This document shows, piece after piece, positions 1-64,000 of a DNA stretch of 64,000 bases. Origin of the DNA: Clostridia bacterium (lineage in GTDB: Bacteria; Bacillota; TC1; UBA5767); the NCBI GenBank assembly GCA_016887505.1, contig CP069393.1, forward strand, positions 2,379,001 through 2,443,000. Direction: 5' to 3'. The notes beneath the pieces were generated by a model. The model worked only from the letters and a program-made list of their open reading frames with translations. It did not search any database and was not told the DNA's origin. Every line of letters begins with the position of its first letter. Position 1 is the stretch's first letter. A program made the translations under genes and the position numbers.

Positions 1-284
1 GCGAAGTTGAAACATCTCTGCTTATGCATTGGACACCCGAACTGGTTCATATGGAAAATGCTACTACGGAAGAGTTAAGTGAAACAGCAAAGTTCTTCCA
101 CTACAATCACGGATGGTTGTCCAGCGATGTTTCAAAATCGGGCATCATTGGCAATGCAACAAAATCCACACCGGAAAAAGGCAAAGTGATTGCTGAAAAA
201 ATGGAAGAGAAGCTGGCTGGTATATTAGAAGAGATTGCAGAAGTTTTGGATAAACAAGATAGTGCAGCTAAACAAAGTAGATAA
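1..284 (+). CDS. Creatininase-family amidohydrolase, C-terminal fragment
   Basis: The reading frame is open from base 3 and its start lies upstream of the window. The first visible residues (EVETSLLMHWTPELV) match the conserved creatininase/creatinine amidohydrolase stretch in which the acidic residue after G-E is a metal ligand. The tail (GIIGNATKSTPEKGK, then a helix) also has the family's usual ending. These are metal-dependent amidohydrolases of the creatininase and FAPy-deformylase superfamily, and the substrate cannot be told from this piece. About 135 bp separate it from the aldolase gene, on the same strand, so it may belong to the same catabolic unit. Family assignment is fairly safe, specificity is unknown. 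Confidence 0.72.
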   Translation, partial: EVETSLLMHWTPELVHMENATTEELSETAKFFHYNHGWLSSDVSKSGIIGNATKSTPEKGKVIAEKMEEKLAGILEEIAEVLDKQDSAAKQSR

Positions 285-419
285 CATCGCTAGACTGGAA
301 AGGAAGAGTATTCAATCCCAGTTTAACGGGTTAATTATCCCACATAGCCTATATGGATAATAAATTGCTTGGGTGAAATGCTATGTTTTCGCCTGATACA
401 AACACAAGGAGAATAAATT

Positions 420-1196
420 ATGAAAACTAGAATGAACAGAATTTTCAGAGAAGATGGTAGAACTTTCATCTTAGCTATGGACCATGGTACTGGCTTGGAA
501 GTACTTCCTGCATTGAACAACACTGGCGCCATCATCAAAGAAGCTAGAGAAAACGGCGTTGACGCTTTGATTTGTACTTATGGTATCCAAAAAAACTATT
601 CCAAAGAAATCGGCAAAGTAGCAACCATCGTACGTGTTGATGGCGGCCCAACCAACTTGGGACCTGAAGGCGTTTACACGAGAGACTTGTTGGAAGTAAA
701 AGAAGCTCTTCGCTTGGGTGCTGACGGCGTTGTATGCATGGGCTTCCCTGGCTCACCGGATGAAGTAAATTCTATGAAACAACTGGAAAGCTTTATTGCC
801 CAAGGTGAAGAATGGAATGTTCCTGTAGTAGCTGAAATGTTGCCTATGGGTTGGAATGGTAGCGAATGGTCACCAGAACGTCTTACTTTCGTATCTCGCG
901 TAGGTGCTGAATACGGCGCTGACATTGTTAAGACTCAATACACTGGCGACAAAGAAAGCTTTAAAAAATTAGTAGACGGTTGTTATGTACCAGTCGTTAT
1001 TTTAGGCGGCCCAGGAGGCGGAGCTGAGCGTGAGCTATTGACTGCCATTCGTGACAGCTTAGATGCAGGTGGTTCTGGTGTAGCAATCGGAAGATCTATC
1101 TGGAAACATGAAAATCCAGGCGCATACTGCAGAGCAATCGCTAAAGTAGTACACGAAGATGCATCTGTTGACGAAGCAATGAAAGAATTCGAGTAG
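420..1196 (+). CDS. DhnA/LsrF-type class I aldolase (DeoC/LacD superfamily)
   Basis: This 258-residue TIM-barrel aldolase is preceded by an AAGGAG site. The strand-1 motif ILAMDHG (residues 17-23) and the lysine in ADIVKTQ (Lys171) are the DhnA-type signatures, the latter being the expected Schiff-base lysine. GGPGGG near residue 196 and the GSGVAIGRSIW segment near 219 form the phosphate-binding end of the barrel. Relatives cleave fructose 1,6-bisphosphate, process phospho-AI-2 (LsrF) or make aminodideoxy-heptulosonate. The next gene is a zinc dehydrogenase 9 bp downstream, followed by HPr and enzyme I, so a sugar-phosphate catabolic aldolase is the most likely role. The exact substrate is not resolved. 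Confidence 0.85.
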   Translation: MKTRMNRIFREDGRTFILAMDHGTGLEVLPALNNTGAIIKEARENGVDALICTYGIQKNYSKEIGKVATIVRVDGGPTNLGPEGVYTRDLLEVKEALRLGADGVVCMGFPGSPDEVNSMKQLESFIAQGEEWNVPVVAEMLPMGWNGSEWSPERLTFVSRVGAEYGADIVKTQYTGDKESFKKLVDGCYVPVVILGGPGGGAERELLTAIRDSLDAGGSGVAIGRSIWKHENPGAYCRAIAKVVHEDASVDEAMKEFE

Positions 1197-1205
1197 GAGG
1201 ATACT

Positions 1206-2249
1206 ATGGAAACAATGAAAGCTGGAGCCATCCTGGAAGTAAATAAAGCAGAAGTAGTCAATATTGAAAAACCTGTTCCAGGCAAAGGCGAAGTATTAGT
1301 AAAAATTAGAGCATGTGCTTTATGTACCTTTGAGCAACGTGCCTTTAACGGCGTAAAAGCATTCCCAATGCCTTATTTGGGCGGTCATGAATTAGCAGGA
1401 GAAATCGCTGAAGTTGGCGAAGGCGTACTGCCAAAATGGACTGTAGGCACAAAAGTGGCTGTAAGAACCATTACTTCATGTGGACAATGTGATTTCTGCC
1501 ACATGGGTGAAGACACCATGTGTACTGAAGTAGGTAAAGCTGGACGTCAAGTGAAGGAAATGGACGGTATTGGTGGATTGGCTGAGTACTTCTTGGCTAC
1601 TCCTGGCATGCTGTATCCTCTCAAAGAAGACCTGCCGTTTGAAATTGCTGCTTTAACGGAGCCTTTGGCTTGTGTTATCCACAGTATTGACCAAGCTGAC
1701 ATTGATCTTGGCGATACCGTTGTAATCATCGGTGCAGGTATCATGGGACTGTTACACTTACAACTGGCTCACCTGCAAGGTGCTAGAGCAGTCGTAGTTG
1801 AAGTAGATGAAGCTAGACGTAAAAAAGCTATGGACATGGGCGCAAGTGCTACCATCGATCCTTTGTCAACGGATATGGTCGAGTTTGTAAAAGACTATAC
1901 GGATGGCCGCGGCGCAGACGTAGTAATCTGTACTCCAGCTATTTCAAAATTGGCTGAAGATAGCGTAGCTATGGTATCTAAACTTGGACACGTTGTACTT
2001 TATGGATCATTCCATCCTGATACACCGATTTCCTTGAGCCCGAACAACATTCACTACTCACAAATTCGCCTAACTGGCGCAGTGAACCCAGGAAGCAAAG
2101 ATTTCCTCAGAGCAACTAGAATGATCAACACTGGAATCATTGATTTGAACCACTATGTTGATGCTACATTCCCTCTAGATGAAATTCAAAAAGCATACGA
2201 AACATCCGTTGAACCTGGCCGCTACCGTGTAGTAGTTACAATGGAATAG
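1206..2249 (+). CDS. Zinc-dependent medium-chain alcohol/polyol dehydrogenase
   Basis: This is a 347-residue MDR-family NAD(P)-dependent dehydrogenase with an AGGAGG site just upstream. The catalytic-zinc region has Cys37 (CALC instead of the usual CGIC) and the GHE motif at residues 60-62. A four-cysteine structural zinc lobe (CGQCDFCHMGEDTMC) lies near residues 96-110. The Rossmann glycine motif GAGIMG follows near residue 178. It resembles sorbitol, threonine and galactitol-phosphate dehydrogenases. Its tight spacing between an aldolase and the PTS phosphocarrier suggests oxidation of a polyol or sugar-acid intermediate before aldol cleavage. The substrate is inferred only in this broad sense. 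Confidence 0.87.
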   Translation: METMKAGAILEVNKAEVVNIEKPVPGKGEVLVKIRACALCTFEQRAFNGVKAFPMPYLGGHELAGEIAEVGEGVLPKWTVGTKVAVRTITSCGQCDFCHMGEDTMCTEVGKAGRQVKEMDGIGGLAEYFLATPGMLYPLKEDLPFEIAALTEPLACVIHSIDQADIDLGDTVVIIGAGIMGLLHLQLAHLQGARAVVVEVDEARRKKAMDMGASATIDPLSTDMVEFVKDYTDGRGADVVICTPAISKLAEDSVAMVSKLGHVVLYGSFHPDTPISLSPNNIHYSQIRLTGAVNPGSKDFLRATRMINTGIIDLNHYVDATFPLDEIQKAYETSVEPGRYRVVVTME

Positions 2250-2257
2250 GTGATAAC

Positions 2258-2536
2258 ATGATGCAACGAGAGTTCACGATTATCAATAAAGTAGGTCTCC
2301 ATGCTAGACCAGCAGCCAAATTCGTGCAGTTTTGCAAGAAGGCAGGCGGCAAGATTACGGTAGCTAAGGGAGACAAAGAAGTGAATGCCACCAGCATTAC
2401 AAGTGTAATGCAGATGGGCGTGCATGCGTCAGATACCATTGTAGTCCGAGTTGAGGCCGATACCAAAGAGCAAGAAGAAAAGACTTTGGACGGACTTGGT
2501 GAGTTGGTAGAGAACCGTTTCGGCGAACAAGAATAG
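2258..2536 (+). CDS. ptsH: PTS phosphocarrier protein HPr
   Basis: This 92-residue protein has the HPr active site GLHARPA, with the phosphorylatable His at the canonical position 15. The regulatory-serine region reads NATSITSVMQMG, with Ser46 present as in Firmicute HPr proteins controlled by HPr kinase. It carries phosphate from enzyme I to sugar-specific EII components. The gene starts 8 bp after the dehydrogenase, with an AGGTG site, and enzyme I follows 11 bp later. HPr may therefore be a dedicated copy expressed with this catabolic operon rather than the housekeeping one. A second copy elsewhere cannot be ruled in or out here. Confidence 0.93.
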   Translation: MMQREFTIINKVGLHARPAAKFVQFCKKAGGKITVAKGDKEVNATSITSVMQMGVHASDTIVVRVEADTKEQEEKTLDGLGELVENRFGEQE

Positions 2537-2547
2537 GGAGGTTTCTC

Positions 2548-4218
2548 ATGTCAACCATTTTAAAGGGAACCGGCATATCCGGTGAACTGGCAATCGGTAG
2601 CTTACGCGTTGAAAAGCAGGGAACAAGTGTTTCTGAACAAAAAATTTCAGCGTCCGATATCGAGGAGCATGAGAAAAGATTTCATGCGGCTAGTGATCAG
2701 GCGGACGTGGAACTTACCAAGCTTTACGATGAAATGATGGAAGAAGGCAGAAGCCAAGAAGCTGAAATCATCGAGGTACAGCAAGAATTCTTACAAGATC
2801 CAGCAATTGTTGATGCCATACTTGGGCGAATCAATAAGGACCTAAATAATGTAGAACTTGCTGTCTACCAAGGGCTCGAAGAGAACATTGCCGTTTTCGA
2901 GCAGATGGATGATGCCTATTTTCAACAGCGTTCGTTGGATTTGAAGGACTTGAGAAGTCGTCTCCTTAGAATATTGTCTGGTGAGGCTGAACAAGTCTAT
3001 GGTGATAAAGAAGTCATCGTAGCTTGCAATGAACTCTACCCGGCGATGGTGCTTGGAGCGAAGAAGAAACGGATTGTTGGCTTTATTGTGGAACAAGGTG
3101 CTATGACGTCGCACGCATCCATATTAGCCAAGGCCCTGGATCTTCCGCTATTAATCCATGTTGAAGGTGCTGTGGAGGCTTTTGAAGTTGGCGATACCTT
3201 GGTATTGGACATTGCCAAACAAGAAGTTTATGGCGAACTTAGTTCAGACGAATTAGCGGGCTACCGTGAAAAACTGGAAGAAGTAGAGCAAGAAAAAATC
3301 AGACTCCAAAAATACAGACAGATGGAAGCAAGAAGCAAAGATGGAGTCAGAGTAGAATTGGCAGCGAATATTGTATCTGTCGAGGAAGTAGAAGCTGTAC
3401 TCGAGAACAAAGCGGATGGCATTGGCCTATTTCGCACTGAGTTTCTCTATATGCAGTCCTCTAAACTTCCTAGCGAAGAAGAACAGTTTGCAGCCTATAG
3501 ACAGGTTGTGGAAAGAATGGCCCCCCATCCAGTAATCATTCGAACACTGGATATTGGTGGCGATAAACATGCAGACTGCCTGAACCTTCAAACGGAGGAT
3601 AATCCCTTCATGGGCTACAGGGCAATCCGTATCTGCTTAAATGAAAAAGCACTTTTCATGACCCAAATCAGAGCCATATTACGAGCTAGCCATTACGGCA
3701 AGGCGCGTTTGATGATTCCTATGGTTGTGGCCAGGGAAGAAATTGAACAAACTAGAGAATTGGTGGAACAGGCGAAAGAACAGTTGAGAAGCGTAGGTTT
3801 TCCATTCGATGAAGAATTGGAAATTGGCATCATGGCAGAAACACCGGCCAGTGTAGTATGTTTGCCAGATTGGTTGGACATCGTAGATTTTGTCAGCATT
3901 GGAACCAACGACCTTACGCAGTATATGCTTGCTGTTGATAGAACCAATCCTCAGCTCCAATCCTATTATAACTATGGCAACAAGGCCGTATTAAGAGCCA
4001 TCAAGATGATTTGCGATGCGGGTGCAGAGCAAGATACCTGGGTTGGTGTATGCGGTGAGATGGCATCAGAAAAAGATTGGGTGCCCTTCTTAGTAGGATG
4101 TGGCGTAAAAGAGCTTTCCGTTGGTGCAGGACGCATCAATATGGTGAAAGAAATATTACAAAAATATACAATAGCAGAATGTAAAGACATCGTGAGACAA
4201 CATCTAGGCGATCGATAA
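2548..4218 (+). CDS. ptsI: Phosphoenolpyruvate-protein phosphotransferase (PTS enzyme I)
   Basis: This 556-residue enzyme transfers phosphate from PEP to HPr in the cytoplasm. The swivelling-domain motif GAMTSHASILAKAL places the phospho-histidine at residue 189, the same number as in the E. coli protein. The PEP-binding barrel follows with GIGLFRTEFLY, then IRTLDIGGDK, EIGIMAETP and GVCGEMASE, which holds the catalytic cysteine. It directly follows ptsH and is the last gene before a strong terminator. Its length is slightly under the 570-575 typical of the family, with no visible domain missing. Confidence 0.95.
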   Translation: MSTILKGTGISGELAIGSLRVEKQGTSVSEQKISASDIEEHEKRFHAASDQADVELTKLYDEMMEEGRSQEAEIIEVQQEFLQDPAIVDAILGRINKDLNNVELAVYQGLEENIAVFEQMDDAYFQQRSLDLKDLRSRLLRILSGEAEQVYGDKEVIVACNELYPAMVLGAKKKRIVGFIVEQGAMTSHASILAKALDLPLLIHVEGAVEAFEVGDTLVLDIAKQEVYGELSSDELAGYREKLEEVEQEKIRLQKYRQMEARSKDGVRVELAANIVSVEEVEAVLENKADGIGLFRTEFLYMQSSKLPSEEEQFAAYRQVVERMAPHPVIIRTLDIGGDKHADCLNLQTEDNPFMGYRAIRICLNEKALFMTQIRAILRASHYGKARLMIPMVVAREEIEQTRELVEQAKEQLRSVGFPFDEELEIGIMAETPASVVCLPDWLDIVDFVSIGTNDLTQYMLAVDRTNPQLQSYYNYGNKAVLRAIKMICDAGAEQDTWVGVCGEMASEKDWVPFLVGCGVKELSVGAGRINMVKEILQKYTIAECKDIVRQHLGDR

Positions 4219-4229
4219 GAAGTAAAGTG

Positions 4230-4267
4230 TAACGCGCATCCAATGAAAGGATGCGCGTTATTTTTTA
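4230..4267 (+). terminator. Rho-independent terminator after ptsI
   Basis: A perfect 12-bp stem (TAACGCGCATCC with its complement) encloses a 7-nt AATGAAA loop and is followed by a run of six T. It lies 11 bp past the enzyme I stop codon and separates the PTS/catabolic operon from the glycan locus. Confidence 0.92.
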
Positions 4268-4329
4268 TCACAAATGGGCTAAATCCATGTGAACAGCCTA
4301 GGCAAACACCCAAATTACGCTTCTAGCAG

Positions 4330-4368
4330 GAACTTCATTGCAAGAGGAACCTAACATCATGGTATAAT
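4330..4368 (+). promoter_or_regulatory. Extended -10 promoter for the first glycan operon
   Basis: TGGTATAAT at 4360-4368 is a perfect extended -10 (TGn-TATAAT). A TTGCAA at about 4338 is the nearest -35-like hexamer, but its 19-bp spacing is long, so the extended -10 is the main evidence. It would give a leader of about 80 nt before the ATG at 4457. Confidence 0.6.
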
Positions 4369-4456
4369 TAAAGAATCAATCCAATTGGAGCACTGCCGTC
4401 CGATTGTGGGTGCAATCAACGGAGCTAGCAGTAGAAATGAATTTGGAGGAAATGCG

Positions 4457-5134
4457 ATGAAACCTGTAGTACTATATGGAACGTCTCCAGTAAGCCAGAT
4501 GGTCTTTCTGGATGCAAAAGAACAGGAAGATTTCCAGATTGTTGCGGCCACCCAAAAAAGGGAGGACAGAAACAATGATACCTTTTTCGACATACCCCTA
4601 CTTGATTTTCATACCATAACCAAGGAGTATCCGCCCGAAGACTACGATATGCTACTCGCCATATCCCATATCACTGAAATCCGCTATCGCCAAAGACTAT
4701 TTGAAACGATCAAGCAAATGGGCTATACCATGCGAAACTATATCAGCCCAAGAGCTGACGTAAAAGATACAAGCAATTGGGGAGAAAACAATATTGTGAT
4801 GGCCGGTGCGCACGTTGGCGTCAACGGAATCCTGGGGGACAACAACCTGATTCGCCAGAATACCTATTTGGGTCACAACTTCATAGTGGGTGACAACAAT
4901 GTAATCAGCCCCGGATGCTGCATCGCTGGTGACGTCGTCGTGAAAGATGGATGTTATTTCGGTTTAAATGCAACCGTGGTAGATTACTTGACTGTGGAAA
5001 CCGAGACGCTAGTGGGTGCGGGTGCCGTCGTCATTAAGAATACGGAGCCCTATTCAACCAATGTGGGCAATCCCAGTAGAGTCATTGCCTACCATTCAGA
5101 AAAAGGCGTTCAGGTGGTGCCCAGACATGGATAA
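4457..5134 (+). CDS. NeuD/PglD-like sugar O-/N-acyltransferase
   Basis: This is a 225-residue protein. I chose ATG 4457 over an in-frame upstream ATG (4385) because GGAGGA sits correctly before it and the protein then starts with the family's nucleotide-binding-like strand (MKPVVLYGTSP). The N-terminal 90 residues resemble the PglD/NeuD Rossmann-like substrate domain. From about residue 95 there are left-handed beta-helix hexapeptide repeats (for example NIVMAGAHVGVNGILGDNN) ending in the usual NPSRVI segment. Relatives acetylate amino-sugar nucleotides or sialic-type sugars using acetyl-CoA. The last 8 bp overlap the BKACE gene, implying coupled translation. Confidence 0.83.
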   Translation: MKPVVLYGTSPVSQMVFLDAKEQEDFQIVAATQKREDRNNDTFFDIPLLDFHTITKEYPPEDYDMLLAISHITEIRYRQRLFETIKQMGYTMRNYISPRADVKDTSNWGENNIVMAGAHVGVNGILGDNNLIRQNTYLGHNFIVGDNNVISPGCCIAGDVVVKDGCYFGLNATVVDYLTVETETLVGAGAVVIKNTEPYSTNVGNPSRVIAYHSEKGVQVVPRHG

Positions 5135-5990
5135 AATTATTGTGAATTTTGCACCAACAGGACTTATACCCGGAAAAAAAGAGAATCCCCATACCCCAAT
5201 ATCTGTTTCAGAAATCACCGAAGAAGTGCTAATGGCCTATGAAATGGGAATTAGCATGGTCCATCTGCATGCGAGGGATGAAAAGAGTGGAGCACCCTGC
5301 TACAAGATGGAAACCTATGCCAAAATCATTGAGAATATTCGAAAAGATGCTCCTGACCTAGTCATCGGTGTATCCACCAGTGGCCGTTTTTTCTCCGATA
5401 TTGCGAAGCGTATGGAGGTTTTGGAACTTACCGGTAGGCAAAAGCCAGATATGGCGAGCTTAACTCTAAGTTCTCTTAATTTTAACAAGCAAGAAAGTGT
5501 GAACAGTCCTGAACATATCCAAATGCTGGCCCAAGGCATGAAAAAGCGCCAGATTAAACCTGAACTAGAAGCGTTTGATACCGGCATGATTAACTATGCC
5601 AAGTATCTGGCCAAAAAGGGTTGGATTGAACCACCCTACTATTTTAATCTCATTTTTGGAAATATCGCCTGTGCCCAGGCCGATCTTTTACATACAGCAG
5701 TCATGATCAATGAGCTTCCGGATGAATCCTTCTATTCTCTAGGCGGCGTAGGCAATGCACAGCTTAAAATGAACTCTTTAGGCATTGCCATGGGATGTGG
5801 CATACGAATCGGTATGGAGGATAACTATTGGTATGACGCCAACAGAAGGGTCTTAGCGACCAATCGTATGCTACTTCAGCGCATTCACAGTATTGCCAAG
5901 GCCAATGAGAGAACCCTTATGTCTCCATCTGAATTGCGCTTGGCCTTGGGTCTTAAAAAGGGCTATGGTGAGTATGGAAAAAAATACTAG
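5127..5990 (+). CDS. BKACE-family beta-keto acid cleavage enzyme (DUF849)
   Basis: This 287-residue protein uses ATG 5127, inside the end of the acyltransferase gene. BKACE enzymes are zinc TIM barrels that cleave or condense beta-keto acids with acetyl-CoA, Kce of lysine fermentation being the type case. Zinc ligands are visible as HLHARD (His46, His48) and Glu231 in GMEDN. The neighbouring Arg227 and Asp232 match the catalytic arginine and aspartate of Kce within one residue. Start (VNFAPTG), middle (PELEAFDTG) and end are all typical. What is odd is the setting: the only neighbours are glycan genes, and no lysine-fermentation genes are near. It may make or use an acyl group for a sugar, but that is inference. 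Confidence 0.85.
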   Translation: MDKIIVNFAPTGLIPGKKENPHTPISVSEITEEVLMAYEMGISMVHLHARDEKSGAPCYKMETYAKIIENIRKDAPDLVIGVSTSGRFFSDIAKRMEVLELTGRQKPDMASLTLSSLNFNKQESVNSPEHIQMLAQGMKKRQIKPELEAFDTGMINYAKYLAKKGWIEPPYYFNLIFGNIACAQADLLHTAVMINELPDESFYSLGGVGNAQLKMNSLGIAMGCGIRIGMEDNYWYDANRRVLATNRMLLQRIHSIAKANERTLMSPSELRLALGLKKGYGEYGKKY

Positions 5991-6049
5991 CCCAGTAACG
6001 CTTGAAAAAGGGGAAGCCTAATAGTTCGATTAGGGGAAAAGAGAGTGTC

Positions 6050-7141
6050 ATGAAGAGAGTGGCGCATGTAATCGGCCAGATGGGTATTGGTGGGGTCGAA
6101 ACTGTCTTACTGAATCTTTATCGGAAGCTAGATAAAGAAGCAATTCAGTTTGATTTCATCGTGCACAAAAAAGAAGAACAAGCCTATGACCAGGAAATCT
6201 TAGGGCTGGGTGGACATATTTACTATGTTTGTCCAAAGAAGAAAAATTTGTACCTGAATTTGAAACAGACGACAGAAATACTAAAAGGCTATGACGCAGT
6301 GCATATCCACCTATCTAGTGCCATTGGAGTTTTAGATGGTTTATGCGCTATGAAGGCGGGGGTTAGAGTGCGGATCCTACATACCCACAACAGTAGCTCC
6401 AAAGGCCTACTGCGCAGGTGGGGAAACTGGCTCCTAAAACCCTTGGTACCCCTGGTTGCAACAGACCTGCTAGCCTGTTCAAACAATTCGGCCCGCTATA
6501 TGTTTCCCAAACGAGTTCTTACGTTTGACAACTACCACATCCTGAACAATGGCATAGATACGGCGCGCTTTGCCTACAACCCATTCATCCGTGAAGAAAC
6601 CCGTAGCAGTTTAGGCATTGTGGGTTGTCCTACCGTGGTGCAGGTTGGTCGCCTTTGTGCGGCAAAAAATTACGGATTTACCTTGGAAGCCTTTGCAGAG
6701 ACCAAGAAAAAACTACCGGAGGCCGTGCTACTGCTAGTCGGAGATGGTCCCTTCATGGAAGACCTGAAAAGAAGGGTGAAAGAGCTGGGGCTATCTGGCG
6801 CAGTATATTTTTTGGGAATCCGACGAGATGTAAACCAGTTGCTCTTTGCAGCAGATCTATTTGTTATGCCTTCAGTATATGAAGGGTTTCCCGGAGCAGG
6901 TGTTGAAGCCCAAGCTTCCGGCATAAAGTGCCTTTTTTCAGACCGGGTGACGGAGTCAATCTGCTTGATACCAGAAAACTGCGAGAGGCTTTCCATCGAT
7001 GGAAAAGCAGAAATTTGGAGTGAGAAGATGACTCGCATTTTAGGGGATGGATACGAAAGACAGGACCAAAGCAGGCGTGTGCGAGAGGCCGGATACGATA
7101 TAGGAGATATTTGCACAGAATTGGTTAAGATTTACGACTAG
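6050..7141 (+). CDS. Glycosyltransferase family 4 (EpsF-like)
   Basis: This is a 363-residue GT-B glycosyltransferase. ATG 6050 is preferred over an in-frame ATG 48 bp upstream because the conserved N-terminus (MKRVAHVIGQMGIGGVE) begins there, though the ribosome site is modest. The C-terminal nucleotide-sugar domain is clear, with QVGRLCAAKNYG and the acceptor-loop motif MPSVYEGFPGAGVEAQASG carrying the conserved glutamates. It likely adds a sugar from a UDP or GDP donor to a lipid-linked glycan on the cytoplasmic face. Donor and linkage cannot be read from sequence. Confidence 0.85.
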   Translation: MKRVAHVIGQMGIGGVETVLLNLYRKLDKEAIQFDFIVHKKEEQAYDQEILGLGGHIYYVCPKKKNLYLNLKQTTEILKGYDAVHIHLSSAIGVLDGLCAMKAGVRVRILHTHNSSSKGLLRRWGNWLLKPLVPLVATDLLACSNNSARYMFPKRVLTFDNYHILNNGIDTARFAYNPFIREETRSSLGIVGCPTVVQVGRLCAAKNYGFTLEAFAETKKKLPEAVLLLVGDGPFMEDLKRRVKELGLSGAVYFLGIRRDVNQLLFAADLFVMPSVYEGFPGAGVEAQASGIKCLFSDRVTESICLIPENCERLSIDGKAEIWSEKMTRILGDGYERQDQSRRVREAGYDIGDICTELVKIYD

Positions 7142-7169
7142 GCTGGTCTGAAAGGGGTTTTTTCTATCC

Positions 7170-8228
7170 ATGACGCATGACAATTATGAAAAAGTACTCA
7201 CTAGATATATACGAGTAAGAGATCTAAAAAAATATGAAGAAGATTGGAATAGCTTGTTTGATGCCAATCCAGATCTGAGTCCGTACCAATCCTTTCGATT
7301 TAATACGATAGCGCAGCAATTTTCTCCGTTTAGTCCCAGACGCATCCTCTTGGAGCCAATATTTTTTCTATTCTACAATTCCAAGGGAGTTTGTCGCCTG
7401 ATTGCGCCCCTGTATAAAGGTAGGGGGTGGAAGAAACATACGGTCCGACTTTTTACAGATGGCATGCCGGCAGGTTACTCGGACTTTATCTATCCAGCTG
7501 ACCTTAGCCTAGAAGAGTTTGGTACAGCGATTGAAATCATCAACAGGGAGCTGAAAAGTCCCACTTTTATGTTTAACAAAATTAATGAAACCAGTCGCTT
7601 GAATGCCTTTTTGCAAGAGGGTGATTTCAACTTGAAGAAGGTTGACCGAAGCCTTTGCTACCAAATTCCACTAGAAGAGTCCTTTGCCAGCTACTGGCAA
7701 GGACTCAGCAAGAATACACGTCAGAACATACGGACCAGTAAAAATAAGCTCATGCGAGAAAGATATACTTGGGAACTTGAGTTACATCAAGAAAAAGGAC
7801 TATCTAGGCATATTCAGAAGCGGATTATGCCAATATATATTAAGAGATATTTTGAACGGGAAGGCAGGAGCTTGCGCATGGTCTTACTTGCTTTATCCAA
7901 ACGGTTTTTGAATCCCATTACCTGGGCACTAAAAACATCAGAGCATTCCTTCTGTGCCATTTTAAACATTAATAAGAAACCTGCTGCCTTTTTGGCGGGC
8001 TTTGCACGAGACAATGGCCGCCTTGTGATTCCAATGTTGGCCATAGACAGTGACTGGGAGAAATTTAGCCCAGGTGGAATCCTGATTACAGAACTTATGG
8101 AAAGGCTACATGAGCTGAAAGGGTACACCAGTTTGGATCTGTCCCGAGGCGGGGAAGCGTATAAGAAACGCTACGGTGGTATACAACATTACAATTTCAG
8201 CTATGAGTTTACTCTAGAAGATAGATGA
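7170..8228 (+). CDS. BioF2/FemAB-like (CelD-type) acyltransferase
   Basis: This 352-residue protein has a duplicated GNAT-like layout. The second half carries the BioF2-domain hallmarks LSKNTRQNIRTSKNKL near residue 179 and a final SLDLSRGGEAYKKRYGG segment typical of CelD/BcsL and FemX-like proteins. Family members move acyl or aminoacyl groups onto polysaccharide or peptidoglycan precursors. It sits between a GT4 and a TupA-like ATP-grasp gene (8 bp downstream), which supports a role in attaching an amino acid or acyl group to the glycan. The true donor is unknown. An acetyl transfer role is equally possible. Confidence 0.74.
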   Translation: MTHDNYEKVLTRYIRVRDLKKYEEDWNSLFDANPDLSPYQSFRFNTIAQQFSPFSPRRILLEPIFFLFYNSKGVCRLIAPLYKGRGWKKHTVRLFTDGMPAGYSDFIYPADLSLEEFGTAIEIINRELKSPTFMFNKINETSRLNAFLQEGDFNLKKVDRSLCYQIPLEESFASYWQGLSKNTRQNIRTSKNKLMRERYTWELELHQEKGLSRHIQKRIMPIYIKRYFEREGRSLRMVLLALSKRFLNPITWALKTSEHSFCAILNINKKPAAFLAGFARDNGRLVIPMLAIDSDWEKFSPGGILITELMERLHELKGYTSLDLSRGGEAYKKRYGGIQHYNFSYEFTLEDR

Positions 8229-8236
8229 GGTGAAAT

Positions 8237-9226
8237 TTGGACTGGAAAATTCTAAAAAAAGAACTTAGATACCATAGTGCAAGAATGGCTGCGCGACTAT
8301 TGAGTGAGCGCTCCTTTCTAAGCTTCAAGTGTTTTGTGAGAAACAATACATGGCCAGACTGGGAGAATCCTAAGACCATCAATGACAAACTACGGTGGTT
8401 GATGCTCTATTACCGTGAAGAGAAGCTACATCAATTTGCGGATAAGTATTTGGTCCGGAACTATGTTCGAAGTAGAATAGGGAAAAAATATCTGACCGAG
8501 CTGCATGGGGTCTTTGAGGGAGTCGAACAAATAGATTTCGCGACCTTGCCGGACCAGTTTGTATTGAAAACCAATCATGGGTCGGGTTGGAACATAGTCT
8601 GTCTAGATAAAAGCAAGTTTGATGAAAAAAAGGCTAGAAGGCAATTAAATCGGTGGATGAAACGTGATTACTGGGCTCATACTGGTGAATGGGCTTACAA
8701 GGATATTCCGCGACTGATTCTGTGGGAACAGTTTCTTTGTGATCCCCTGCAAGGAAATCTACCTCGAGACTATAAGATTCATTGCTTTAGCGGTATACCT
8801 AGGTTTATCCAAGTCTTTGAGGATATGGATACGGAACTGAGACGTTCTATTTACGATTGCGACTGGAATCCATCCTCGATTAGTGAGGGACTAGCAGAAT
8901 GTAAAGAAGAGATTGAAAAGCCCCAAAATTTGGAAGAAATGCTCTGGGTTGCAAGGCAACTCTCACAAGGCCTTCCCTACGTTCGAATCGATTTGTACTG
9001 CATTGAAGATAAAATATATTTTGGTGAGATGACCCTAAATCATGATGCGGCAAGCTCACGATACAAGACAGAGGAAATGGCGATCCAAATTGGCTCTTGG
9101 TTGGAACTACCCGAAAAGAGCAAATTGGAAAAGGAAATGAGCCCTTGCCCGAATTTTGTTGGAAAGTGGTATTCAAAAGTCATAGCCAAGTTGACAATAG
9201 GCGGACGATTTGATGAAGTGGACTAG
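8237..9226 (+). CDS. TupA-like ATP-grasp protein
   Basis: This 329-residue protein probably starts at TTG 8237, with GAGGTG correctly spaced before it. It shows the TupA-like ATP-grasp pattern: KTINDKLRWLMLYYR near residue 45, FVLKTNHGSGWNI near 110, RDYKIHCFSG near 175 and VRIDLYCIEDKIYFGEMT near 250. The family is named for TupA of alkaliphilic Bacillus, which is involved in teichuronopeptide (polyglutamate plus glucuronate) synthesis. The locus also makes UDP-glucuronate, so a glycan carboxylate-amine ligation is a reasonable guess. Specific substrates are not visible. Confidence 0.8.
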   Translation: MDWKILKKELRYHSARMAARLLSERSFLSFKCFVRNNTWPDWENPKTINDKLRWLMLYYREEKLHQFADKYLVRNYVRSRIGKKYLTELHGVFEGVEQIDFATLPDQFVLKTNHGSGWNIVCLDKSKFDEKKARRQLNRWMKRDYWAHTGEWAYKDIPRLILWEQFLCDPLQGNLPRDYKIHCFSGIPRFIQVFEDMDTELRRSIYDCDWNPSSISEGLAECKEEIEKPQNLEEMLWVARQLSQGLPYVRIDLYCIEDKIYFGEMTLNHDAASSRYKTEEMAIQIGSWLELPEKSKLEKEMSPCPNFVGKWYSKVIAKLTIGGRFDEVD

Positions 9227-9269
9227 GACATGAATGGTTGAAAGCACAGGAGTGCGGTAAGGATAAAAG

Positions 9270-10625
9270 ATGAATACTTGGGTAAAAAAGATATACGATA
9301 GATCGCCCTACCAGGTGAAACGACAGATGGCAAACCTTGAGGCCTACCGGCGGATTCGTGTGAGGCGAGGTGGGGACTACCAGGCAGACTACCAGTCATT
9401 GGACCTGCTTGAGATGCTTCAAGAAAACCAAGAGGAAAAGCAACTTCTTCTTTTAAATGAACTGCTATCGTATATAGGTAAGAATATTCCATACTACCAG
9501 GAAAAAGACATACCAAAGCAAGTAGAATACTTGTCGAAGTTATCTGACCTGCCCATCATGAATAAAGAAATCTTACGCGGCGAAAGTGTGCGGTTAATCA
9601 ATGAAAACCACAGGTCAGCTCTTTGGAAGGGGTGGACCAGCGGGTCCACCGGTAGTAGTTTGCATTACCACCGGGATAAGCATTCTATGCGGTATGAATA
9701 TGCCTTGTATGAGCGATTATATGAGTTTGCCTGCCAGCAGGAAAACCCCATTCGCGCTCGCCTTTCCAATGTGGTCATCGCTAAACCGGGTGCCAAGCCA
9801 CCCTATTGGTTTTATCTTCGAGCGATGCGCCAGTTGCAGTGCTCCACCGACCATATTGAACCATCAACAGCAGCCCTCTATTTGGAGGCACTAGCAAGAT
9901 ACGGGGTAGTACTGGGAACGGGTTACACCTATTCTTGGCTTAGATTGGCAGAGGGCGTTTTAAACCTGAAGGAGAGGTCTAATCCACTAAAAGCGATTGT
10001 GACAGACAGCGAAGGCATTACCTTGTCCCAGAAAAAGGTGGTAGAGGAGGCTTTTTCTTGTCCGGTCTACCAGACCTATGGAAGTAGTGAACTAGGTATG
10101 GTGGCGGTGCAGTGCGAAAAAGGGCACTACCATCTGCTGGATAGAATCCATGTGGAAGTAGTGGACTCGCAAGGACGAGTCCTACCATATGGGGAAGAAG
10201 GAGAAATAGTAGTCACCGATTTAAGATCCTTTGATGCTCCGTTTTTACGGTACCGTTCTGGCGATTTGGGCATCTTGGAAAAAGACGGTTGTGGCTGCAA
10301 GTGGAAGGGACCTTATCTTTCCAGCATAGCAGGTCGTGTGGAAGACTATGTGGTGACGTCTAAAGGAGTTCGCATGACCAGAGTCAACCGAATCGTAAAA
10401 GGTGTTGAGGGCATTAAGGCTATGCAGATTGTCCAGGATAAGCCGGGTCAACTGCATGTTAGAGTGATTCCGGATGAGCACTTTTGTCCAGAAGAAATGA
10501 AAAAGATGCATAAAAAGGGCGAGAGCTTTATGGGAAAAATCGATTTTTCCTGGGAACTTGTGGAGACCTTGGAGACAACGGCTTCTGGCAAGGTGCGCTA
10601 CCTGATTCGCAATTTTGAAGCTTGA
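9270..10625 (+). CDS. CapK/PaaK-like adenylate-forming enzyme
   Basis: This 451-residue protein of the ANL adenylating superfamily resembles phenylacetate-CoA ligase and capsular CapK. The AMP-binding loop WTSGSTGSSLHYHRD lies near residue 125, the YGSSELGMVAVQ motif near 270, and the hinge aspartate region (FLRYRSGDLG) near 330. CapK-type proteins in capsule loci are thought to activate a small carboxylic acid for transfer to the polymer. Here it follows TupA-like and BioF2-like genes, so the three could activate and attach one acyl or aminoacyl group. The substrate is unknown. Confidence 0.82.
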   Translation: MNTWVKKIYDRSPYQVKRQMANLEAYRRIRVRRGGDYQADYQSLDLLEMLQENQEEKQLLLLNELLSYIGKNIPYYQEKDIPKQVEYLSKLSDLPIMNKEILRGESVRLINENHRSALWKGWTSGSTGSSLHYHRDKHSMRYEYALYERLYEFACQQENPIRARLSNVVIAKPGAKPPYWFYLRAMRQLQCSTDHIEPSTAALYLEALARYGVVLGTGYTYSWLRLAEGVLNLKERSNPLKAIVTDSEGITLSQKKVVEEAFSCPVYQTYGSSELGMVAVQCEKGHYHLLDRIHVEVVDSQGRVLPYGEEGEIVVTDLRSFDAPFLRYRSGDLGILEKDGCGCKWKGPYLSSIAGRVEDYVVTSKGVRMTRVNRIVKGVEGIKAMQIVQDKPGQLHVRVIPDEHFCPEEMKKMHKKGESFMGKIDFSWELVETLETTASGKVRYLIRNFEA

Positions 10626-10641
10626 TGGAGGAGAGGATACA

Positions 10642-11214
10642 ATGAGAAGAAAAGATAGAGAAATGGGCCGAGAATTTGGTCTAGCGGTAATTGATAAGGC
10701 AGAATTTGTGGTGATGTCTATGGTGGATCACGAGGGAAATCCCTATGGGGTGCCCTTGTCTGTAGTGAGGGTTGACAATATGGTCTATCTCCATGGGGCG
10801 AGAAGTGGCAAAAAGATGGACTGTTTGAAAAACCAGTCATCCGTCCATCTTACCTTTGTGGGAGAGGTGAAGCGCGAAAAACCAATCAGTGATACGAAAC
10901 TGGCAGAAGCGAGAGAAGAAGGAAAGCTAAGGAGCCTGGTGAGCAAAATGTTCACTACTGAATTTGAATCAGCAATGGTTTGGGGAACTGCTGAATTTGT
11001 AGAAGACGATGCTGAAAAGAGAAAGGCCTTAGAAGCTCTATCCATAAAGTATTCCCAAGCAAGCATGCCTTTCTTTGACATGGCCATGGAAGAATCACTA
11101 ACGGTGACACAGGTTATTAGGGTAGAGGTAAAGAATCTGACTGCGAAACGAAAAAAATATGACGAAGCAGGTGAAGAAATGAAATGGGGCAGGATGGACC
11201 CTTGTGGCAAATAA
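10642..11214 (+). CDS. Nim-like FMN-binding split-barrel flavoprotein
   Basis: This 190-residue protein starts at ATG 10642 behind GGAGGAGAGG. The alternative ATG 27 bp upstream lacks a ribosome site. The sequence fits the pyridoxamine-phosphate-oxidase-like, nitroimidazole-resistance (NimA/B) group: an N-terminal GREFGLAVIDKAEFVVMSMV, then GVPLSVVRVDNMVYLHGARSGKKMD, and an early-beta segment SVHLTFVG. Such proteins bind FMN or heme and reduce small molecules. It ends the first glycan operon and converges on a minus-strand methyltransferase with only 11 bp between. Whether it acts on the glycan or is a passenger is unclear. Confidence 0.8.
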   Translation: MRRKDREMGREFGLAVIDKAEFVVMSMVDHEGNPYGVPLSVVRVDNMVYLHGARSGKKMDCLKNQSSVHLTFVGEVKREKPISDTKLAEAREEGKLRSLVSKMFTTEFESAMVWGTAEFVEDDAEKRKALEALSIKYSQASMPFFDMAMEESLTVTQVIRVEVKNLTAKRKKYDEAGEEMKWGRMDPCGK

Positions 11215-11225
11215 GAAGAAGCAAT

Positions 11226-12032
11226 TTATTTTTTTTGTAGAGCATAGACAGGACAAAGATTACTACAAGCAAAATCATTGGGAAAACGTACATCTAGAAT
11301 AGTAAAAAGGGGCGCGCAGAAAGCCTCAAAGGATTCTTGTTCTACATATGATATGGGGTAGGGGGTTATTGAACTCATAAGCTCTTGGTATTCATCACTT
11401 GTGATGATTCCTGCTTCAAAAAGGGCGAGCAATTCTCTGCAGTATATTTCAGTATTGACAGAACCTAGATTAGCATCTTGCCATAAAATCTGCAGATAGA
11501 AGGAAGATGTCCGGAATATGGGTTGACTAGGATGATTTGCTCTATGCCATGCCACTACTTCCGAAGGATTACCAAAGGGATTGGTATTGGCTATCTGGAT
11601 GCGCAAAAAGGCGTACCCACCAGGTAACAGCAAATCGTGAATACTGTTTAGGAAGTCATCGTATTGGTGGAGTGAAACCATGGATGTTGAACCGTCACCT
11701 AGGACGTAATTAAACTTTTCCGCTTGACCAGTGGATAGCCAATTACACTGTAGGAAGGACTCTTTCGGGTGCTGCCTGCAAAGTGTAGAAAAACTGTAGT
11801 AATGTTCATGCTTTAGGTCAAGACAACATACTGAGGAAGCATATTTTGCTCCTAGGCTTCGCAATTCAGGCGTGGAACCCAAGATGCCCCAATCTTTGTT
11901 GGAAGAAACATAGTCACCAATATACCCTTCATAAATAGCAAGCATCTGTTTGGAAGGGCGCACGGGTGGTTTTATGTTTTCCCAAGCTTTCGCGCAACTG
12001 TCTAGTGTTAGGATTTTTTTGGAATCAATCAA
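11226..12032 (-). CDS. SAM-dependent methyltransferase-like protein (paralogue A)
   Basis: This 268-residue protein probably starts at TTG 12032, with an AAGGAG site 7 nt upstream. Class I methyltransferase features are visible: WGILGSTPELRSLG as the glycine-rich first strand near residue 47, an acidic end of strand two (CCLDL), LGDGSTSMV near 112 and LLLPGGYAFLRIQ near 133. It is the same length as the protein at 13646-14452 and shares its PPxRPSKxMLAxYE start and GDGS motif, so the two are paralogues. Both flank an ATP-grasp gene on the opposite strand. A glycan or peptide methylation role is only inferred. Confidence 0.7.
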   Translation of the reverse strand: MIDSKKILTLDSCAKAWENIKPPVRPSKQMLAIYEGYIGDYVSSNKDWGILGSTPELRSLGAKYASSVCCLDLKHEHYYSFSTLCRQHPKESFLQCNWLSTGQAEKFNYVLGDGSTSMVSLHQYDDFLNSIHDLLLPGGYAFLRIQIANTNPFGNPSEVVAWHRANHPSQPIFRTSSFYLQILWQDANLGSVNTEIYCRELLALFEAGIITSDEYQELMSSITPYPISYVEQESFEAFCAPLFTILDVRFPNDFACSNLCPVYALQKK

Positions 12033-12458
12033 TTGTTTTCTCCTTATATCTTAGGACTAGGCCAAAGTGGTGCCAAGGGCAGTTGAAAGTATGCTTAATG
12101 AAGACGAGTTGTAGGAAAATAATATATAGAACCGCAAAAGACGGGGATAGCCAGAAGATATTGATGCTAGTTGGGACTTGACCCAGAACCGCTTACTGCA
12201 AGAAATACTGTAAAAAATCTATCTTGGTGTGATGGATATTTCAATATTTGCTAGGTATACTAATAATTAATTGTAACTTTTAACTTATGATAATACAAGA
12301 AGATAGCATACTGTATCGGCTCAATAGAGGCATAGCTTGTCTGGAAACTGCATTTTTGGAAGAATTCAGGGGTATGTGGGTAGCCAGTATTCAGCTAGAT
12401 TTTTCGTGAAGTATATAATCTCTACATACAAGTTACTGCTGCTTCAAAAGGAGGACGC
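12033..12458. other. 426-bp divergent intergenic region
   Basis: No convincing gene was found between the minus-strand methyltransferase and the plus-strand ATP-grasp gene. The DNA is AT-rich. A TATAAT at 12414-12419, 40 bp before ATG 12459, is a plausible -10 for the ATP-grasp gene but lacks a clear -35. On the minus strand, TTGAAA and TAGATT 17 bp apart (near 12215-12245) could serve the methyltransferase, with weak matches. Confidence 0.4.
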
Positions 12459-13592
12459 ATGTTCCATTTAAAGAAAAGACAGGCTGGACTACTGAAATCT
12501 TGGTTAGCATATCACTTCCCGATCGTTAGAACCTTGTGGAAGAAAAAGAAGGATAAAGATATCCCCTTAGAGCCGGCAGAAAAAATTCGCTTGCATTTTG
12601 ATGCTAAAGATATGCCCCAGGTTGGTTTGGTCGAGGAAATGCGAGGCCGTGGCCTGCTTAGCTTTTGGCCTAAATACCAACGCTTTTTGGAAAACTCTGC
12701 GATTCCCTACAAGATGATTTATATGGACCGCTCGGATTGGATGGAACAAATTAAGGGTCTAGATATTCTAATCTGGCGGACACCGGCATCGCCAGCTTCT
12801 CTCAAGGCAGCCAAAGATAAAATGTATGCCATAGAAGAGTATTATGGGATTACGACGATTCCCTCCTACCGGGATCTTTGGCTCTATGAAGAAAAAATCA
12901 ATCAATACTATACCCTAAAGACCCTGGGCCTTCCGGTTGTTGAGACCTTTATAAGCCATGACCAAGAAGAAATCTTGGCTCATCTGCAAGAGATAGAGTA
13001 TCCCGTGGTTTGGAAAACCAACCAAGGATTTTGCTCGCTGGGTGTTTTTCTTTTGAAAAACAAGAGACAGGCAAATAGATTGGTTCGCAAGGTCTTCGGA
13101 AAAGGACTCAATACTTTTTGGGGTTACCACAAACAAAAGAACTATGTCTACCTTCAAAAGTATGTAAAAGACTGTGGCAAGGATATACGAATTGTGGCAA
13201 TTGGAGAGTATTATTTTGGCCTACTACGTGAGCCGGATAAGGGAGATTTTAGAGCCTCTGGCGCAGGACATCTCCTCTGGGGAGCTATGCCGGAGGATGC
13301 CTTGCAATTGGCCCGTGAGGTCCAGCATAGGCTGAAAGCCGATAGTATTGTGGTAGATATGATTCGTTGTCCTAAAACACAAAAATTAGGCATCATTGAA
13401 ACCTCCTTGTTTATCGGTGCGGTATCACAGGTTGGTCTAATGATCGATGGAAAACCAGGATGCTATCAGTACCAAGACGGTCTGTTTGAATTTAAAGAAG
13501 GATGTTTCTGGATTCAAGAGCTTACGGTCATGGAAAAGTTTAAGTCATGGGCCAAAGCAAAGAACATCTCTTACCAAACTGTAATAGAATAA
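12459..13592 (+). CDS. ATP-grasp (RimK-like) ligase
   Basis: This 377-residue protein starts behind AAAGGAGG. After a basic N-terminus, residues 45-120 form a RimK-like pre-ATP-grasp domain (PQVGLVEEMRGRGLLSFW). The ATP-grasp fold follows, with YPVVWKTNQGFCSLGVF near 180, YVYLQKYVKDCGKDIRI near 225 and a metal-binding GIIETSLF near 306. Family members ligate a carboxylate to an amine or thiol using ATP, for example by adding glutamates. It is transcribed alone, between two oppositely oriented paralogous methyltransferases. This is the second ATP-grasp in the locus, supporting amino-acid decoration of a surface polymer, which remains an inference. Confidence 0.75.
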   Translation: MFHLKKRQAGLLKSWLAYHFPIVRTLWKKKKDKDIPLEPAEKIRLHFDAKDMPQVGLVEEMRGRGLLSFWPKYQRFLENSAIPYKMIYMDRSDWMEQIKGLDILIWRTPASPASLKAAKDKMYAIEEYYGITTIPSYRDLWLYEEKINQYYTLKTLGLPVVETFISHDQEEILAHLQEIEYPVVWKTNQGFCSLGVFLLKNKRQANRLVRKVFGKGLNTFWGYHKQKNYVYLQKYVKDCGKDIRIVAIGEYYFGLLREPDKGDFRASGAGHLLWGAMPEDALQLAREVQHRLKADSIVVDMIRCPKTQKLGIIETSLFIGAVSQVGLMIDGKPGCYQYQDGLFEFKEGCFWIQELTVMEKFKSWAKAKNISYQTVIE

Positions 13593-13601
13593 GGGCAGAA
13601 T

Positions 13602-13630
13602 AAAAGCACTCCAAGATTGGAGTGCTTTTG
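13602..13630. terminator. Bidirectional terminator between ATP-grasp and methyltransferase genes
   Basis: A 12-bp perfect stem (AAAAGCACTCCA with its complement) has a 4-nt AGAT loop. A runs on one side and T runs on the other let it serve both converging genes. Confidence 0.85.
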
Positions 13631-13645
13631 AAATAATCATAGAAA

Positions 13646-14452
13646 TTAGATTTTCTGTAATGTACATACCAGATTGTAATGACCACCAATAAAGTCGGTA
13701 GGGGCTTCAATTGACACGATGGTAAACTTATTCGCTACAAGAGCCTTTAATCTTTCTCGACTCGTACAATGTAAATCTACGTTCATAATGGGCGTATCCA
13801 ATTCTAAATACTCTTCTTTTGTGAGAACCCCATCGTGATATAAATCGTTTAGCCATTGGGAATAGTCCGCTCTTTCTATGGCCATGGTTTCTCTGTTTAG
13901 ACAGAGAATCCAGAAATCTGTCAACATGTTGACCAAAGGCTCCTTGCCCTTAACATTGGCCCGGAAAAAGTCTATGGCTTCTCGAGCAGAGGCAAAAGTC
14001 TTGCCATCACAAGAAAGGAGTCTAGTAATGATGTGTCCGCCTGGTTTAAGCATCCTGTGTACGTTGTCTAGAAAGGGGGGGTAGAGTTCTTGGGGCAGCA
14101 TAATCATGGAACCATCGCCCAAAATTAGGTCGAAGGCTTCTGGTAAATCTGCTTCTAGCCAATCGCATTCTACAAAGGTTTCTTCTTTTGGAGGACTGCA
14201 CAGCGGTGTCATTGCGGTAAATGAATTGGAATTGATATCCAGGCAGGCAAGAGGGCGGTTATACTTCCCTGCTAGCGTTCTGAGTTCTGGTGTACACCCG
14301 AGTAGACCCCACTCACCGGTTTGGTCATACTGCAGGCGCAGCAAACTGTTTTCATAAAGAGCTAACATTTCTTTGGATGGTCGTGCTGGTGGTATCATTG
14401 CTTTCCAAGAAGCTATGTACTCCGCATCAGACATATCGTAATAATCGCTCAT
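13646..14452 (-). CDS. SAM-dependent methyltransferase-like protein (paralogue B)
   Basis: This 268-residue protein has ATG 14452 preceded by AGAGGTG. It shows WGLLGCTPELRTLA near residue 48, a CLDINS strand-two end, ILGDGSMIMLP near 111 and MLKPGGHIITRLL near 133, in the order expected of a class I methyltransferase. It matches the protein at 11226-12032 in length, opening motif (PPARPSKEMLALYE) and layout, so a duplication is likely. The C-terminal 90 residues are also shared and may bind the substrate. The substrate is unknown. Confidence 0.72.
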   Translation of the reverse strand: MSDYYDMSDAEYIASWKAMIPPARPSKEMLALYENSLLRLQYDQTGEWGLLGCTPELRTLAGKYNRPLACLDINSNSFTAMTPLCSPPKEETFVECDWLEADLPEAFDLILGDGSMIMLPQELYPPFLDNVHRMLKPGGHIITRLLSCDGKTFASAREAIDFFRANVKGKEPLVNMLTDFWILCLNRETMAIERADYSQWLNDLYHDGVLTKEEYLELDTPIMNVDLHCTSRERLKALVANKFTIVSIEAPTDFIGGHYNLVCTLQKI

Positions 14453-14671
14453 CGGTTCACCTCTTTCATCATTTGAAATAGATACAACATATAATTATAA
14501 CACCTGCATCTGCAGGATTCAGCCAAAAGTAGTGCTATTTTAGGGGAATGGATGCAAGCAGGTGCTTTTGCATGCTATAATAAAAAGACTTATCTTGTAA
14601 AAAAACAGGAAGCTGCCCTAGCCCCTATTGCTGTTGGATACTTGTTCATGGCAAGAAGGCAGAGACGGCTT

Positions 14672-15226
14672 CTACAAATGGTACTGCACTTCCCTTGCAA
14701 GCTCCCTAGCCGTTGAGGCATCCTTTAGCAGGCTGACTAGGGCTAGAGCAAAGTCCATGGCTGTACCGGGGCCCTTGGAGGTTACCAACTGGTCATCGAC
14801 TACGACTGCTTGGTCGAGATGGATAGCTCCGGCAAGTTGTGACTCAAAACCAGGATAGCAGGTAGCTTTCCGGCCTTGTAAAAGGCCTAGGTTTCCTAGA
14901 ATAGAGGGGGCAGCGCAAATAGCGGCTACCGGCAGGTTGTTGGCCATTCGGTAGGACAAGGCTTGCGTTAGTTGTTCATTTTTTTCAAGGTTTAGTGTGC
15001 CTGGCATACCACCCGGTAGGATGACTAAATCAGCTGCCGTGAGATTTGCCTGATGGATATTTATATCGCAGATTAGACTAATATTATGTGCTCCCGTGAC
15101 CAGCTTTTCTTGGGGATCAAGGTGCACCGCGACAGTTTGCACAGTAAGATTGGTTCTTCTAAGAACGTCGGTAGGAAGGATGGCTTCAATTTCTTCAAAG
15201 CCAGGAGCCAACATACAGTAAATCAT
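14672..15226 (-). CDS. DJ-1/PfpI family protein (YajL-like)
   Basis: This 184-residue protein starts at ATG 15226, 7 nt after AGGAGGT. An in-frame ATG 54 bp further upstream lacks a site and adds non-conserved residues. Hallmarks are LAPGFEEIEA at residues 6-15 (conserved glutamate), VILPGGMPG near 66 and the nucleophilic-elbow cysteine in VAAICAAPSILGNLGLL near 100. Members act as chaperones or glyoxalase/deglycase-like stress proteins, and the function here is not specified. A TATAAT-like -10 lies about 65 bp upstream on the minus strand (15292-15297). It is likely a single-gene unit embedded in the glycan locus. Confidence 0.88.
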   Translation of the reverse strand: MIYCMLAPGFEEIEAILPTDVLRRTNLTVQTVAVHLDPQEKLVTGAHNISLICDINIHQANLTAADLVILPGGMPGTLNLEKNEQLTQALSYRMANNLPVAAICAAPSILGNLGLLQGRKATCYPGFESQLAGAIHLDQAVVVDDQLVTSKGPGTAMDFALALVSLLKDASTARELAREVQYHL

Positions 15227-15470
15227 AAAAAACCTCCTGTTTGCCGATTGCATTGGGATGCCTAAGACAATCCAAAACAATCCTTTTCTTTATTATAGTG
15301 TAGCATAGATAACCTAGCCACTGTGCACTAACTCGTTGTTTGGTGGAAAACTTGCTTGGATAGAGGGAAATGAAAAGATGGCTTGCTTTGACTGGCGGGG
15401 GTAAGAGGAAAAAACACATCAAAATAAAACCAACTAGCATAACAAATATGGAAACAAAATGGAGGATTAG

Positions 15471-16577
15471 ATGATTATTTTACATGTAACAGAGATGCTA
15501 ACCAAGGTGGCGAATGGACCACGATTTTCAGTAACGGGACTGACTAGTGCCCTGAACCGGATTGAGGGTGTGGAAGCAGGTGTTCTTAATGTTGGGTCAC
15601 ACTGGAAATTAGACAAAGAGGAGACAGATCGTTACGATTTTCCGTTTTTTGCACGCTATGAAAGGTTTAATAGTCTGCCAGCACCCTTTAATCATCCAGA
15701 CTTGATCGTCTTTCATGGGGTATATAAAAAACACTATCTATCTCTTTGGCAGGACCTTAGTGCGCAGGGGATTCCCTATGTGGTGACACCGCGGGTTAGT
15801 TTAACAAAACAGGCCCAGAGCCAGAAAGCCTGGAAGAAGCGACTGGCCAATAGATTGATTATGAATAGTTTTATCGGTCATGCGTCCGCAATACACTATT
15901 TGACCCCGGGAGAAATGGAAGCGTCTCTTCGAATTAATAATAAATATTTTATTGCTGGAAACGGCGTGCAGATACCAGAACTGCCAGTAGAGTCTAAGCG
16001 AGCAGGCAATCGGATGATTTTCATCGGGCGCTACGATATTCAGCATAAGGGGTTGGATGTCCTGATGCAGGCCATAAGCCATATTAAGGATGAACTACTT
16101 GCGCGTGGGCTGAGCATAGATTTATACGGATCAGGACGTAAGGTGCAACGGCTACTAGAACGTCAAGGAAAGGAAAAGGGCTTAGAAAACGTACTTAGCA
16201 TCCATGGCCCCATATTTGCTAGCGAAAAAGAAGAAGCATTACAAGAAGCGGATCTATTTCTTGCGTGTTCAAGATTTGAGGGTCTTCCTATGGCCTTGTT
16301 GGAAGCCATGAGCCATGGCGTTTGCGTCCTGGCGACACCAGGCACCAATATGGCCCAGGAAGTAGAAGAAACCCAAAGCGGTTGGCAGGTAAACCTAGAC
16401 TTCAAAGAGCTTGGTGCGGCTATTTTAAAAGCCTTTGAAGATAAGGAAGAACTAGCTAGAAGAGGACTGAATGCACGAAGGCTAGCAAGTGAAGAATATA
16501 ACTGGGACCGGATAGCAGAATTAACCTTGGCTGAATACCAAAAACTATTACAAGAACGCACCGGGGCAGTGAAGTGA
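15471..16577 (+). CDS. Glycosyltransferase family 4
   Basis: This 368-residue GT-B enzyme is preceded by TGGAGG. The N-terminal acceptor domain starts MIILHVTEML with a short glycine loop. The C-terminal donor domain includes MIFIGRYDIQHKGLDVL near residue 182 and the family motif CSRFEGLPMALLEAMSHG near 264 with both conserved glutamates. The stop codon overlaps the GTG start of the sulfotransferase gene, so the two are translationally coupled. This suggests that the sugar added here, or its neighbour, becomes sulfated. Donor and linkage are unknown. Confidence 0.87.
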   Translation: MIILHVTEMLTKVANGPRFSVTGLTSALNRIEGVEAGVLNVGSHWKLDKEETDRYDFPFFARYERFNSLPAPFNHPDLIVFHGVYKKHYLSLWQDLSAQGIPYVVTPRVSLTKQAQSQKAWKKRLANRLIMNSFIGHASAIHYLTPGEMEASLRINNKYFIAGNGVQIPELPVESKRAGNRMIFIGRYDIQHKGLDVLMQAISHIKDELLARGLSIDLYGSGRKVQRLLERQGKEKGLENVLSIHGPIFASEKEEALQEADLFLACSRFEGLPMALLEAMSHGVCVLATPGTNMAQEVEETQSGWQVNLDFKELGAAILKAFEDKEELARRGLNARRLASEEYNWDRIAELTLAEYQKLLQERTGAVK

Positions 16578-17551
16578 TACCACGAACCCCAATCTTTATA
16601 GGAGGATGTGAACGTAGTGGAACGACGATGCTAGGTTCCTATCTAGGAAAACATCCTGCCCTCTTGGTAACCCCTGAGTCATTGTTCAAAACAGAGCTAA
16701 TGCGACGCATGTCTCTACAGGGCGCGCTGGACACCCAGGCGACAGTAGCCTATCTACGCAGGAGCAAAGGCATACAACTGTGGGAAATACCACTAGATAA
16801 ACTGGAATCCGCTCTACAAGAAGAAAAGGAAATTGGCTTTCAAAAGCTGATGGATCTCCTATTGGATTTATTCCAAGAAAATATGGGGTTTGAAGCCACA
16901 AGCTATTGGGTGGATCACACGCCCCACAACATGCGTCTTGGGATTCGGCTCAGCCAATTGTATCCAGAGGCAAAGTTTATCCATATTGTCCGCGATGGCC
17001 GGGGTGTAGCCTATTCATACCGTGGAGTCAATTGGGGTCCCTATGAGACATATTATTCAGCCAAAGACTGGGTATATAAGGTGGGATTTGGCTTGGCCTT
17101 GGCCCATCAGCTGGGTCCGAAACGGGTTCTATTGACCCGCTACGAGGATATTTTGGCTGAGCCAGCCAAGGAAATTTCTCGCATATGCTCATTTCTAGGT
17201 CTGGATTACGAAATACTCGCCGCTGGCCAAGAACGTTTCCAGGTTCCTTTTTACTCAAAGCAGCAACATGCCTTGGTGGGAAAGGGCCTGAAAAAAGAAA
17301 ACAAGGACCGTTGGCGCAAGGGGCTATCCAAAAGAGACCTTCAAGTGTTTGAATCTGTGGCCATGGATTTTCTACCCAGCTTGGGCTATAGCCTTCTTTA
17401 TGAAGACAATCCAATAAGAATAAGTCTTGGGTCAAAAATTATCTTTAGATGGAAAGAAGACGCAAGAAATATAGAAAAGCACTACAAGAAAAGAAAAATG
17501 GAGCGTAGGATACGTCGTGAGATGTCGAAGGCCCCAAGGAAAGATGAATAA
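16574..17551 (+). CDS. PAPS-dependent sulfotransferase (PF13469 type)
   Basis: This 325-residue protein has a GTG start overlapping the previous stop by 4 bp. The 5'-phosphosulfate loop GGCERSGTTML is at residues 10-20. The 3'-phosphate-binding motif IHIVRDGRGVAYSYRG follows near 137-151, with Arg140 and Ser148. This is the usual fold of enzymes that move sulfate from PAPS to carbohydrate hydroxyls. CysD, CysNC and CysQ are encoded 20 kb downstream in the same locus, which supplies the donor pathway. It carries a basic C-terminal tail (residues 285-325) with no membrane segment, so it probably acts in the cytoplasm on lipid-linked intermediates. Confidence 0.85.
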   Translation: MIPRTPIFIGGCERSGTTMLGSYLGKHPALLVTPESLFKTELMRRMSLQGALDTQATVAYLRRSKGIQLWEIPLDKLESALQEEKEIGFQKLMDLLLDLFQENMGFEATSYWVDHTPHNMRLGIRLSQLYPEAKFIHIVRDGRGVAYSYRGVNWGPYETYYSAKDWVYKVGFGLALAHQLGPKRVLLTRYEDILAEPAKEISRICSFLGLDYEILAAGQERFQVPFYSKQQHALVGKGLKKENKDRWRKGLSKRDLQVFESVAMDFLPSLGYSLLYEDNPIRISLGSKIIFRWKEDARNIEKHYKKRKMERRIRREMSKAPRKDE

Positions 17552-17605
17552 GAGTATTCGACTGGCAGTAAGCTTACCTACAGCTATTGGGGAGGGTCTA
17601 TTGGA

Positions 17606-18388
17606 ATGACAAAGGACAATATTGCTCAATACGAAGATGACCTCATATCAGTGATTGTACCGGCCTTTAATGCGAGCTCTACCTTAGAGCGGAGCCTTCA
17701 GAGCATAAAGGATCAAAGCTATCCCCGGTGGGAAGCCTTGGTGGTGGATGATGCTTCTGAAGATGGCACCAAGGAGTTAATGCGCCACCTTCAAGCCAGA
17801 GAACCTAGAATCAGGACCATTTTTCTAGCAGAAAACCAAGGAGCGGCTGTGGCTAGAAACGAGGGGCTGAAACGGGCGAAAGGGCGTTATGTGGCTTTTT
17901 TGGATGCCGATGACTATTGGGATGAACAAAAATTGGAAAAGCAATTGGCCTTTATGCGCCAAAATGGGTATGGCTTTACCTATACCTGGTATACCAACAT
18001 TTATGAAAATAAGGCGAAGGCGGATCGATTGATTAAGGCACCACCCTACCTAACCCTATCTAGTTCACTGAAAAACACAATCATTGGATGTTTGACGGTT
18101 ATGATCGATCGAAAGCAGATTGGGGAATTTTACATGCCCGAAATTCGAAGTGGTCAAGACCACGTGACCTGGTGGAGAATCCTGGAACGAGGCCACATGG
18201 CATATGGCCTCCAAGAAAATCTAGCCAGCTACCGCATTGGGAACCGGCAAACACTCAGTTCCAATAAGTTGAAAACGGCCAAGAAACGTTGGTACAACTA
18301 TCGCCATGTTATGGGATTTTCCTGGAGTAAGGCGGCCTACTATTTTTCCTGCTATGTCTACTACAGTTTACGAAAACATTATTTTTAA
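17606..18388 (+). CDS. Glycosyltransferase family 2
   Basis: This 260-residue GT-A enzyme starts at ATG 17606 after GGGGAGGG. It has the N-terminal nucleotide-binding motif SVIVPAFNASSTLERSLQSI, the VVDDAS segment near residue 43 and the metal-binding FLDADDYW near 100. The second half has GQDHVTWWRILERG, resembling the catalytic ED region. It closes the three-gene operon with the GT4 and sulfotransferase and is followed by a terminator. Confidence 0.88.
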   Translation: MTKDNIAQYEDDLISVIVPAFNASSTLERSLQSIKDQSYPRWEALVVDDASEDGTKELMRHLQAREPRIRTIFLAENQGAAVARNEGLKRAKGRYVAFLDADDYWDEQKLEKQLAFMRQNGYGFTYTWYTNIYENKAKADRLIKAPPYLTLSSSLKNTIIGCLTVMIDRKQIGEFYMPEIRSGQDHVTWWRILERGHMAYGLQENLASYRIGNRQTLSSNKLKTAKKRWYNYRHVMGFSWSKAAYYFSCYVYYSLRKHYF

Positions 18389-18391
18389 AGC

Positions 18392-18433
18392 AAAAGGATA
18401 GGAGGGGATATGTCCCTTCCTATCCTTTTTTGG
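18392..18433. terminator. Bidirectional terminator between GT2 and flippase genes
   Basis: A 14-bp stem (AGGATAGGAGGGGA with its complement, one G:T wobble) has a 4-nt TATG loop, A-rich on the left and T-rich on the right. It lies between converging genes and overlaps the 3' end of the minus-strand flippase gene. Confidence 0.82.
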
Positions 18434-19910
18434 TAATTTTATGCCATATTCCAATCATCATATTTTTTTCTTCTTGATTCACCATCGTGATATATATCTG
18501 GAAAGCATAGAGGAAAAGATATAAGATACTGACGAGGAGAATGCGATATAGGTAGTAAAAATCCATCCGGTTCATCAATAGATGCACTATGATGACCGAG
18601 CTGAGCATACTTGCAAGGATATAAAGATACTGTCTGGTAAAGGGCTGTACCCGCATATGGTGATAGAGAAACAAGAGATTCAATATGCTTGCCAGAGATA
18701 TGGCGACCATGGTGGCAATTGCAGCGCCCACGATGCCATAGCGAGGAATCAGCAAGCCGTTCAGCACGATGTTGGAGCCCATAACCACAAGCTTGGTGTA
18801 TAGACTATAGCGAGGATGGCCTGTCATGATGTTGATATGGTCTGCTGTTCCGGTCATGGCATTGACAATCTGTCCTAGACCGATGATTACCAGCACAGAG
18901 GAGCCCGCTACAAATTCTGGTCCGACCATCTGCATCAAGTCGGGGGCCAATAGCAAAATGATACCAAAAAACAAGAGATTGAAGACGGAGACCCACTTGG
19001 TAGAAAGAATGTATAACTCTTTTAGTTCATCCAGCTTATTTTTGTGGTACAGCTCAGAAATAACGGGGGGAATTGCAGTTATCAAGGAGGCATACGCAAT
19101 GGTGGTCAAATCGGAAAACTGACGAGCCACCCGGTAGATGCCAACCTGGGACGAATTCATATAGTAACCAATCATGAATTTATCTATATTGCCTGAAATC
19201 AGGCCAACCATGCCGCTGAAAAGTAGTGGCATAGAAAAATACAAAAGACGTTTGGCCATGGCTTTTGAAAAGGAAAGAGGTCCTAGGATGCCATAGGCTT
19301 TTAGGCGCAAAAAGAGAAATACTAGCACACCGATTGTGTAGATATAGTACGGAATAATCAGACTATAGATGTTCTGGATTTGAAAGACCATGACAAAGAC
19401 CAGCAAAAGTACCAACTTACTGATGGGCACGATGAGGTTTTTAACATAAAGCTGTTCTTTGATGCGCTTGCTTCCTCGGATTAGGCTCAACATATCGTTT
19501 TGCAAACCCAAAATCAGAATACTCGGTACAAGCAAAAGAAAATTGGTGCGGTATTCTGGATGGTTGAGGATATGAAGGGATATGCTTTCGGAAAAGAACA
19601 GGAGGAAAGCGATAATCACGATACTGGTAAAAACAGGGATCATAAGGACCAGGCTACTAATTTGGTGACGCTTAATCTGGTCATCCTTATAAAGAGGCAT
19701 GAAATGAAGTGCACTGTTATTCAGGCCCAGCTTGGATAGACTTAGGAAAAAAGATATAAAGCTAACCAGATAGCTAAATTCTCCATAGATTTCAGCACCG
19801 AGAAGACGGCCGACAGCAAGAGCAAATATGAAGTTAATTATTCTACTACCACCATTTCCAATGGTAAGCAGCATGGATTTTTGGCCTACATGCTTGATCG
19901 ATGAATTCAT
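18420..19910 (-). CDS. Oligosaccharide flippase (Wzx/PST family)
   Basis: This 496-residue polytopic membrane protein starts at ATG 19910 behind AAGGAGG. An upstream in-frame start has no ribosome site. About 12-14 hydrophobic segments can be traced, beginning with the family-typical SMLLTIGNGGSRIINFIFALAVGRLLG. It would move undecaprenyl-diphosphate-linked oligosaccharide across the membrane. It is alone on the minus strand between two plus-strand glycan operons. A second, distantly related flippase (46991-48505) and an ABC exporter are also present, so the locus may serve more than one glycan. Confidence 0.85.
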   Translation of the reverse strand: MNSSIKHVGQKSMLLTIGNGGSRIINFIFALAVGRLLGAEIYGEFSYLVSFISFFLSLSKLGLNNSALHFMPLYKDDQIKRHQISSLVLMIPVFTSIVIIAFLLFFSESISLHILNHPEYRTNFLLLVPSILILGLQNDMLSLIRGSKRIKEQLYVKNLIVPISKLVLLLVFVMVFQIQNIYSLIIPYYIYTIGVLVFLFLRLKAYGILGPLSFSKAMAKRLLYFSMPLLFSGMVGLISGNIDKFMIGYYMNSSQVGIYRVARQFSDLTTIAYASLITAIPPVISELYHKNKLDELKELYILSTKWVSVFNLLFFGIILLLAPDLMQMVGPEFVAGSSVLVIIGLGQIVNAMTGTADHINIMTGHPRYSLYTKLVVMGSNIVLNGLLIPRYGIVGAAIATMVAISLASILNLLFLYHHMRVQPFTRQYLYILASMLSSVIIVHLLMNRMDFYYLYRILLVSILYLFLYAFQIYITMVNQEEKNMMIGIWHKITKKG

Positions 19911-20005
19911 AGCGCCTCCTTGCTGAAACATTGAAATTATAACTGGCTTAATAATACCACGTAGCCTTTTAACTGCCTAGAGGCGCTGGGCTAAAGACAT
20001 GGTAC

Positions 20006-20028
20006 TTTAGGGCGATGAATGATATAAT
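20006..20028 (+). promoter_or_regulatory. Extended -10 promoter of the long glycan operon
   Basis: TGATATAAT at 20020-20028 is a perfect TGn-TATAAT. No good -35 stands 16-18 bp upstream. It lies 68 bp before ATG 20096, in the 185-bp divergent gap with the flippase gene, and would drive the run of genes up to cysNC. Confidence 0.5.
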
Positions 20029-20095
20029 TTAATAGACATTTTTTTTTGATTAAATAATTCAATTCACCCAAGAGCAGCAGTATCTAGGAGGGACC

Positions 20096-20782
20096 ATGGA
20101 CAAGTCGCTGAGCATTATCATACCGTGTTACAACGAGATAGAAACGATTGAAGAAATTATCAAGAAAGTAAGAGAGGTAGAAATAGAGGACCAGGAGATT
20201 ATCGTCGTGGACGATTGTTCGACGGATGGAACGAGGGATTTACTGGAGGGAAGACTAGGGCCTCAAATTGATAAGTTGGTCTTGCATGAGAAAAATAGGG
20301 GCAAAGGGGCTGCGCTTAGAAGCGGGTTTGCCCTTGCCTCTAAGCAGGTCGTAATTATCCAAGATGCAGATTTAGAATACAATCCAGACGAGTACTTGGT
20401 CGTTGCTGGCCCGATCTGGAAAGAGGAGCACAAGGTGGTTTACGGTTCTAGGTTTTTGCAAGGAGAAAAGTACGATAAGGCCTATCATATGAACATTTGG
20501 GCCAATACCGTGCTAACCAAACTGAGCAACGTTTTGACGCATCAGAAATTGAGCGATATGGAGACCTGCTATAAGGCCTTTAAACGGGACGTGATTCAAT
20601 CCATCGTAATCGAGGAAGAACGATTCGGTTTTGAACCGGAAATTACAGCAAAAATATCGAAAATGGGCATTCCCATTCATGAGGTTCCCATCTCCTATTA
20701 TCCAAGAACCAAGGAGGAAGGCAAAAAAATTGGAATCTCGGATGGCCTAAGAGCACTCTATTGCATCTTGAGGTACCGCTAG
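20096..20782 (+). CDS. Polyprenyl-phosphate glycosyltransferase (DPM1/GT2-like)
   Basis: This 228-residue GT2 resembles dolichol-phosphate mannose synthase: LSIIIPCYNEIETIEEII at the N-terminus, VVDDCSTDGT near residue 42, NRGKGAALRSGF near 67 and IIQDADLEYNPD near 87. There are no C-terminal membrane helices. Such enzymes load one sugar onto undecaprenyl phosphate. The next gene is a GtrA-type flippase and a GT-C transferase follows a gene later, so these three look like a lipid-linked-sugar glycosylation module. The sugar is not known. Confidence 0.88.
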   Translation: MDKSLSIIIPCYNEIETIEEIIKKVREVEIEDQEIIVVDDCSTDGTRDLLEGRLGPQIDKLVLHEKNRGKGAALRSGFALASKQVVIIQDADLEYNPDEYLVVAGPIWKEEHKVVYGSRFLQGEKYDKAYHMNIWANTVLTKLSNVLTHQKLSDMETCYKAFKRDVIQSIVIEEERFGFEPEITAKISKMGIPIHEVPISYYPRTKEEGKKIGISDGLRALYCILRYR

Positions 20783-20784
20783 CG

Positions 20785-21183
20785 ATGTGGGCAGGGGATA
20801 AAATAAGCAGACAATTCACGTCCTACCTGTTTGTGGGGGGCGGAGCGGCACTAGTAGAGTGGGGCACCTTTGCCTTGCTGTATCTTTGCCTTGCGCTTCA
20901 CTATATTGGGGCAACCGTCATCGCCTTTATATTGGCAACCTTGGTTAATTTTGTGCTGGGTAAGAAAATAACCTTTCGAAAAACGCAATGCAAGATGCCA
21001 GCCCATCAAGAGCTGACGGCAGTCTTTTTAATCAGTGCAGTGGGATTGGTATGGAATATGTTTTTCATGTTTACGCTGGTGACCTTGTTAGGCTGGCCAG
21101 GAATGATGTCCAAAGTGATGGCAACTGGGCTGGTGTTAGTCTGGAATTTCTTAATGCGCAAACTATTTTTATATAAAATTTGA
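20785..21183 (+). CDS. GtrA-family membrane protein
   Basis: This 132-residue protein has four predicted helices. ATG 20785, two bases after the upstream stop, is favoured over a TTG inside the preceding gene. The opening FTSYLFVGGGAALVEWGTF and the NFVLGKKITFRK loop near residue 65 are GtrA hallmarks. GtrA proteins are believed to flip undecaprenyl-phosphate-linked monosaccharides. Coupling to the DPM1-like gene supports this. Confidence 0.86.
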   Translation: MWAGDKISRQFTSYLFVGGGAALVEWGTFALLYLCLALHYIGATVIAFILATLVNFVLGKKITFRKTQCKMPAHQELTAVFLISAVGLVWNMFFMFTLVTLLGWPGMMSKVMATGLVLVWNFLMRKLFLYKI

Positions 21184-21201
21184 ACGCGGAAGAAGGGAAT
21201 T

Positions 21202-22155
21202 ATGGTGGCAAAACGAATTCTAGTAGCTGGGGGTGCTGGCTTTATAGGCTCTCACCTATGCGAAAGATTGCTGAAGTCGGGACACGTCGTACTGTGCTTG
21301 GATAATTTTCGGACGGGTAGTCCTGAAAATCTTTCCAGCTTGTTGAATAAGGAACACTTTACACTAGTGAAACACGATGTTATGGAGCCTTTTGACTGGG
21401 ATTGCGATGAGATATATAACCTTGCTTGTCCAGCGAGTCCGGTTCATTACCAAAAGGACCCCATAGATACCATGAAGACCAGCTTTTTAGGAGCCTGCCA
21501 CTTGTTGGAACTGGCGCGAAAGCAAAAGGCAAAGATCCTACAATGCAGCACCAGCGAGATATATGGTGACCCAGACGTACATCCTCAAAAGGAAAGTTAC
21601 TATGGCAACGTAAATCCGCATGGTATTCGCTCCTGCTATGACGAGGGAAAACGGGCAGCGGAGACCTTGTTCTTTGATTATTACCGAAAGCATAAAATTC
21701 AGATTAAGGTGATTCGCATATTCAACACCTACGGAACTAGAATGGCTCTAAACGATGGTCGAGTGGTTTCCAACTTTATCCTTCAGGCGCTACGTAAGGA
21801 GGATATCACCATCTACGGGGACGGAAGCCAAACCAGGAGCTTTTGCTATGTAGACGATATGATTGAGGCCATGATTCGCATGATGCATAGTGATGATACC
21901 GTGACCGGCCCCATCAACCTTGGAAGACCGGAGGAAGTTACCATGCTTGAATTGGCGCACAAGGTGCTTGCGATTACGAATAGTCCCTCTAAGTTGGTTT
22001 TCCGAGAACTACCCTCCGACGATCCGGCAAAGCGCTGCCCGGATATTGGTCTGGCACGAGACATCCTAGACTGGGAACCCACTACTTCGCTGGACAAGGG
22101 ACTTCGTGAAACGGTGTCCTTTTTTAGAAATCAACTTGAAGGAGAAACTTCTTGA
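21202..22155 (+). CDS. UDP-glucuronate decarboxylase (UDP-xylose synthase)
   Basis: This 317-residue extended SDR has the NAD-binding [11 protein letters not shown] at residues 10-20. The UXS-specific [15 protein letters not shown] lies near 73, the catalytic Ser region [10 protein letters not shown] near 114, and YDEGKRAAE provides the catalytic Tyr and Lys near 146. It converts UDP-glucuronate (made by the dehydrogenase at 41326) to UDP-xylose, with transient NAD reduction. The last base overlaps the ATG of the GT-C gene, which makes xylose a candidate donor for this part of the operon, though that link is inferred. Confidence 0.9.
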
Positions 22156-23993
22156 TGAGAAAATCCAAGAACAAGGCGGTCACTTGGTTCGACCAGTCCA
22201 TGAACTGGATGGGGATTTTCACCCTTGCTCTTGCCTTTGTCCTGCTCTTTTTGCTGTACCATACAGGACGATCGCTCTGGCTAGATGAAGCCTTTTTGGC
22301 TTACTCTGTGAGTAAGCGCTCCCTACTTGACCTAGCGAAAACAGTTCTAGACAGAAACCAGACCGCGCCCATACTCTATCTCTATATCGTAAAAATAATC
22401 ACGGTCTTATTTGGTAATTCTGAATTTACCCTACGGATTTTTTCGGCCATCAGCTATGTGGGCCTCCTTGCGTGTGCCTACTATCTTTTGGGCAGGGTAT
22501 ATAAAATAGTCAGCCCCATGCTCGGCGTAGGCTTTATCGCAACCATGAGCGGACTACTCTATTACGCCAATGAATTCAAGCCCTACATGAGTGACTGCTT
22601 CTGTATCTTCTTGGTCCTTGTTCTCTATGACTTGTACGATAGAAAGATTCTAAAACAAGCTGTCTTTGTGGTTCTATCCATGCTCTTAGTGTGGGCCTCA
22701 AGCCCCGTCATATTCTTTTTAGCAGCTGTCTATGGCTACAACTTTGTGCAAGCGCTAAAAACTAGGAAGGTTGAAAAAATACGAAAGGCCATCCTAAGCG
22801 GGGGCTTGGTGCTGGTTAGTTTTCTCGTGAATTATTGGTATTGGCTGAGACCCGTAGCCCTAAGTCCCTTCATGACCAGCTATTGGGAGGAATCCGTCTT
22901 TCCGCTTTGGATTACCAGCCTAGCCGACCTAAAAAGATTGATCTTTTTGATGCAGGAATTCAGCGCTAGCTTTTGTTATGGGGCCCTGCTTATTTACGCT
23001 CTTGCTTGTGTGGGCGCAGTCGCCTCCATCCTTAAACGAGAAAAGCAGACAATCATCATCTTGTTGGGTGTTGTATTAACTCTATTTGCTTCCTCAATCG
23101 GGAAATATCCCTTCAATAGCAGACTCGTACTCTTCTTCTATCCCGTATTGGGCTTGCTGACCTTTTTAGGCATAGAGGCCTTGACTTCTAATCTAGATAA
23201 GGCCAAAAAAAGCCTTTCACTAATCTTGACCCTCATGGTTCTTTTTACCAACTACGCCTCAATTGGTTACCTTGTCGAACACAATAGATATCGTGCATAC
23301 AATGAAGCCAACAGCCTAATAGACTATGTCCAAGAAGAAATCAGAGATGGCGAAAAGCTATATGTTTCGGCACCTGCAAGTTCCGTATTTCTCTACCGCA
23401 ATGGCTACGATGAAAAGCAGATCGGCAAGCAGACAGACCCGACAACAGCAAATGTAATCATAGGCAGGCAATGGGACATGTTGAGCGCAGCTGGCCAGAC
23501 TGAGATTCAAAGTCTGTTAGAAGAAGACCTTTATCTATTGTTTACCATGAATAGACCAAAACCGACCAAACAAGTCTTGCGTCCGCTGGGGGAAAATGGC
23601 TATCTAGAACTAATTCGGATGGATCACCAAACGCCGCTATATTACTGTAGTCAGGCAACCCAAGACGTTAAATCCAGGGCCATGCTGGAGCTGCGAGACC
23701 AGAAAAGTCTATCCAATGGCCTTCAGCTTACCTTTGCTGTTACCGCAGGCCCGAAGGCCTATTTGAAACATGAAATGGGTCAGAAGATTAGCCTTGCTGT
23801 GAAAGAATATCCTGAACTGGTATTTGAACTTACGCCAAAGACAATCGCACCAGGAGAAACCATTGAACAAACGATCGTACTGGATTGGCCAGGGGAGGCA
23901 AAGCAAGTGAGTGTTTCCTTGCGGAGTGAATCTTTTTGGTTTGATGAACTGAAAATGGAGCCGGTAGTCGTGCAAAGAGAACCCTTGAAGTAA
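22155..23993 (+). CDS. GT-C (GT39/ArnT-like) membrane glycosyltransferase
   Basis: This 612-residue protein starts at ATG 22155, overlapping the upstream TGA. The first extracytoplasmic loop has the GT-C acidic motif RSLWLDEAFLAYS near residue 40 and a second charged site (NEFKPYMSD near 138). About 10-11 membrane helices are followed by a soluble domain of about 220 residues (from residue 390) with a beta-rich end. Such enzymes transfer sugars from undecaprenyl phosphate on the outer face. With the DPM1-like and GtrA genes this completes a three-part system. Acceptor unknown. Confidence 0.8.
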   Translation: MRKSKNKAVTWFDQSMNWMGIFTLALAFVLLFLLYHTGRSLWLDEAFLAYSVSKRSLLDLAKTVLDRNQTAPILYLYIVKIITVLFGNSEFTLRIFSAISYVGLLACAYYLLGRVYKIVSPMLGVGFIATMSGLLYYANEFKPYMSDCFCIFLVLVLYDLYDRKILKQAVFVVLSMLLVWASSPVIFFLAAVYGYNFVQALKTRKVEKIRKAILSGGLVLVSFLVNYWYWLRPVALSPFMTSYWEESVFPLWITSLADLKRLIFLMQEFSASFCYGALLIYALACVGAVASILKREKQTIIILLGVVLTLFASSIGKYPFNSRLVLFFYPVLGLLTFLGIEALTSNLDKAKKSLSLILTLMVLFTNYASIGYLVEHNRYRAYNEANSLIDYVQEEIRDGEKLYVSAPASSVFLYRNGYDEKQIGKQTDPTTANVIIGRQWDMLSAAGQTEIQSLLEEDLYLLFTMNRPKPTKQVLRPLGENGYLELIRMDHQTPLYYCSQATQDVKSRAMLELRDQKSLSNGLQLTFAVTAGPKAYLKHEMGQKISLAVKEYPELVFELTPKTIAPGETIEQTIVLDWPGEAKQVSVSLRSESFWFDELKMEPVVVQREPLK

Positions 23994-24005
23994 GGTGGGA
24001 GCACT

Positions 24006-24872
24006 ATGAGAATCATCATTACAGGAAGCAAAGGCCAGTTGGGAAGACAGATGTATGAAAGCTTGAAGCATACACATCAGGTGCTGGCCTTGTCGAAACA
24101 AGACCTAGATATCGGGAAAACAAAGGAGCTAGAGCGCCTGGTGAGGGACTATGCGCCCCAGGTGCTAATCAACACGGCCGCATATACAAGGGTAGATGAA
24201 GCAGAAAAACAAGCCGATTTAGCCTACTATGTCAATGCCAAGGCGCCAAAAGCCATGGCCGGCATCTGTGCGGCACGAGATATCCTGTTGCTTCATTACT
24301 CGACAGACTATGTATTTGGTGGAGACCAGAAGGTGCCCTATGGGGAACTAGATAATCCAGCACCACTAAATCTATATGGTAGAAGTAAAAGAGAGGGTGA
24401 GCGCGCAGTGCTTGACTATCCTCGGAGTCTGGTATTACGGTCTAGTTGGCTGTATGGAGAGGGTAACAACTTTCTTAGGACTATGTTGAACTTGGCCCGG
24501 AAGGCAAAACCCATTCGGGTGGTAAGTGATCAAATTGGCAGTCCTACTTCGGTTACCGAACTATCCTTGGTGAGCAACTTCCTACTAGAGCAGTATGATT
24601 CAGGTGAACTAGATAGAAGATCTGCATACGGTCTCTACCATGCGAGCTGCCAGGGGCAAACAAGCTGGTATGGTTTTGCCCAAAAAATCTTTGAACTTGC
24701 GGGAAAAACGGTAGATCTAGAAGCCATCTTGACTAGTGAGTATCCTACCCTGGCTAAACGGCCAAGCTACTCGGTGCTCCAAAACAACCGTTTGGAAACA
24801 GTGTGGAACTACCATATGCAAGGCTGGGAAAAAGCCTTGCTTGCATTTATGCAAGAAGGGAGTCAAGAATGA
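24006..24872 (+). CDS. rfbD: dTDP-4-dehydrorhamnose reductase
   Basis: This 288-residue SDR catalyses the last step of dTDP-L-rhamnose synthesis. It shows IITGSKGQLGRQM at residues 3-15, INTAAYTRVDEAEK near 57, STDYVFGG near 99 and the catalytic YGRSKREGE near 123. The stop overlaps the rfbA start (ATGA). The four rhamnose genes are contiguous in the order rfbD-rfbA-rfbC-rfbB. Confidence 0.94.
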   Translation: MRIIITGSKGQLGRQMYESLKHTHQVLALSKQDLDIGKTKELERLVRDYAPQVLINTAAYTRVDEAEKQADLAYYVNAKAPKAMAGICAARDILLLHYSTDYVFGGDQKVPYGELDNPAPLNLYGRSKREGERAVLDYPRSLVLRSSWLYGEGNNFLRTMLNLARKAKPIRVVSDQIGSPTSVTELSLVSNFLLEQYDSGELDRRSAYGLYHASCQGQTSWYGFAQKIFELAGKTVDLEAILTSEYPTLAKRPSYSVLQNNRLETVWNYHMQGWEKALLAFMQEGSQE

Positions 24873-25735
24873 AAGGTATTGTACTGGCAGGAGGGAAGGG
24901 AAGCAGACTATATCCCATGACCTATGGTCTATCCAAGCAGCTCTTGCCCATTTATGATAAGCCGATGGTTTACTATCCTCTTTCCCTTTTACTGTTGGCT
25001 GGTATTCGAGATATTCTAATGATTACCACCGAAAGAGACCAAGAAGCCTTTCAGCGCATGTTGGGAGATGGAAGCCAATGGGGAATCAAGCTTTCATACT
25101 GCGTGCAAGAAGAACCACGGGGAATAGCAGAAGCATTTCTATTGGGTGAAGAATTCATTGGAAAGGATGCCGTGGCACTCGTGCTAGGCGATAATATTTT
25201 CTATGGCAGTGGCTTTTCGGATCTGCTTTTGGAAGTCAGCCAAAAAAATAGGGGCGCCACCATATTTGGATATTATGTGAGCAACCCAGAGCGCTACGGT
25301 GTGGTGGAATTTGACGAGCAAAAGAAGGTCAAATCCATCGTTGAAAAACCAGAAAAACCGAAATCACAGTATGCCGTACCGGGTTTATACTTCTATGATA
25401 GCGAAGTGGTGACGATTGCCAAAAAGATGAAACCGTCAGACAGGGGTGAATTAGAGATTACGGCCATCAACCAAGCCTATCTGGAAAAAGGTGAGTTGGA
25501 GGTGGTGCTTCTCGGTAGAGGGATGGCTTGGCTGGATACGGGTACTTGCGACAGTCTAATGGATGCGAGCAACTATGTGGCTACCGTACAAAAAAGGCAG
25601 GGGCAGATGATTGCCTGCCTAGAGGAAATCGCCTATGCGAAAAAATATATCGATAAGGAAGGGCTAATCAAACAGATGGATAAGATGCAGGGTACGGAAT
25701 ATGCCCTTTATTTGAAAAAGTTGTGTGAGGAGTAG
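24869..25735 (+). CDS. rfbA: Glucose-1-phosphate thymidylyltransferase
   Basis: This 288-residue nucleotidyltransferase starts at ATG 24869, overlapping the rfbD stop by 4 bp. The signature MKGIVLAGGKGSRLYPMT begins the protein, followed by KQLLPIYDKPMVYYPL, LVLGDNIFYG near residue 106 and the metal-site WLDTGT near 223. It makes dTDP-glucose from glucose-1-phosphate and dTTP, the first committed step to rhamnose. Length matches the short RmlA class. Confidence 0.96.
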   Translation: MKGIVLAGGKGSRLYPMTYGLSKQLLPIYDKPMVYYPLSLLLLAGIRDILMITTERDQEAFQRMLGDGSQWGIKLSYCVQEEPRGIAEAFLLGEEFIGKDAVALVLGDNIFYGSGFSDLLLEVSQKNRGATIFGYYVSNPERYGVVEFDEQKKVKSIVEKPEKPKSQYAVPGLYFYDSEVVTIAKKMKPSDRGELEITAINQAYLEKGELEVVLLGRGMAWLDTGTCDSLMDASNYVATVQKRQGQMIACLEEIAYAKKYIDKEGLIKQMDKMQGTEYALYLKKLCEE

Positions 25736-25745
25736 GGGTGCCAAA

Positions 25746-26309
25746 ATGAACAATTTTACAATAAGGGAAGGCTCAATAGAAGGCCTAAAAATCATTGAAG
25801 GCAAGAAGCATATGGATGCCAGAGGTTACTTTACAGAGATTTACCGAAAAGACAGTTTCGCAGAACTTGGCTTTTGTGCTGACTTGTGTCAAAGCAACCT
25901 ATCTTTTTCAGAGAAAGGTGTAGTTCGGGGCATGCACTACCAGAAAAAACATGCTCAAGGGAAACTGGTCAGGGTCTTACAGGGAGCCATCTATGATGTG
26001 GCTGTGGATTTAAGAAAGGAATCGGAAAGCTTTGGAAGTTGGGAGGGCATCCTGCTGACGGAGGATAATTCGTATCAATTCTATGTGCCTGAGGGATTTG
26101 CCCACGGTTTTCTTTCGCTTTCAGATGAAACGATGGTTCTCTACCATTGCACAGATGTTTATTGTCCTGGCGAGGAGAGCGGTATTCACTGGCAGGACCC
26201 AGGGCTTGCCATAGACTGGCCTCTAGCCGGGATTGATAGAGTCTTGCTGTCGGATAAGGATGCAAAATTACCCAGCCTTGCATCGATGCTTGAAACAGAG
26301 GGGTTCTAA
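25746..26309 (+). CDS. rfbC: dTDP-4-dehydrorhamnose 3,5-epimerase
   Basis: This 187-residue cupin enzyme starts at ATG 25746 behind GGAGTAGGGG. It has ARGYFTEIYRKD near residue 26, the catalytic-histidine segment GVVRGMHYQ near 57, VAVDLRKESESFG near 85 and the PEGFAHGFLSL motif near 114. It is a normal full-length RmlC lying between rfbA and rfbB, 2 bp from the latter. Confidence 0.95.
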   Translation: MNNFTIREGSIEGLKIIEGKKHMDARGYFTEIYRKDSFAELGFCADLCQSNLSFSEKGVVRGMHYQKKHAQGKLVRVLQGAIYDVAVDLRKESESFGSWEGILLTEDNSYQFYVPEGFAHGFLSLSDETMVLYHCTDVYCPGEESGIHWQDPGLAIDWPLAGIDRVLLSDKDAKLPSLASMLETEGF

Positions 26310-26311
26310 TT

Positions 26312-27304
26312 ATGAGAAACATGTTGGTGACTGGTGGTGCAGGCTTTATCGGGAGCAACTTTATCCACCATATCCTTGAGGAATATAGGGAGGTCCGCGT
26401 CGTGAATCTAGATTGCCTCACCTATGCCGGAAATTTGGACAATCTTGCGGGGCTAGAAAAGGATGAACGATACGAGTTTGTGCAGGAGAATATCCTAAAT
26501 GCACCTGCTGTTGAAAAGATCCTCCGAGAATATGAAATTAACCAGGTAATTCATTTTGCCGCGGAATCTCATGTAGACAGGAGTATTGACAACCCCTCTC
26601 AATTCATCAAGACCAACGTGGAAGGAACCATGAGCATGCTGAACAGCTGTATGCAGGTTTGGCAGACCGGCCAGGATGAAGATGGCTACCCCCGCTACCA
26701 AGAAGGAGTTCGCTATCTGCAGGTTTCGACCGACGAAGTCTATGGAGCCTTGGGTCCTTGCGGCGTGTTCACAGAAGCCTCCCCGATTGCCCCCAATAGC
26801 CCCTATGCTGCCAGCAAAGCCAGTGCGGACCTCTTGGTGGCGGCCTATGCTAAAACCTATCATTTTCCCATGAACATCACCCGGTGTTCGAATAACTATG
26901 GGCCACGGCAACATGAGGAAAAACTGATTCCCCTCATGATTGGGAGAGCCCTAGCTGGCCTCCCCCTACCCCTATATGGTAGGGGAGAACAGATTCGGGA
27001 TTGGATCCATGTCCGCGACCACTGCCGGGCTCTGGATTTGGTTTTAAGACAAGGCCTTTTGGGTGAGGTATACAATATAGGTGGAGAAAATGAATGCGCA
27101 AACATCAAGTTGGTAGAACGTTTGCTCTGCCTTTTGGGGGTAAAAAAAGACTGTATCCAGTTTGTAAGTGATCGCCTGGGGCATGATTTTCGCTATGCCA
27201 TAGGCAATGGCAAGATAAAGGCACTGGGACACGCCAATACCGTAGACTTTGACCGAGGACTGGAAGAAACCATCGAATGGTATAGACAAAATGTGAGACA
27301 CTAG
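26312..27304 (+). CDS. rfbB: dTDP-glucose 4,6-dehydratase
   Basis: This 330-residue SDR has [14 protein letters not shown] at residues 6-19, HFAAESHVDRSID near 81, STDEVYG near 132 and the catalytic YAASKASADLLV near 164. It makes dTDP-4-keto-6-deoxyglucose. Together with rfbD, rfbA and rfbC a full dTDP-L-rhamnose pathway is present. The next two genes are GT2 enzymes of rhamnosyltransferase type, the likely users. Confidence 0.96.
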   Translation: MRNMLVTGGAGFIGSNFIHHILEEYREVRVVNLDCLTYAGNLDNLAGLEKDERYEFVQENILNAPAVEKILREYEINQVIHFAAESHVDRSIDNPSQFIKTNVEGTMSMLNSCMQVWQTGQDEDGYPRYQEGVRYLQVSTDEVYGALGPCGVFTEASPIAPNSPYAASKASADLLVAAYAKTYHFPMNITRCSNNYGPRQHEEKLIPLMIGRALAGLPLPLYGRGEQIRDWIHVRDHCRALDLVLRQGLLGEVYNIGGENECANIKLVERLLCLLGVKKDCIQFVSDRLGHDFRYAIGNGKIKALGHANTVDFDRGLEETIEWYRQNVRH

Positions 27305-27320
27305 CCGGTTAGGAGACTTT

Positions 27321-28130
27321 ATGATACCAGATCTATCAATATCTTTTTTGGTTTTTAACAATGAAACAATCCTATACGATAATTTATGGAATCTAGTGGA
27401 GGCGCTACCGAGTGCGCTTTCCTGCCATTTGTATGTCATAGACAACCATTCCAAAGATAATTCCTGGCAGGAGATGGAACGCTTCCAAGCAGATTTTGAG
27501 GTAAACAAGGCAGACTATGGGCATGTGTTTTTAGAGTTGGTGGCCAATACCAAGAATGTAGGCTTTGGTAGAGGTCACAATCTACTGTTGAAAAAACTGA
27601 AATCGAACTACCATCTGGTGATGAATCCAGATATCCGCCTAGAGGGAAAAGAACAGTTGGCCTCGATGATTTTCTTTATGGAGCAAGAGCCAGAAATTGG
27701 TCTATTGGTTCCGAAACTGAAGAATATGGATGGCAGCTGCCAATGCCTGTGTAAAAGAAATCCCACACTCTTGGATTTGATGATTCGGCGCCTGCCCCTA
27801 GCCTTCTTACGAGCAAGACAAGAGGCCTATGTCATGATGGAGTCAGGATATGACCAAACCATGGACATCGAATATGCATCCGGTTGTTTTATGTTGTTTA
27901 GGACAGAATGCTTTCAGTTGGTGGAGGGCTTTGATGAACGTTTTTTCCTATATCTAGAAGATGCCGATATTTCGCGCCGCATCAAGCAAGCATCGAGGGT
28001 GGTCTTTTATCCGCATGCCCAGGTGACGCATGGATGGTACCGGGGAACCTACCGCAGTCCCAAGCTGTTTTTCATCAACATACTTTCAATTTTTAAATAC
28101 TTTAACAAATGGGGGTGGAAGTTGTGGTAG
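27321..28130 (+). CDS. GT2 glycosyltransferase, rhamnosyltransferase-like
   Basis: This 269-residue protein resembles WbbL-type rhamnosyltransferases: an N-terminal LSISFLVFNNE, NVGFGRGHN near residue 78, the metal-binding VMNPDIRLEG near 97 and a late segment SGCFMLFRTE...GFDERFFLYLEDADISRRI carrying the catalytic aspartate. It follows the dTDP-rhamnose genes directly, which favours rhamnose as the donor. That is context-based inference. Confidence 0.86.
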   Translation: MIPDLSISFLVFNNETILYDNLWNLVEALPSALSCHLYVIDNHSKDNSWQEMERFQADFEVNKADYGHVFLELVANTKNVGFGRGHNLLLKKLKSNYHLVMNPDIRLEGKEQLASMIFFMEQEPEIGLLVPKLKNMDGSCQCLCKRNPTLLDLMIRRLPLAFLRARQEAYVMMESGYDQTMDIEYASGCFMLFRTECFQLVEGFDERFFLYLEDADISRRIKQASRVVFYPHAQVTHGWYRGTYRSPKLFFINILSIFKYFNKWGWKLW

Positions 28131-29095
28131 AAAACAATTGTCCGCTTGTGAGCCTAGTCCTTGCTTGCTATCATCCCCAAACGGCCTATTTGGTGAAACA
28201 ATTGCAGAGCCTAGATAGGCAGACCTATTCGAATTTAGAACTGGTGGTAGTGGATGACAGTGCATCCGATGAAGCCTATGAGACAATCCAAAGACTTTTA
28301 GAGGAACAGATCACGTCCTTTCCCTACCGCCTATTTAGAAATGAATTGAACCGGGGAAGCACCAAAAGCTTTGAGTCGGCCCTTCTTCACGCAAAGGGAA
28401 GTTATATATCCTTTTGTGACCAAGACGATGATTGGTATCCAGAAAAGACAAAAAAATTGCTGCAGGCCATCTGCAAGGACAAGGCCTTGCTGGCTTATTC
28501 CGATATGCACATCATGGATGGAAATGACCATATTACCCATTTATCTGCACACCAAAAGAATCGCCGGATCAGCTCGGTCCAGGGAGCTGGCTTGTTTCCC
28601 TTTTTTCTCCAAAGAAATGCGGTTACCGGGTGCAGCATGATGGTGGAAAGAAAGCTGGCCCTTCTGGCCATACCCTTTGCGGAACAATTCTACTACCACG
28701 ACCATTGGCTAGCCCTATTTGCAGCTTCTAAGGGGAAAATCAGCTATGTCAACCAGGCACTCCTTGCTTACCGGATCCATGGCGAAAACCAAGTAGGCTT
28801 GCGTATCTTGGACAAGATCAAGACAAAAGAGGACTATTGTCGAAAATTAGAGAAGAGTATTGAGCGGATGGACTTTTTGCTGCAGGTCTTTAATGAAGAG
28901 GAGTCTGCCATCCAAAGTCAAAAAGAGAACCTAAAGACCAGGCTATTTGCTTTTCAAAATGGGCCTTGGGGGGTCCTCTTCACCAAGCGGAACGTATATG
29001 GCGAGGACTGGCTATTATGGTGTTTTGAAAGCATATATGCCATTTTGCCCGCCGGCATGGCTCGGGTCATGCTGTCCTTGGTTCGCAGAATTTAA
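28124..29095 (+). CDS. GT2 glycosyltransferase, rhamnosyltransferase-like
   Basis: This is a protein of about 323 residues. GTG 28124 is preferred because GGTGGAAG stands before it. ATG 28109 in the same frame has no ribosome site and lies deeper in the preceding gene. Motifs are LVSLVLACYHPQT, VVVDDSASDEA near residue 41, NRGSTKSFESAL near 75 and FCDQDDDWYPEKT near 98. The FCDQDD form is common in rhamnan-backbone RgpB/WchF-type enzymes. It probably adds a second sugar after the preceding rhamnosyltransferase-like enzyme. Confidence 0.83.
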   Translation: MVENNCPLVSLVLACYHPQTAYLVKQLQSLDRQTYSNLELVVVDDSASDEAYETIQRLLEEQITSFPYRLFRNELNRGSTKSFESALLHAKGSYISFCDQDDDWYPEKTKKLLQAICKDKALLAYSDMHIMDGNDHITHLSAHQKNRRISSVQGAGLFPFFLQRNAVTGCSMMVERKLALLAIPFAEQFYYHDHWLALFAASKGKISYVNQALLAYRIHGENQVGLRILDKIKTKEDYCRKLEKSIERMDFLLQVFNEEESAIQSQKENLKTRLFAFQNGPWGVLFTKRNVYGEDWLLWCFESIYAILPAGMARVMLSLVRRI

Positions 29096-29111
29096 TAGGG
29101 GAGCACAGCTT

Positions 29112-29897
29112 ATGAATGGGTTAAAAAAACAAGTAGACAATTTCATGGACCATCGATATCTCTTTTATCTGTTGACCATGCGTGATGTGAAAAAAAAATA
29201 CAAGAATTCTTATCTAGGAATCCTTTGGAGCCTATTGAGTCCACTCCTAGATATGGTCATTCTATCCATCGTATTCTCCTCCTTGCTAAAAAGAAACGTG
29301 AGCAATTATCCAGTCTACTTGTTGACGGGTCGCTTGCTGTTTCAGTTTTTCACGATGGGTTCTTCGGTGGCCCTGATGTCGATCATATCGAGTGCCCCCT
29401 TGATTAAGAAAATCTATGTACCCAAGTATATTCTTACTTTGTCGCGAATATGTTCAAACTACATTTTTTTTCTAATTTCTCTTTTGGATCTAGGATTGAT
29501 TATGCTTGTAACCAGACATCCGGTGAATATAAACATTCTATGGAGCATTCCCTATATGTTGCTTATTTTCCTCTTTACGACGGGAGTGGGGATGATTTTA
29601 GCCGCCATTGCAGTCTATTTTAGGGATATGGAGCACATCTACAAGGTGTTTACCAATGCCCTATATTTTGCCAGTGCCATCATTTATCCACCCGAAATCG
29701 TACCGGAAAAATACCAATTTATTCTGCAATGGAATCCGGTATTTCATTTTTTACAGGGATTTCGGCGCGTGGCCTACTATGGGCTGGCACCGGAGCCTAG
29801 AAATCTCTTGCTATGTACAGTCTTGGCACTTGTAAGTTTGATTTTGGGAGTCTTGTATTTTAAAAAGAAACAGGATGATTTTATCTTGTATCTCTAA
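29112..29897 (+). CDS. ABC polysaccharide exporter, membrane subunit (Wzm/TagG-like)
   Basis: This 261-residue ABC-2 type permease starts at ATG 29112 after AGGGGAGC. The amphipathic start and coupling segment RDVKKKYKNSYLGILWSLLSPL near residue 23 are family-defining. Six membrane helices are traceable, with a late YPPEIVPEKYQFILQWNPVFHFLQGFR gate segment. It exports a completed lipid-linked polymer with the ATPase encoded next. Confidence 0.93.
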   Translation: MNGLKKQVDNFMDHRYLFYLLTMRDVKKKYKNSYLGILWSLLSPLLDMVILSIVFSSLLKRNVSNYPVYLLTGRLLFQFFTMGSSVALMSIISSAPLIKKIYVPKYILTLSRICSNYIFFLISLLDLGLIMLVTRHPVNINILWSIPYMLLIFLFTTGVGMILAAIAVYFRDMEHIYKVFTNALYFASAIIYPPEIVPEKYQFILQWNPVFHFLQGFRRVAYYGLAPEPRNLLLCTVLALVSLILGVLYFKKKQDDFILYL

Positions 29898-29907
29898 GGA
29901 GGATAAT

Positions 29908-30702
29908 ATGCAGTGCAAACAAGAGCCGGTCATTTCTCTTATCCATGTTGGCATGGAATATATTGTGCCTAGAGAAAAAATTGACAGTCTGAAAGAATAC
30001 CTTATACATAGAGTGCATGGCAAAGTAGAGAAAAAGAGATTTTTAGCCCTAGACGACATCACCTTGTGTATTGAACGGGGAGAGAAGATTGGGATTATTG
30101 GCCCCAATGGTGCAGGGAAGAGCACACTGCTTAAGATAATCTCTGGTGTAATGAAACCCACCTCCGGTAGGGTTCAAGTGAAGGGCCGGATTGCCCCCCT
30201 TCTCGAACTGGGGGCTGGATTTGAAAATGAGTTCACAGGAGCAGAAAATATTTATCTAAATGCTGCCATACTGGGCAAGAAGAAGGCCTATATCGACCAA
30301 GTCTATGACCAAATTGTGGCATATTCGGAGTTAGAGGATTTTATCCATATTCCCGTCAAGAATTATTCATCGGGCATGCGAGCCAAGCTTGGTTTTGCCA
30401 TTGCGAGTAAGGTTGACCCGGAGATATTGATATTAGATGAGGTCCTAGGGGTGGGGGACATTCGTTTCAAGAAAAAAAGTTACGATACCATGAAACAATT
30501 AATGACCGACCAGAAGACGGTTATCCTTTGTACCCACAATCTAGATAGCGTAAAGGAACTCACATCCAGAACCATATGGCTAGATGGTGGCTGTATGGTG
30601 AGACAGGGACCGTCAGAAGAAATAACAGAAGCGTATGCTGAGGCGATGCAAAAACGAAGAAAAGGAAGACAAAATGATAAACGATTTATCAAGGCGAGAT
30701 AG
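29908..30702 (+). CDS. ABC polysaccharide exporter, ATPase subunit (Wzt/TagH-like)
   Basis: This 264-residue ATPase uses ATG 29908 after AAGGAGG. An in-frame upstream ATG lies inside the permease gene without a site. The Walker A GPNGAGKST is at residues 65-73, the signature NYSSGMRAKL near 152 and Walker B ILILDEVLGVGD near 173. The N-terminal 45-residue extension before the first strand is typical of Wzt/TagH. There is no C-terminal carbohydrate-binding domain, so export should not depend on a Wzt-read terminal modification. Confidence 0.93.
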   Translation: MQCKQEPVISLIHVGMEYIVPREKIDSLKEYLIHRVHGKVEKKRFLALDDITLCIERGEKIGIIGPNGAGKSTLLKIISGVMKPTSGRVQVKGRIAPLLELGAGFENEFTGAENIYLNAAILGKKKAYIDQVYDQIVAYSELEDFIHIPVKNYSSGMRAKLGFAIASKVDPEILILDEVLGVGDIRFKKKSYDTMKQLMTDQKTVILCTHNLDSVKELTSRTIWLDGGCMVRQGPSEEITEAYAEAMQKRRKGRQNDKRFIKAR

Positions 30703-33646
30703 ACAGTTTATGGAAGAACCCAAAATATCTGTTTTGGTACCGGTCTACAACACTGAGAAACTAGTCCCACGTTGTTTAGATAGTATTCTAAGGCAGACCT
30801 ATAAGAACCTCGAGGTCATTGTGGTTAGCGATTGTTCCCCCGGCAATATTACTGAAATCATACAACCCTACCTGGAAGCGGATCCTCGGGTTCGCTTTAT
30901 TGAACATGAGAAAAACCAGGGGGTATTTGCAGCAAGAATGACGGCCTTTCACCAAGCAAAAGGAGACTATATCGCCTGCGTAGATAGCGATGACTATCTG
31001 GGGGTCGACTTCTACCGGCGCTTGATGCGAAAGGCCCAGCAAACGGGTGCCGATATGGTTTGTGGGAATCTAGTGGTTGTGGATGAAATCAACAAGAGAA
31101 AATCCATCAGTTTTTTGAACCGGCCGACGGGAGAAAGCCTCAGGGGAAGCCAGATTATGGAGGCCTTTATGGAAAAATCCAGATATGCTTTCCACTGGGT
31201 GGTTTTATGGAATAAGTTGTACCGTAGGGAATTATGGGACAAGGCCAAAGAAAACCTCCATATCGACAGACATTTTTTAAACTATGAAGATGTATTCCAC
31301 ACCATGCTCTTGCATTACTATGCCAAGCACTATGAAAGCATTGACTATGAGGGCTATTTTTACATCAAGAATGTCTATTCCACGACCAGCATTGCCGGGG
31401 ATAAGAACAAGTTTATCAAGCTTATCGACGATCTGGTATTTTCCTTTTCTTTGATGGAAAACTTTCTAAAAAAGGTCGGCCTATATGAACAGTATGGTGC
31501 ACATTTGACTTTTTGGAAGGAACGGGAAGTATATAGCTATGACCAAAAAATCAAGGGAACCCTATTATCACCCAATGTAAAGAAAAAGCTGAGCAGCTAC
31601 TTAAAAGATTCTTTTTCGATGACGAGTCTTAAACCGGCTGAAGTCACAGATAACTATTTCTATCTTTATGAGCGCGATTGGTCGAGTCGGCTAGAAGACT
31701 TGCTAGAATCCATCGCCTTCTCGAACAGAGAACTGTTGGTCATCCGGGCTTCACAATGCCTGGTGGGCAATCTATGCGTCCAAGATGACCTTCTCCTTCT
31801 TTGCCTGGGGACAGAACTTGAAGACACCGATTTCCCCACCATGAGGGCGTGGGCAGGACGGGTAATTCAAGCAGAAGGTTTAGGCCATGCTTCTGAAAAA
31901 GTAAGGCCGTTGGACCGAGTATATGATTTGTTGGAGGCGAGCGGCAAATATTCAGACACAAGTCTGCAAGACATGAAACAAAAAGAAATAGCAAGCTTTG
32001 CCAAGAGGGTGTATTTGCACCAGGAATTATTGGATTGCATGCAAGTCCATCTGTCTAAAAACCAAGGTGTAATCATCGTAAACGATACCTTGCATGAGGG
32101 CTCCCTTGTTGAAGAAGCACTAGCGAAGAACTGGGAAAAAGAGAAGTTTGACCCAGCACGGATGAAAGTACTTGACCTAGAAGCCTTGGGTAGCCTAGAG
32201 CCAAATCAGGTATTGGAAATTGTAGCGGAAGAAGAAGCGAAAGGAGCAGGCTTACAAGAAGGAAAGCTATTTTATCCTAAGCGCCACAAACATATGACGG
32301 AAGCGATGGCGTATTTGGGATGCCTAAGCAAGAGCCATAGCGAGTGGCAATCCCGGGACTGCGCGAATCATTATGAACTCCTACTTAGACTCTTAGGCAG
32401 TTTACTCCAAAAACGCTATTACAGTACCTTGCTGAACGAAAGCTGTCTAGATTCAGACTTTTTACTAAAACCAGTCCTCTACGGCTATTACCCAGTCGGT
32501 TTCTACCTGGTGGGGGCCTGCCTGTGGTTACACAAGAGGATTGTGCACCATGGTATCCAAAAACTGGTGGTGGATGCGAACTTGTTTGATTCCATCAGTT
32601 TGGTGTATAAAACCATCTTTGGCGAAAGTCCCACTTGTGAATTGCTTTGTTCAGACCGTAGTCGACTAGATATGTTGCGAGCCGTATGCAAAAAGCCGGA
32701 CCTTCGCCTTCCGCTGTATGTAGATCTTCGGCAGCTTTCTTGGAAACGACTCTTGGATATCTTCGACCTACCAGACGAAGTAAGAAAGAAAATAGAGCAA
32801 ACGATTTCAATAAGCGATGAACTCTTTCATGACGAGAAAGAATATTACGACTTGCTTCCAAATATAAGGGCTGCATGCGAGGACCTGTCCTACCATGAAA
32901 CGATGCGGAAGGAAGAAATATTTAGTGGAGAAAAAACAGCCTATTTAAGCTATGGGCACCTTCCCTTGGAAAAAGACTATTTTAGAGAGTTTTTTCCGGA
33001 AGTACAACAATTCGTATTGCATGCAAAAAACCATAGTGAAACGGTAGAATATTTTGAAGACCGAAACGTCATTTGGTCATCGAGTATCGAAGAATTCTTT
33101 TTGAATCCGAGCCTTGCTAGGCTTGCCACAGACCAAGGTGCCAGTCTAAGAGAAATCAATACAGCGGTCATAAACAAGTATTTGGTGACGGAAATGAGAA
33201 GGGGCTTGCTGCAATTAGCCCAAGACTTCAAGCTAGTCTATGGGGAATATGCAACCTGTCTAGGTGATCGGGCCTATGGGGTGGACCGGGGTTTGCAGCG
33301 CTTACTCTTTTCTGATGTGGAGATGGATAAGCGCTTATTCAAACATATGGAAACCAAAGTAGATGGAGAAAGGGTTTCCATATTCCAGATCTGGAAACGT
33401 TCCCTAGCGGAACAGGAGTATATGCATAACGGTACTAGTAAAAACGTGGAATCGAGCATGGAGGTAGGGGTTGAACCAGAGTTCCTATATGGCCGCAGAA
33501 CGCTATCTAAGGCCCTCTTCTATCTTCTATATAATCGTGGGGAATTCAAGCGCCGCTTTAAGGTAAAGTTTGCGTCTCATCCCCAATTTGTGCAGTTTTG
33601 TAGAAAATCCTACGGAATATTGAGAAAGATCAAACATAAGGCATAG
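30674..33646 (+). CDS. Very large GT2 glycosyltransferase with uncharacterised C-terminal region
   Basis: This 990-residue protein has ATG 30674 behind AAGGAAG, overlapping wzt by 29 bp. Residues 16-230 are a standard GT2 domain (KISVLVPVYNTEKLVPRCLD, then ACVDSDDYLG near 101 as the metal site). Residues 330-990 match no family I recognise. They contain hydrophilic alpha/beta sequence with a segment near 640 that resembles a second, Rossmann-like unit (LVVDANLFDSISLVYKTIF). No membrane helices are seen. The extra part may bind the acceptor chain or be a second catalytic domain. Between the exporter and sulfotransferase genes, it probably works on the exported polymer. Confidence 0.75.
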   Translation: MINDLSRRDRQFMEEPKISVLVPVYNTEKLVPRCLDSILRQTYKNLEVIVVSDCSPGNITEIIQPYLEADPRVRFIEHEKNQGVFAARMTAFHQAKGDYIACVDSDDYLGVDFYRRLMRKAQQTGADMVCGNLVVVDEINKRKSISFLNRPTGESLRGSQIMEAFMEKSRYAFHWVVLWNKLYRRELWDKAKENLHIDRHFLNYEDVFHTMLLHYYAKHYESIDYEGYFYIKNVYSTTSIAGDKNKFIKLIDDLVFSFSLMENFLKKVGLYEQYGAHLTFWKEREVYSYDQKIKGTLLSPNVKKKLSSYLKDSFSMTSLKPAEVTDNYFYLYERDWSSRLEDLLESIAFSNRELLVIRASQCLVGNLCVQDDLLLLCLGTELEDTDFPTMRAWAGRVIQAEGLGHASEKVRPLDRVYDLLEASGKYSDTSLQDMKQKEIASFAKRVYLHQELLDCMQVHLSKNQGVIIVNDTLHEGSLVEEALAKNWEKEKFDPARMKVLDLEALGSLEPNQVLEIVAEEEAKGAGLQEGKLFYPKRHKHMTEAMAYLGCLSKSHSEWQSRDCANHYELLLRLLGSLLQKRYYSTLLNESCLDSDFLLKPVLYGYYPVGFYLVGACLWLHKRIVHHGIQKLVVDANLFDSISLVYKTIFGESPTCELLCSDRSRLDMLRAVCKKPDLRLPLYVDLRQLSWKRLLDIFDLPDEVRKKIEQTISISDELFHDEKEYYDLLPNIRAACEDLSYHETMRKEEIFSGEKTAYLSYGHLPLEKDYFREFFPEVQQFVLHAKNHSETVEYFEDRNVIWSSSIEEFFLNPSLARLATDQGASLREINTAVINKYLVTEMRRGLLQLAQDFKLVYGEYATCLGDRAYGVDRGLQRLLFSDVEMDKRLFKHMETKVDGERVSIFQIWKRSLAEQEYMHNGTSKNVESSMEVGVEPEFLYGRRTLSKALFYLLYNRGEFKRRFKVKFASHPQFVQFCRKSYGILRKIKHKA

Positions 33647-33656
33647 TGAGGAAAAT

Positions 33657-35636
33657 ATGAGAAAGCTATTAATCCATATTGGCACCATGAAAACAGGAAC
33701 GAGCTCAATACAGGACTGTTTACACTCATCGGCTGCTGCGCTACGAAAAAAGGATATCTACTATTATCCGCAGATGCATCACAACAATCATAGTTTTTCC
33801 CCCTTGTTCAAGGAAAATCCTGCGTATTCATATGACTGGAAAAAGAACTATGGCTCTACGGATGTGGGCTGGCAAGTGCAACAACTCAAAAAGAAATGGG
33901 CTAGCTTGTGGAAAACCATGGAGCAGGGAACAGCCATCGTGTCGAGTGAAACTATGTCCTTTTATAGCTATGAAGATGTAGAAAGACTACGTTCCTTTGT
34001 AGGCCCCCTATTCGACCAGGTAACGGTGATTGTTTATTTTAGAGATCCTGGGAAATATATTCCCAGCATGTTGCAACAGGACATTAAGAATGGATATACT
34101 CCGTCGGATCTATCCTTTCTGGAGTATTACCGGGGCAGAAAAATTGACATACGATACAGGGAACTGCTCTTACGTTGGACGGCGAGTTTCGGTAGCGAAC
34201 ACGTCATAGTTCGTCCTTTCCAAAAGAAGTCGTTTTACGGTGGGGCTTTGGAAAGGGATTTCTTTTATCATGGTTGTGGAGTGGAAATTGAGCCGGAAGT
34301 AATCGGGTCAAACCGGAAGAATGAATCATTGAATCTTGAATCTGCCTTGTTTTTGTATGAACTGAATCGAAAGTATCCCACCATCAAGTCAGGACTGTTG
34401 AATGAAGAACGGGGGCTGGCGGGTAAGCCACTGCCAGCCAAGGTGTTTGCTGCCTTTCCGGGAAGAAAAATTGATATTCCCTTGCACTACGACCTACAGA
34501 CTCGAAAAAATATGCAAGCCCAGGTGCGCTATGTCAATCAATTTTTACCAGCAGAAGAAAGAATTGAATGCACTTTGCCGGAGGAGAAGGTAGAAGGTCA
34601 AGCTGACGCGGGGAGCCTGGATTTGCCGGCTTCTATTCTGGATACGGACTATTATGTAGAAATTATTAATGCCTACAACAAGTTGCTTGAAGATAAGAAT
34701 AAAAAGATTATGGAACTTGAAAACAGCCTGGAGGCGCCCAGGCGAAAAGCGGCTAAAAAATGGGATGTTGCAAAGGAATGGGGAAAAATAAAAAGATGGC
34801 CGGCAAGAGGTCTTAGCTGGATCCAATATCTACTTTTTAGAAATAGGGTAGATTTTGATGAAGAACTGTATAAGAACACCTATGGGGATATTGACTATTC
34901 GAGGATGCCTGCGATAAAGCATTTTTTTCTCTATGGGGCTGCTGAGGGACGCATACCTAGAAAAAGTATGAAACAAAAGGAAGGGGGCCTTCTTAACCCC
35001 CTAGTTCGAGAGAGGTTAATGCAACGTATCGGCAAACAAAAGGAATACTGCATTCGCGTTAAATGGACAGACTGTTTGGCGGGAGACTACCGCCTAGATG
35101 CGCTTGGTTTCCACAAGGGTTCGGTAACCTTGGTGCTGCCTTCTTTTTCCACCTATGTGTTTTGGACTCTTCAAAGCAGGGTGCTGGAGGATGAAACAGT
35201 AGATAAGATGAAAAAGGAGTATGTGCAGTTTGTGCAAACGGCGAAACGCCTAGTAGACGATACGGGGAGTGGGAAACTCATTACAGAACAATGTTTTAGT
35301 GGGTGCAGCACGGAAAATCCCATACAAGATTCAGTCCGGGTTGCCGCTCTACTGCAATATTGTCTTTCTAAGTGGTCGGATGGGGATACGGATATTTTTG
35401 GTCTTGCTGAGAATGTCTTGGAGGATTTGCGAGATACCTTGTATTCAAACAAGCTGATGGACAATATACAATTAGAAGCAGCCTTTAACCAAGCGGAACG
35501 CCAGATCCTGCAGGATGCGTTTGCTGGTGCATTTCAGATAAAGGAGCAATATCTGGAGGAAGCCGTATTTGTGGAATGGATGAATTGTCATAATAAGGCG
35601 CTGGAAATGGTTGGGGTGAACGATGAAGAAAAGTAA
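33657..35636 (+). CDS. Multidomain sulfotransferase-like protein
   Basis: This 659-residue protein has a sulfotransferase P-loop at residues 7-19 (HIGTMKTGTSSIQ). A 3'-phosphate motif follows near 125-138 (IVYFRDPGKYIPSML; Arg129, Ser137) and the domain ends near 340. A basic linker leads to a small module at 398-435 (FDEELYKNTYGDID, then HFFLYGAAEGRIPR). This pattern is also found attached to many surface-glycan glycosyltransferases. Residues 440-659 are unrecognised and helical. The protein shares the QQxIKNG and NxERGL segments with the next protein, so the N-terminal domains are paralogous. It likely sulfates the glycan using PAPS made by the downstream cys genes. Confidence 0.77.
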   Translation: MRKLLIHIGTMKTGTSSIQDCLHSSAAALRKKDIYYYPQMHHNNHSFSPLFKENPAYSYDWKKNYGSTDVGWQVQQLKKKWASLWKTMEQGTAIVSSETMSFYSYEDVERLRSFVGPLFDQVTVIVYFRDPGKYIPSMLQQDIKNGYTPSDLSFLEYYRGRKIDIRYRELLLRWTASFGSEHVIVRPFQKKSFYGGALERDFFYHGCGVEIEPEVIGSNRKNESLNLESALFLYELNRKYPTIKSGLLNEERGLAGKPLPAKVFAAFPGRKIDIPLHYDLQTRKNMQAQVRYVNQFLPAEERIECTLPEEKVEGQADAGSLDLPASILDTDYYVEIINAYNKLLEDKNKKIMELENSLEAPRRKAAKKWDVAKEWGKIKRWPARGLSWIQYLLFRNRVDFDEELYKNTYGDIDYSRMPAIKHFFLYGAAEGRIPRKSMKQKEGGLLNPLVRERLMQRIGKQKEYCIRVKWTDCLAGDYRLDALGFHKGSVTLVLPSFSTYVFWTLQSRVLEDETVDKMKKEYVQFVQTAKRLVDDTGSGKLITEQCFSGCSTENPIQDSVRVAALLQYCLSKWSDGDTDIFGLAENVLEDLRDTLYSNKLMDNIQLEAAFNQAERQILQDAFAGAFQIKEQYLEEAVFVEWMNCHNKALEMVGVNDEEK

Positions 35637-36636
35637 GAAGCTAATATTGCATATTGGGATGAACAAAGCAGGTTCATCTTCAATCCAATCTTTTCTAGCA
35701 AACAACGCAGCCCATTTGGAAAAAAACAATATTCACTACCCGGTCTCACTCCACCCTCAAAATAAAAGCATCTTTGCGACAATCCGGGCAGCGTGCACCA
35801 AACCAATCCAAAAGAAAATCTTGAATTATGCTGTAATGGAAGATTACTGGCATGGATTATGGATAAAAGAGTTCACCTCGAAAGAGGAAAATACCATCAT
35901 CTCCTCGGAACAATTGCTTTTCTTTAGCCAAGAGGAGATTCGCCGTTTGAAGACCATGCTTGGTCAATACTTTGAGCAAATCACGGTAATCTGTTATGTG
36001 CGCGATTTCGATTCCTTTGTTAATAGCTCCATTCAACAGCGCATCAAGAATGGTAGCGATAGCATCATTAAACAGATGAATACCCTAATCGACAACTGTG
36101 ATTACCGAAGGATTCTGAATTGGATGGAGATTTGTCCGGACTATGATTTTTGCCTTAGGCCCTTTCGCTGTGACGCTTTCTATAAGAAGGATTTGATTCA
36201 AGATTTTTTTCATAGCATAAAGTTGGATGTTTCTGGACTGGAAGAACGAATTGCCCCACACGACAATCCGTCGCTAGGCTTATATGCAGTTTTGTTTTTA
36301 GAAAAATACAATAAGAAGTATCCACTTATGAAAAAGAACAAACTAAATATGGAAAGAGGACTATGCCATGGTCGGATTCCCTTGCAAGTAATGGCTAGTG
36401 TGAAGGATCTACCCTTCCGGCTGGATATTGGGTATAGTCAAGAACAGGTGGATGAAATCAATGGGTATATTCAGCGAATAAACCGTTATCTATCCCCTAA
36501 TGATCAGCTAAAGTTACTGCATCCGAAAGAAGGAAGAATTGCTGAACAATTGACTACTAGGATACCGAAATCATTTTATCTTGAAGTATTTACTGCATAC
36601 AAGGCGTATCTAGAGAAAGAAGCGGACAGGAGCTAA
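35623..36636 (+). CDS. Sulfotransferase-like protein
   Basis: This 337-residue protein overlaps the previous gene by 14 bp. The phosphosulfate loop reads HIGMNKAGSSSIQ (residues 10-22), with the usual KTGT threonine replaced by serine. The 3'-phosphate motif is VICYVRDFDSFVNSSIQQ near 122. It aligns along its length with residues 1-340 of the upstream protein, including IKNG and LNMERGL, so it is a tandem duplicate without the C-terminal extension. The loop change could alter activity but serine is chemically similar. Its position before cysQ, cysD and cysNC supports PAPS use. Confidence 0.75.
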   Translation: MKKSKKLILHIGMNKAGSSSIQSFLANNAAHLEKNNIHYPVSLHPQNKSIFATIRAACTKPIQKKILNYAVMEDYWHGLWIKEFTSKEENTIISSEQLLFFSQEEIRRLKTMLGQYFEQITVICYVRDFDSFVNSSIQQRIKNGSDSIIKQMNTLIDNCDYRRILNWMEICPDYDFCLRPFRCDAFYKKDLIQDFFHSIKLDVSGLEERIAPHDNPSLGLYAVLFLEKYNKKYPLMKKNKLNMERGLCHGRIPLQVMASVKDLPFRLDIGYSQEQVDEINGYIQRINRYLSPNDQLKLLHPKEGRIAEQLTTRIPKSFYLEVFTAYKAYLEKEADRS

Positions 36637-36639
36637 ACC

Positions 36640-37428
36640 ATGGATAGAAAAACACAAGACCTGATGGATTGTATGACTGGTGCTGCCAAGAAGGCGGCAA
36701 GGGCGATTATGGATGTTTACCAGACAGATTTTCATGTAGACATGAAAGAAGATAATTCTCCACTGACCTTAGCGGATAGACGAGCAAATGACATTATTGT
36801 ATCCGTTCTAGAAAAAGCCTATCCGGAGTATGCGATTCTTTCGGAAGAGGGAAGGGACAATCCGGCAAGGCTTTTAAAGGAGTACTGCTTTGTGGTGGAC
36901 CCACTAGATGGTACCAAGGAATTTGTAAAAAGAAACGGACAATTCACTGTGAATATTGCCTTATGTCGACGGGGCTATCCCATAGCGGGCTTGATTTATG
37001 TGCCTGTAACAAAAGAACTATACTATGCTAGCGAATGCAATGGGGCCGTCTACAAGAATATGGGAACCGGCATAACAGAAAATATCCAAGTAAGCGAGCG
37101 CAAAACAAGCATTAGGGTGGTTTGCAGCCGGTCTCATGTCAGTGAAGAAGAGCAGAAATTATATCTTGAACATAAGGCGGAGATTCAGGAGATTAAACCG
37201 GTTGGCAGTTCCCTAAAGGGTTGTTTGGTGGCGAGGGGTCATGCGGACGTATATTACCGGTATGGATTTACCTCAGAGTGGGACACGGCGGCCATGCAGT
37301 GTATCGTGGAGGAAGCTGGAGGAATCTTTCGCCAAATGGATGGCAGCATCATGCACTACAATAGAGAAGATAGTTTGAATCGTAAAGGATTTTATATCGT
37401 CAACCGGAAAGAAAACATATGGTTGTAG
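36640..37428 (+). CDS. cysQ: 3'(2'),5'-bisphosphate nucleotidase
   Basis: This 262-residue enzyme of the FIG/IMPase superfamily shows the metal sites LSEEG near residue 67 and [16 protein letters not shown] near 87, and the terminal [17 protein letters not shown] near 214. The KEF after DPLDGT is characteristic of CysQ rather than inositol monophosphatase. It hydrolyses 3'-phosphoadenosine 5'-phosphate, the inhibitory by-product of sulfotransferases. It sits 3 bp after a sulfotransferase-like gene and just before cysD, exactly where a PAP-clearing enzyme is needed. Confidence 0.93.
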
Positions 37429-37436
37429 GAGGAAAT

Positions 37437-38327
37437 ATGACACATTTGGATCAGTTGGAAGCGGAAGCCATTTATATTATGAGAGAGGTGGCGGCGGAGT
37501 GCGAAAAACCGGTGATGCTTTATTCTGTGGGCAAGGATAGCTCGGTTATGCTGCATTTGGCTTTAAAGGCTTTTTATCCGGAGAAACCACCCTTTCCGTT
37601 TATGCATATCGATACGACTTGGAAGTTTAGGGAAATGATTGAATTTCGCGATCGCAAGGCCAAAGAATTGGGCATTGAGATGCTGGTATACACCAATCAA
37701 GAGGGCGTAGATAAAAATATCAACCCCTTTGACCATGGTGCAGCTTACACCGATATTATGAAGACCGAGGCTTTGAAGGCAGGGCTTAACAAGTATGGCT
37801 TTACAGCCGCGTTTGGTGGTGGACGGCGAGATGAGGAAAAATCCAGGGCCAAGGAACGCATATTTTCGTTTCGCAATTCAGCGCATGCTTGGGACCCGAA
37901 AAATCAAAGACCAGAAATGTGGAAACTATACAACACTAGAATCAACAAGGGAGAATCGATTCGCGTATTCCCCATTTCCAACTGGACAGAAAAAGATATT
38001 TGGCAATATATACGCCAAGAAAATATTGAGATAGTACCCTTGTATTTTGCCAAGGAAAGGCCAGTGATACACCGTGACGGCAATATCATTATGGTCGATG
38101 ATGAGCGCATGCGTATTTTGGCGCACGAAGAAGTAGTCGTAGAGAAGGTTCGGTTCCGGACCCTGGGCTGCTATCCCTTAACCGGTGGCTATGAATCGAA
38201 TGCAGATACCCTGGATAAGATTATCGAGGAAACCCTGATGGCCCTAACCTCAGAGCGGACCAGCAGGGTTATTGACCAAGAAGCGGCAGCAAGTATGGAG
38301 CGGCGCAAACGGGAGGGGTATTTCTAG
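37437..38327 (+). CDS. cysD: Sulfate adenylyltransferase subunit 2
   Basis: This 296-residue protein starts at ATG 37437 after TAGGAGGAAAT. An upstream in-frame start lies inside cysQ. The PP-loop [12 protein letters not shown] is at residues 30-41, followed by [17 protein letters not shown] and [21 protein letters not shown] split across residues 127-147. The C-terminal [10 protein letters not shown] and SERTSRVID are normal. It forms APS from sulfate and ATP with the GTPase CysN encoded immediately downstream. Confidence 0.96.
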
Positions 38328-38328
38328 G

Positions 38329-40188
38329 ATGGAACTGTTGAAATTTATAACTTGTGGTAGCGTGGATGATGGTAAGTCTACCTTGATTGGTCATATGCTC
38401 TACGATGCAAAACTGATTTTTACCGACCAGGAAAAAGCCCTGGAATTGGAAAGCCGTGTAGGAAGTAGAGATGGTGCCATTGACTATTCTCTTTTGCTCG
38501 ATGGGCTGATGGCTGAACGGGAACAGGGAATCACCATTGACGTTGCCTACCGATTCTTCTCCACGGATAAGAGATCCTTCATTGTGGCAGACTGCCCTGG
38601 GCATGAGCAGTATACCAGGAATATGGCCGTAGGTGCATCCTTTGCTGACCTAGCAGTTCTTTTAGTTGATGCAACGCAGGGAATTCAGCTGCAAACCAAA
38701 CGCCATGCCAGAATTTGTGCCTTGATGGGCATTAGGCATATCTTGCTTGCAGTCAACAAGATGGATTTGATTCATTATGACAAAAATCGTTTTGAAGAAA
38801 TCAAAAGGGAGTTTCAATCTTTTGCAGCCGTCTTTGACCTCGAGTCGTTACAGGTGATTCCTGTTTCTGCTACGGCAGGAGACAATGTGACTAATGTATC
38901 CAAAAACATGCCATGGTACGACAAATTGCCTCTCTTGCAAATACTAGAATCGATTGACGTCACCAAAAAAGAGCAAGAAAAAAGCTTTATCATGCCTGTG
39001 CAAAGAGTGTCCAGACCCAATCAACAATTCCGCGGCTTTCAAGGACAGATAGAATCAGGAACCATCCGGGTTGGAGATGAAGTCCTAAGTTTGCCCAGCC
39101 AGGAAAGGGCAAGGGTTAAGGACCTATACTTGGCGAATAAATGTGTTGATGAAGCTGGGCTGGGGCAGCCTGTGACCATACAGTTAGACAAAGAGGTGGA
39201 TGTTTCTCGGGGTTGTGTGCTTGCAAGTGATACCAAGGTACAACTGGCGGACCTTTTTGAGGCAAACTTGCTCTGGATGGATGATCATGAACTAGTAGAG
39301 GGAAGAAGTTATTTGATTAAATGTGGAACCAAGCTTCTTCCTGCCACCATATTTGAGATTAAATATAGGATTGATGTCCATACGGGAAAACAATTGCGGG
39401 TGGAACACCTAATCAAAAACGAAATCGGTGTTTGCACCATAGCCTTATCTGAAAATATGGTATTTGAGGAATTTCGGCACAACCAGACCCTAGGCTCCTT
39501 TATCTTGATGGACCGGGTGAGCAATATGACCTCAGCTTGTGGCACCATAAACCATTCAATGAGGCGTTCAACTAATGTTTTTTGGGAAAAGACCACCGTT
39601 ACGCCAGAAGTTCGAGCTAGGCAAAAAAATCAACAAGCGGGAACCATTTGGCTGACAGGATTATCCGGCTCCGGCAAATCCACCATCGCCAATGCCCTAG
39701 AAAGCAAGTTGATGCAGGCTGGAAAACATACCATGATTTTAGATGGGGATAATATTCGGCATGGCCTAAACCGGAATCTGGGATTTACGGAAGAGGACCG
39801 TATTGAAAACATTCGGAGGGTAGCTGAAGTAGCTAGGCTGATGAATGAAGCAGGACTCCTGGTTATGGTGGCCCTTATTTCACCCTACCGGGAAGACCGA
39901 GAGCAGGCAAGAACCATCGTTGGCAAGAACTTTTTGGAAGTCTATGTGGACACACCGATGGAAGTATGTGAAAAAAGGGATGTCAAGGGCTTATATCTAA
40001 AGGCTAGAAAGGGGGAAATCCCCAATTTTACTGGTATTAGCAGCCCCTACGAGGAGCCACTAAACCCGGATGTGCGCGTGGATACTAGTAGGATGGAACT
40101 ATCTGATATAGTCAAACAAATCGAACAGACCTTGCTAGCGCGAAGGGAGTGGACGCATTGCCACAAGGAAGAGAAGATAGAATCCTGA
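38329..40188 (+). CDS. cysNC: CysN-CysC fusion: sulfate adenylyltransferase GTPase plus APS kinase
   Basis: This 619-residue protein starts at ATG 38329 just after cysD. The N-terminal half is an EF-Tu-like GTPase: GSVDDGKSTLIG near residue 10, DCPGHEQYTRNMA near 87 and NKMD near 143. From about residue 435 an APS kinase domain begins, with P-loop TGLSGSGKSTIANAL near 443, DGDNIRHGLNRNLGF near 470 and the active-site ISPYREDREQAR near 520. It makes APS and then PAPS. The fused arrangement resembles NodQ, which supplies sulfate for Nod-factor sulfation. No PAPS reductase gene accompanies it. Confidence 0.95.
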   Translation: MELLKFITCGSVDDGKSTLIGHMLYDAKLIFTDQEKALELESRVGSRDGAIDYSLLLDGLMAEREQGITIDVAYRFFSTDKRSFIVADCPGHEQYTRNMAVGASFADLAVLLVDATQGIQLQTKRHARICALMGIRHILLAVNKMDLIHYDKNRFEEIKREFQSFAAVFDLESLQVIPVSATAGDNVTNVSKNMPWYDKLPLLQILESIDVTKKEQEKSFIMPVQRVSRPNQQFRGFQGQIESGTIRVGDEVLSLPSQERARVKDLYLANKCVDEAGLGQPVTIQLDKEVDVSRGCVLASDTKVQLADLFEANLLWMDDHELVEGRSYLIKCGTKLLPATIFEIKYRIDVHTGKQLRVEHLIKNEIGVCTIALSENMVFEEFRHNQTLGSFILMDRVSNMTSACGTINHSMRRSTNVFWEKTTVTPEVRARQKNQQAGTIWLTGLSGSGKSTIANALESKLMQAGKHTMILDGDNIRHGLNRNLGFTEEDRIENIRRVAEVARLMNEAGLLVMVALISPYREDREQARTIVGKNFLEVYVDTPMEVCEKRDVKGLYLKARKGEIPNFTGISSPYEEPLNPDVRVDTSRMELSDIVKQIEQTLLARREWTHCHKEEKIES

Positions 40189-40205
40189 TGGAATGTCACG
40201 AATAT

Positions 40206-40235
40206 TTGTTCTAAGGGATAAAAAGTTGGTATACT
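40206..40235 (+). promoter_or_regulatory. Promoter of the uronic-acid/priming operon
   Basis: TTGTTC (40206-40211) and TATACT (40230-40235) stand 18 bp apart, with TGG making an extended -10. It lies 79 bp before ATG 40314, in the only gap between cysNC and the next gene. Confidence 0.65.
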
Positions 40236-40313
40236 TACAATTATCTAAAACAATCAGGGGCAATGCTGGCTAGAAACGATCCCCTAGGATGGGGCAGGAT
40301 AAGGAGAGACAAG

Positions 40314-41324
40314 ATGCAACTCCAAGGCGATTCCAATACAATTTTAATTACAGGGGTAGCCGGTTTCATCGGATACCATATGGCGAAACGACTGTTGGAT
40401 AGCGGCCATACAGTAGTGGGAATAGACAATATGAACTCCTACTACGATGTCTCCCTAAAGGAGGCGAGACTGGCTATTCTAGCCAATAAGGATGCTTTCC
40501 AATTCTATGAGCAGGATTTGAATGAAAAAGAAAAGTTAGAATCCCTATTTTCGAGTGCTCAGCCACAAGTCGTCATTCACTTGGCGGCACAAGCTGGGGT
40601 GAGATACTCCTTGGAACAACCCTTTCAATATGTAACAAGCAATGTGGAGGGCTTTTTAAGTATCCTAGAAGCTTGTCGGCGTCATCCGGTAAAGCATCTA
40701 CTATATGCTTCATCCAGCTCCGTGTATGGGGATGAAAAAAAACTGCCTTTCCGAGAAGATATGAAGGTGGACCAACCGGTCAGTCTCTATGCTGCAACGA
40801 AAAAGGCAGATGAGCTGATGGCCTATACCTATAGTCATTTGTATGGTATTCCAGCGACGGGACTCCGCTTTTTTACGGTTTATGGGCCTTGGGGAAGACC
40901 CGATATGGCCTACTATAGATTTGCTGAGAAAATCATGGCGGGTGAAGGCATTGATGTCTACAACTATGGCAAGATGCGACGCGACTTTACCTATGTGGAC
41001 GACATTACGCAAGCCATGGAGAAGTTGCTGGAAAAACCACCCCAAAAGGTTGGGAAGGCGCCTCATGAGATATACAATATCGGCAACGCACATCCGGAAG
41101 AATTGCTAGAGTTTATCGAGATCTTGGAAAATAAGCTTGGCAAGAAGGCCCAAAAGAACTTACTTCCCATGCAGTCAGGGGATGTTGAAACAACCTATGC
41201 AGACACTGGCAAACTAGAAAAAGCAATAGGATATAGACCGACGACCGGGCTGGAGGAAGGTTTAGATTGTTTTGTGAACTGGTTTAAAGGCTATTATGAA
41301 AATTGGACCATGAAGGAGGACTAG
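40314..41324 (+). CDS. UDP-glucuronate 4-epimerase
   Basis: This 336-residue extended SDR starts at ATG 40314 behind AAGGAGAG. An in-frame ATG 51 bp upstream lacks a site. Besides the NAD motif [12 protein letters not shown], it carries the GAE/CapI-specific [17 protein letters not shown] near residue 38. [14 protein letters not shown] near 187 and [13 protein letters not shown] near 283 are also typical. Catalytic Tyr and Lys lie in [11 protein letters not shown]. It interconverts UDP-glucuronate and UDP-galacturonate, and UDP-glucuronate is made by the next gene 1 bp away. Confidence 0.93.
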
Positions 41325-41325
41325 T

Positions 41326-42492
41326 ATGAAGATTGCCATAGCAGGTATGGGGTATGTAGGCATGTCTAATGGGGTTTTGCTATCCCAGAATCATGAGGTA
41401 GTAGCGCTAGATATCGATGCTCGTAAGGTAAAACAGGTAAACGACAGAATCCTTCCCTTCCAAGATGATCTGATGGATGAATTTTTTCAGACGAAACCCT
41501 TGAATCTGAAAGCTACCTTGTGTGCGAGCGAAGCCTTTCATGGTGCTGACTATATCATCATTGCGACCCCCACCAATTATGATCCAGATTTGAATCACTT
41601 TGATACTAGTAGCATTGAATCGGTGATTAAAGAGGTAATGGCCATTAATCCAGAAGCCGTGATGGTCATCAAATCTACTGTGCCAGTAGGATATACGGAG
41701 CGAATTCGAAAAGAGTTCAATACAAGGCAGATTATTTTCTCACCAGAGTTTTTACGAGAGGGGAAGGCACTCTACGATAATCTATATCCGTCTAGGATTA
41801 TCGTTGGCGAGAGAAGTGAGCGGGCTAGCATCTTTGCAGAGCTTCTGCAAGAGGGAGCCATAAAAGAGAAAATTCCTGTTTTGTTTACGGAATCGACAGA
41901 AGCAGAAGCCGTAAAGCTATTTTCCAACACCTTTTTAGCCATGCGTGTAGCCTTTTTTAATGAGCTAGATACCTTTGCAGAAATTAGGGGTCTGAATACA
42001 GCTCAAATTATTGATGGCGTCGGATTAGATCCACGAATTGGAAATCATTATAATAATCCCTCCTTTGGGTATGGTGGCTACTGTCTACCGAAGGATTCAA
42101 AACAATTATTGGCCAACTACCAAGACGTACCGAACAACATGATTCGGGCAATTGTGGATGCCAATCGAACGAGAAAAGACCATATTGCAGACCGGATTGT
42201 GGCTTGTAATCCCCAATTGGTCGGCATATATCGTCTCACCATGAAGATGAATTCCGACAACTTCCGTCATTCCTCAATCCAAGGCATCATGAAGCGAATC
42301 AAGGCCAAAGGCATTGAGGTTTTGGTCTATGAGCCGGACTATCCTGGTGAGAAATTCTTTCAGTCTAGGGTGACCAAGGATCTAGAGGAATTTAAAAACA
42401 GGGTAGACCTCGTTGTTGCCAACCGGATGTCGGATGACTTAAGAGATATTGCAGAAAAAGTATATACGCGAGACCTCTATGCAAGAGACTAA
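41326..42492 (+). CDS. ugd: UDP-glucose 6-dehydrogenase
   Basis: This 388-residue NAD-dependent enzyme has [15 protein letters not shown] at the N-terminus, STVPVGYT near residue 118, [15 protein letters not shown] near 143 and the catalytic cysteine in [12 protein letters not shown] near 248. It oxidises UDP-glucose to UDP-glucuronate, feeding the decarboxylase at 21202 and the epimerase just upstream. It is the short (about 390-residue) Ugd class seen in capsule loci. Confidence 0.93.
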
Positions 42493-42551
42493 AAGCAACT
42501 AGGCAGGAAAAATCTGGAACTGCTTTGGTATCAGTGGAATAAGAATGGCGG

Positions 42552-43934
42552 ATGGTGAAGACAATGAAGAATTATTTTGCAAGTAAAACATATGGCATCC
42601 TGCAGGGAATTTTGTCGATGATAATTATTTATTATTCCTACCATTTGGCCTTAAGCCTTTTTAATTACCGGCATGGCCATGTCTACCTATTTTCTGATAT
42701 TGCCGTGTTAATGCCCTTTCTGCTGCTTGGTATGATGGTTCTGTTTGATGTATTCGGGCTGCATGAAGCGGGCTCAATGGATGGCATCCAGGTGTTTTTA
42801 TCCCTACTGCTGTCAGGCATGATTGGAAATGCTGGTCTAGTCGTTATTGCGGTCGGTTTTAACGTATTTGTCCTGCCGGCTAAACTGTTTATTTATGCCT
42901 ATATTATCCAGCTGGTCTTACTCTTTCCACTCCTGCTGGTTCGCGACCATATGTATACAAAGCGGGTCCCGGCTCTTCGCATCCTTGTGATTGGTGCCAA
43001 AGGAGAATTAGAAGCTATTAAAAGACAGCTGGAAAGTAAGTCCTATGACCGTTGCCACGTTGTAGCTCGTGTTGAATCGGTTAGCCAAATTACAGATGAT
43101 GTCTTGCTACAGACCGATGCTCTTTATATGGCTAGTATCTGCGCAGACAAGGAAAGACAGCGCTTAGTTGCTTTTGCACTAATGAATGACTTGCCTGTCT
43201 TGTATGAACCGGATATTTTGCAGATTGGTTACCGCAACGCGAAGGTGGTTCGTTTCGATGATACCCTGCTTTTTAGAATGGACAATCGGTCGATGTCACT
43301 AGAAGAACGATTCTTTAAGCGCACCATGGATTTGGTAGTTGCCTTCCTTATGCTGGTGGTCTTTTCTCCCCTCATGCTGCTAGCAGCAATTGCAATCAAG
43401 GTGGAGGACAGAGGACCAGCCATGTTTCGTCAGAAACGGGTAAAAAAAGAGGAAAAAGAGTATGAGCTATATAAGTTCCGAACCATGTTTGTGAATGCGG
43501 AAAAAATGTCAGGCCCAGTCCTTGCGACGAGTGATGATCCCCGTATTACCAAAGTAGGAAGTTTCCTTAGAACAACACGCATCGATGAGTTGCCTCAACT
43601 GATCAACGTCTTGCGTGGTGAGATGAGTCTAGTTGGTCCTAGACCGGAACGGCCATTTTTTGTAGACCAATATAAGGAAACCATACCCAACTACTGTGAC
43701 CGCTTCCGGGTAAAGCCGGGCATAACGGGTCTTGCGCAAGTAGATGGGAAATATAGTACGGACGTCAAGGATAAGCTGAAATTCGATTTGCTCTATATTT
43801 TGAACTATAGCATGTTATTGGATATCCGAATCCTTTTACAGACGGTTCGTACGGTCCTGCAGCCTGGTTCTGCAGAAGGGATAAAGAAACGGTATGATGG
43901 TCCGAGTCCCAAACGACGCTCGCAAAATGACTGA
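42552..43934 (+). CDS. Polyprenyl glycosylphosphotransferase (priming transferase)
   Basis: This 460-residue protein may start at ATG 42552 or at a second ATG at 42564. Neither site is strong. Four N-terminal membrane helices and a Rossmann-like domain (LRILVIGAKGELEAI near residue 145) lead to the catalytic module from 255 to 450. That module has RTMDLVVAFLMLVVFSP, YELYKFRTMFVNAE, LPQLINVLRGEMSLVGPRPE and KPGITGLAQVDGKY. It moves a hexose-1-phosphate from a UDP-sugar onto undecaprenyl phosphate, starting repeat-unit synthesis. The substrate cannot be fixed from sequence. Confidence 0.92.
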   Translation: MVKTMKNYFASKTYGILQGILSMIIIYYSYHLALSLFNYRHGHVYLFSDIAVLMPFLLLGMMVLFDVFGLHEAGSMDGIQVFLSLLLSGMIGNAGLVVIAVGFNVFVLPAKLFIYAYIIQLVLLFPLLLVRDHMYTKRVPALRILVIGAKGELEAIKRQLESKSYDRCHVVARVESVSQITDDVLLQTDALYMASICADKERQRLVAFALMNDLPVLYEPDILQIGYRNAKVVRFDDTLLFRMDNRSMSLEERFFKRTMDLVVAFLMLVVFSPLMLLAAIAIKVEDRGPAMFRQKRVKKEEKEYELYKFRTMFVNAEKMSGPVLATSDDPRITKVGSFLRTTRIDELPQLINVLRGEMSLVGPRPERPFFVDQYKETIPNYCDRFRVKPGITGLAQVDGKYSTDVKDKLKFDLLYILNYSMLLDIRILLQTVRTVLQPGSAEGIKKRYDGPSPKRRSQND

Positions 43935-43969
43935 CAAAAAATCAGAATACATAAGCAAGGGGTTTCCAT

Positions 43970-45457
43970 ATGTCCTTTAATTCAATGGCCTTTATATTGT
44001 TCTATCTCGTGGTACTTCTGCTGTACTTTGTAGTGCCCGGACAACGATTTAGATGGATGCTACTATTGGCATCCAGCTATTTCTTTTATATGTGGTGGAA
44101 TCCAGCTTACATTGTGCTCATTCTTTTTTCCACTCTAGTCGATTATACGGTTGGCTTGATGATGGAAAAATCTGAGAATCAAAAAGTTCGTAAAGTTTTT
44201 CTAAGTATGAGCCTGCTTGCCAATTTGGGTTTACTGTTTTTTTTCAAATATTTCAGCTATACCTATGGATTGGCTAGTCGCCTAATAACTGGCAATGGGA
44301 TGGATGTGGGATTCCACTTTCTATTGCCGATGGGCATCTCTTTTTATACCTTCCAGACCTTGAGCTATTCAATCGATGTGTACCGGAAAAAGATTAAAGC
44401 AGAGCATCATTTTGGCTACTTTGCCTTGTATGTTTCTTTTTTTCCGCAACTAGTAGCAGGCCCGATTGAACGTTTTGACCATTTGATGCCTCAACTAAAA
44501 AACAAGAATACCTTTCAATTTGATAGATTACACGATGGACTATTGATGATGGGGATTGGATTCTTTAAAAAGATTGTGGTTGCCGACCGAGCAGCTGTAT
44601 ATGTAAATTCAGTATTTTCCCAACTAGACACCATCACGGATGGGTGGGAGTTGATTCTTGGGCTGGTATTCTTTATTTTTCAAGTATATGGTGATTTTTC
44701 TGGATACTCGGACATTGCAATCGGGGCATCAAAAATAATGGGCATAGATTTAATGACCAATTTCAGACAACCATTTTTTGCAGAAGGCATTCGGGATTTT
44801 TGGAATCGTTGGCATATCTCACTCGGAAGCTGGCTTAAGGATTATGTTTACATCCCCTTGGGTGGAAACCGCATCAGCCATGCTAGAACACATTTCAATA
44901 TTTTCGTCATCTTTGCCGTTAGCGGTATATGGCATGGAGCCAATTTGACCTATTGGCTTTGGGGTATGTTACATGGTATCCTTCACTACCTTGACTATCT
45001 ATGGTATCGTTTCAGTATTCAGCATAAGACCTTAAACAGATGGTGTACGACTTGCCCTGCATATCGCTATGTGAGAATCACTAGTACGTTTGTTCTTGTA
45101 ACCTTGTCGATGGTTCTATTCCGCTCACAAAGCCTGCACCAAGCCTGGCAATATTTCCGAAAACTGTTCTTGCTTTCAGGAAATCGGCTAGTATCGAGTG
45201 GTGCACTATCGGATCGCTTTTTCAGCTATGGTTTGGACCGTGTGGAGATGAGTGTTCTGCTGATTTCGATGATGGTAGTCTTGATTTACGATTGGCAACT
45301 AGAACAGCATAAGGGACTGAGTGGCTTGAAGAATCGTTTGCTACAAGAGCCTTTGATGCTACGGTGGTCCCTGTATTTTGTTTTAATCTTTTCCATTGTA
45401 TTATTCGGATTTTATGGTGAGATGAATGTTCAAGAATTCATTTATTTCCAGTTTTAA
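43970..45457 (+). CDS. MBOAT-family O-acyltransferase (AlgI/DltB-like)
   Basis: This 495-residue polytopic protein has the AlgI/PatA-like layout: LLLASSYFFYMWWNPAY near residue 29, PMGISFYTFQTLSYSIDVYR near 125, FFPQLVAGPIER near 157 and the catalytic histidine in SGIWHGANLTYWLWG (His322). It moves acyl groups, usually acetyl, across the membrane for polymer O-acylation. The next gene is an SGNH-like protein 11 bp away, the standard partner that completes the transfer outside the cell. Confidence 0.92.
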   Translation: MSFNSMAFILFYLVVLLLYFVVPGQRFRWMLLLASSYFFYMWWNPAYIVLILFSTLVDYTVGLMMEKSENQKVRKVFLSMSLLANLGLLFFFKYFSYTYGLASRLITGNGMDVGFHFLLPMGISFYTFQTLSYSIDVYRKKIKAEHHFGYFALYVSFFPQLVAGPIERFDHLMPQLKNKNTFQFDRLHDGLLMMGIGFFKKIVVADRAAVYVNSVFSQLDTITDGWELILGLVFFIFQVYGDFSGYSDIAIGASKIMGIDLMTNFRQPFFAEGIRDFWNRWHISLGSWLKDYVYIPLGGNRISHARTHFNIFVIFAVSGIWHGANLTYWLWGMLHGILHYLDYLWYRFSIQHKTLNRWCTTCPAYRYVRITSTFVLVTLSMVLFRSQSLHQAWQYFRKLFLLSGNRLVSSGALSDRFFSYGLDRVEMSVLLISMMVVLIYDWQLEQHKGLSGLKNRLLQEPLMLRWSLYFVLIFSIVLFGFYGEMNVQEFIYFQF

Positions 45458-45468
45458 CGGGAGAAAAT

Positions 45469-46935
45469 ATGCAGAAGATTCGACTACTCGTTAAGAGTAT
45501 TGCCTTCATCGTTCTATTTCTATTTATTTTGACTTTGTCTAATCAGTATTTGGCCTACCACATGCCCTTATTAAGAACGAGAATCGACCGGATTTATGAA
45601 GAAGAAACAGTGGCAGATGTAGTTCTTATTGGAGGCTCCCATGCTCTTCATTCTTTCAATCCTGAAAGCATGGAAAATGTATTGGGTGTAGATACCATGA
45701 TGGTCGTATCTCCAGGGCAGAATCTAAAGATTACCTATATGCTATTAGAAGAGATCTATAAGGAGCGAGGGGCGAAATTGGTGGTGCTTGAAACATTTTC
45801 CCTTATTCATCCAATGCATAACGTAATCGATAACCCGAAAGATGGCAGGTTCTGGAAATACCGAGATGTTTTGAATGAAATCCCATTTTCTATCAATAAA
45901 GTGAATACAGCTATCCAACTAGTGGAGCCCCAATATGTACTAAATCTACTAGTTCCTGTTGTGAATAGCCATAACAATTGGAAAGATTGGGAACAGCTAA
46001 AAAGCAATTTGCAGTATGTGTATGATCCGGATGATTTTGGATTCATATTGAAATTGACCAATACATTGCAGGCAGAGGATGCCGATTTATATGCGCATTC
46101 TGACTACGAATATTTGTTTGATTATTCAGAGGAAAATGCCTACTGGTTGGAAAAAATTTGTGAATTGGTTAAAGCCAACGATTCAGAACTATTCACCATC
46201 ATGGCTCCCATTTATACACCGTTCTTGGAGCATAGCAATTATACAGAACAAACTGAGCGGCTAGAAGAAGATTTACAGGAATTGGGTGTCTTTTTTCTGG
46301 ATATGAACCGAGAAACAGAACTTGGCAGGGAATCACTTACCTTTAAAGGAGAAAAAGCTTTTAAGGATGGTGTGGTGAGCTACAACCAGCATTTGAGTTA
46401 TATAGGAAATTACCAGGCCACCCAGTTTTTGATGTCCTATATCGCAGATAGGTTGGGGATTGCGGAATACGATTGGACAAACAACCAATATGATTTGGAA
46501 AGTTTTTTAGATGGAATCGAAATGGATGGAAAGATTGTGATGGCAAGTTATTGTAATGTCAATATGGTACCACCATTGGAGAAGGCACTGGAGTCTTTGG
46601 CGGATTCTGATCTAGGATTAGAACCAGCTTGGTTTACAAATTATGGGACTGGTTTCGTCTACAAGGATTTTCGACAATCTGAGCCGGTCCTGAAATCCTT
46701 CTTTACGAACCAAGAGTTGATACTTGACTTTGATGAACAAGAAGAGGCGAATCTACCATTTTCTTTATCTGTCCGAAAGCTTGAGGGTGACTGTATTGAG
46801 ACCATCCTGGATGGTGCGGTGTTTGCTGCCAACAGGGACGGACTGATGATTCTCATCTACGACCCTCAAAAAGGGCAGATCTGTAAACGAGCCTTTTTTG
46901 AAATATCTAAATCCATATATCGACAAATTTGGTAA
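45469..46935 (+). CDS. Membrane-anchored SGNH-like protein, MBOAT partner
   Basis: This 488-residue protein has one N-terminal membrane helix (residues 8-27), placing the rest outside. The SGNH block I reads VVLIGGSHALHSFNP with Ser57 as the candidate nucleophile. A late NQHLSYIGNYQATQF near residue 307 holds the histidine, but the usual catalytic aspartate before it (DxxH) is not obvious, appearing as NQH. Family relatives (DltD, AlgJ/X, PatB) receive acyl groups from an MBOAT and pass them to the glycan. Residues 345-488 are an extra domain I do not recognise. Confidence 0.72.
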   Translation: MQKIRLLVKSIAFIVLFLFILTLSNQYLAYHMPLLRTRIDRIYEEETVADVVLIGGSHALHSFNPESMENVLGVDTMMVVSPGQNLKITYMLLEEIYKERGAKLVVLETFSLIHPMHNVIDNPKDGRFWKYRDVLNEIPFSINKVNTAIQLVEPQYVLNLLVPVVNSHNNWKDWEQLKSNLQYVYDPDDFGFILKLTNTLQAEDADLYAHSDYEYLFDYSEENAYWLEKICELVKANDSELFTIMAPIYTPFLEHSNYTEQTERLEEDLQELGVFFLDMNRETELGRESLTFKGEKAFKDGVVSYNQHLSYIGNYQATQFLMSYIADRLGIAEYDWTNNQYDLESFLDGIEMDGKIVMASYCNVNMVPPLEKALESLADSDLGLEPAWFTNYGTGFVYKDFRQSEPVLKSFFTNQELILDFDEQEEANLPFSLSVRKLEGDCIETILDGAVFAANRDGLMILIYDPQKGQICKRAFFEISKSIYRQIW

Positions 46936-46990
46936 CAAGTGGAATCATGTTAAAAGATACTCTTACTAGAGAAAATAATCCAAGTTACAG

Positions 46991-48505
46991 GTGGTAAAGA
47001 CATTGAGAACTAGATATGCGGCTAGAAACAGCTTTTTGGGAATGATTGCCATTTCCGTAACCACAATACTCGCTTTTTTTGCTCGCTCTACAGTAGCAAG
47101 CGTATTGGGTCAAGAGGCGATTGGTTTAATTGCTCTTTTTTCAGATTTGTATATTGTACTTGGCTATTTTAAATTTGGGATATTTCCCTCTTTTTTAACA
47201 TCCCTGTATGCGCCAGCTCGTCAGGGGGATGCACCTGTCGTCTTGGCGATGTATGGACTATTTCGAAAAGTATATTTCAGATTAGGTTGGGTCTTTATCG
47301 GCGTATCTATTCTTCTTACTCTGATTCTTAGCTCATTTTATTCTTACCAAGTGGGGCTGTACTTTTTCCTGATTGCCTTTAACTATGCACTCGCATTCTT
47401 TTTTTCGTATCCTGTCTTGTTTGCCATGGTGAGTCAGGAATTTTTCTTTCTCACAAATCTATATGTCATGAGTCAAGGCGTGATGGCCTTGCTTAGGATA
47501 ATTTTTCTACCCATATTCCCCAGCTTCTATACCTATATAGCAGCTCATTTCGTATCGACCTTGATGTACTTTGTTTCGGTACATCTTTTGGTCAATCGTC
47601 TGGGCTTGATTCCGGCCGGAAAGGTTGGGCAGGTAGCATCCGATGAAAAAAAGAAAATAGTCCAGCGAATGGTCGGCCATTCTTTTCACAATGTGGAAAG
47701 TGTACTGCAAAATGGGTTGAATAATATTTATGTAGCGGTATTCGGAGGCCTAGCACAAACGGCTGCATTTGGAAGTTATGGTATGATTATTCTGACACTG
47801 ACCCATTTTAGCGATATGATAGTGCAGAATATGACAGCCAGTGTAGGAAATTTGCTTACAGAAAATGATGGAATACGCAATCTAGCGGTCTACCGGGCGA
47901 TGCTCTTTCTCTATAGCGCTGTGGGGACGGCCGTGGCACTTGGATTTTTAAATGTTTCAGATTTGTTTATGCAGTTTTGGCTGGGAAAAACCTATGTTTT
48001 GGAGTCTGGGGTGCGCTATGGCTTTGCAGCCCTATTCTTATTACAGATCATGATTCAGCCTGCTGAAATATTTAAAAAGGTTAGTGGTCTAATGTTTACA
48101 GACCGCTATGTACCCATACTAAGTGGCGCATTGAATGTCCTGCTCTGTCTAGCCCTTGGATATTTTTTTGGACCGGTGGGGATCTTATCCGCCAATCTTC
48201 TAAGCCTACTAGCCATTTCTTTTTGGCAAAAGCCATATATGGTATATAGGCATGTCCTTCATACACGGTTTCGGTCCTACTTTGTTCAAGTATTGCCCTA
48301 TCTTACCGTGTCTATTTTAGCCGGTTTGACAAGTATATTCATTTGTCGTGTGGTAGTCATACAAGGGATATTTGGGGCCATGCTGTTTAATGGAATCGTG
48401 TCTATTTTGGTGGCAATCCTATTTTTTATGATTTTTTTCTTTTCTAGTGCTCCTTGTCAATATATATTGGTAAGTATGAAACATGTTTGGAAAAAGAAAT
48501 CTTGA
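46991..48505 (+). CDS. Polysaccharide flippase (Wzx/MATE-like)
   Basis: This 504-residue protein has about 12-14 membrane helices. The listed start is GTG 46991. TTG 47003, better spaced from AGGTGG, may be the true one, giving 500 residues. The N-terminus (ARNSFLGMIAISVTTILAFFARSTVASVLG) is typical of flippases in EPS loci that move lipid-linked repeat units. It is unlike the minus-strand flippase at 18420 in sequence. It ends the operon's obvious glycan functions, and the pseudo-ABC gene follows after 14 bp. Confidence 0.8.
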   Translation: MVKTLRTRYAARNSFLGMIAISVTTILAFFARSTVASVLGQEAIGLIALFSDLYIVLGYFKFGIFPSFLTSLYAPARQGDAPVVLAMYGLFRKVYFRLGWVFIGVSILLTLILSSFYSYQVGLYFFLIAFNYALAFFFSYPVLFAMVSQEFFFLTNLYVMSQGVMALLRIIFLPIFPSFYTYIAAHFVSTLMYFVSVHLLVNRLGLIPAGKVGQVASDEKKKIVQRMVGHSFHNVESVLQNGLNNIYVAVFGGLAQTAAFGSYGMIILTLTHFSDMIVQNMTASVGNLLTENDGIRNLAVYRAMLFLYSAVGTAVALGFLNVSDLFMQFWLGKTYVLESGVRYGFAALFLLQIMIQPAEIFKKVSGLMFTDRYVPILSGALNVLLCLALGYFFGPVGILSANLLSLLAISFWQKPYMVYRHVLHTRFRSYFVQVLPYLTVSILAGLTSIFICRVVVIQGIFGAMLFNGIVSILVAILFFMIFFFSSAPCQYILVSMKHVWKKKS

Positions 48506-48519
48506 GGAGGTTTTGCAAT

Positions 48520-49200
48520 TTGGTAAAGCAGGTGTTATACGCTGAGCGATTCAGCGTTTTTACAGATACAGCAAGTTTGGTGAACTTGGGTTTTTCGATA
48601 CAAGAAGGTCAATGTCTTTCTTTGGGTATTCCCAACAAAGAAGAGCGTAGGTTGTTTCTATATGCTCTTTTTGGCGTGGTACCGATGATGGACGGCATCT
48701 TAAGATTTAAGGGCCAGGCCATTGAGGAAGAACTGCCGTCTGCCCGTTTATCCTATGGTATGAGCCTGATTTTACCAAAGTCGGAAGGAGAAGAAATCTT
48801 TCCAGATGAGCGGGTGTTTAGTCATAGTGTCATGGGCTACAAACGGTCCTTCTGGGGTGATTCCGGCATAGACTATCCTTGGATTGGAAACAAAAAGAGC
48901 ATGCAGCAATTTCGGCGCAGAAACCGCATCTTTACCAAGAAGGGTCAGAAACCTAGCCTAATCATTTACTATGAACCGAAAAAAGAATGTGACAGCCTTG
49001 AAAAAACCTTTCGAGAAAGCATGCTTTCATTTAAAAAAGACGGAGGAGCCGTCTTGATTATTGATAAAGAAGTGTATACGTCGAGTGGTATGGACCATGC
49101 TGGCCTCATCTGTGGGGGCAGAATGCTGGGCATTGTTGAAAACAATGAAGAGGACTTGAAGAAACTCTGGTCTATGGGAGGCGCAAAGGACGATGCGTAA
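48520..49200 (+). CDS. Degenerate ABC-ATPase-like protein
   Basis: This 226-residue protein probably starts at TTG 48520, 9 nt after GAGGAGG. It follows the outline of the second half of RbsA/MglA sugar-importer ATPases: a FSVFTDTASLVNLGFSIQEG opening, then GLI-type ALFGVVPMMDGILRFKG, and a late GGAVLIIDKEVYTSSGMDHAGLICGGRMLGIVE. However the Walker A position reads GIPNKEERR with no GKS/T, and Walker B reads LIIYYEP with the aspartate lost. It should therefore not hydrolyse ATP by the normal route. It precedes a GntR regulator (8-bp overlap) and may be a regulatory or scaffold relic. Confidence 0.6.
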   Translation: MVKQVLYAERFSVFTDTASLVNLGFSIQEGQCLSLGIPNKEERRLFLYALFGVVPMMDGILRFKGQAIEEELPSARLSYGMSLILPKSEGEEIFPDERVFSHSVMGYKRSFWGDSGIDYPWIGNKKSMQQFRRRNRIFTKKGQKPSLIIYYEPKKECDSLEKTFRESMLSFKKDGGAVLIIDKEVYTSSGMDHAGLICGGRMLGIVENNEEDLKKLWSMGGAKDDA

Positions 49201-49861
49201 ACTGTCAATCGAGAGCAAGGTTACCTTGATCTATAAGATTATGCGAGACAATATTTCGACCGGACTTTGGCATGAGGGAGACCAGTTTTCATCTTTCGAT
49301 GTTGCTAGAAAATACGGTATTGGTCGTACTACGGTAAATGACGCCATCAAGATTCTTGAAAAGAAGGGCTTTGTAGATATCCTGCCCAATGTAGGGTTTA
49401 AGGTCAGTGCTATTACGGTGCAGAGCATCCGGGAATACTTGGAGGTGCGTTTGGCTATTGAGCTGATTGTTTCTAAGTATTTGCAGACCAGTGATAAGCC
49501 TATGGAGGTTGGGCATATTAAGGACCGCTTTAGACTTGCAATTACCAGTTTTAACCTGGGACAGCACGAAGTAGCCTTGCAAGGCATCGAAGAATACCAT
49601 TTGTCCATCGCAGAGATGTTAGAGTCCAAGTCAGTTCGTAATCTGTTGATTGAGACAGAGGACTTGGAATATTATATTTTAAATCAAATCATGGTTAAGA
49701 ATCCAGAATGTTTTGTTCAAGTGTTGGAATTCAAGCAAGAATACTTGGACCGGATTGAAGAAAAGAATGTGGAGAGTAGTCAAGAAGTGCTAATCAGAAA
49801 AAAAGAAGTCATAGAAGAATGTATTGTAGAAATTTTAGCGAGGGAGGGTGCCGATGAATAA
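49193..49861 (+). CDS. GntR-family transcriptional regulator
   Basis: This 222-residue protein overlaps the pseudo-ABC gene by 8 bp and the permease gene by 8 bp. The N-terminal winged helix (STGLWHEGDQFSSFDVARKYGIGRTTVNDAIKILEKKGFVDI, spread over residues 22-64) is typical GntR. The helical C-terminal region (EYLEVRLAIELIVSKYL) resembles FCD effector domains, although conserved metal-binding histidines are sparse. It likely controls the permease or its own operon in response to a small molecule. No operator was identified. Confidence 0.83.
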   Translation: MRKLSIESKVTLIYKIMRDNISTGLWHEGDQFSSFDVARKYGIGRTTVNDAIKILEKKGFVDILPNVGFKVSAITVQSIREYLEVRLAIELIVSKYLQTSDKPMEVGHIKDRFRLAITSFNLGQHEVALQGIEEYHLSIAEMLESKSVRNLLIETEDLEYYILNQIMVKNPECFVQVLEFKQEYLDRIEEKNVESSQEVLIRKKEVIEECIVEILAREGADE

Positions 49862-51125
49862 GGTTCGAAAACGGTATGAAATTAATAACTATCCTCTGTC
49901 GCCTATTCCCCAAGAGGCAAGAAGCAAATGGATGGGGCTAAGTATTATTTGGGCGGGATTCATCTTAACGGTGTCCAATTTTTTAACTGGCACTTTGATA
50001 TCGGAAGGACTAACGCTCAGTAGCAGTTTTGGTGCAATCGTTCTTGGAAATAGTTTGCTGTTTTTGGTAGCCATGGTTATGGGATTTATTGCCCAGGAAA
50101 CGGGACTAAGCGCAACCTACCTGTCCCGCTATGCTTTTGGAATTCGAGGCTCTAAAATCATTTCCCTGCTTTTTTCGCTATCCTTTATCTGTTGGTCTGC
50201 AATCGGTATTGGTTTGGCGGCCAAATCTTTGGGCCATTATACAGGCTGGAATGTTGTATTTCTATCCCTGGTGATGACGGTCCTATTTGGCTTGACGGCG
50301 GTGTATGGCTTTCCCGGTATGGTCCGAATATCCTCGATATCCGTCCCCATCGTTGTACTGATTTCGTATTTTGGAATCCGTCAAATTTTAGCTGTCGGGG
50401 AAATTGAGTTATCTACCTTGATGCTCCTAAAACCGACTGAAACCATGCAATACGGTCGAGCAGTATCCATTGTTGTAGGGTCTTGGATTGTCGGTGCCGT
50501 TGCTGCACCAGATATTTTACGATTTGCCCTGCGGAAACGGGATGTCCTGATTACCATGCTTCTTACTTTTGTACTGCTCAATAGCCTTCAGACTGGAATC
50601 GGTGCCATCATGGGTCTAGTAGTGGGTAGTCCTGATCTACCAGATATCTTGTTCCATCTGGGATTTGGTTTATTTGGATCCCTCCTCTTGATTTTCTTGT
50701 CATGGACGACAGCCGATAACAATTTGTACGCCTCAGGCCTTGGCATAGCCAACTTTTTGGACCGAGGGGAGCGAATTAAAACGACTACCGTATCCATCGT
50801 ATTAGCCGGTGTGTTGGCAGTAGGTGGAATGTACAATTACCTGGGCCAATTTTTGGCCTTGGTGTCACTGGTTTTTGCACCGATTGGTGGGGTAATCATT
50901 GTGGATTTTTACCTGCATCGTGCGGGACTTATCCAGCATGCGCTGTATTATCAGGGAATTAGGTGGCGGGGAATCATTTCCGTTCTAGCAGGAATCCTGA
51001 TAGGGCTTTATATTGAATCGCCTATGCCCTTTGCCACGGCCTTTTTGACTGCGGGATTGATTTACCTCTTGATCTGTGTGGCAAAAATATATCTAAGTAA
51101 GTCCCAAAAGGAAATTTCCGAATAG
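49854..51125 (+). CDS. NCS1-family permease (cytosine/purine type)
   Basis: This 423-residue protein with about 12 membrane helices starts at ATG 49854 after GGGAGGG. It carries NCS1/CodB features: an N-terminal YPLSPIPQEARSKWMGLSIIW, helix 1 ending in GTLISEGL, SWIVGAVAAPDILRF near residue 211 and SWTTADNNLYASGLG near 285. These carriers import cytosine, hydantoins, allantoin or related heterocycles with Na+ or H+. It is coupled to the GntR gene and followed by a strong terminator. It looks unrelated to glycan synthesis unless it supplies a base or ring compound. Confidence 0.87.
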   Translation: MNKVRKRYEINNYPLSPIPQEARSKWMGLSIIWAGFILTVSNFLTGTLISEGLTLSSSFGAIVLGNSLLFLVAMVMGFIAQETGLSATYLSRYAFGIRGSKIISLLFSLSFICWSAIGIGLAAKSLGHYTGWNVVFLSLVMTVLFGLTAVYGFPGMVRISSISVPIVVLISYFGIRQILAVGEIELSTLMLLKPTETMQYGRAVSIVVGSWIVGAVAAPDILRFALRKRDVLITMLLTFVLLNSLQTGIGAIMGLVVGSPDLPDILFHLGFGLFGSLLLIFLSWTTADNNLYASGLGIANFLDRGERIKTTTVSIVLAGVLAVGGMYNYLGQFLALVSLVFAPIGGVIIVDFYLHRAGLIQHALYYQGIRWRGIISVLAGILIGLYIESPMPFATAFLTAGLIYLLICVAKIYLSKSQKEISE

Positions 51126-51128
51126 ATT

Positions 51129-51171
51129 CATAGGGGACGTAAGACTAGTCTTACGTCCCCTATGTGTTTTT
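51129..51171 (+). terminator. Terminator after the NCS1 permease
   Basis: A perfect inverted repeat of two 16-nt arms (CATAGGGGACGTAAGA and its complement) with CTAG at the centre is followed by TGTTTTT. It starts 4 bp after the permease stop. Confidence 0.9.
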
Positions 51172-51227
51172 AGTGAAAAGAGGGCGTGGGATCTTTCGAA
51201 AAAAGGAGTAAAAAAGGTATGTACTAC

Positions 51228-51401
51228 TAGACAAATGAGCTTAAGTACTTTATTATTAAGTGGTAACCGGACTACCTAACCGGTGTAACGATGATATTAG
51301 GACATTTGTCTTATTATACCAAGTGGCTTATTCCCCCCCGAAACTCCCTTGTACGGGAATATGCCAAAGCAAGATGGAGCTTTTGGCTCCATCTTTTTTT
51401 T
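51228..51401 (+). ncRNA. Candidate small RNA with its own promoter and terminator
   Basis: Between two terminators there is no credible gene, but there is a transcription unit. TAGACA (51228-51233) and TATTAT (51251-51256) are 17 bp apart. A rho-independent hairpin (AAGATGGAGC, TTTTG loop, complement, eight T) ends at 51401. The predicted RNA of about 135-140 nt contains an ACCGG/CCGGT hairpin and a TTCCC/GGGAA hairpin. It does not match any riboswitch consensus I recall. The MATE gene has a separate promoter further downstream, which argues for an independent RNA rather than its leader. Confidence 0.45.
51371..51401 (+). terminator. Rho-independent terminator upstream of the MATE gene
   Basis: A perfect 10-bp stem (AAGATGGAGC) with a TTTTG loop is followed by eight T. 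It would end the candidate small RNA at 51228-51401. Confidence 0.85.
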
Positions 51402-51409
51402 AAAGAAGA

Positions 51410-51438
51410 TTGCCATTCAAGCTAGTATTGGCTATGAT
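51410..51438 (+). promoter_or_regulatory. Promoter of the MATE gene
   Basis: TTGCCA (51410-51415) and TATGAT (51433-51438) are separated by 17 bp. Each hexamer matches the consensus at five of six positions. It lies 36 bp before ATG 51474 and downstream of the terminator hairpin. Confidence 0.72.
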
Positions 51439-51473
51439 GTTCTAAAATGATAGAGAAGGTTTTGGTGTAAGGA

Positions 51474-52814
51474 ATGGAATTAAAGAAGTTTTATAAGTCA
51501 TTGATTATGTTGGGGGTTCCGATTGCCCTACAGAATTTAATCATCAATGGACTTAATTTTGTGGATACGGTAATGATTGGCCAGCTGGGTGGCCTAGAAA
51601 TTGCGGCTGTAGGTCTGGCCAACCAGGTATATTTTGTTTTTTCTGTTATTCTGTTTGGTATTGTAAGTGGAACGTCGGTGTTTACGGCCCAGTTCTGGGG
51701 AGATAAGAATATTCGGGATTTCAATAAGTATACAGCCTTGGGACTTATTGTTACTGTGATTCCGACCCTGATTATGTCGGGACTTGCTTTTTTTGCACCG
51801 CAACAACTCATGGGTTTGTTTACACACGACCAGGCGTTGATACAGCTTGCCAGCAGATATCTGCATATTGCCAGCTTCAGCTACTTGTTTACCGGGGCTG
51901 CCTTTTTGTATGAGACCGTTATGAAGTCGGCTGGTAAGGTGCGTTTTCCCCTGTATGTTTCCATTGTGGCCTTTGGTGCCAACACGCTGTTAAACTATCT
52001 GCTAATTTTTGGCAAGCTTGGTCTTCCGGCCATGGGCGTGGAGGGGGCAGCTCTAGCCACCGTCTTTTCAAGAATCATAGAATCTACCCTGGTTTTGGGA
52101 TTGGTATTTGGAAAACAGTTGCCAGGTGCTGTGCACAAGAATAGTTTTAAAAATATTAGCAGAAAAGAATGGTTGCGTTTTACCAATATAGTGGGACCTG
52201 TGATTCTTAATGAGGCACTGTGGGTTATCGGAGTAACGCTCTACATGATGGTCTACGGGCGAATTAGTGCCCAAGCCGTAACGGTTATTTCCATCACCTA
52301 TACGGTTGAGAGGGTATTGCAAACCCTGTATTTTGGAATAGGTGGTGCAGCGGCCATAATGATTGGCAACACCCTGGGGGGGCGTGACAGGAAACTTGCC
52401 CAGCTTAATGGTGGGCGCTTGCTTCGAACCTCCTTCTTGAGTGGCTTGGTTTTGGGGATTCTAATTATTTTCTTGGCGCCAGTCGTTATTATGCCATTCA
52501 AGGTTTCTGGTGCGACAGCAGGATTGGCGATTAAGACTATTCGTATAATGGGTCTGCTGATGGCAGCCCGCAGTTTCAATATTACCCTGATCACTGGGGT
52601 GCTCCGGGCTGGTGGAGATACCAGGTATTGCCTGATGCTAGATACAGTCGGTGTTTGGGCTGTTGCTTTACCATTAGGAGCTCTCGCAGGACTGGGCCTC
52701 AAGCTATCTGTGGAATGGGTTTACCTAGCCTTTTTCTCAGAAGAAGCATTTAAAATAGTAGTGGGTTATTTGCGCTTTAAATCAGGTAAGTGGATTAACG
52801 TATTAACGCAGTAG
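51474..52814 (+). CDS. MATE-family efflux transporter
   Basis: This 446-residue protein has 12 membrane helices in two homologous halves. It shows MATE features: PIALQNLIINGLNFVDTVMIGQLG near residue 15, GIVSGTSVFTAQFWGDK near 58 and, in the second half, GGAAAIMIGNTLGGRD near 285. It is of the NorM/DinF-like multidrug group and exports cations or drugs using Na+ or H+. It has its own promoter and probably forms a single-gene unit before galE. A glycan role is not indicated. Confidence 0.9.
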   Translation: MELKKFYKSLIMLGVPIALQNLIINGLNFVDTVMIGQLGGLEIAAVGLANQVYFVFSVILFGIVSGTSVFTAQFWGDKNIRDFNKYTALGLIVTVIPTLIMSGLAFFAPQQLMGLFTHDQALIQLASRYLHIASFSYLFTGAAFLYETVMKSAGKVRFPLYVSIVAFGANTLLNYLLIFGKLGLPAMGVEGAALATVFSRIIESTLVLGLVFGKQLPGAVHKNSFKNISRKEWLRFTNIVGPVILNEALWVIGVTLYMMVYGRISAQAVTVISITYTVERVLQTLYFGIGGAAAIMIGNTLGGRDRKLAQLNGGRLLRTSFLSGLVLGILIIFLAPVVIMPFKVSGATAGLAIKTIRIMGLLMAARSFNITLITGVLRAGGDTRYCLMLDTVGVWAVALPLGALAGLGLKLSVEWVYLAFFSEEAFKIVVGYLRFKSGKWINVLTQ

Positions 52815-52847
52815 CCTCGTATGGTTAGACGAACCTACTGTAAGACG

Positions 52848-52856
52848 TGCTATACT
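52848..52856 (+). promoter_or_regulatory. Extended -10 promoter of galE
   Basis: TGCTATACT at 52848-52856 is a near-consensus extended -10, 30 bp before ATG 52886. No convincing -35 was seen. Confidence 0.5.
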
Positions 52857-52885
52857 AAAATGAAGTAAAATATTTTGGAGGGACT

Positions 52886-53896
52886 ATGGTTTTAGTAACG
52901 GGGGGAGCCGGCTACATCGGCTCACATACATTGGTAGAATTGCTTTTGGCTGGCTATGAGGTGGTGGTGTTAGATGATTTATCCAACAGCTCAATGCAAG
53001 CACTTGACAGGGTAACGGAAATTACCGGCAAATGCTTTGATTTTGTAAAAGTGGACTTGTTGGATATAGCAGCCTTGGAACAGGTATTTGAGAAGTACTC
53101 CTTTGATGCAGTAATCCATTTTGCGGGAAAAAAGGCAGTTGGAGAGTCCGTAGAAAAACCACTTCTATATTACGAGAATAATGTTTGCGGTACGATGAAC
53201 CTACTGAAAATGATGAAGCGCTACCAGGTGAAACGCATGGTGTTTAGCTCTTCTGCTACGGTTTATGGCGATCCGGACTGTGTTCCCATAGAGGAATCGG
53301 CAAGACTGCAACCGACCAATCCGTATGGTAGGACCAAGTTGATGATTGAACAAATCCTAATGGATTTGAAGAATTCTTGGGATGATTTTTCGGTGGTTAA
53401 TCTTAGATATTTTAATCCCATCGGCGCCCACGAGAGTGGAAAAATCGGTGAAAACCCTTCGGGAATCCCCAATAATTTGCTCCCCTTTGTGGCTCAAGTT
53501 GCCATTGGCCAAAGAGACCAGCTAACGGTGTTTGGGGCAGACTATCCGACAATAGATGGAACCGGCGTGCGGGACTATATACACGTAATGGATCTAGCCA
53601 AGGGCCATCTCTTGGCATTAAAAAAAGTGGAAACCGAAAAAATGCAGGGTCTATATAACCTGGGAACGGGCAAGGGTTATTCTGTTTTACAGATTGTTAA
53701 AGCCTTTGAAGAAGCTTCCGGACGAAAGATTCCATTCGAAATAAGCGCTAGGCGTCCGGGTGATATTGCCGTTTGTTATGCTGACGTAACAAAAGCGCGT
53801 GAGGAACTGGGCTTTATTGCCCAAAAGGGTTTGGCTGAGATGTGCCAAGACGTTTGGCGATGGCAAGAAAATAATCCAAGAGGATATACCAAATAG
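52886..53896 (+). CDS. galE: UDP-glucose 4-epimerase
   Basis: This 336-residue extended SDR has [17 protein letters not shown] at residues 4-20, [19 protein letters not shown] near 78 and [10 protein letters not shown] near 121. The catalytic pair is Tyr147 and Lys151 in NPYGRTK, and the product-site loop is [14 protein letters not shown] near 230. It interconverts UDP-glucose and UDP-galactose and so supports the glycan locus. GGAGGG precedes the start. Its original terminator, beginning 2 bp after the stop, has been split by a mobile element. Confidence 0.95.
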
Positions 53897-53909
53897 GAAA
53901 AAGGAGAGC

Positions 53910-53918
53910 AAATGTGCT
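53910..53918. repeat. 9-bp target-site duplication, left copy
   Basis: AAATGTGCT abuts the outer end of the left terminal inverted repeat and recurs exactly at 56813-56821. Confidence 0.85.
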
Positions 53919-53957
53919 CAACGGGTTCGGTTTTGAGGTGCATATTTTAAAATCACA
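53919..53957 (+). repeat. Left terminal inverted repeat
   Basis: The 39-bp end begins CAACGGGTTCGGTTTTGAGG and finishes AAAATCACA. It pairs with 56774-56812 except at positions 7 (G/A) and 30 (T/C). The final nonamer is also the first unit of the 12-bp array. Confidence 0.88.
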
Positions 53958-54017
53958 AGAGAAAACACACATTAATTCACAACGGAATTCACACGAGAAT
54001 TCACATGGTATTTCTCA
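53950..54017 (+). repeat. Left-end array of AATTCACA-like octamers, 12-bp period
   Basis: Six octamers start at 53950, 53962, 53974, 53986, 53998 and 54010: AAATCACA, AAAACACA, three times AATTCACA, then ATTTCTCA. The four-base spacers vary (AGAG, CATT, ACGG, CGAG, TGGT). All point inward from the left end. The fixed period slightly over one helical turn and variable spacers suggest protein-binding sites rather than a coding repeat. Confidence 0.85.
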
Positions 54018-54021
54018 AGAG

Positions 54022-54049
54022 GCGACGAATATTCATCGCTTCTTTTTTT
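54022..54049 (+). terminator. Possible terminator inside the left arm
   Basis: An 18-nt near-perfect palindrome (one C:A mismatch) is followed by TTCTTTTTTT. It lies about 125 bp after the galE stop and could replace the disrupted terminator and shield the cargo operon. Confidence 0.5.
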
Positions 54050-54567
54050 ATCGATTCCAAACGTTAGAATTCAATTTTTTGATTCTCACCTCACTGCGAA
54101 ATTCATATACCACCGAATTGTGCATCATAGAGCGCAACAACCGCTGTTGTGCATTAAAAGATGCAATAATATCAACTTCATTTAAAAAACAAGTACCAAG
54201 AGCTTTAAGGCCCCGCTATTGGCCGCATGGGACTTTCGCACAAACCCCATGGATTGATTCCTATCCATGGAAGGGCAAGATCGTTATCTTGCATGCATAA
54301 CATAAATTATTTTTTCGCAATTTAAAGAAACGATACCTCTATCTATGTATTATATAGTGCATAATTGGCGATTATGGTATTGCCACCGCATCACCGACAT
54401 TACCACCAATCGAAATGCACTAAAATAGGCTAAAGAAAACCTTGGCCCTTGGAGATGGATTTAGACGTCTTCATTCCGACGAGCGTCTTGCAAAAGGAAT
54501 CTCCGAAAGTAGATCCAAATTGAGCTGGGTCGCAATCGGCAAGCAATATTCTGCCTATCGAAATTCG

Positions 54568-54599
54568 AATTCACACGGATGATTTCACTCTAGCGCACA
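54568..54599 (+). repeat. Internal three-unit octamer array, 12-bp period
   Basis: Units at 54568 (AATTCACA), 54580 (TGATTTCA) and 54592 (AGCGCACA) are 12 bp apart in the same orientation as the left-end array. Only the first is a perfect copy. Confidence 0.45.
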
Positions 54600-54672
54600 A
54601 GATTTGATCTAGGGCCTCAGTTGGCTAATTTTTCACTTATCGAAACCTCTTACAAGCGCCTTTGAGCCGATT

Positions 54673-54772
54673 TTCGGTACTAAAAACGTACATCATTAGT
54701 AACGAATCTTGCTACTCAGTCGCTTTCTTCTTTGACATTTCGTTACTAAAAGTATATATTATTAGTAACGAA
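54673..54772 (+). promoter_or_regulatory. Duplicated palindromic operator/promoter of the AbiE operon
   Basis: There are two 34-bp sites of the same design. Site 1 (54673-54706) has arms TTCGGTACTA and TAGTAACGAA. Site 2 (54739-54772) has perfect 10-bp arms TTCGTTACTA and TAGTAACGAA. Both have 14 bp between arms and their starts are 66 bp apart. AT-rich TATATT/TATTAT sequence inside site 2 could be the -10. In characterised AbiE systems AbiEi binds two inverted repeats in its own promoter cooperatively, so this pair is the expected autoregulatory operator. Confidence 0.82.
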
Positions 54773-54793
54773 ACGACGAGAGAGGTGATTATT

Positions 54794-55438
54794 GTGACTC
54801 GCGAAATGATCCAAAGATTAATTGAAGAGCATATAAATAATGAAAGAAATGGCGATCTCTTTACAATTCAGGATTTTCTAGATTACGGCAATTACGACGC
54901 CGTAAAAATGGCTTTGTCGCGCCTCAACAAAAAAGGCGTGTTAATCAGAGTCATCCGTGGAGTTTATCAAAAACCAAATTATAGCGATTTTCTGAATGAA
55001 TCAATTCCAGCGTCTCCAAATGAACTCGCTAAAGCATATGCAAAAAATTATAAATGGAAAATCATCCCCAAAGGCGATACGGCTCTGAACATTCTTGGGT
55101 TGAGCACTCAAGTTCCGGCAGTGTATAACTACGCATCTAGTGGACCGTACAAAAAAATTGAATACAATGGCATGACCATTAGATTTAGTACTAAGACAAG
55201 TCGCGAAATCACAGAGCTATCTTACAAAGAGGGTCTTTTAATAGAAGCGATTAAAGCATTGGGAAAAGGAAAAATTTCAGATATTGATCGATCAAGAATC
55301 TTCGAAAAATATTCATGCTGCGAATTATCATCATTGCTTGATAACAACAAAAATATTAGACGATGGATCTTTGATGAAATTCTTGAAATTATTGAGTCTA
55401 ATGGAGGATGCAATGAGAGAACTTGCGAAAAGAACTAG
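54794..55438 (+). CDS. AbiEi-like antitoxin and autorepressor (DUF6088)
   Basis: This 214-residue protein likely starts at GTG 54794, 7 nt after AGGTG and 22 bp past the second operator. A TTG at 54662 in the same frame lies upstream of the operators and is rejected. Residues 1-60 form a winged helix (TREMIQRLIEEHIN, DAVKMALSRLNKKGVLIRV) followed by GVYQKP. The remainder has the PKGDTALNILGLSTQVP signature near residue 95 and a helical end. In type IV AbiE systems this protein represses the operon and neutralises AbiEii. It overlaps the toxin gene by 26 bp. Confidence 0.85.
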   Translation: MTREMIQRLIEEHINNERNGDLFTIQDFLDYGNYDAVKMALSRLNKKGVLIRVIRGVYQKPNYSDFLNESIPASPNELAKAYAKNYKWKIIPKGDTALNILGLSTQVPAVYNYASSGPYKKIEYNGMTIRFSTKTSREITELSYKEGLLIEAIKALGKGKISDIDRSRIFEKYSCCELSSLLDNNKNIRRWIFDEILEIIESNGGCNERTCEKN

Positions 55439-56417
55439 AAAAGACCTTTCGGACCTATTTCAAGCGGTTGCCTCAAAAAAGGGAATAAGTGATGCAATCA
55501 TCGAAAAAGATTTTTGGGTGTGTTGGATGATAGACATTCTGTTCCGATCATCAGAGTATTCTGACCATCTAGCCTTCAAGGGCGGAACCAGTCTTTCGAA
55601 ATGTTATGATGTGATAGAAAGATTCTCAGAAGATATCGATTTAATTCTTGATTGGCGAGTAATCGGCTTAAGATTGAACGAACCCTGGGAAGAAAGATCA
55701 AAAAATAAGCAAGACATCTTTAACAAGAGCACCAATGAAAAAACAGCTATTTTTCTGCGCGAAAAGTTTCTGAAATCATTGCAAGAAGACCTCGCTAATG
55801 AAAAAGTCGAAGGATGGAGTTTGTTCATCAATCAAGATGATCCCTTTACGATTCATTTTTCGTATCCTCGATCATTCCAAAACCCCGCTTTGGTTCAGGA
55901 AATACGGCTGGAGCTAGGATGTCTCGCTTCATGGACACCTACAAAAGAACTAGAAATCATTCCATATGCTGCTAATTATTATCCCCAACTCTTCACAACT
56001 AATTCCACTTCAGTGAGGACGGTTGAAGCAAAAAGAACGTTTTGGGAAAAAGCGACCATTCTACATAGAGAGGCTCATCGCCCGATAACTTCTAATTTAC
56101 CAGCTAGATATTCTAGACATTATTATGATTTGTACATGATGCTACACAGTCCAATTAAAGAATCCGCTATAGCTGACCCGGAACTATTAAAAGAAGTTGC
56201 AGAATTTAAAGAGAAATTTTACATCTGCAATTGGGCAAAATACGGGGAATGCACTTTTAATGATATTCTCCTCAGTCCACCTGATTCGATCAAGAAAACA
56301 CTCATGACAGATTACTCTAGCATGCAAAGCATGATATACGGACAGCAAATTCCTTTCGAGGAAATATTACAAGGAATAGCGGCTTTTGAAAAGGAATTAA
56401 GAAAATTTGGCGAATAA
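55413..56417 (+). CDS. AbiEii-like nucleotidyltransferase toxin
   Basis: This 334-residue protein starts at ATG 55413 after TGGAGG, within the 3' end of the antitoxin gene. The nucleotidyltransferase core has FKGGTSLSKCYDVI near residue 55 and the metal-binding SEDIDLIL at 72-79. A later RYSRHYYDLYMM near 228 matches the conserved C-terminal motif of AbiEii/DUF1814. Studied homologues transfer nucleotides to tRNA or otherwise halt translation during phage infection. No key motif is missing, so the system looks intact. It is the presumed cargo of the mobile element. Confidence 0.88.
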   Translation: MRELAKRTRKDLSDLFQAVASKKGISDAIIEKDFWVCWMIDILFRSSEYSDHLAFKGGTSLSKCYDVIERFSEDIDLILDWRVIGLRLNEPWEERSKNKQDIFNKSTNEKTAIFLREKFLKSLQEDLANEKVEGWSLFINQDDPFTIHFSYPRSFQNPALVQEIRLELGCLASWTPTKELEIIPYAANYYPQLFTTNSTSVRTVEAKRTFWEKATILHREAHRPITSNLPARYSRHYYDLYMMLHSPIKESAIADPELLKEVAEFKEKFYICNWAKYGECTFNDILLSPPDSIKKTLMTDYSSMQSMIYGQQIPFEEILQGIAAFEKELRKFGE

Positions 56418-56537
56418 ACCCTTTATCATGAGCACTATGATTATGATAAAAAATCTTTCAAACTAGTAGTTATGCTGGTATTTGTGATCTAGGTTTTTCT
56501 GAACCTTAGGCAACGATAAATGGCCAATAGAAAGTTG

Positions 56538-56569
56538 TAAGAGAGCGAAATTCCGCTCTCTTATTTTTG
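56538..56569 (+). terminator. Terminator of the AbiE operon
   Basis: A 10-bp stem (TAAGAGAGCG) with a 6-nt AAATTC loop is followed by TTTTTG. It lies about 120 bp after the toxin stop. Confidence 0.82.
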
Positions 56570-56572
56570 TGC

Positions 56573-56604
56573 AATTCACAAACCAATTCACAAGCCAATT
56601 CACG
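56573..56604 (+). repeat. Three-unit octamer array in plus orientation
   Basis: AATTCACA, AATTCACA and AATTCACG start at 56573, 56585 and 56597, exactly 12 bp apart. Their orientation is opposite to the right-end arrays. A GTTAAC-GTTAAC hairpin (56605-56622) follows. Confidence 0.75.
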
Positions 56605-56635
56605 CGTTAACGCTGGAGTTAACAAGCAATAGTTA

Positions 56636-56690
56636 TGTGAAAACCAATGTGAATTCTATTGTGAAAACGGGTGTGATTTTGGGAGTGAAG
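56636..56690 (-). repeat. Right inner octamer array, 12-bp period
   Basis: Five units at 56636, 56648, 56660, 56672 and 56684 read TGTGAAAA, TGTGAATT, TGTGAAAA, TGTGATTT, AGTGAAGG on the plus strand, in perfect 12-bp steps. On the minus strand they read AATTCACA-like, pointing inward from the right end. Confidence 0.82.
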
Positions 56691-56726
56691 GGGCTGAGGT
56701 GTAGTAAAATAGCGGGTCCACAATAA

Positions 56727-56781
56727 TGTGAACCCCGCTGTGATTTCTAGTGCGATTTTCTTGTGATTTTACCTGTGATTT
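56727..56781 (-). repeat. Right-end octamer array
   Basis: Units at 56727 (TGTGAACC), 56739 (TGTGATTT), 56751 (TGCGATTT), 56762 (TGTGATTT) and 56774 (TGTGATTT) are 12, 12, 11 and 12 bp apart. The last belongs to the right terminal inverted repeat. The arrangement mirrors the left end. Confidence 0.82.
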
Positions 56782-56812
56782 TGAAATATGCACCTCAAAA
56801 CCGAATCCGTTG
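56774..56812 (-). repeat. Right terminal inverted repeat
   Basis: Read on the minus strand from 56812 it begins CAACGGATTCGGTTTTGAGG and ends AAAATCACA, matching the left end at 37 of 39 positions. Confidence 0.88.
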
Positions 56813-56821
56813 AAATGTGCT
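56813..56821. repeat. 9-bp target-site duplication, right copy
   Basis: AAATGTGCT directly follows the right terminal repeat and is identical to 53910-53918. Confidence 0.85.
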
Positions 56822-56830
56822 CTCCTTTTT

Positions 56831-58453
56831 TTACAAACTAAATAAAAACATACTGGCCATGAGTAGGATAAACATGTAGGCGGTATTGTAGAAGGGAATC
56901 TTTGTTTCCCGAATACGGTGCATCAAGGGTGTTGCCTTATCCGAAAAGATTAGATAGCGTGTAATTAGATAGGCCATACCGGCAAGTGCTACCCATTGCA
57001 GCATCTTATTTTTATCCACCAAATGAATGACAGGGAATTCTGCTTGTAGCAAATCTCCTAAAAAAGCATAGCTGAAGGTTAAGAGAATACAGGTAAAGGC
57101 CAGGGTAAACATGGGGATATTGATTTGTGCCTTTCGTGGTATATACTTTCCTTTCATATGTGGTGTGAAAGCCATGCTTTCCTTGGTATCTGGAAAGAAG
57201 ATTTGTGAGAATTTCATGAAGGAAACCATGGTTCCAAGATTAATCAGCTGGAAAAGATAGAAGAAGAAGGGTCTTCCTTCCAACTCATGGGCGATGATGT
57301 ATTTGCCTAGGTAGCCGTTAAAAAAGGGCGTTCCCGTGATAGCCAGGATTCCTACAAACATGGCGATGGACAGTAGTGGAAAGCGCTTGAATACGCCTCT
57401 GATTTCAACTACTCGTCTGGTCCGGTAGTGGTTGATGATTACGCCGGCACCCATGAAAAGCAATGACTTAAACATGGCATGGTTGAATAGATGAATCAAG
57501 CCGCCATAGTAGATGTCGGTCTGAATGCTGGAAATACCAATCAAGATGATTCCCACCTGACTGATGGTGTGAAAGGCCAAAATCTGTTTGATATCCTTTT
57601 GGGAAATGGCAAAGGCAATTCCTGTTAAAGCGGTAATGAAGCCTAAATAGAAGTAGAAGTCCCCAAGCGGGCTGCCACCAAAGAGTTCTTGTATTCGGAT
57701 GAAGCCATATAGTCCACCTTTTACCAAAAGACCAGAGAGCAAGGCCGAGATAGAGGCTGGTGCGCTACCATGGGCTCTAGATAGCCAGTTGAAGGTAGGG
57801 AAGAAGGCTGCTTTTACAGTGACGGAAGCACTCATTAAAATATAGGCTGTGGTGATGGCGAGACTAGGGGGCAAGGCCTGTAGTCGGCTGCTGGCCAAAT
57901 CCCAGTTTAGGGTACCGGTCAATAGGTAGATGATGATGAATCCCATGAGGTAGGTAAGCATGCCCATGGAATTGATTAACAGGTAGTAGAGACCGGAACG
58001 TAGAGACCAACCATCTTTTTTGTAGACGACGAGGATGGTGGAGAGGATGGTAATGATATCGATAAAGATGAAGAAGGTAAATAGATCATTGACCATCAAG
58101 AGCCCTAAAAAGGTGCCCTCCAGAAACAACAGGAAGAATAAAAATTTGTTGTCCTTGCCATGGAATTCCCAGGCATAGAGTAGTACCAGCCACCAAAGAA
58201 AGATGGACAGCCCGATAAAGGCTAGGGACAGATTGTCAATCTTAAAGGCTATCCCAGAGGCTAAGGTCCAATCTCCTAACACGAAGGTCTGGTTGTTGAT
58301 CTCGGGAAATACTAGAATAAGACGCAGGAAAATATAGCTCAAGAAAGCTTGCGCTGCAAAAACTAGATAATTGCTCCACCTGTTTTCCAAAATATAGATG
58401 AAGATGGCGGTAACAATCGGTGCAAAAACTAAGAAAAGAGGAAGGGTGTACAT
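56831..58453 (-). CDS. mrpD: Mrp antiporter subunit D (MrpD/MbhH-like)
   Basis: This 540-residue NuoN/M/L-family membrane protein uses ATG 58453, preceded by GGGAGGG. An upstream in-frame ATG lies inside mrpC. Conserved proton-channel features are visible: NDLFTFFIFIDIITI near residue 118, STVTVKAAFFPTFNWL-type lysine helix near 212 and ISQVGIILIGISS near 295. It is the only large antiporter-type subunit in the operon and its last gene. Its terminator is now interrupted by the mobile element 6 bp past the stop. Confidence 0.9.
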   Translation of the reverse strand: MYTLPLFLVFAPIVTAIFIYILENRWSNYLVFAAQAFLSYIFLRLILVFPEINNQTFVLGDWTLASGIAFKIDNLSLAFIGLSIFLWWLVLLYAWEFHGKDNKFLFFLLFLEGTFLGLLMVNDLFTFFIFIDIITILSTILVVYKKDGWSLRSGLYYLLINSMGMLTYLMGFIIIYLLTGTLNWDLASSRLQALPPSLAITTAYILMSASVTVKAAFFPTFNWLSRAHGSAPASISALLSGLLVKGGLYGFIRIQELFGGSPLGDFYFYLGFITALTGIAFAISQKDIKQILAFHTISQVGIILIGISSIQTDIYYGGLIHLFNHAMFKSLLFMGAGVIINHYRTRRVVEIRGVFKRFPLLSIAMFVGILAITGTPFFNGYLGKYIIAHELEGRPFFFYLFQLINLGTMVSFMKFSQIFFPDTKESMAFTPHMKGKYIPRKAQINIPMFTLAFTCILLTFSYAFLGDLLQAEFPVIHLVDKNKMLQWVALAGMAYLITRYLIFSDKATPLMHRIRETKIPFYNTAYMFILLMASMFLFSL

Positions 58454-58454
58454 G

Positions 58455-58796
58455 TTAGCCCTCCCTTCTCGATAATTCATTCCACTCGAGCGTGCCGTAA
58501 TGATGAAAAATCTTAATACTCATCATCAGGGCCAAGGAGGTGATGGCAGCTCCAATGACGATGGTGGTAATCACCAAAGCTTCTGGAGTTGGATCGACCA
58601 TGGTAGAAAGCGGCGTCGGCATGACAGGTGGAAGCATCCCTGGCTGGTAGACCAAGGAAAGAAATAGGAGAATGATGCCAGTTTGCGTGATATTCAAGCA
58701 AATGACGGACCGTATGACGTTTTTGGCAGTAGCGAGTCCTACGAATCCAGTTAGGATGATGGCTAGAATTAGGAATGTTTCTAGTGAAAATATCAT
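58455..58796 (-). CDS. mrpC: Mrp antiporter subunit C (NuoK-like)
   Basis: This 113-residue protein has three membrane helices. ATG 58796 overlaps the mrpB stop (ATGA) and follows GGAGGG. NVIRSVICLNITQTGIILLF and DPTPEALVITTIVIGAAITSLAL are the typical MrpC/NuoK segments, the latter carrying the conserved DP-PEALVLTAIVI motif. It forms part of the membrane core between MrpB and MrpD. Confidence 0.93.
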   Translation of the reverse strand: MIFSLETFLILAIILTGFVGLATAKNVIRSVICLNITQTGIILLFLSLVYQPGMLPPVMPTPLSTMVDPTPEALVITTIVIGAAITSLALMMSIKIFHHYGTLEWNELSRREG

Positions 58797-59158
58797 CAAC
58801 GTCCCTCCTCAATAAATACGGCTACTACTGCGGTAAGACCGACCGCGACTTTGAGCCCAATAATCAGGTTCATGGCAATAAGGTAGAGTGCTGGCGGAGT
58901 CGGTAGGAAATAGTGGGTTAGCACTACTAGCAACAAGATGAAAAAGAGATTCTTTTCCACAATGACCAAGCGGTGGAGATTGATTGTGCGCGTTGGTTTG
59001 CTGAAATAGGTGATTAGAAAACCAGTCGTTAGGATGGCCCCACCTTGGAATCCGCCACCTGGAGAGGTAGCGCCATTTAAAATGATGTAGAAGCCAAACA
59101 GGATAATGAAGGGAAAGACCATTCTGGATACTTGAACGAGCAGTCTAGAATTTTTCAT
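58796..59158 (-). CDS. mrpB: Mrp antiporter subunit B
   Basis: This 120-residue protein with four helices matches the MnhB domain: SRMVFPFIILFGFYIILNG, then the strongly conserved TSPGGGFQGGAIL near residue 30. AGLTAVV-type GLKVAVGLTAVVAVF closes it. It overlaps the upstream subunit by 14 bp and mrpC by one base. It is a standard component of cation/proton antiporters and Mbh-type complexes. Confidence 0.93.
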   Translation of the reverse strand: MKNSRLLVQVSRMVFPFIILFGFYIILNGATSPGGGFQGGAILTTGFLITYFSKPTRTINLHRLVIVEKNLFFILLLVVLTHYFLPTPPALYLIAMNLIIGLKVAVGLTAVVAVFIEEGR

Positions 59159-59498
59159 AGTGTCCCCCCTTGTCGCTTCCTGCGATGAAAATAATCCCGG
59201 TCACTGCAATCAACAGAATCCCCGCTTCAAAGATACTGTCGAAGATACGGTAGTCTAAGTAAATGGCCGTCACTGAATTCATGGCCCCGGTATCTTGTAA
59301 GAAATGCGACAGATAATAGTCTTTTAAATAGGGCGTAGAAAGAGTGAGACTTTCTTGCATGAAGCTCATATTTAGGGCCGTAAAAATAATGATCATGGCC
59401 CCAAGAAGAAAGAAGTACTTTAAAATACGTAGTGTGAAAATATGGCGCTTGACCAATCCATTCCACTGTTCCAGCCAGTTTGTAGTCTTCTTAGTCAT
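59145..59498 (-). CDS. MbhE-like subunit (split MrpA/MrpB N-terminal part)
   Basis: This 117-residue protein uses ATG 59498 after GAAGGTG. A GTG three codons earlier is an alternative. After a hydrophobic helix, the segment DTGAMNSVTAIYLDYRIFDSIFEAGILLIAVTGI, spread over residues 70-105, carries the N-VTAI-DYR-DT-E pattern. That pattern is found at the end of MrpA or the start of MrpB and as the separate subunit MbhE in Pyrococcus. It lies in the same relative position as mbhE. Confidence 0.83.
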   Translation of the reverse strand: MTKKTTNWLEQWNGLVKRHIFTLRILKYFFLLGAMIIIFTALNMSFMQESLTLSTPYLKDYYLSHFLQDTGAMNSVTAIYLDYRIFDSIFEAGILLIAVTGIIFIAGSDKGGHYEKF

Positions 59499-60060
59499 CT
59501 GTTTCACCTTCTTCGATACTTTCTATGCGGGCATAGGCACAAGGGCTTTTCAGCAGTTGTTGTTTTAAGTCGTTGAAAATGTAGCTAGACTGCGAGCCTT
59601 TAAAAACATATCTCCTGTCGCAGGGCTTAACCTGATAGCTGATGCTGGTGCCAGAAAGAAAGCTGTCACGTTCCACAATCAAGTCGATATCCTTTTTAGA
59701 AAAAAGGAAGGATTCCTTTTCTGGAATTTCCCTCAAGACGACCAATTCTAGGTTTTTACTTTTGCAAAACTGCGATAAAAGCATGTGACCTGTCATACCC
59801 TGCTCGAGAAAACGATCCTTGGTATTGTCGATTACGATGTATTTTTTTTGTCTGGTGATGCTGATTACATAAATTAGGGGTACAACGGCAGCCCCAATCG
59901 CAAGTTCGGCCATGGCTACATCTGGTGCCTGATAAAGAAAGTACAGTAAGGAGGAAATGACGGAAAACACCGATAGCATGATGATAGCCCGAATGATGCT
60001 CTTGGAAAAGATGATGGCAAGCACAATAACCAGTAGAAAACTTAAAAAAGCGATGCGCAT
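59491..60060 (-). CDS. MbhD-like subunit (DUF4040, split MrpA C-terminal part)
   Basis: This 189-residue protein starts at ATG 60060 behind GGAGGAC, two bases after mrpG. Three N-terminal helices contain FLYQAPDVAMAELAIGAAVVPLIYV, the DUF4040 signature (APDVA-E-A-G) shared with MrpA helices and MbhD. Residues 80-189 form a hydrophilic tail not usual for MbhD (about 90-100 residues). That tail contains several charged strands and may be a regulatory cytoplasmic domain. It overlaps the next gene by 8 bp. Confidence 0.8.
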   Translation of the reverse strand: MRIAFLSFLLVIVLAIIFSKSIIRAIIMLSVFSVISSLLYFLYQAPDVAMAELAIGAAVVPLIYVISITRQKKYIVIDNTKDRFLEQGMTGHMLLSQFCKSKNLELVVLREIPEKESFLFSKKDIDLIVERDSFLSGTSISYQVKPCDRRYVFKGSQSSYIFNDLKQQLLKSPCAYARIESIEEGETDD

Positions 60061-60061
60061 A

Positions 60062-60382
60062 TCAGTCCTCCTTCTTTTTGTCTTGTAGACCGATACCGTT
60101 ACGCCTAGCGGAACGAGCAATTAAGTGCGACGTAATGGGGTTCACGACTAGAAGAAAAGCCAATAGCACGAGCATTTTACCGGAACTAGCCAGGTTGCGA
60201 TCAACGAGAATTATGCCAGTAAAAAGCAGCAAAATGGCAACGGTATCAGCCAAGGCCGATAAAAGAAAGCGGCTATAAATATTCTTAAGAGCAATGAGTC
60301 CATAGGCCTCTACTAATAAGAAAAACCAAGCAAAAAAGAAACCAGCATAGCCTAGTATTAGGGGGACGGTTAGATTATTCAT
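60062..60382 (-). CDS. mrpG: Mrp antiporter subunit G
   Basis: This 106-residue protein with three helices shows the MnhG pattern: GYAGFFFAWFFLLVEAYGLIALKNIYSRFLLSALADT across residues 10-48 and a conserved NPITSHLIARSARRNGI near 81. It overlaps mrpF by 8 bp. A charged tail (DKKKED) ends it. Confidence 0.9.
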   Translation of the reverse strand: MNNLTVPLILGYAGFFFAWFFLLVEAYGLIALKNIYSRFLLSALADTVAILLLFTGIILVDRNLASSGKMLVLLAFLLVVNPITSHLIARSARRNGIGLQDKKKED

Positions 60383-60641
60383 GGTCGTTTCTCCCTTCTG
60401 CTAGATAGTTGGCAATCAGGATAATGCCAATATAACCGATGATGCCATAGGTAAGAGCGACATCCAAGAGGTATTCCAACTGATTGTAGTGGGCAAATAA
60501 GGCAAGGATCATCAGTCCCTTTACTGAAATCAGGTTGGCTGCCATGAGCCGGTCCCAGGAGGTTGGCCCCAAGAGCAAGCGGAATAGTTCTCCCATCATG
60601 GATAGAACGATAATCAGGATGCTAATATTTAATAGATTCAT
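60375..60641 (-). CDS. mrpF: Mrp antiporter subunit F
   Basis: This 88-residue protein has three helices. The LLLGPTSWDRLMAANLISVKGLMIL segment matches the MnhF signature GP-DR-LA-N, and LDVALTYGIIGYIGIILIANYL matches its last helix. It overlaps mrpE by 4 bp. Confidence 0.92.
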   Translation of the reverse strand: MNLLNISILIIVLSMMGELFRLLLGPTSWDRLMAANLISVKGLMILALFAHYNQLEYLLDVALTYGIIGYIGIILIANYLAEGRNDHE

Positions 60642-61156
60642 GGGCGCTCCTTTCGTTTTAGCTTCTGGAAGGGCTTTTCATAGGCGGCAATAATATCGTT
60701 TTCCATGATAGCAGTACCCTTTTTTCCGGCGTTGATGGATAAAACACTCAGTACTTGGTCGTCACCAATCTCTAAGGTGATGGTGCCAGGTGTGAGGGTT
60801 ATGGCATTGGCTACTAAAATTACAACTAGGGGATTGTCTGTAGTTAGGTGTACATTGAAGATGATGGGGTCATCTTGATGACAAAAAACAACTTGGACCA
60901 TGGAGAAAGCACTGATCATGATGTTTCCAAGTAGATTTAGGAAATACGAAAAAAAGCCCAAGATAAACCGGTAATCAACATTGATACGGTAAATGTCTTG
61001 GAATAGGTAATCCGAAATTTTTTTAATGATGGCACTGAAAAAAAGACCGATGAGCACCGTTTGTACGGTGATGTCAGGCGAGAATCCTAGCCAAAAGGCT
61101 AGGAGCAACAGTATGAAGCCGAAGCGGCTAATTAAAGAATTCAAAAAGTCGCGCAT
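60638..61156 (-). CDS. mrpE: Mrp antiporter subunit E
   Basis: This 172-residue protein has two to three N-terminal helices and a soluble tail. VLVANAITLTPGTITLEI near residue 113 is the MnhE hallmark. A GAGAGAGG site precedes the start, and it is the first gene of the operon. A TGCTATTAT on the minus strand at about 61180-61188 may be an extended -10 promoter. The gene order E-F-G-(D-like)-(E-like)-B-C-D equals mbhABCDEFGH of Pyrococcus rather than the classic Bacillus mrpABCDEFG order. Confidence 0.9.
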   Translation of the reverse strand: MRDFLNSLISRFGFILLLLAFWLGFSPDITVQTVLIGLFFSAIIKKISDYLFQDIYRINVDYRFILGFFSYFLNLLGNIMISAFSMVQVVFCHQDDPIIFNVHLTTDNPLVVILVANAITLTPGTITLEIGDDQVLSVLSINAGKKGTAIMENDIIAAYEKPFQKLKRKERP

Positions 61157-61320
61157 ACGTTATACCTCTCTCTCTTTAATAATAGCATAGGGTGTTGAGC
61201 GTAGTCTATACTTTCCTTTCAAGCTTTCGATTCTATCTTACCAAAGGGGCTGATTTTGTTGAAGGATGAGGATATACTGTAGAGGAGTACAAGATTGGTA
61301 TTTACTAGTTGGAGGAAAAG

Positions 61321-61824
61321 ATGAAAATGAAAAATAAGAGCCTAAGCATAGTGTTGGTAGTCTTGTTTGTTGCCCTATGTTTTTTGACTGTTAAGGTGAT
61401 TGCCCTGGAAAAAGAAATGAAGGACTACCAAAAGAAATGGGAAAGCTTGGAAGAAGGAACAAATATCGAAGTAGTATTGGAGGCTTTTGAGGGCTTGGAT
61501 ATTCGACAAATGCATAGTGATCTCACCTATTTGCAAGCTTCTACCGAAGTATTAAATGACCTGGTTTTGAATAAGGATGCTTTTACGGTATACGTTGGTA
61601 GGGGAATAGAAGGAAAAGCTGACTTCCAAAGCACGGATGGCACTATTGTGGAGCTTGATTTTCATCCGGATGCTCGAACTTTCGTGGTTGGGCAGTATTC
61701 CTATGTTGAAGAGGATATCAAGAATTTCATAGAAAATATACTCTACTACCCAGAGGGGAATTCAACCATCATTGTGGTAGACGGTAAGGTAAAATATCTG
61801 TTTCAAGGAAACCTACTGGAGTAG
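61321..61824 (+). CDS. Small membrane-anchored protein of unknown function
   Basis: This 167-residue protein starts at ATG 61321 after GGAGG. Residues 5-28 are one hydrophobic helix (LSIVLVVLFVALCFLTVKVIA), followed by a charged stretch likely to form a short coiled coil (29-50). The rest is an extracytoplasmic alpha/beta domain of about 115 residues. I recognise no family. It stands alone between the divergent mrp operon and pcrA. TATACT at 61273-61278 is a possible -10. Confidence 0.7.
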   Translation: MKMKNKSLSIVLVVLFVALCFLTVKVIALEKEMKDYQKKWESLEEGTNIEVVLEAFEGLDIRQMHSDLTYLQASTEVLNDLVLNKDAFTVYVGRGIEGKADFQSTDGTIVELDFHPDARTFVVGQYSYVEEDIKNFIENILYYPEGNSTIIVVDGKVKYLFQGNLLE

Positions 61825-61826
61825 TT

Positions 61827-61850
61827 ACAGCCCCATAGCCCTGGGGCTGT
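61827..61850 (+). terminator. Weak terminator-like hairpin
   Basis: ACAGCCCC and GGGGCTGT form an 8-bp stem with an 8-nt loop just after the stop of the small membrane protein. The following T-run is poor (TCTATTG). Confidence 0.5.
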
Positions 61851-61981
61851 TCTATTGTTGGAGACAAATGAGTAAAAGAGAATAATCTAGTCTAATAGGT
61901 CGTAACCCAACCATAATTGCCTTATAATATAAGGGCCGGATAGACCGTATCTATTTTTATCGTGTTTAGAGGGCCATAATT

Positions 61982-61990
61982 TGGTATAAT
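61982..61990 (+). promoter_or_regulatory. Extended -10 promoter of pcrA
   Basis: TGGTATAAT at 61982-61990 is a perfect extended -10, 31 bp before ATG 62022. A second TATAAT lies at about 61923. Confidence 0.55.
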
Positions 61991-62021
61991 GGGAAAAGAT
62001 TGTTTAAAAAAGGGAGATAAA

Positions 62022-64000
62022 ATGAATTTACTGGAAAACCTTAATCCTGCCCAACGAAAGGCAGTAGAACATATAGACGGACCACTTCTGATCTTGGCAG
62101 GAGCTGGTTCAGGAAAAACCAAAGTCCTAACCACAAGAATAGCCTATATGCTAGACAAGGGTGTGAATCCTGAGGAAATTTTAGCCATAACCTTTACCAA
62201 TAAGGCAGCCAAGGAAATGAAGCAACGTGTAGAAAGGCTAGTAGGTGCGGACAAGGGACGCAAGCTCTTTGTTTCTACCTTCCATTCCATGGGCAATCGA
62301 ATTCTCAGAAGACATATTAATAAAATGGGATATGACAATAATTTTGCCATCTATGACCGCGACGATAGTTTGAAGTTGTTGAAAAAGGTCGTCAAGGAGT
62401 TGGACTTAGATCCCAAGAAAAATACCCCACGGGCTATGCTAGGGGGCATTTCCGATTTAAAAAATCAATTTAAAACACCCAAACAGGCTTTAGAGCAAGC
62501 AACAGACTACCATGACGAAATTGTAGCAAGGGTTTTTCAATCCTATTCAAAGCAACTCAAGAGTGCCAACGCACTAGATTTCGATGATTTATTGGTTATG
62601 TTGCTGAAACTCTTGATGGAACACGACGATGTGCGAGACTACTATACCAATAAGTTTCGATATATATCTGTTGATGAGTACCAAGATACCAACTATGTAC
62701 AATACCGCCTGGTCCGCATTCTAGCGGGCAAACATCGCAACCTGGCTGTAGTTGGAGACCCTGACCAGTCCATTTATGGCTGGCGTGGTGCCGATATGCA
62801 GAATATTTTGGATTTTGAAAAAGATTATCCAGATGCTGCCGTCATCACGTTAGACCAAAACTATCGTTCTACCGGTTGTATTCTAAGAGCCGCCAATGGG
62901 GTTATTTGCAATAACGCAGAACGCAAGGAAAAAAATCTTTGGACGGATAAGGGCGAAGGTGTACGTCTTAAGGTATATGAAGGTCAGGATGAGAACCATG
63001 AGGCATGGTATATTGCAAACGAAATTGCGAAATGTATGAAAGCGGAAAATCGGAGTTACTTGGATTTTGCAGCCCTCTACCGTACCAATGCACAGTCCAG
63101 GGCACTAGAGAAAGCCATGATCAGGCAAAATATCCCCTACCGTATTTATGGAGGCACTTCTTTCTATGCTAGAAAGGAGATTAAGGATATCCTGGCTTAT
63201 CTACAAGTATTGAACAATCCCCACGATTTTGTAAATTTAGGCCGGATCATCAATGTACCCAAACGAGGCATCGGGGTAGCGACGGTAGACAAGATCTTGG
63301 CCTATGCCGCAGCCAATGAGGTAAGTGCCTTGGAGTCGGTAAATCTGTTGGATACCGTGGGCAGTGGTCCAAGAAATAAATTAAAAGCCTTCTATAAGAT
63401 GATGCAAAAATTCCAAGAACAGGTAGACAAGGTGCCGCTGACGGCCCTAGCGGAAGATATACTCAAGGAAACGGGGTATGTGGATGCCTTAAAGAAAGAA
63501 GGCACAACAGAAGCCGTCAACCGGATCGAGAACCTACAGGAATTTTTAAGTGAGACCTTAGAGTTCGATAAATATGCAGAAGATAAGCGCTTGGAGGAAT
63601 TTTTGGCAGCCACAAGCCTATATACAGATTTGGATGCCAACAAAGCCTCGGGCGACGAAGTGACACTCATGACCTTGCATGCAGCAAAGGGACTGGAATT
63701 TCCCGTGGTCTTTCTGGCCGGCATGGAAGAAGGCATTTTTCCTCATCAACGAGCTCTGTATGACGACAGAGAAATGGAAGAGGAACGTAGATTATGCTAT
63801 GTAGGCATTACCCGGGGGATGGAGAAGGTATACATCACGAGGGCTTGGCAGAGAAACATGTATGGCATGACCAAATACAACCAACCATCTCGCTTTATCG
63901 AGGAAATACCTGCCGACTGTATCAAGATGAGCTTTGAACGTAAAAAAGAGCAGAAAAAACTTAAAAATCAAGAACAGGAAACAGCGAGTATTGGTGAGAT
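62022..64000 (+). CDS. pcrA: ATP-dependent DNA helicase PcrA/UvrD (3' end outside window)
   Basis: This reading frame is open from ATG 62022 (behind AGGGAG) to the end of the window, about 659 codons, so roughly the last 80-100 residues are missing. SF1A helicase motifs appear in order: NLNPAQRKAVEH, motif I LAGAGSGKT (residues 25-33), ITFTNKAAKEM, motif II DEYQDTN (218-224), GDPDQSIYGWRGAD, and late TLHAAKGLEFP and EERRLCYVGITRG. It unwinds DNA in nucleotide excision repair, plasmid rolling-circle replication and clearing of RecA filaments. It is a housekeeping gene that marks the end of the accessory region. Confidence 0.96.
   Translation, partial: MNLLENLNPAQRKAVEHIDGPLLILAGAGSGKTKVLTTRIAYMLDKGVNPEEILAITFTNKAAKEMKQRVERLVGADKGRKLFVSTFHSMGNRILRRHINKMGYDNNFAIYDRDDSLKLLKKVVKELDLDPKKNTPRAMLGGISDLKNQFKTPKQALEQATDYHDEIVARVFQSYSKQLKSANALDFDDLLVMLLKLLMEHDDVRDYYTNKFRYISVDEYQDTNYVQYRLVRILAGKHRNLAVVGDPDQSIYGWRGADMQNILDFEKDYPDAAVITLDQNYRSTGCILRAANGVICNNAERKEKNLWTDKGEGVRLKVYEGQDENHEAWYIANEIAKCMKAENRSYLDFAALYRTNAQSRALEKAMIRQNIPYRIYGGTSFYARKEIKDILAYLQVLNNPHDFVNLGRIINVPKRGIGVATVDKILAYAAANEVSALESVNLLDTVGSGPRNKLKAFYKMMQKFQEQVDKVPLTALAEDILKETGYVDALKKEGTTEAVNRIENLQEFLSETLEFDKYAEDKRLEEFLAATSLYTDLDANKASGDEVTLMTLHAAKGLEFPVVFLAGMEEGIFPHQRALYDDREMEEERRLCYVGITRGMEKVYITRAWQRNMYGMTKYNQPSRFIEEIPADCIKMSFERKKEQKKLKNQEQETASIGE

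Follow-up and report, generated by a model that had tools for sequence, protein, structure and literature searches.

Work on BKACEs, the enzymes of the DUF849 family, has treated them as catabolic, and the default annotation for most of the family is that of lysine-fermentation enzymes. In Kce, residue Glu14 is reported to bind the 5-amino group of 3-keto-5-aminohexanoate, and the replacement of this residue in another BKACE has been tied to a different substrate (PMC10470551). The products of BKACEs are acyl-CoAs (PMC11961710, PMC6365646); D-glyceryl-CoA was proposed as such a product in deoxyribose catabolism (PMC6365646), which suggests that a range of acyl groups may be obtained from these enzymes. 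One DUF849 protein, BsfD, has a biosynthetic rather than a catabolic role: in flavophos biosynthesis it acts on a phosphonate and condenses without cleavage (PMC12871164). BsfD carries an insertion of ∼20 residues, and no acyltransferase partner has been described for it. On the acyltransferase side, the O-antigen locus of F. psychrophilum contains a pathway devoted to an acyl group next to a PglD homologue (PMC6519341), in which wfpG is flanked by wfpC-F, the genes for the 3,5-dihydroxyhexanoyl group of Qui4N. The predicted source of that acyl group is a set of type-II FAS-like enzymes that assemble it on an acyl carrier protein, and not a BKACE. In searches of open-licence papers, none describing a link between DUF849 and NeuD, or between Kce and polysaccharide biosynthesis or glycosyltransferases, was found among the hits read.

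The window analyzed here is a stretch of 64,000 nucleotides from a Clostridia bacterium (contig CP069393.1) with a genome of 2.56 Mb. As in the F. psychrophilum locus, a PglD-like gene in the window adjoins a gene that may be dedicated to its acyl group. A NeuD/PglD/VioB-like left-handed beta-helix acyltransferase of 225 aa (positions 4457–5134, forward strand; matches to TIGR03570 and PF00132) is followed on the same strand by a BKACE/DUF849 enzyme of 287 aa (5127–5990; PF05853), whose ATG lies at 5127 and whose stop codon ends at 5990. The preliminary description had reported an overlap of 8 bp between the two genes, and both the coordinates and the shared segment, ATGGATAA (5127–5134), which holds the start of the BKACE and the stop of the NeuD-like gene, were verified. 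The likely ribosome-binding sites are GGAGG (4445–4449) for the acyltransferase gene and, within the NeuD-like gene itself, AGGTGG (5112–5117) for the BKACE. An intrinsic-terminator-like hairpin on the forward strand (4229–4261), with a stem of 13 pairs followed by a T run, stands between the pair and the upstream gene for PTS enzyme I. Orthologues of the BKACE occur in both congeneric genomes and in one genome of the same order (75, 64 and 62% identity). Each of the three has a NeuD-like gene that runs into the BKACE start, and the overlap measures exactly 8 bp in L002 and L003, the two congeners, as it does in L063, L081 and L085.

Downstream of the pair and on the same strand are genes for a GT4 glycosyltransferase (6050–7141; PF00534/PF13439), a FemAB-like GNAT-domain protein (7170–8228; PF13480), a TupA-like ATP-grasp protein (8237–9226; PF14305) and a CapK/PaaK-like AMP-binding protein (9270–10625; PF00501), the last of which has a homologue in a congeneric NeuD-BKACE locus (L152:12539-13900). 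The pair thus stands at the head of a polysaccharide-type gene run. Just upstream of the pair, together with PTS enzyme I, are a DeoC/LacD-type aldolase, near the models for 2-amino-3,7-dideoxy-heptulosonate synthase, and then a zinc alcohol dehydrogenase (420–2249). Within the polysaccharide region, a sulfotransferase gene and inositol-phosphatase/CysQ-like, CysD-like and CysN/CysC-like genes (16574–17551 and 33657–40188) likely indicate a sulfated surface glycan in this Bacillota genome. Scattered round the NeuD-BKACE locus in this genus is a repeated family of methyltransferase-like proteins of ∼265 aa (motifs GCTPELRSLA and DLILGDG), found in the window on the reverse strand (11226–12032 and 13646–14452), in several copies in L152 and directly after the BKACE at L080:8833-9684; Pfam gave no match for the copy tested. 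The genome contains a single strong DegT gene, of the sugar-aminotransferase type, which lies in a different context ∼400 kb away from the pair if the contig is circular, which leaves a sugar as no more than a presumed acceptor in this organism.

The acyltransferase scored 153.5 bits against TIGR03570 in a full-length match, a near miss of the curated cut-off of 160.8. Its relatives in the PDB include VioB (7txp), PerB (4ea7) and PglD (3bss), and it shares with the PglD, VioB, PerB and NeuD sugar acyltransferases the left-handed beta-helix family and an aligned histidine. In the alignment, His140 corresponds to the histidine of VioB and is invariant in the four orthologues; we take this position to be the catalytic histidine of the beta-helix. 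Apart from its score, the window enzyme differs from these relatives in its adjoining gene, which is predicted to provide a donor other than acetyl-CoA.

The BKACE itself is a member of its family (255 bits against PF05853, cut-off 24.8), and it falls below the thresholds of three models for characterized functions. The best NCBIfam model was that of Kce (NF052387), with 222 bits against a cut-off of 382; the scores were also low for the 3-oxoadipate:acetyl-CoA BKACE (NF053568; 179 bits, cut-off 350) and the 3,5-dioxohexanoate BKACE (NF053538; 145 bits, cut-off 430). The AlphaFold model is a confident TIM barrel (pLDDT 92.5), closest by Foldseek to 3no5, 3chv, 3fa5 and Kce (2y7e), with TM scores of 0.86–0.90; a cis-epoxysuccinate hydrolase and the oxaloacetate-binding relative ObcA (4nnb) are also among the matches to this fold. 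The zinc ligands and catalytic set of Kce (His46, His48, Glu230, Arg226, Asp231 and Glu143) are all present. The residues that had been singled out from the sequence (His46, His48, Arg227, Glu231 and Asp232 in window numbering) are indeed retained and, together with Glu148, are invariant in all 79 members compared within the subfamily described below. By comparison of the sequences, however, an intact catalytic set does not amount to a canonical active site, since the positions of Kce Glu14, Gly84, Gly110 and His224 are changed, and the changes are fixed in the subfamily. Position 14 is Ile in the window and Ile or Leu in 77 of 77 sequences. Relative to canonical BKACEs, Gly84 is replaced by Ser85, Gly110 by Ser115 and His224 by Gly225; Arg87 is likewise fixed, as are Asn7, Pro10, Asn156, Tyr160, Asn174, Asn179 and Gln184. 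At the position of Kce Tyr145, all BKACEs are said in the BsfD preprint to have Tyr (PMC12871164), whereas Phe occupies it both in the window (Phe150) and in 33 of 37 canonical BKACEs, and the exchange, which does not discriminate for or against BsfD-type chemistry, was dropped as a sign of it.

Kce and the window enzyme share the fold (TM ∼0.89), the metal ligands and the catalytic Arg, Asp and Glu, but only 29% identity, and they differ at Glu14, Gly84, Gly110 and His224. The closest solved relative is 3no5 (33% identity), by NCBIfam a 3-oxoadipate-type BKACE (482 bits against NF053568, cut-off 350). Like the window enzyme it has Phe150, Arg at position 87 and a hydrophobic side chain at position 14, whereas the pocket differs at positions 85, 114, 115 and 225. 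The shared Arg87 and hydrophobic residue 14 hint faintly that the end of the acyl group may be polar or acidic. The likeness is a hint at enzymes of the 3-oxoadipate type and does not settle the substrate. Oxaloacetate, a common beta-keto acid that would give oxalyl-CoA, was also considered as a candidate substrate in view of ObcA.

More distant relatives were observed on two plasmids: a protein of 48% identity on pRSE21 of Salmonella serovar Karamoja (L163:8001-8870), which retains nearly the whole pocket signature and has no acyltransferase, and one of 40% on a plasmid of Streptomyces camelliae (L164:7989-8843). Both lie in riboflavin-type clusters with RibA, riboflavin synthase, a gamma-glutamyltransferase and a SAM methyltransferase, accompanied by RibD in the former and RosB in the latter. 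These clusters are possibly pathways for a flavin analogue or antimetabolite, comparable to flavophos and its BsfD.

The occurrence of the pairing was analyzed further with a four-sequence profile, applied to one genome per species of bacteria and archaea. Among the 145 relatives in all, 80 loci (79 contigs and the window) were kept, at 58–75% identity, as members of a tight subfamily (57–75%), distributed over Bacillota, Bacteroidota (mostly Flavobacteriaceae), Chloroflexota, Synergistota, Omnitrophota, Actinomycetota, Pseudomonadota, Thermodesulfobacteriota, Planctomycetota, Nitrospirota and others. In 71 of these loci an acyltransferase was the immediate neighbor on the same strand, with gaps ranging from an overlap to ∼150 bp, and in 76 it lay within three genes of the BKACE; none was detected at the fourth or fifth position on either side in the 80 loci by the profiles, which were derived from clusters of neighbors and recognize those families rather than every possible acyltransferase. 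By the same profiles, none of 37 canonical BKACEs, sampled as controls within the same phylum, had an acyltransferase neighbor; they adjoined genes of the 4HBT (Kal-like) and CoA-transferase families, the pattern that a catabolic role would predict. A Pfam tally of the directly adjacent proteins, made independently of the clusters, gave 38 GNAT and 21 Hexapep matches among 149 proteins in the subfamily, compared with 19 4HBT and 10 CoA_trans among 71 for the canonical enzymes. Chance adjacency is ruled out by the four near orthologues, all of which have the partner, and by the 71 of 80 loci as against none of the controls. At the level of the genes, a conserved functional pair is practically certain, and it is by no means peculiar to this genome, uniqueness being what the preliminary description had named as counting against its proposal.

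Clustering of the neighbors yielded four kinds of acyltransferase, namely the left-handed beta-helix type and three GNAT families. The beta-helix partner (NeuD/PglD or another hexapeptide protein) was found in ∼24 of the 80 loci, usually just upstream of the BKACE, while a GNAT of 215 aa followed just downstream in 44 loci; a GNAT of 358 aa (Acetyltransf_9) and one of 237 aa, the latter on the opposite strand, accounted for 4 loci each. The proposed neighborhood of DUF849 with NeuD/PglD is thus conserved as a pairing and needs correction as to the partner: the observation holds and generalizes to an acyltransferase, not specifically to NeuD, and GNAT partners were the commoner in the set found. 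Among the four loci lacking a partner, L073 ends at the edge of its contig and L069 contains a remnant of a GNAT gene after the BKACE (L069:8895-9212, in a Eudoraea MAG); none is present in L102 of the same genus, so the partner may be in the process of loss there. In most Flavobacteriaceae the partner is a GNAT, for which Foldseek gave generic GNAT matches and no clue to the acceptor, and the pair lies among housekeeping genes, outside glycan clusters. Elsewhere the NeuD-type pairs, to which L103 also belongs, are often accompanied by a DegT aminotransferase, a WbqC protein or a glycosyltransferase (L026, L042, L055, L076, L080, L084, L085 and L104), a setting in which a nucleotide amino sugar would be expected to undergo N-acylation. 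WbqC-family proteins (PF08889) occur near the NeuD-BKACE pair in L034, L042, L055, L068, L076, L084, L099 and L104, in many cases immediately ahead of the NeuD-type gene; they may be part of the same acylation pathway.

In a maximum-likelihood tree (quick search, with SH-aLRT support only), the subfamily formed one clade on a long branch, separated with full support from the canonical BKACEs. The type of partner changes about nine times on this tree, so that the BKACE is linked to the transfer of acyl groups rather than to a single operon passed down by descent. About nine viral contigs of IMG/VR carry a BKACE with a nearly intact signature, and the partner varies among them as well: a GNAT of the 215-aa type in L157, L159 and L160, the 358-aa GNAT in L153–L156 (three of the four near-identical) and a NeuD-type enzyme in L161, with no partner in L158. 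In L157 the pair lies beside terminase and portal genes, among glycosyltransferases. A tblastn search of cultured phages gave no member of the subfamily. As only the two genes are present on the phage contigs, the beta-keto acid would probably be a common metabolite of the host.

On this evidence, we consider it reasonably probable that the pair is a cassette coupled at translation, with a BKACE that produces a dedicated acyl-CoA and a neighboring acyltransferase that passes on its acyl group. The zinc enzyme (His46, His48 and Glu231, with Arg227, Asp232 and Glu148) would condense a beta-keto acid with acetyl-CoA, and a retro-Claisen cleavage would yield acetoacetate and an acyl-CoA shorter by two carbons. 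The NeuD/PglD-type enzyme would then attach the acyl group to a sugar precursor at an amino (or hydroxyl) position, the precursor being presumed to belong to the surface polysaccharide encoded downstream; in other loci a GNAT would perform the transfer, and glycans would be the acceptors in the NeuD-type and phage loci. We infer the Claisen/retro-Claisen reaction, its direction towards the acyl-CoA, the uptake of that acyl-CoA by the acyltransferase and the sugar acceptor in this organism. The adjacency, the exchanges of partner, the recurrence in phages, the company of DegT, WbqC and glycosyltransferase genes, the invariant catalytic core within an altered and fixed pocket, and the fold all support the cassette, as do the F. 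psychrophilum precedent and the fact that BKACEs yield acyl-CoAs. The proposal that the pair makes an unusual acyl-CoA and places it on a sugar thus gains, in its first part, from the pairing across phyla and the repeated replacement of one acyltransferase family by an unrelated one; its second part proved too narrow, as the beta-helix partner is confined to the minority of loci given above and most Flavobacteriaceae pairs have a GNAT and lie outside glycan clusters. Several observations count against the cassette. The fold can support other chemistry, as in cis-epoxysuccinate hydrolase and in BsfD; the Flavobacteriaceae pairs have a housekeeping context, and the 48% relative in a riboflavin-type cluster has no acyltransferase. 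In the window's genome, besides the distant DegT gene, a family search of the whole genome found no PF01144 CoA-transferase and only weak thiolase matches, so that there is no obvious route for recycling acetoacetate, if it is made. Moreover, the donor of NeuD and GNAT enzymes is often plain acetyl-CoA.

In another reading both enzymes serve one pathway, the acyltransferase using acetyl-CoA on the sugar while the BKACE supplies or recycles something else, e.g., acetyl-CoA from acetoacetate in the reverse direction. The BKACE reaction is reversible in vitro (PMC11961710), yet acetyl-CoA is already abundant and a dedicated, co-transferred gene for it would be of no advantage, especially to phages, which makes this improbable. 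Somewhat less improbable, though still unlikely, is a reversed order of events, in which the acyltransferase acylates an amine first, from acetyl-CoA or another common acyl-CoA, and the BKACE then acts on the N-acylated, uncharged beta-keto acid or a related compound. Given the role of Glu14 (PMC10470551), an uncharged acylamino group would be in keeping with its loss, and the GNAT partners would allow such an acceptor; characterized NeuD/PglD-type members act on nucleotide sugars, however, the pair is often flanked by sugar aminotransferase and glycosyltransferase genes, and a single substrate would need to fit unrelated acyltransferase families. We also regard as unlikely, if the least so of the alternatives, that the BKACE forms a C-C bond (by a BsfD-like acetyl transfer) or catalyzes another reaction without cleavage, and thereby builds a precursor or acceptor instead of an acyl-CoA. 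The precedent of BsfD, the relatives in flavin-type biosynthetic clusters and the fixed changes to Ser85, Ser115 and Gly225 would agree with such a role, which leaves the near-constant acyltransferase partner unexplained and draws nothing from the Tyr-to-Phe exchange, Phe being usual in canonical BKACEs too.

The remaining alternative, a catabolic BKACE that breaks down lysine or keto acids and lies in a glycan island by coincidence, would follow from the family annotation as "3-keto-5-aminohexanoate cleavage" and from Kce being the best-matching model. The score is far below the Kce cut-off, Glu14 is replaced throughout the subfamily, and the neighbor is an acyltransferase, conserved across phyla, in place of Kal or CoA-transferase, with no lysine-fermentation genes nearby. 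Lysine 5,6-aminomutase (PF09043) is absent from the window's genome (G000) and from G001, G002 and G008, while it is present in all four tested genomes with a canonical Kce. Together with the lack of a CoA-transferase and the weak thiolase matches, this absence makes a catabolic role unlikely in general, and we give it very little credence. On the Kce score, the loss of Glu14 and the absence of the aminomutase, lysine fermentation was rejected among the candidate roles considered; judged from the sequences, that role is very unlikely for the window enzyme, and an activity restricted to 3-keto-5-aminohexanoate is unlikely, the other circumstance held to speak against the original proposal.

The dedicated acyl-CoA cassette is the reading that we favor. 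A wider version of it is put forward more tentatively, as a possibility: a mobile two-gene cassette, spread over many phyla and phages, in which the BKACE would turn a common beta-keto acid into an otherwise unavailable acyl-CoA and an interchangeable NeuD-type or GNAT enzyme would place it on glycans or other amines, an undescribed route of surface acylation based on a biosynthetic BKACE. This distinct branch of the BKACEs probably makes an unusual acyl group, with which sugars or other amines would be decorated. The compact two-gene system would lend itself to finding a new acyl-CoA by assay in vitro, and its four kinds of partner ease testing. If true, an acyltransferase-tied branch would give a biosynthetic role to genes automatically named "3-keto-5-aminohexanoate cleavage", and would point to an undescribed acyl group on glycans, whether bacterial or phage-directed.
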